A stretch of 38,486 bases of DNA from Phoronis ovalis (Eukaryota > Phoronida > Phoronidae): NCBI GenBank assembly GCA_028565635.1, contig JAOXYB010102493.1, forward strand, positions 1-38,486, in the 5' to 3' direction. The notes below the pieces were generated by a model, which saw only the letters and a program-made list of their open reading frames with translations, did no database searches and had not been told where the DNA came from. Numbering within the stretch: the first letter of the stretch is position 1; each line of letters opens with the position of its first letter. Below, in pieces: positions 1 to 38,486 of this stretch. The position numbers and the translations under genes were made by a program.

Positions 1-854
1 ATATGCAATTCCTTTCGCTCAAATAACCAATTTAAACAGCGTACAATGATGATTCTTCGAATCGTCGTTGTCTTGTTGTAACATGATACTGTAACAGTCC
101 TTATTCTAAATCACATACTGGTTGTGTGCGTATTTAAAGTAAGTCACATCTATGTGCAATTTTCTTCTTGTGTGTGTGTATTTTTTTAGCGAGTACTTCT
201 ATAATGACGTAGCCAAAGGGGATGATGTATTATTGAATCACATAACAAATAATTATTTTAAAACAACAAATATAGCAATAGCTTTAACAAAAACAAATGT
301 GAACTTGACATTATATTTGGCTTGTATTGAGTATATGCCCAAATTTTCTGCCATGTGCCAAGGTTCCAAAAGATATTGATTATCACCTGATACAAAGTAA
401 TGCTGCACCAGGAATTGGAAATGTAATTCTTAATTACTTTGGCTATTAACATCTTACACATATCCTTTTTAAGAGTTTGATAAGCCTTAATTTCCTTTTG
501 ACTGACGGTTATCATGTACGTTGACCAACGGGACAATTGGGATCTTTATTCTAGCTTTTTAACATGTACTAGTTTCAAAAAAGGTATATAAGCAGCTGTT
601 AGAGAAGGCAAATGATACCCTTTAAGTAAATTTCTCCAAACACGATCTTTTAGTTTAGGGTTTGTACACCCAATCTGTATGAACTTCATGTAGAAATGAC
701 ACTGGCACCTTGAAGTTGAAACATTATTCAATGGAAGAGCAATGAAAGTTATGGTCTTGCCCAAGTAAGACCAGTTGTATTTCACATAAAGGGAAGCATG
801 TGGGAGCAGTAATCAGCTGTTAATCCTGTATTTTATCATTCAGTTTATATTGCT
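1..854. other. 3' flank / 3' UTR of the ABCC gene, no gene seen
   Basis: Open frames here are short, lack recognisable domains and overlap each other on both strands. The part next to 855 is probably the ABCC 3' UTR. I see no exon of another gene. Confidence 0.6.
545..550 (-). terminator. possible poly(A) signal of the ABCC gene
   Basis: AATAAA on the minus strand, about 305 nt beyond the ABCC stop codon at 855-857. It is the clearest hexamer in the 3' flank. AT-rich DNA makes chance matches common. Confidence 0.35.
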
Positions 855-16562
<15,708 letters not shown>

Positions 16563-16735
16563 GACATATAAAGTTCTCTTGTACGTCGCCAATTCTGCAA
16601 ACAAGTGAGGAAAGACTGCTCTATATAGACTATAAACACTTTATGATTAGACAGAACGACTTGTAATAATGTAAAGCACGCGTTGTGAGGAACGGCTCGT
16701 TTACAGTCGTACAAGTAAAGTTAAATTCCTCCGCT
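16563..16735 (-). promoter_or_regulatory. 5' UTR / promoter-proximal region of the ABCC gene
   Basis: The palindromic TATA-like word CTATATAG at 16621-16628 lies about 60 nt before the ABCC ATG. An upstream ATG at 16565-16567 starts 5 nt before the chosen ATG and runs out of frame into exon 1 (MSWLQAF...). That could lower translation or mark an alternative leader. Promoter assignment is tentative. Confidence 0.35.
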
Positions 16736-18590
16736 TTTTTCGTCATTACGGTTGGATTAAAATGATGTGCAAAACACATATACTTCCTCATTTTGAAACA
16801 CCAATCAAAATGTTGCTCCTTATTATCTTAGCCAAAGTTCGCAGACATTCCGGGAGACATTCCCAGAAAACCAGAAGATCCTATTTGTAAGCATGTTTAC
16901 GACGTCATGAACTTGACCTACTAAATAATAAAAATAAATCTAGATAGGTCATTACAAGTTCATGCATCTTCGATATACGTTCGTCCAGAGTGTACTGTAT
17001 ACGAAGCCATGCGAAGACGGAATACGAAGAGACGATCTCTGTGTTTGGAGGTTGAATTCAGAGTATATATGTGCCGCCAGTGAACCCCCTCTTTTCAACC
17101 TCCATTTTTACCGTGAATCTGAGACTAATATAACTAAATTAATTTTCATTAAATGATTAATTACCGCCCGGCAGGTGATGTCTTTTGGAAGCAAAATTTC
17201 CAGGATTTTGTTTTTATTAAATTTACCGTGGGATGTGTAATATAAATATATATTTAATATATTTTTAATGCAGTTTTTACCATGGGGTAATGCCGTACAC
17301 AAGTGTGTTGGCAAATACCCCAACCGGGGACTGGGAGTCTTTGAACTAAGCGAAACGCTTACCTTAAAAGTACTATATTGTACAAAGAGGAGTTTTCAGT
17401 ATACGCTCTTTTCTTTATTGCTGGCTATATATAGTAGTCCGTTAGCTAAATTACCAGACACAAATTCTACCTTAATTATGAAAACAAGATAAACATAAAT
17501 TGATTTGATAGCATTGCTTTTCACGGTGGCTGTACGTAAAAGTTCCCTGTGCATATTTAACATATTTCACCATGAATTTCTTGAGAAATAATCCCGGCCA
17601 TCAGTCTTTGATAAAAAATGACATTAATATTTTCAAATTGTGAATTCTTTCACTTTGTACGAAGCTATTCCCTTTCAAACAGAAATGTCCCCATGGCTGC
17701 CCAGACAAGAAAAGAGGAAAAATGCTGAGCAACATTTGTAAACAACGTATTTTATGACTTTTACGAAGTTAATATTTGTTTAAGATTTGTAACTTTGTTT
17801 GTTAAGGTTTTTTGTTAAGGTGCTTGTGTCAGTGTAGCATAGTTCCAGTCCCCCGTCACTGATCCCCGTTTCAATCCCGGACTTACTACCAACACTGACG
17901 GAAACTTTGTTGGTTTACGTGACAACAGGGATACGGGAGGGATTCATGTTGTTTGGTAGCAGACACGTTGCTGATCAAACTGTGACTGTATGACGGAAGG
18001 TTGAAATTTTAATATTTTTTTGTTACATATAGGTGATTTCTTCGAGAGTCCTGAACACGAGCATTCTTGCTTATTCAATAACGATGTTAGGAAAACAGAA
18101 GGTAATGATATTCTTTGAAATTATAATTGTAGAAAATATTACAAAAAAACAACGATGACTGGAAAGTTCCAAATGAAATAGAAAAAAACTTACAACTCTG
18201 TTTGTATACTTTTACATTTTTGTATCTATAAAGAAAATTATCACCTATTCATTAATCGAAACACAATTATATTACATTATAAAAATATAACAACAAAGTT
18301 ATATATTACATGAAATGTGGTTAGCAGCTTACACTCAACGATGTTGTTATAGAAAAACTAAATTTACACGCATTTCATACTGACACAAATGTATTAAACT
18401 TGTGATACAAGTACTCATACGCTAACACGCGACAAAATACCATTGTCATTATTTCTGTTTCAATCAGTTGTGGTCAAAGATAAATTTTTTTGGACAAGAC
18501 ATACGTATAAATGCTAGATCACAGCTAAAACTGGCTACACAGCACATATGAATATTGTCGTATCCTAGTCGCGGAAAGAATGTACTTATT
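16736..18590. other. intergenic region between ABCC 5' end and CDPS 3' end
   Basis: No exon, RNA gene or transposase recognised. Small open frames at 16962-17156, 17268-17492 and nearby lack domains. A weak inverted repeat (GTCAGTGT near 17829 and ACACTGAC near 17904) encloses an A-box-like word TAGCATAGTTCC and a B-box-like word GTTTCAATCC. It does not fold as a tRNA. The part just below 18590 should hold the CDPS 3' UTR. Confidence 0.5.
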
Positions 18591-19599
18591 TTAACCAGAA
18601 CGACACGATTCTCTTGACTCGATAACCACCATACCTAACCATTTTTTTTCTTCGCCGTCATAATCACCAGCAGTATAGTTTTCAATAATACCCCAAGTCT
18701 TGTAATACACAATACAAATATCTTTCTTGTAAATTTCGTGAAACGCGTTAAAAAATGCAAGTTCGTCTAAAATATATTTAGCTGCTTCTTTCACGCCTTC
18801 ACCATTAAAGCTAGTGTCAATGTTTTCTTTTGGTAACGGTCCGGTATATCCAGTGAGTACCGCCTGGGCGCAAGCTAAAACGTCATCCTGCATACGGGTA
18901 CTGTTCTCAAATAACTTATAAATTGCAGTCATGTGTTTTTGATATTCTTGTTTAATATCTATGTCTTTTGGCCAGTCAAATACCAAAAACTTGGTTTGGT
19001 CTTCGGCCGGTAATTTATCAATAGCTTTGTTGGCGCATGAAATCAAATGGCGAGCATTTTTCTTTGCTTTTAACGCGAATTTCTTTTCGCCCAAAGCTTT
19101 GTATGTGTGTTCACTTGGGGTCTGTGGGGAGATCACTGCAATATGTTGTGTCTGTTGACTCAAAAACGACACAAATCGGTCAATTATTGGCTGCTTAAAA
19201 AACGAATTACCCGGACTCATTCCAAATACCATTAGGGTAGATTCCAAACCAAATAAGCGCTCGCCGTTCTGGTAAAGATACTGCGGTAGCTTGTTACGCA
19301 GTTTCAAAGAATTGAATGTGCTCACGCTCTTGCATTCCACTGAAAATGTAATATCAAAAAGATAATTTAGAAGAAATTAAGAAAGAATAAAAATGCTGAA
19401 GTTGAAGATTATAAAAAAAAATGGGCAAACTGTACTATACTGTTTGGTATTTTCCCCTAAAATCTGCTTCAATACCAATTAACGGGAAATAAAATCAAAA
19501 ATTAAGAAACAAAGAAGTGCTAAATATTTTTTTTAAAATACGAAAACATGTAAGAGAATATACATTTAAATAAAAAAATTAGTTTAAGGCAAACTTACT
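18591..19599 (-). CDS. CDPS: tRNA-dependent cyclodipeptide synthase (CDPS)
   Basis: CDPSs take two aminoacyl-tRNAs and join the amino acids into a cyclic dipeptide (2,5-diketopiperazine) through a covalent aminoacyl-serine intermediate. The body is one exon, 19339 down to TAA at 18591-18593. Only the A of the ATG lies upstream, at 19599, the last base of exon 1. The donor is AACAA|GTAAGT and the acceptor TTTCAG|TGGAATGC; splicing creates AACAATGG, a good start context. No upstream in-frame ATG precedes a stop in exon 1. The 249 residues fit the usual size. Visible family marks: G40-M-S42-P-G-N45 (AlbC G35, catalytic S37, N40), a Lys/Arg-rich helix at about 86-97 where AlbC binds tRNA, Y189-I-L-D-E193 (AlbC Y178/E182) and Y213 (AlbC Y202). 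The spacing from Y189 to Y213 equals that in AlbC. Lys214 replaces the His of the NYH subfamily. The product cannot be read from sequence. Confidence 0.93.
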
Positions 19600-19672
19600 T
19601 GTTACAAATCTGGTACTGACACAATCGGTAGAAAAGAGAGGACGTTGAAAGAGTGAAGCTGCTAACCGCTTT
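19599..19672 (-). other. CDPS 5' UTR exon 1 (5' end approximate)
   Basis: A strong splice donor GTAAGT follows base 19599. The 5' end is placed about 30 nt downstream of the TATA box. The exon is untranslated except its last base, the A of the start codon. The intron 19340-19598 is short (259 bp). Confidence 0.65.
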
Positions 19673-19695
19673 TGTCAAGGACAGTGCAAAGGGGG

Positions 19696-19703
19696 CTTTT
19701 ATA
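19696..19703 (-). promoter_or_regulatory. TATA box of the CDPS gene
   Basis: TATAAAAG on the minus strand, about 100 nt upstream of the exon 1 donor, preceded by purine-rich DNA. A CCAAT word lies on the plus strand near 19800, about 100 nt upstream. Position and match to consensus are good; transcription start inferred near 19665-19675. Confidence 0.65.
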
Positions 19704-19704
19704 G

Positions 19705-21570
19705 AAAAAGGGCTCAAAAGGGGCGCATCACAAAAAACAGCAAACTTACATAAACACTTTATTGGAAAATATCTGCCGATAAAACAAACTAATTTTGTGA
19801 CCAATGGGAGCTCAGAATGTTCACCAGGAAATTATGCACATACCATGTTCTCAGAATCGGACGTGGAAAATTTTAATGGTCTACTCAATAAATATGTAAA
19901 TAAAACCCTGATCTTTTTGGATTCGATAAACTTCCTGCCCGAGCAGCATCTTGATTTGAACCTGGGAACATTGACGTCACTGTTCGCCAAAATATATTTA
20001 ATTACCGCACCTCGTTAATTTGTTTGCAACATAATGAAATATTTGGCTGACTGATAACTTTATTTGCCTGTACTATTTATCCCATAGTAATTTAGGAATC
20101 TAATTTTTAAAATAATTAAGTCGTATTTATTTTCTTCAAGAAACCTAAAGAAATGTGAAGACGACAATACCATTTTGTGTAGAATGCTGTATTTTGAATT
20201 GAAATCTTCTATGGAAAATGTTTTAAAAACGAGAAAGAATGACATGCAAAACAAATATTCTCACCAGATGTCATTGGAAACCTTTAGGAGCTGGTTGGAA
20301 ATATGTAAATGTACTGTAAGTTGTCTATGATGAAGGAATGTCCCACGGTTTCAATATTGCATATAAAACTCCCTCGGTGACTTTCAAATTACGTTTGTTG
20401 CCAAATAGATTCTTTACCTGGGTGGGGCTCCTTATCAATTCAAATTTTGCAAATTACACCCAGCATTATCACTGTTTGCTGATTTCCCAGATATATTAAG
20501 GTTAATAAGTGAATGCGATAGACTTACCCAAGACAGTCTGGTAAAAAAAACATCATTAGTTTATGAGAACACATACAATCATATTATCGGTGTTTTTATA
20601 TGCTTCACAACCTAAATTTTCTAATTTCACTGCTAAAACCATAGACGCTGCCGAAAATTTTTTTTGCCCAAGCTATTGCAAAATTTAGATTACTTGTTCA
20701 TAATGGCATACATAGCAACATCGTATATTATACATACCCCCACCACCACCTCCACATAGAGTAATTTTATCAGTGCCAAAATACTATGCAACACGGTTAT
20801 CAAGAAAACGAAACTGAAACGCAATATTACTTCATCGGTGAATGTATTGTTGATAGTACATCTAAAGAACTGTAAAAAAACGAGCAGTCATTACAAAAGA
20901 ACATGAAATCATCAATACGAATTTTATCTACGTATACATCATAAAATAAAGAATACGAACAGAAAATAACTTTTAATGTAGGTGCACGACATTGACATCT
21001 TTTTGTGATTCAAACTAGAGAAGTTTTAGTATATGGAATGCCAGCGTATTTGCACTTTTAAATAATTGCACAGGCGCAACCCAGGAGCATATGCACTTTT
21101 AAGAATTTGACATTATTTGATGATATCCTGGTTCACGTCTATCCCGAAGCAGCAATGTCACCTTATCATGTTTACGATAAGAATCTCGGGATAAGCATCA
21201 ACAATAACAGGATATTAACCACGTTTCGCAGACTTAGATTATCAGGTTATAACTAGAACTACTAACTTCTACCTTTATTTGTATTTGTCCGTTTATCAGC
21301 AAAGGTTAAAACTACGCAGCAACAAATAAGAAACAAACGTCATATTCTGCTTGAAAAACAATTTTAAAATATCGGTAATTAAAATTAAGCTCAATTTTAT
21401 TGATTTATCAATATTTCTTTGAGGTCTTTTTCAAAAGCGCTAAAAAATGAATACTACAGTCACAGCTAAATAGTACGAATGGCATGCCTCATCCAATGGC
21501 ATGCTGTATACAATTTTTTCATACACATTGATTTAATCACGATTCTACCAGGAGATGTTTTTTTACAGAG
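19705..21570. other. spacer between the divergent CDPS and P450 genes
   Basis: Holds the regulatory DNA of two genes read away from each other. The plus-strand frame 19653-20018 overlaps the CDPS promoter and has no recognisable domain. Visible structure: the word TGCACTTTTAA twice (near 21050 and 21090), GGCATGC twice (near 21481 and 21498), and the nested palindrome at 21121-21219. No other exon seen. Confidence 0.6.
21121..21219. repeat. nested imperfect palindrome in the CDPS-P450 spacer
   Basis: Three inverted pairs are nested around one centre: GATATCCTG ... CAGGATATT outermost, TATCCCGA ... TCGGGATA in the middle, and CTTATC ... GATAAG inside. Together they could form a roughly 95-nt hairpin. 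It lies about 430 bp upstream of the P450 TATA box. Confidence 0.7.
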
Positions 21571-21576
21571 CGGTTA

Positions 21577-21582
21577 CACGTG
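21577..21582. promoter_or_regulatory. E-box CACGTG upstream of the P450
   Basis: CACGTG within GTTACACGTGACC, about 65 bp upstream of the P450 TATA box. It is a possible bHLH-PAS or Myc-type site; function not shown. Confidence 0.4.
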
Positions 21583-21626
21583 ACCAAGAGAGCTTCCTGG
21601 TTTGAGGCATTCCAGTAATTAACATG

Positions 21627-21634
21627 TGACGTCA
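21627..21634. promoter_or_regulatory. CRE-like site TGACGTCA upstream of the P450
   Basis: A perfect palindromic CRE (TGACGTCA) ends 9 bp before the P450 TATA box, a favourable position for a CREB/ATF-type factor. Chance occurrence of a perfect 8-mer so close is unlikely, but binding is inferred. Confidence 0.55.
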
Positions 21635-21643
21635 CTATGTGGC

Positions 21644-21650
21644 TATAAAA
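21644..21650 (+). promoter_or_regulatory. TATA box of the P450 gene
   Basis: TATAAAA about 95 nt upstream of the first splice donor (GTAAGT at 21744). It sets a transcription start near 21675. Confidence 0.7.
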
Positions 21651-21674
21651 CAGAGTATGTAAGAAGTGTTTGGA

Positions 21675-21743
21675 ATAATTTGAAGTCAGAAGTAGTTGGA
21701 AGACGGAGGAACTGACAGAAAACATTCACAACAAAAACATTAG
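21675..21743 (+). other. P450 5' UTR exon (5' end approximate)
   Basis: Leader between the TATA box and donor ATTAG|GTAAGT, with no ATG in it. The acceptor TTTCAG at 21881-21886 lies 2 nt before the ATG. Like the CDPS, this gene has a short leader intron directly at its start codon. Confidence 0.65.
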
Positions 21744-21829
21744 GTAAGTTTTTAAGGCTGATTTAGGCGGAATGCTAACTAATTAAAAAGTCTAACTGTG
21801 ATACATAAAGGCAAATCTGGGGCTAAATA

Positions 21830-21862
21830 TATTATTTATATATATTATTTATATATATATTA
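21830..21862. repeat. AT-rich low-complexity tract (TATATTATTTA repeats)
   Basis: Repeats of TATATTATTTATATA within the P450 leader intron, just before the branch/acceptor region. Confidence 0.8.
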
Positions 21863-21888
21863 CTAAACTGAACAATCTTTTTTCAGGT

Positions 21889-24800
21889 ATGATTGCGATT
21901 CCAATAATTGGTATACTGTTTGTTGTATTTTTGGTTGGAGCGTTGATTATTCAGAATAAATCAAAGAACGCTCCAGCTCGGCCTCGGCTTCCTCCTGGTC
22001 CAAAACCAGCATCCAAAGAGTAAGTATACAGTTCAGCGAATGTTTATCTATATTAAATTAATCCGCAGGAAAAATACCAGGATTGTTAAAAAACTATATT
22101 TATGTTATAAGTTACCTGCATTTCTACTATATTCAATCACTTGTGATTCTTTTACATGATTTGAAACATGTATGTCACCCCAAAACCTTCAGTAGAATTT
22201 TGGAATCCAGCAAACTTTTAAAAACATTTGACAATATAAAATATTGTTTATTTATTTCATGTATTTTAGAGACGGCAATAATGGTGACATAGTTAAGTCG
22301 GGCGGTTTAGTTAAATTCCTCTATGATACCCACAAGAAGTATGGTCCCGCAGTATCGTTTTATTTTGGTAAAATTTTGTGCGTCAGTTTAACAACGCCTG
22401 AACTCTGGGCTCAGCACAAGAAAGCATATAACAAACCACGTAAGTGTTGTACAAAGTGTGTTACATATAGCAGTTAGTTCCTAAAAGCAAGGATATTAAA
22501 TTTAATATTAACTTTGCTCACCTGCATCGTAGTGCCTTGTAATGCACAGTGTATCGTCTATCTTGTCTATAGAGGTTTACGTTCACTAGATATAAAGAAA
22601 ATTTGATCAGAAGGGTGGTTTTCAAATATCCGGACGCATTATTTTAATTTTGTTATAAATTTATTCCGTATTTATTAGCGACAGCGCATATATTGAAAGG
22701 ATGGGTGCATATTAATGCTTAACATTTATATATTCTTTTAAAGATGAAATCTTTGATTTGTGGCGTTTTATCTTGGGCGATAAAAGTATCCAATACGCTA
22801 ACGGTGAAGACGCTAAACGAAAACGACGTATACTGGCCCGTCATCTGGCGTCTAAAAATGTAAAACGACTTTATCCCATGTTCAACCAGGTATGTAACTG
22901 TATTATGTAGTAACTTAAACAGATGATATATAAGAATTACATGCACTGTGTTAATTTTAAAACGCTGTGGAGCGATATAGCTTGGACTAAAATCTTAAGT
23001 TTTAAAATATTGTCACAAGGAAAAATCTTGGCTTATCTTAGAATATCAATAACATTAAAGCAAGTGACTGCAGATGGTTCCCTTTCTAATGGACTCAAGA
23101 TCGCGTATTTTCACGGGATTTATTTTTATTTTTCACAGTTCGCAGAGGAAATGGCAAAAGAATGGAGCTCAGCTAGTGACAAGAGTGTGCACCTTCAAAG
23201 TTCAATGCTATATCTGGCCATGAATACAATTGCAAAAGCTGCCGTAGGTGGAGCCGTGGCAGAAGACTCTGTTGTCAGGCAATTAGCGATACATGCTCAA
23301 ACGGTATGAATTGTTCTTGTATAGAGGATGAAAACTATAGTTTTAAACCTTACTTTATTACTGGATATCTATGACAACGCTAACACCATGGCTCCTGGTG
23401 TTAAACAGTTTTTAATCAGTTTTAACACTTTCATGTGCAGTCTGAAAAATAGTGCAAACGAATACAGGGACCAAATTCGACTTCGTACACCGTCCATACT
23501 AGTCACTGATAAAAAAACGAAATATTACGATACTACGAAGTCTTATTAAGCTATAATCAAATCATGCATGTGTATATGTTGCCATTAATTATACAGACAT
23601 ATTTTAATGTATTTTTAATGCTCATATTATAATTTAAACCATTTTTTTCTTCTATAGTACATGTTTCTGTACACTTAGTATATTTTTGCATGTTTAGTTT
23701 TTCTTTTGAATGTTTAGTATATTAGTATTTGATTTACTGTTTGTTTACTTTGATAATTTAAACCATTTTTTTCTTCTAGTGTGTAGATGAGATAGTATTG
23801 CGTTTAGAAGGTAATTTTCCGGAAGAGGGCAGTCAAAGACAGAAAAACATTGATACAGCTATAAGTGAACTTCGCGGTAAAATCAGACAAGAGGCCTTGA
23901 AACGCCGTGAAAATCAACCCGAAGAACACGACAAACTGTACATAGACTTCATCATTGATGACGGAGCTGATGACGATGAATTAGAAGACGACGTGCTAAC
24001 GCATCTACTTGGCGGTAGTCACACACCTAGTGAAAGTAAGTCCAATGGTAGTAACTAAATTCATACTTTGAGCACAATCAACATTATTTTTAACTTATTT
24101 TACAGCGTAGAATGCTAAATTCGCGTTTCTTCACTAGCACCATGGTGAATTATGACTCTTACGCAGCTGCAATAGATATCTCTGTATTAGAAGCAACAGG
24201 ATGCCACGTTTCAGTTTGAAATTGTGAAATCAACATAACATTACTTATGCTTGGATTTTTAATCAGAATGCTACCTAGTACTAATTATGTTGTCAACACA
24301 TGTAGGATTTCAGCGTTGATCACCAATACTAACTGCTTTAACATGCGGTCAGTTCTACAATGTTAATTTTTTATGTTTGTAGGTATGACGTGGATGATGT
24401 TTTTCTTAGCACAGCATCCAGATATTCAACAGAAGATTTATGAAGAAATTAAGCGAGAAATAGGAGACGAACCAGTAACTTCACTCAACATGGACAAACT
24501 CAAGTAAGTTGTACTTAAAATGCAGATTATGGAATAAATGAACACCAGAACAATTACTATTACTGTAAACATACTCAACACAAACAGATGGACAGACAAA
24601 ATATGACCGTTTCTCCTCAAAAAAACTACATTACAGATAATCCAAAATGAGTGAATCTTGATACAGATAAAAACTTCGACTTCTGCTCCACAAACCGCAT
24701 CACAGATCAACCACAATGAACACATTTTCAAAGCTACTTCGTCTCTTTCTTTCAGATATATTCAGCAATGTATCGACGAAACATTTCGGCTTAGTACCGT

Positions 24801-25768
24801 TATTACTCTTTCTGCTAGAATTCAAGATGAAGAACAAATTATCAACGGCTACAAAATTCCTAAAGGGGTAAGTCATATCTTTAAACAGTTTTAAGGAAGT
24901 AGCCTTTGCCGCATTTTTATGTCTCATGAATCTGTGTCACATACAGTTGTACCTTCAGGTGTTTTTCAACAAAATTGATCCAGTATTAAATATTAAGCCT
25001 TCTGTGTTTTATTCAGTAATTACTTCACCTTTAGTTTGTTTTCAGGTAGTATCTTCAATTAGTTCGACAGTCAGTGTGCAAATTTAAGGAACATCTATCA
25101 ACCTCCCATAGTAGTATGGTGTAGTGGTGAAACAATAGGCTTATTTTAATTACAAATCTCTTCTACAATATTTACTAAAACATGTACCATTCTTTTTGCA
25201 GACAACTGTCATTCACGCATTAGCTGTACAGCATACAGATACTCAGTATTGGGAAAAACCAGATGAGTAAGTCACCATTTTTTAGTGCCCAATTATTGCC
25301 TTCTAAGAACTACAAGTTTTTTAATTAATGCTTAATATATTAAGTCTTTCAAGGGCAGAGAATTTCTGTCAGACATGTTTATTTGATGGTATTAGTGTAG
25401 TAGTCATATAGTTGTTTGTTTGAACTATGTAGTACTACGCCACCAAGAACATATCTATAGTCCTATGTACATAATAGACGCATCATGTACTATATTTGAT
25501 TTTTTTCAGATTTAATCCAGATCGTTTCAGTCCAGAGCAGAGAAAATCTCGTTCACCAATGACATTTCAGCCATTTGGGTTCGCTGGTCAGAGGATATGC
25601 CCAGCAGTCAAGTATTCCTATGCTGTTTTAACATCTTGGCTGACAGTATTCGTTAAACAATACAGGTTTAAGTTAAAGGACAAAGACATGCATAATATTA
25701 CAGGGAATTACAGAATACTCAATGCAGCTCTTGGACAAATTCATTTGACACTGGAAAAACGAAATTAA
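21889..25768 (+). CDS. CYP20A1-like: CYP20-family cytochrome P450 (complete, 9 coding exons)
   Basis: Heme-thiolate monooxygenase with an N-terminal ER anchor. Coding exons: 21889-22019, 22270-22439, 22744-22889, 23139-23303, 23780-24035, 24383-24503, 24756-24867, 25202-25266, 25510-25768, total 1425 nt (474 aa plus stop), phases close. Visible parts: hydrophobic segment 1-21, proline-rich hinge LPPGPKP, then DGNNGDIVKSGGL and YGPAVSFYFG, which closely resemble animal CYP20A1; K-helix E338-T-F-R341; PERF-region FNPDRF; heme loop PFGFAGQRICP with Cys419. Oddities: the I-helix reads GGSHTPS (282-288), with His where most P450s have the acid of AGxDTT, and the Gly after the heme Cys is missing. 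Human CYP20A1 is similarly degenerate and has no settled substrate. A charged insertion at about 248-275 precedes the I-helix. It is divergent from the CDPS, so oxidation of a cyclodipeptide is a reasonable inference, unproven. An ordinary CYP20 ortholog that merely sits here is the alternative. Confidence 0.92.
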
Positions 25769-26159
25769 ACTTTACCGACTTGAAGCAAAGTTGCTGAGGG
25801 TGCAGGCTGATTCTAGACACTGGGCATTTAGTGGTTTGAACGATCAGACAAAGATTCTACCACATAATATGCTAACATATGCTAATGAGCAAGTAGTTGA
25901 TAAATTACATGTCAATCAGAGCATTTTTCAATTATCAAGTTACTTTAGGAGAATCTTTATAAAAACAATGTAAGATTTTCTTAGTCCAAATACAGAAGTA
26001 TCTATAAATACACATGTAGCACTATAAATATTGCTTCAATCCCAAAATGCATTCAAATGTACAAACAAAGCTTTTAACAGCATCACTTTCACCAAAAAGG
26101 CTGTCAGTTCCCAACTCTACCAGAGGTCACCAGTGCAGCTCTGATGCAAATGCACTAAC

Positions 26160-26286
26160 AATTTTGAAAACTAAGCTTGTAAGCTAGAAAAGTTTTTGTT
26201 CATATAATATAAATAATAATTTAATAAAATATGCTTCAAATATGGAACAAAAAATATCTAGCTTACAAGCCTAGGTTTTAAAAATC
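26160..26286. repeat. inverted repeat with about 42-nt arms downstream of the P450
   Basis: Arm 26160-26201 (core GCTTGTAAGCTAGA ... TTTTTGTTC) is matched by the reverse complement of arm 26245-26286. A 14-bp core is perfect and the rest imperfect with one gap. The loop, about 43 nt, is AT-rich and carries AATAAA. Could be a small MITE remnant or an RNA hairpin in the 3' UTR. Confidence 0.75.
26223..26228 (+). terminator. possible poly(A) signal of the P450 gene
   Basis: AATAAA about 455 nt after the P450 stop, in the loop of the inverted repeat at 26160-26286. A second AATAAA occurs at 26419-26424. Confidence 0.4.
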
Positions 26287-26450
26287 ATAAATATATTTTT
26301 GAAGCTGTATACAGGTTCATGTAAGCAGGATGAACTATAATTAAATACAAAGAAAATTGGCTAAGAATTAGTTTTTATTCATGTTATTAGTTTGACGTAA
26401 CTACAAAGAACAAATGGCAATAAACATATTTTGACATCTTTGGTACAAAT

Positions 26451-26572
26451 AGCAATGTAATTGTAAGCAGTCTTACTTTAGACTGCTTACTTTAGACTGC
26501 TTACAATTACTTAGACTGCTTACTTTAGACTGCTTACAAAGAGCAATGTAATTGTAAGTAGTCTAAAGTAAG
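26451..26572. repeat. compound tandem and inverted repeat (TTACTTTAGACTGC units)
   Basis: The word CTTTAGACTGCTTAC recurs three times on the plus strand. GTAATTGTAAGCAGTCT (26457-26473) has a perfect 17-bp inverse at 26494-26510. The outer words AGCAATGTAATTGTAAG(C/T)AGTCT stand as direct repeats at 26451 and 26542. Confidence 0.8.
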
Positions 26573-26934
26573 AAAATAACTTTATCTTTGATCATCCTAG
26601 CTATCATCATAGCGTGTGGTTACAGTGTTTCTGAAATATCGTAATAGCCAAGGCAGTTTTCTTTTAAATTGAATAGATGATCTGAAACAACAATCTTAGT
26701 TATCACCTTATGTTATATTGCTAGGTAAGTGATAACAGATTTGAATGTGCCAATAGAATCAACAATGCATATATGCTAAGAAACAATTGGCAGTGTGCGC
26801 GAACAAACATCATGATAGTAGCCACTGAATTACTGTACAAAAATGGAAGTGAGGCAGCCCTGAACACGTAACAAGGATAAGTGAATTAAAGCTCAAACTT
26901 TACATATTCCAACAAATGTAGCAAGCTAGGATAC

Positions 26935-26940
26935 TTTATT
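26935..26940 (-). terminator. poly(A) signal of the WRN gene
   Basis: AATAAA on the minus strand about 58 nt beyond the WRN stop codon, implying a very short 3' UTR. Confidence 0.5.
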
Positions 26941-26997
26941 CCAGTTGCTCTCTTTAGACGAAAATGTCTAAAAGCATATTACTAGTAATAAATATGT

Positions 26998-29900
26998 TCA
27001 ACAGCCAAACATACCGCCTGGCTTGGATTTCTTACTTGTTCCTTTTGCTTTATTTTTCACCATCCATGATGGTACTTTTCTTTTACTCTGACTTGACTGA
27101 CTTTGTGACATGTTAGGAGATTCTTGACTACTACTAAATGAAGTCCTGGCATGTGACTGGCTACTGCTTAACTTTGGCTGTGTCTGTGACGTTGATCTTG
27201 AGAACTGTGATAGGTCTGTTGCGGTTGTATTTTTTGCAGGTGGTATGCCAAATTGGCGTTTAAGAATGGAGATAACCAGTTTTATTTGTCCCCACGTAAT
27301 CGTGTCAGGCAGTGCTGCTTTAATTGGACCTATTCGACTGATGTCTGTAAGATATGATAATAAAAAGCTGTTATTAACTTATTAAAAGATTCTTTAGCAC
27401 GAGCAACAGGTAACAAAGTGTGTGCATCTGTAAGGCTCGTTAAAGAAAATCACCTGTAGTCTATATTTATACAAAAAATTTGAAAGATTTCTTTCATTTC
27501 ATACATTAATGCACATGACAAGCGCACACAATTCACTTGTTACTAGTAGCTTGTTTGTATTAGCTAGTTCAAAGATACATACAGACAACAGGTAAAATAT
27601 GAATGTGAACTAACAACTGTTCATCTGATTTAATAAAGAAATCCCCAATGTTTGTATTAGAGACCTGTTTAACAGATGATGTGATATAAATGCTAACTTA
27701 TTTTGAGCACTGTTTCAATTCCTTTCATGATTAAACAAAGTATGCTGTTACTTTGTTTAGATGAATCATCACAATCAAGCAGCTCTTTAACACCAGTTTA
27801 CTGGCGATGTTTTTTTTTAAAAATCGGGTGAACGATTGCAGAGATATGATTAATCCGGCAAATATTTATCCATTTCCTGTATGTGAAAATCTTATACCAT
27901 CTCTACACTGTACTGTCAGAAGAAACATGTGCAATGGCTGACATAAACAAATAAAGTTATGAAGCTTGTTTGATCAATGACTGAAAAAAATAAAAATTAA
28001 TTTTATCATGACATTATTTGCTTATCACATCGTCACAACATTTTCTATAATTTTGTTTTGCGATCACATTTGCATAAAACTGAATCTGTCCTTCCGTTAG
28101 AAGATGCTGCTTGTATGAGATTTCTACCTGAATTGATAGGTGGTGCTCTGATTGTCTTCTCTATTGTACTGATGAGTTTATTTGTTAAACCAAGTCTTTC
28201 AGTATCCAGTGGTAAGCCAGCGTCTAAACATTCACAAAGATGACCTTCAATCGTACAGGACTTCAAGTAGCGCGTCTGAGCAATCCATTCCTACAAGACA
28301 ACAGAAGTCACACTTTAATTCTTAGAAGTTACATCATCAAAAAAACAAAGATCAGAAAGCATTCTTTTTAGGGATTTTAAGGCTTAACTGGTACATCACT
28401 TTTCTGATATTTCAACAATGAACTGGTAGAAGCCCACTGCTTTTATTACACAAAAGCCAGTACTGCAAATTTTTTTTTTTTGTAATGAGATATTCGAAAT
28501 ATGACAACTGCAAAAACAACAGTATTATCAGGAATGTTTACCCTTTCAGTAATTATCATTATTATTTTATTAGCGACTTTGTAAACTTGGGGACACATTA
28601 ATTATATTATATGACAGATTAACCTTTCCCAAACATAAGAAAGAATGCAAACACTAAATATTATCGAAAAAACTTTTTAAAATTAATTTCTATTCATGTT
28701 GAAATAAATTCCTCTTTTTCAATTATAAGACTACTTACTATGCTTCTTTTCTCCAACTGAAACAGCACATATGAATTCCTCATGGTCTCAGTCAAACTGT
28801 GCAATATATTCTGTTCAGCTTCTTGTAGTTGTGTAGCATCACTCTAAAACAGCAAATATTTTGAAGAATAAAGTATATAACAAAAGCAGTAGGTGAGTTC
28901 TCTATTAAAATCTGTTTGGCTGTGGTAAATAAGTATACTAAGTAATGTACTGTGAGGAAATGCAATGTAAGGTAAGGTAATGCAATGTAAGGTAAGGTAA
29001 GGTAAGGTAATGCAATGTAAGGTAAGGTAATGCAATGTAAGGTAAGGTAATGCAATGTAAGGTAAGGTAAGGTAAGGTAATGCAATGTAAGGTAAGGTAA
29101 TGCAATGCAAGGTAAGGTAATACAATGTAAGGTAAGGTAATGCAATGTAAGGTAAGGTAAGGTAAGGTAAGGTAAGGTAATGCAATGCAATGTAATGTAA
29201 GGTAAGGTAAGGTAATGCAATGTAAGGTAAGGTAATGCAATGTAATGTAAGGTAAGGTAAGGTAAGGTAATGCAATGTAAGGTAAGGCAATGCTATGTAT
29301 TGTAATGCAATGTAGTGCAAGATAATGTAAAGTACTAAAAAATTAAAGTACATTATTTGGGACTAACAACTTTGTCCCAGACACTATAAAAGTTCTGTGT
29401 GGAGATGATGAATGTTCCACTCTTGCTGGTGATGACAATTGATGATTTTTAATAACCATCAAAAAGTAAAAATAAAATAGTTGCCTCAAAGTGATACGCA
29501 TTGTATAAAAAGTAATTGGAACAATAAAATTCATGTCTAATATTGAACAGGTTGCTAGACCAGTTTGGGCAACTTATTCACACTTTATACTTTGAGAATA
29601 ATTTTGGGTAGTTACATGAAAAGACATAAGGGATTATTAAAAATTATTTATCTATGTAATTAGCAAGGCCATTTGGAGTAAAACCCACTATTTTCAAAAC
29701 ACAAACTTGACCAAACTTTAAATGTTAAACTTATAGAGATTTCCAAAAAATATTACAGCACCAGTACTGTCACAAAAAAATTATACCTTTGCATTATCTG
29801 TCTCATCTGGAAAATTGTCCAAGTTAAGTACATCTTTATGCTGAGAGACGAAATTGCAAACGAGATCTATTACTCTCTGACCTAACAATTCCGCTTTAGC

Positions 29901-32900
29901 ATGTGGCAGATCTTCCAACTCCATCAGCTTGCTGACAGAGCTGGGTCTGAAATTATTACACAGCAAGAGTATTATAAATAAAGTATATATTACACAGAAC
30001 TGTTTTCCACAAAATTTTATATTGTGTCTATGATGTAATAAATACCAGTACAAAAACTATATTTTAATTTAATAGTGAAACATTAATAACTTTAAACAGC
30101 ATTATTTCAAAAAATTGAGTATTTGACAGTCATGTGAATGCAACACTATATGAACCACATTTAAATTTGAGAAATGACTGCGGCTTATACAAAAGGATAC
30201 GTGTGAAAATAAGAAGTAGGCACGCCCTTACCGTATTATGGTTATATCACTGACATTTTTATTGCTTGCCACCATGTAAGGGTAATATTCCTTCTCGGCA
30301 GCAATTTGGTTTCGTAACTCCATAATCTTTTTCAATAGTTCTTTCTGTAAGAAATACCAACAAAATTAAACAAGTGTACTGAAAGTTTTCACAAGTTAAA
30401 CAAGTGTACTGAAAGTCTACAGAAGTTAAACAAGTGAGTCTACAGAAGTTAAACAAGTGTACTGAAAGTCTACAGAAGTTAAACAAGTGTACTGAAAGTC
30501 TACAGAAGTTAAAAAGATTTATTTCACTTCCATTGTGCCCGCACAATATACATGCTTTACTATCCTCTGGTTGAGAGATCCTGAGTAACTAAACTTTGAT
30601 ACATCATTATTTCTGATTTATAGGAAGTTATCAGGTATCAATATCAACATAGCACAGAAAAAGGGACTGACATTCTATCCACCTCAACTTGTCTCAACAG
30701 AGATAATGTTTTGGTTTTTACCTGTAGACTGATTTGCTCAGCTGTTGGTTGTTTGTCTACTGCCTGGCTGGAGGTGCCTCGACTAGACAACCAATTCTTG
30801 TTTGGAATCTGTGGTAAAATCCTAAAAGATTCACAAAATATTTTACTGTCAGTTGTGGCTTACACACTTGAAAAACATTTGTCCTGTACAACTTAACTGC
30901 AAGTTAGCATGGATAAACTTCATGGTAGCAACTTTTTCTTTCACTTTCTTTCAAAAACATCTCATCTCAATTAAAATGATGAATACCCAATTTAATGTTT
31001 TCCAGTAAAAAAAAAGGCCTGCTATTGCAGAATAAGGAGAAAAATAATTGGTGAATTTTGACTCTCACTGTGAAATTTCACAGGGACTATAAATTTTCTA
31101 CAAAGCTGAACATAACATACTTTGGAATAAAGGTGGGTTCTATTTTAGTCTCTTTTTCATATGATGCCAGTTCATGGTTGGCTTGTACTTTCAAGGTTGG
31201 TTCTGATGAACTTTGCACTTGGGACAACCATTTGTTACCCATTGAAGACACATCGACTGTAGACCCAAAACCACTTTCCACCGGAGTTTCTTTAAGGTAC
31301 CCCAAACTTATAAGCAAACGACCTACAATGTAAAAATATTTAATTCCATGGCAATGCATAATATATTTTTTGTGAGATTCAGGAACAATAAAAATTCTTT
31401 GTCTATAACCGGGACTCACAAGAAAAGTAATTTTATCATGCCTACAAATGAACCAAAGGTATTTTAAGAAAGTAACAAATTCAAAAACTTGCAATGAAAC
31501 AACACTGACACTGTCAAAAAAAAATCAGGTTACTTACTTAATGCTTTCCACCATTTCTCAGATTTATCCCTGAAACAATATCAAACTAAAATACATCTAT
31601 GACTTTTTTTATAACATAACTATATCTCATTAGCTGAAGGCATTTTTGACAAGAATATAGCTAAAAAAATTATTATTTGTCAGCACCATGCATTCATGCT
31701 TTTATACACTTGGCAGTAGCTGTTCAAAGACTTACTTTCCTTCACCAAAGCCTTTAAATTTCGTAAATTTTGCTGGTAGTCTCTGGTTAGTTGAACCTCG
31801 AACAAAGTAAACAGGAACAGTAATACCAAATCTTCCATCCATCATCTAAACCAAATAACAACAAATATTTTCATAGCATATTATTTTTATTCATCATCAC
31901 AGTTTTTTTGTAGCTGTACTGATTACTTTGGGACCATTTGGGATGGTTTTGAGGTTATGAGCAGAGATGGGGCTTTAAGGAAGTTTTTACGGACATGGGC
32001 ACTTACGGAAAAGATAACGATAATTACTTCCGTCCGATTTTTGACATTACTGACAACCTGACAGCTCTTTATGGTACAAATAATAAAAAGAACTTATCTT
32101 CATTTGGTTTACTCCATAGTCACATGTGCTTACGCTAATAATAAACAATCAAATGTAGAAATAGTACCACAAAACACAGGTAACGGTTTTTTATGTACAA
32201 CAGCACAAATGTGTTACATAATGAACTAACACAGAAAACTATTCAAAACATTATGACTGTAATACATGTTAAAAAGAGTACCTTGATTGCATGGAAAAGA
32301 ATTTTTGCCTCACGACCAACATCGAGTTTCTCAGAACTTAGCCTATCACCTGTAGACTGAAAATTAGTATTTAATCTACAAAACAAGAATTATAAATCAG
32401 TTTCTCACAAGAAATTATGCTGGGATTCAGCCATTGTAAATAGCATCATGCAATCAGATACTGAGCATGTCAAATCAGATAGTTTTACTGTCACAATGGT
32501 CAACTGTTTTTACTAAATGTAAAAAAAAATCATCCCCTTTGATGGAAAATAATAGTTCATATATATATATGTCCGTTATTCACATGACATAGTTTTGGAA
32601 TACTATATGCTGAATACTGCTTTACATAAAATAGAGTGTGTCGCTTTCTTTGTTAGGATTACTTCCAATCTTTCAGGTTTCCTGTACAGTTGCTTAATAT
32701 ATGCCACATTACTTCGATATTCTGATGATACACTTTTTTCTTATATTATTACATCATTTCAAGATTTTGTGGAACTTGAAATGATTAAAAGTGATTAATC
32801 GTTTCTGCGAAAATACGCTACTCAAACCATGCCATCCCCTCTATTCCATAGATTTGTATAAAGACTTCAGATTACATGTACGATTTGATGACAACAAGAT

Positions 32901-35900
32901 TAATCATTGACATGCTCTGTGTTATAGCAACAAAAAAGTTTATTACTTATGTGCACTTACTTTCTTGCACAATTATCACAACAACTTTCAGTTCCTCCAA
33001 CAGATGTCACTACTTTATCTTCAAAATATTGCAGAATCTGATGTCTGAGACAAGATGTGGAAGACAAATACTGTTCCATTTTGGACAACATTTGTAACTT
33101 GTGATTTTTGAACTTTGGGTTCTTAATATCCTTCAGAAAAAACCTGTACGGTGTAAAATAATATAACTCAGAAAGGAGAACAGTTCTAAACTGTGAATGC
33201 AATCAAGGTATGTAGGTTGGAAATCCTAGCAAGATACACTTTCAGAACATGAAAACATGGGAACTAAAATACATGCCGATTGACACAATTCAAAATCTAT
33301 TAACACAGTACACTGTCTGGTTAACACTACATTCCTTAAAAAACTTTCAACGGTAACTAATGAAGGCTCCATAGCTAAATAGCCACTTATGTTCATTTTT
33401 GTTTAAAAGCATAAGGTTTGGAACCGGCAGTCCAGTATGCAAAATCGGTCACTAAATTAAGAAATATCAAATTTAAAATTATCAAATTTTGCAATATTAG
33501 AGGGTGTCTCCCACCTGAAAACTAATTAATTCCTCCTAAAGTACAATGATGACACAAAGCTAATATACACTAGCAAGGTTCACGTTCAGATTATACCTGT
33601 TAGTACTAAAATCCTTTGGAGCATAGAAGACATGACAAGAACTGGGCTGACCATCTCTACCAGCACGACCAATCTCCTGGTAGTAAGATTCAATATCTTT
33701 GGGAGCTGAAATAAAAACGTCGACATATTTCCTAGCTTTTTTATTCAAAAGTGTTTCTTATTAAGTAAATTATTGTAAAATACAAATGAGCAGTATATAA
33801 TGATACTGCAACACAAAAAGTTTTTGTTCCCTATCATCAAAAAGTTTGCTCTTCAAATTAGAGGGGAAGAATTTGAAAGTACGAAATTTCAGGGTAGCAA
33901 TGTTAATGTTGTGTTTTCTTGCATCTACCTAATTACTAATACTCTTGCTTATGGCTTTAGTGATGTAGGTTTGCACCATAGAGTAATTTCAATATTTTTT
34001 ACTTTATGATACAAGATGTATGTACAACAGCATATTTCAAGTTTTACAGGAAAGTAACAATCAACAAAATGAATAGAATATGCACTTACCACCGTAATGA
34101 ATAACCTTTCTCACATCAGGCTTATCAATACCCATACCAAAAGCTACCGTTGCCACGACAACAGAAACTTGATCAGTCACAAATAAATGATGAGCTTTTT
34201 TTCTCCGACTCATTGTACAACCAGCGTGATATAGAGCACTCTGAACTCCTAAAGCTGTAAAATTTAAACAGATTGATATAGAGCACTCTGAACTCCCAAG
34301 GCTGTAAATTTAATCATATTTTTACCATTTTATTAGTTTCCAAGGGCAGAATGCATTTTTTCAAAAAAACGAAAACTGGAAAAACCATTTAATATTAAGA
34401 AGATTGAAATCTTAAGCTATACTACAAAGGGATCAGAAATGTCTTAAAGATTTTACTGTAAGTCACAAATTGAAAACCTACAATGTCGTTTTTATATTAT
34501 TTTGCAGTTTTTGGAAAACAGTAACTTAAAAATATAAACCTACATTGTAATAAACTATGGACAGTCTCTGAAGCTTTCTTAGTTGGACAGTAGATGATGG
34601 TTGATCCTTCAAAATCATAACTCTTGCCTTCTTTTATCATTTGAGATTTGAGGTCACTCATCATATCAACTTTTAAACTAACAGATAAAAACAGATTCGG
34701 TCTGAAAAAAAATTTAATAATTATAATCGGTAGACCCAAACATTTTGTGCTGTGGCAAAAAGAAGGATGAACTGGATGATGTTCTTTAGTTTGAATTTTA
34801 CTGAATTTTTTCACTTTTTTTCCAAAAACAATCCTTGGAAACAGAATCATAAAACAATCCCTGTTAACAGAATCATAAAACAATCCCTGGAAACAGAAAC
34901 ATAAAACAATCCCTGGAAACAGAAACATAAAACAATCCCTGGAAACAGAATCATAAAACAATCCCTGTAAACAGAATCATAAAACAATCCCTGTAAACAG
35001 AATCTTAAAACAATCCCTGTAAACAGAATCATAAAACAATCCCTGTAAACAGAATCTTAAAACAATCCCTGGAAACAGAATCATAAAACAATCCCTGGAA
35101 ACAGAATCATAAAACAATCCCTGTAAACAGAATCATAAAACAATCCCTGGAAACAGAATCATAAAACAATCCCTGTAAACAGAATCATAAAACAATCCTT
35201 GGAAACAGAATCATAAAACTCACAAACTAGATCTGACAACTACTCTGATCAGTCTTACTTTCTAATAAAGAAAACATTTCTTAACAAAACATTTGTGGAA
35301 TATTTGCTGAATCTGGACATTAAAATTACACATTCTACTTTTTGTAAAAAACATGTTTGTATTTTTTCCATTTGCTCATACTTCTAGCATCTGTCACTGT
35401 TAGTATGCAGCAGTTCTTGTATATTCTTTCTTTGTGCAACAGAACTTTATGTTCAATTAATTGACAACTTGTCATAACAATTATTCTATTTCTGATCAAG
35501 TGATATTTTTAAATTGCAATCTCTACCTGTCAAATCCAGTGCATGTCAGCAGTGGATTCTTTAATTTGAGTGATTTACAAATGTCTATTCTAACTTCAGG
35601 CGTAGCAGTTGCTGTCAGTGCCATTAAAGGTACCTAAAAATATAACGTAAGTGTCCTTCTGAAGCAATGTTATTTTTTCCATAACCTGTGGCAATGCTAT
35701 AATAAATGAATTGTGTACTAAAACCTTACAAATTAAGAAATTATTTGTAAAAATAAGTATGATATTAAAACATTACGTACTTCACTTTTAAAGCAGCTTT
35801 CTGTTGCATACAATGAATAACATATTTTGTGAATAAATAAGAAAATGGACTTTTGGATCATGCATATGTACCTGAGACAGCAGACCACGTAGGTTTCCGA

Positions 35901-38153
35901 GCGATCTGTAAGCCGATCTGAAGTCATGTCCCCACTGACTCACGCAATGAGCTTCATCAATAGCAATCAAGTCAATACCTACAAACATATGCACAATCAT
36001 GAATTCATAGTATCCAACATAAGCAACTGTATCGAATTATTTCTGTTATGTAACTCTGATCTTTCATTTCCAAGGACTTTGTACATGTTGAATAGAAACC
36101 CTCCTCCCTTATTTTTGAAAAATTGTGTGATCTTTTTAATGCAATACAATAGATATTTCTCATTACAGTTTCCTATATTCGCCACTAAGGGGATATGTGG
36201 GCTTCATCACCATTCACGCAAAGTATAATACATTATTGCATGCATAAAATTGCATTTATACTGCTACAGAATAAAATAATGGCAGGGTTATTGTAAACCT
36301 TCTATACCGTTGGAGCATGTAAATGCTATTTTTATGAGTAACTAAACTAAAAATATTTTTGAAAATTTGATATTTTTCAATGCATTGAATGCTAAAGGCT
36401 TGTCTACAAATCTCACATTTTCTCACAATATTCCCTGGTAGACAAAACTTGATACTTTACTTGAAAAGGTCACATTGTATATTCCAGAAAACATATGGAT
36501 ACCTAATAAAAATTAATAAGTAATTTACATAGATATAACAGCAGGTTTTAATGTACAATATGCATACTTTTACTGGGCCAAGCACATACATGTTACCACT
36601 AAACACACTCACCTACTTTATTGTTGAGGTCAACGAGTACACGACCTCCCGCAGATACATATTCAGGCGTCATAAACACGACACGATACATTCCACTGAA
36701 AACCAATTAATAATGTGAAACTTCAGCAACTTATACCAGTAACTGGCAGCAGATATTACCAGCCTCACCTATCTTGCTAAATGAACAAACTGTAATATTG
36801 TCCTACTTAGGTAGAACGCACAAAAGTTCAGTTAACTGATAACATTTACCACAGCATGTCTGGTCTTCTGAAAGTCTTGTTTTTTTTACATTTACTCAGC
36901 TAAAAGATGTAAAATTACAAGCACAAAACATAAATTATATCATTATGTTTCATTGTAGGTATTATTTTGTAGTCACTCAAAATTGCTTGCTTACTGGATG
37001 CTTTTACAAAACAATTACAATTTAATTATACTATAAATGCTTAATCAATCTGGACCATGCAAAATGTATGTGATGTGCTTTTTTTAACAACTATAATCAA
37101 GTTCACCCACAAATGACCTAGCAGCTAGTGACATCTAGTGGAGATGAAAGTATTCTCAGAGTTCCTCAATATTAAAAACATCACAATTTCTCACCGCCTG
37201 GCAGATGCAATGGCAGAAACAAATTATGCATTTAATTTTACAGCATTAAACTGGCAAATCTTACCTCATTAGGTTATGTGTGACTTCTGTTGTATTTTGT
37301 TGAGATGACCCTAGGAAACAGGCATTAATATTTACAACACTCAATCCCCGTACCTGGTCTTCCATTAAAGAAATTAATGGGGAGATAACGACCGATGTTC
37401 TGCCAGTGAAAACGGATGGATACTGGTAGCACAAACTTTTGCCATAACCTTGAATATGAAAAAGATAACTTTAAAATATCATCGTATACAGCTCACCTCA
37501 CTATGTATCCATGTGTCTTAGTTGTAAACGCAGTGCACTCAAAAGTGGACACAAGGGATAATTTCCAATATGATTAAACTTTTCTGTGAATGTTTAATAT
37601 CTTCACTTCTTTTTAAGTTAAAATATAGTACCCAAATGTAGACAACTACAAAAGATATGGCCTTATAACATTCCAAACTGATCAACTATACTAGGAGATC
37701 ACAGATATAAACGATGTCGATATGAAGTCGAAAACTTTGAACTTTCTGTTACATCCTTTATGAATTCTTTATTCTTGCACCACCTATTTACCTGTTGCCA
37801 TGATTACACAGTTGTCTCTCTTGTCATTTAGAATGCTGTTAATAATTTTCCACTGCATACTACAAATAAAGACAAAGACAATTTTGAAAATGTTCACAAT
37901 ATGTTAAGCTCATTGCTCATTTCTAAAAAAGGTTTTGATCGCCATCTTTCGGAGACTTTGCTTTCGTGTATAATTTCTGACATAATTAAACTGAACAGCA
38001 ATGGAAGTTTTATGGTTTTTTGAATTTTATTGTGGCCCACTTTATTAGCCAGTTTGTCAAAAAAAAGAATTACTCACGGTCTAAATTTACCATATCCAAA
38101 GTACTGTTTAAGAACTTGTGAATACTTAGGATCTTCAGGCTGATTTAAAGGAT
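26998..38153 (-). CDS. WRN: Werner-type RecQ helicase (WRN), 5'-partial, 20 exons
   Basis: ATP-dependent 3'-5' DNA helicase of the RecQ family, acting in the nucleus on forks, D-loops, G-quadruplexes and telomeres. Exons 5'->3': 38078-38153, 37792-37859, 37265-37448, 36613-36695, 35872-35978, 35527-35633, 34544-34701, 34090-34254, 33597-33705, 32961-33143, 32282-32375, 31736-31845, 31538-31569, 31121-31322, 30722-30821, 30232-30344, 29787-29946, 28739-28843, 28128-28290, 26998-27344. Two leading bases plus 888 codons stay in frame. Motifs in order: QWK with [12 protein letters not shown] (Walker A), [15 protein letters not shown] (DEAH), [48 protein letters not shown] (motif VI), RQC zinc site ending CCDNC, winged helix (KFKGFGEGK ... 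EKWWKAL), HRDC, then a C-terminal block RAPPINSD like human WRN and a basic tail [14 protein letters not shown]. These tail matches favour WRN over BLM. The 5' exons, including any exonuclease domain, lie outside the window. Confidence 0.95.
28960..29330. repeat. pentanucleotide-based minisatellite (GGTAA / TGCAA / TGTAA)
   Basis: About 370 bp built only from 5-bp words GGTAA, TGCAA and TGTAA, with the 20-bp phrase TGCAATGTAAGGTAAGGTAA repeated many times. It lies in the WRN intron between exons 29787-29946 and 28739-28843. Long open frames read across it (LPYLTLHY...) are artefacts of the 5-bp period. Confidence 0.95.
30372..30512. repeat. tandem repeat, 30-bp unit, in a WRN intron
   Basis: Unit AGTTAAACAAGTGTACTGAA plus AGTCTACAGA, about five copies, one with a 12-bp deletion. 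It lies between WRN exons 30722-30821 and 30232-30344. Confidence 0.9.
34228..34313. repeat. tandem duplication of a WRN exon start and splice acceptor
   Basis: About 39 bp (GATATAGAGCACTCTGAACT ... GCTGTAAA(A)TTTAA) occurs at 34228-34267 and again at 34275-34313 with a few changes. The first copy includes the acceptor and first 27 nt of exon 34090-34254; the second has an intact-looking acceptor (TTTACAG) upstream. Confidence 0.85.
34832..35220. repeat. 26-bp tandem repeat array in a WRN intron
   Basis: Unit AATCCCTGGAAACAGAATCA plus TAAAAC, about 14-15 near-identical copies differing at a few fixed sites (CTGG/CTGT, ATC/AAC). It lies between WRN exons 35527-35633 and 34544-34701. No spacer structure, so it is a minisatellite. 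Confidence 0.95.
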
Positions 38154-38381
38154 CTACAATTGTAAATGAATAAAAGATATAACTTTATTATAAGCCTGCA
38201 TTTGAGGTGCCACATGCGAACAGTAACAATCTTCCCAGCATCCTCAGTTTTATATGAGCTTATTTGTAGGCAATGGCAGAAACTGCAGTGTTCTGTGAAT
38301 GATTTACACAATAGCACTGATGAGAACTGTGTCATTGTTCCTTCACAAAATGAGTCATGCTTGGGATGTTTGGGCCCGGGG

Positions 38382-38486
38382 GGGGTACTCAAGGTTTTTT
38401 GACTACGGCGATGTGCCGCGGAACCCAATCCAAAATTTTAGCTTGTGGTAGTAAACCCAATCCAAATTTTTGGAAATGTTAGGGTA
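38382..38486. mobile_element. end of a dispersed inverted-repeat element, cut by the window edge
   Basis: GGGGGGGGTACTC, then GATGTGCCGCGGAACCCAAT, resembles the termini of the element at 14759-15083 (GGGGGTCTC ... ATGTGCCGC). The direct repeat AACCCAATCCAAA follows twice. It lies in the WRN intron upstream of exon 38078-38153. Confidence 0.45.

What the first reader, a model, noticed from the sequence alone, without database searches (positions are those of the whole stretch)
18591..25768. Divergent CDPS and P450 pair: candidate animal cyclodipeptide biosynthetic locus
Seen: the two genes are adjacent and head-to-head, about 1.9 kb between TATA boxes. Known: bacterial CDPSs are often linked to tailoring P450s (Mycobacterium tuberculosis Rv2275 with CYP121; Bacillus YvmC with CypX). 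Inferred: the same synthase-oxidase logic may have arisen in an animal with an animal P450 family. I know of no described animal CDPS-P450 pathway.
Basis: partly seen in the sequence, partly recalled or inferred. Interest (0 to 1): 0.95.

Follow-up and report, generated by a model that had tools for sequence, protein, structure and literature searches.

The report
Animal dipeptide-ring enzyme beside odd P450
An animal genome carries an intact bacterial-type gene for making small ring-shaped dipeptides, next to an unusual relative of the least understood human P450 enzyme; the neighbours are real, but that they work together is only a possibility.

Summary
On the minus strand lies an intact 249-aa cyclodipeptide synthase (CDPS) gene: Pfam CDPS 55.7 bits, NCBIfam tRNA_cyclodipep 77.3 bits. 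Its start codon appears to be made by splicing. Head-to-head lies a nine-exon, 474-aa P450; the TATA words are 1,941 bp apart. The host is a lophotrochozoan-type animal.

New: the P450 is of the CYP20 clade, the orphan animal P450 family (331 bits; first hit named as another P450 103 bits), but not the ordinary CYP20A1. The genome has other CYP20 genes on three contigs. The best-read one is 46-49% identical to mollusc and amphioxus CYP20A1; the window copy is 30-35% identical to the ten rows compared.

For a pair: adjacency, a diverged P450, and two identical CRE words in the gap. Against: P450 matches on at least 31 of 4805 contigs, two CREs also at an unrelated P450 locus, and no test of conserved adjacency or expression. 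CDPS activity is likely; a dedicated pathway is possible (0.20). Animal CDPSs are already known from cnidarians and an annelid.

The parts
18591..19339 (-). CDPS coding exon with stop codon; T and G of the start codon at 19339-19338
   Evidence: PF16715 55.7 bits; TIGR04539 77.3 bits; splice model
19340..19598 (-). Inferred CDPS 5' intron (donor GTAAGT, acceptor CAG)
   Evidence: Sequence; no transcript
19599..19672 (-). Inferred CDPS exon 1 (5' UTR; gives the A of ATG); its start is a guess from the TATA word
19697..19703 (-). TATAAAA word upstream of the CDPS
   Evidence: one of 44 such words in the window
19972..19981 (+). CRE word TGACGTCACT, 269 bp upstream of the CDPS TATA
21627..21636 (+). 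CRE word TGACGTCACT, 17 bp (start to start) upstream of the P450 TATA
21644..21650 (+). TATAAAA word upstream of the P450
21889..25768 (+). CYP20-clade P450, nine coding exons: 21889-22019, 22270-22439, 22744-22889, 23139-23303, 23780-24035, 24383-24503, 24756-24867, 25202-25266, 25510-25768
   Evidence: model; PF00067 205.8 bits; CYP20 clade

Best explanation
The window holds a real, intact, probably single-copy CDPS gene in the nuclear genome of a lophotrochozoan-type animal, presumably acquired from bacteria long ago. Its protein most likely takes an aminoacyl-tRNA, moves the amino acid onto Ser42, joins it to the amino acid of a second aminoacyl-tRNA and releases a cyclodipeptide (conserved residues shown; mechanism inferred from the family). 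The P450 beside it is a separate animal gene: a diverged extra member of the CYP20 clade, in a genome that also has ordinary CYP20A1-like genes. The simplest reading is that the two are neighbours with no proven shared pathway. The product, its use (defence is the usual guess) and the P450's substrate are unknown.
For: CDPS family scores over both curated cut-offs. AlbC S37, N40, Y178, E182 and Y202 map to S42, N45, Y189, E193 and Y212. Codon score positive in the coding frame only. Animal genes on both sides: ABC-transporter exons and helicase exons. P450 in the CYP20 clade (100/99) and distinct from the host's other CYP20 genes. At least 31 of 4805 contigs hold P450 matches, so chance adjacency is not extreme. 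CYP20A1 is single-copy in vertebrates and of unknown function (PMC8669017, passages).
Against: No transcript, activity or relative was tested. AlbC His203 is Tyr213 here (21 of 22 rows have His), and AlbC R98, R99 and R101 are not kept in this alignment, so activity could be altered. The two CRE words in the gap and the divergence of the P450 fit a functional pair as well or better.
Confidence: 0.65

Rival explanations
1. A functional pair: the CDPS makes a cyclodipeptide and the diverged CYP20-clade P450 oxidises it, both driven from one shared intergenic region (perhaps by CREB/ATF factors), perhaps with export by the ABC transporter next door.
For: Head-to-head adjacency. The P450 is a diverged extra copy, 30-35% identical to the ten rows printed, free to have a new role. 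TGACGTCACT occurs twice in the gap; 0 of 1000 shuffles of the gap hold two TGACGTCA; 204 in 77.4 Mb genome-wide. Bacterial CDPSs are often coded beside a P450 (PMC2922099, passages), and fusions to P450 and ABC-transporter domains exist (PMC5816076, passages).
Against: The CRE was noticed by eye and then tested with 12 other patterns. An unrelated P450 locus, L003, also holds two TGACGTCA in 3,471 bases. P450s and ABC transporters are common. No conservation, expression or chemistry was tested. The transposon-like repeat between the genes shows that the gap is not untouched.
Confidence: 0.2
2. The CDPS protein no longer makes cyclodipeptides: it is decaying or has taken another tRNA-linked or regulatory role.
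For: Tyr at the AlbC His203 position; AlbC R98, R99 and R101 not kept in this alignment; low identity, 13-21%, to the other rows of A4.
Against: Full-length open frame, five catalytic-site residues kept, host-like codon use. One bacterial CDPS has the same Tyr.
Confidence: 0.12
3. Artefact: bacterial contamination or a misassembly that put the CDPS beside the P450.
For: Bacterial-type family; coding part without intron.
Against: Host-like codon use and GC (0.392 against 0.406 for the P450), a splice-made start codon, animal genes on both sides of one contig, no bacterial match at E<=0.001 among 160 candidates and only distant ones (21-22% identity) in two collections.
Confidence: 0.03

Closest known systems
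Animal CDPSs: Nematostella (Nvec-CDPS2), coral, anemone and marine-worm sequences, Platynereis (PMC5816076, PMC2922099, passages)
   Same: A stand-alone CDPS in a marine-type animal genome; Ser and Asn of the GxSxxN motif kept
   Different: The known ones are filed as NYH; here the trio reads N-Y-Y. No sequence comparison was possible: none was found in the protein collection and the originals were not held.
Bacterial CDPS-P450 pairs (YvmC-CypX and others; PMC2922099, passages)
   Same: CDPS gene next to a P450 gene
   Different: There an operon with a bacterial P450; here two divergent animal-type genes with introns and a P450 of the CYP20 clade. A shared pathway is not shown.
CYP20A1
   Same: Same clade (100/99); PFGFAG heme loop, the FGFAG start also listed for Hydra CYP20A1 (PMC8110760, passages); GGxHT in the I-helix region
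   Different: 30-35% identical to the rows printed (up to 36% to Tegillarca), while C2330 of the same genome is 46-49% to mollusc and amphioxus CYP20A1; placed outside the other CYP20 rows (90/84)

Membership tests
Cyclodipeptide synthase (CDPS) | Match to the family profile over the curated cut-off | tested here: met
   PF16715 55.7 bits, cut-off 27; TIGR04539 77.3 bits, cut-off 45
Cyclodipeptide synthase (CDPS) | Catalytic Ser37, Tyr178, Glu182 and Tyr202 (AlbC numbering) | tested here: met
   S42, Y189, E193, Y212
Cyclodipeptide synthase (CDPS) | Makes cyclodipeptides from aminoacyl-tRNAs | not testable with these tools
   No assay; structure prediction not accepted
NYH subfamily of CDPS | Trio Asn40, Tyr202, His203 (AlbC numbering; positions recalled, subfamily names from PMC5816076) | tested here: not met
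   Asn45, Tyr212, Tyr213; so not filed as NYH, though NYH-like in the first two
CYP20 clade | Groups with CYP20A1 against other P450s | tested here: met
   100/99 support, 21 rows against 6 other P450s; first 29 hits score 221-331 bits, the 30th 103
CYP20A1 orthologue | Closest member of the host genome to other animals' CYP20A1 | tested here: not met
   C2330 is closer: 46-49% against 34-35% for the window copy to the same mollusc and amphioxus rows
CDPS-P450 biosynthetic pair | The two genes are adjacent | tested here: met
CDPS-P450 biosynthetic pair | Adjacency conserved, co-expressed, and the P450 acts on the CDPS product | not testable with these tools
   No related animal genome or transcript data held (one search states that G000 has no relatives here)

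The most novel reading that the evidence does not exclude
This is an animal tRNA-dependent cyclodipeptide pathway in which a diverged CYP20-clade P450 tailors the CDPS product, both genes sharing one CRE-bearing control region. It would give a first substrate class, cyclodipeptides, to test on the orphan CYP20 family, human CYP20A1 included.
Probability: 0.16. Interest if true: 0.92.

Novelty: new member of a known kind. Interest (0 to 1): 0.5.

Why it matters
Animal CDPSs are few, and in the papers seen only Nematostella's is described as characterised. This adds one from a lophotrochozoan-type animal, with an unusual Asn-Tyr-Tyr trio. CYP20A1 is called the last human P450 with no known function (PMC8669017, abstract and passages). 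A diverged CYP20-clade enzyme beside a CDPS offers a cheap, concrete substrate idea, cyclodipeptides, for that family, even if the odds are modest.

Tried and rejected
Ordinary CYP20A1: my first reading of the P450. Rejected when the own-genome search showed further CYP20-like genes and the comparison made C2330 the better CYP20A1 match.

A gene between the two: the 19653-20018 (+) frame has no Pfam match, no second copy in the genome and neutral codon use. No Rfam match at gathering score in 12-27 kb.

Animal relatives of the CDPS: the single-sequence search found none at E<=0.001 among 160 candidates. The alignment search (E<=10, only the 8000 candidates sharing most words scored) listed 20 proteins: 13 named bacterial, 7 without an organism name (two of these with a function label), none named as an animal. 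The tool needs shared exact words, so this does not show absence. Prokaryote genome scan: 3 Bacillus loci out of 346 pattern matches. Plasmids: 1 record of 72,556, a Streptomyces.

Product prediction from the P1/P2 pockets (PMC5816076, passages): residues mapped, but they fit no motif in the passages seen; dropped.

Regulatory words: 13 patterns were counted. Besides the CRE, GATAAG is denser in the gap (4, shuffle mean 0.9, 10 of 1000 shuffles reach it); the AP-1 word TGACTCA is absent from the gap. The longest words shared by the two gene-near 700-bp ends of the gap are one of 11 bases and six of 10, mostly AT-rich; the CRE is one of the six.

18S search to name the host: no answer three times; the mitochondrial contig was used instead. 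Gene names there other than cox1, and the comparison with mollusc, phoronid and entoproct gene orders, are from memory.

Full report
OBSERVATION. The window is one contig (C4708) of a 77.4-Mb, 4805-contig genome. On the minus strand an open frame at 18591-19340 matches Pfam CDPS at 55.7 bits (cut-off 27) and NCBIfam tRNA_cyclodipep at 77.3 bits (cut-off 45). The best solved relatives are BtCDPS (E 9.6e-9) and YvmC (1.8e-5). The frame's first codon is GTG, but splicing a donor at 19598 to the acceptor ending at 19340 joins ...AACAA to TGGAATGC and makes an ATG across the junction. This is inferred from sequence; no transcript was seen. On the plus strand nine exons with GT/AG inner borders and matching phases give a 474-aa P450, PF00067 205.8 bits. 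TATA words at 19703 (-) and 21644 (+) are 1,941 bp apart, but the window has 44 such words.

HOST. The mitochondrial contig C1114 reads cox1 (PF00115) with AGA/AGG at Ser positions, CGN at conserved Arg positions and TGA as Trp, and AAA at a conserved Lys (NHKDIG). This points to the invertebrate code rather than the cnidarian or echinoderm one. The gene order (F-nad5-H-nad4-nad4L, S-cob-nad6, nad1-L-L and V on one strand; T and P on the other) resembles the ancestral mollusc and phoronid type as I recall it. C2330's CYP20 is 46-48% identical to Solemya, Mactra and Haliotis, while Solemya is 56-60% identical to the three other molluscs compared. So I say lophotrochozoan-type animal, perhaps not a mollusc.

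THE CDPS. There is one match in the assembly by profile and by protein. Caveat: the profile control rang in 0 of 14 control genomes, B. subtilis included. In a 22-row alignment AlbC S37, N40, Y178, E182 and Y202 are S42, N45, Y189, E193 and Y212 here; H203 is Y213, the only one of 22 rows without His. CDPSs were divided into NYH and XYP (PMC5816076, passages); this one reads N-Y-Y. A Streptomyces nigrescens plasmid CDPS has the same Tyr, so the change is not unique. AlbC R98, R99 and R101 are not kept in this alignment. Codon scores are positive in the coding frame only, with a table trained on the P450 exons. The gene lies between multi-exon animal genes: an ABC transporter downstream on the same strand (ABC_membrane and ABC_tran exons) and a helicase beyond the P450 (Helicase_C 31.3 bits; 'RecQ/WRN-like' is my recall from the sequence). 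Contamination is therefore very unlikely. No animal relative was found in the protein collection, but that search needs shared exact words, so absence is not shown.

THE P450. The best hits were 331 bits for an unnamed Solemya protein and 322 and 321 for Branchiostoma CYP20A1 or CYP20A1-like. The first 29 hits score 221 bits or more; the 30th, named as a P450 3A, scores 103. The reading 'ordinary CYP20A1' failed on the next test. The host has further CYP20 genes on C2330, C2235 (two partial genes) and C609. C2330 (402 residues read) is 45.8-48.6% identical to Solemya, Mactra, Haliotis and Branchiostoma, and its sisters are 73% identical to it. The window copy is 30.0-34.9% identical to the ten CYP20 rows printed (36% to Tegillarca by the tree program). 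In the tree the CYP20 rows are separated from six other P450s with 100/99 support, and the window copy falls outside the 20 other CYP20 rows (90/84, not a starred branch) on an end branch of 1.07. Long branches may mislead: holding it with the host's other copies (AU p 0.22) or with those plus molluscs (0.27) is not rejected. So it is either an old CYP20 paralogue or a fast-evolving recent one. Its Cys ligand, ExxR and meander are present; the Gly after Cys-Pro is Ala, as in C2330. CYP20A1 is widely distributed in animals, sponges included, single-copy in vertebrates and of unknown function (PMC8669017, passages). In Capitella it is a clear orthologue (PMC4229089, passages). Its I-helix motif is degenerate in metazoans (PMC8110760, passages).

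IS IT A PAIR? For: adjacency and divergence, a non-standard CYP20 copy, and the 10-mer TGACGTCACT (a CRE) once 17 bp upstream of the P450 TATA and once 269 bp upstream of the CDPS TATA. TGACGTCA occurs at three places in the window, two of them here; 21 of 1000 shuffles of the gap held one or more and 0 of 1000 held two. Genome-wide there are 102 forward and 102 reverse TGACGTCACT (reversed control word 129 and 129), so about 0.005 are expected in the gap and two have a chance of about 1e-5 (my arithmetic) before correcting for choosing the motif after seeing it; I treat it as suggestive. No TGACGTCA lies in the four stretches of the other CYP20 loci, of which only C2235b is known to include an upstream region; but L003, an unrelated P450 locus, has two in 3,471 bases, one of them inside the matched exon stretch. 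Against: at least 31 of 4805 contigs hold P450 matches, so a P450 on this contig by chance is about 1.5% and next door about 1%. A repeat of about 160 bp at 20129-20290, with 48 further matches elsewhere, lies between the genes. Conservation and expression are untested.

LITERATURE. Animal CDPSs were recognised in Nematostella and Platynereis, the latter induced in an antibacterial response (PMC2922099, passages). Further NYH members come from coral, anemones and marine worms (PMC5816076, passages). Eukaryotic phyla listed in 2014 were Ascomycota, Annelida, Ciliophora and Cnidaria (PMC4159871, passages). Six searches showed in their listings, three of them cut to the best rows, no animal CDPS-P450 pathway and no mollusc CDPS; they cover open-licence PMC papers only. 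Seguin et al. 2011 (the Nematostella enzyme) was not looked up; I know it only as cited.

VERDICT. Real genes, real adjacency, a new animal CDPS and a diverged CYP20-clade P450. CDPS activity is likely; a dedicated pathway is possible, about one in five.

Noticed in passing
window 20129-20290; host contigs C2090, C206, C101, C3041, C2952, C965, C4382, C1008, C2208: About 160 bp between the two genes belong to an interspersed repeat (48 further matches, 68-84% identity). On nine contigs two copies face each other 450-750 bp apart end to end, as the inverted ends of a small DNA transposon would; the window holds one arm.
   Followed up: partly
host contigs C2330, C2235, C609 (L013-L016): The host has at least three CYP20A1-like genes besides the window copy, 73-87% alike, although CYP20A1 is single-copy in vertebrates.
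   Followed up: partly
window 21162-21195: Three GATAAG words within about 35 bp in the intergenic gap; four in the gap in all, reached by 10 of 1000 shuffles.
   Followed up: no
window 1378-12421 (-): ABC transporter exons (ABC_membrane, ABC_tran) downstream of the CDPS on the same strand: a possible exporter, but such genes are common.
   Followed up: no
window 27004-36697 (-): Helicase gene exons (Helicase_C over its cut-off, DEAD below it), RecQ/WRN-like by my recall, facing the P450 tail to tail.
   Followed up: no
window 28792-29353 (-): Low-complexity stretch of short T-rich units that is open in several frames ([11 protein letters not shown]...), seen; a microsatellite-like array.
   Followed up: no
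L012 3001-3693 (Streptomyces nigrescens plasmid): Bacterial CDPS with Tyr in place of His203 (VYYRPW), while the related P0121-P0126 have His.
   Followed up: no
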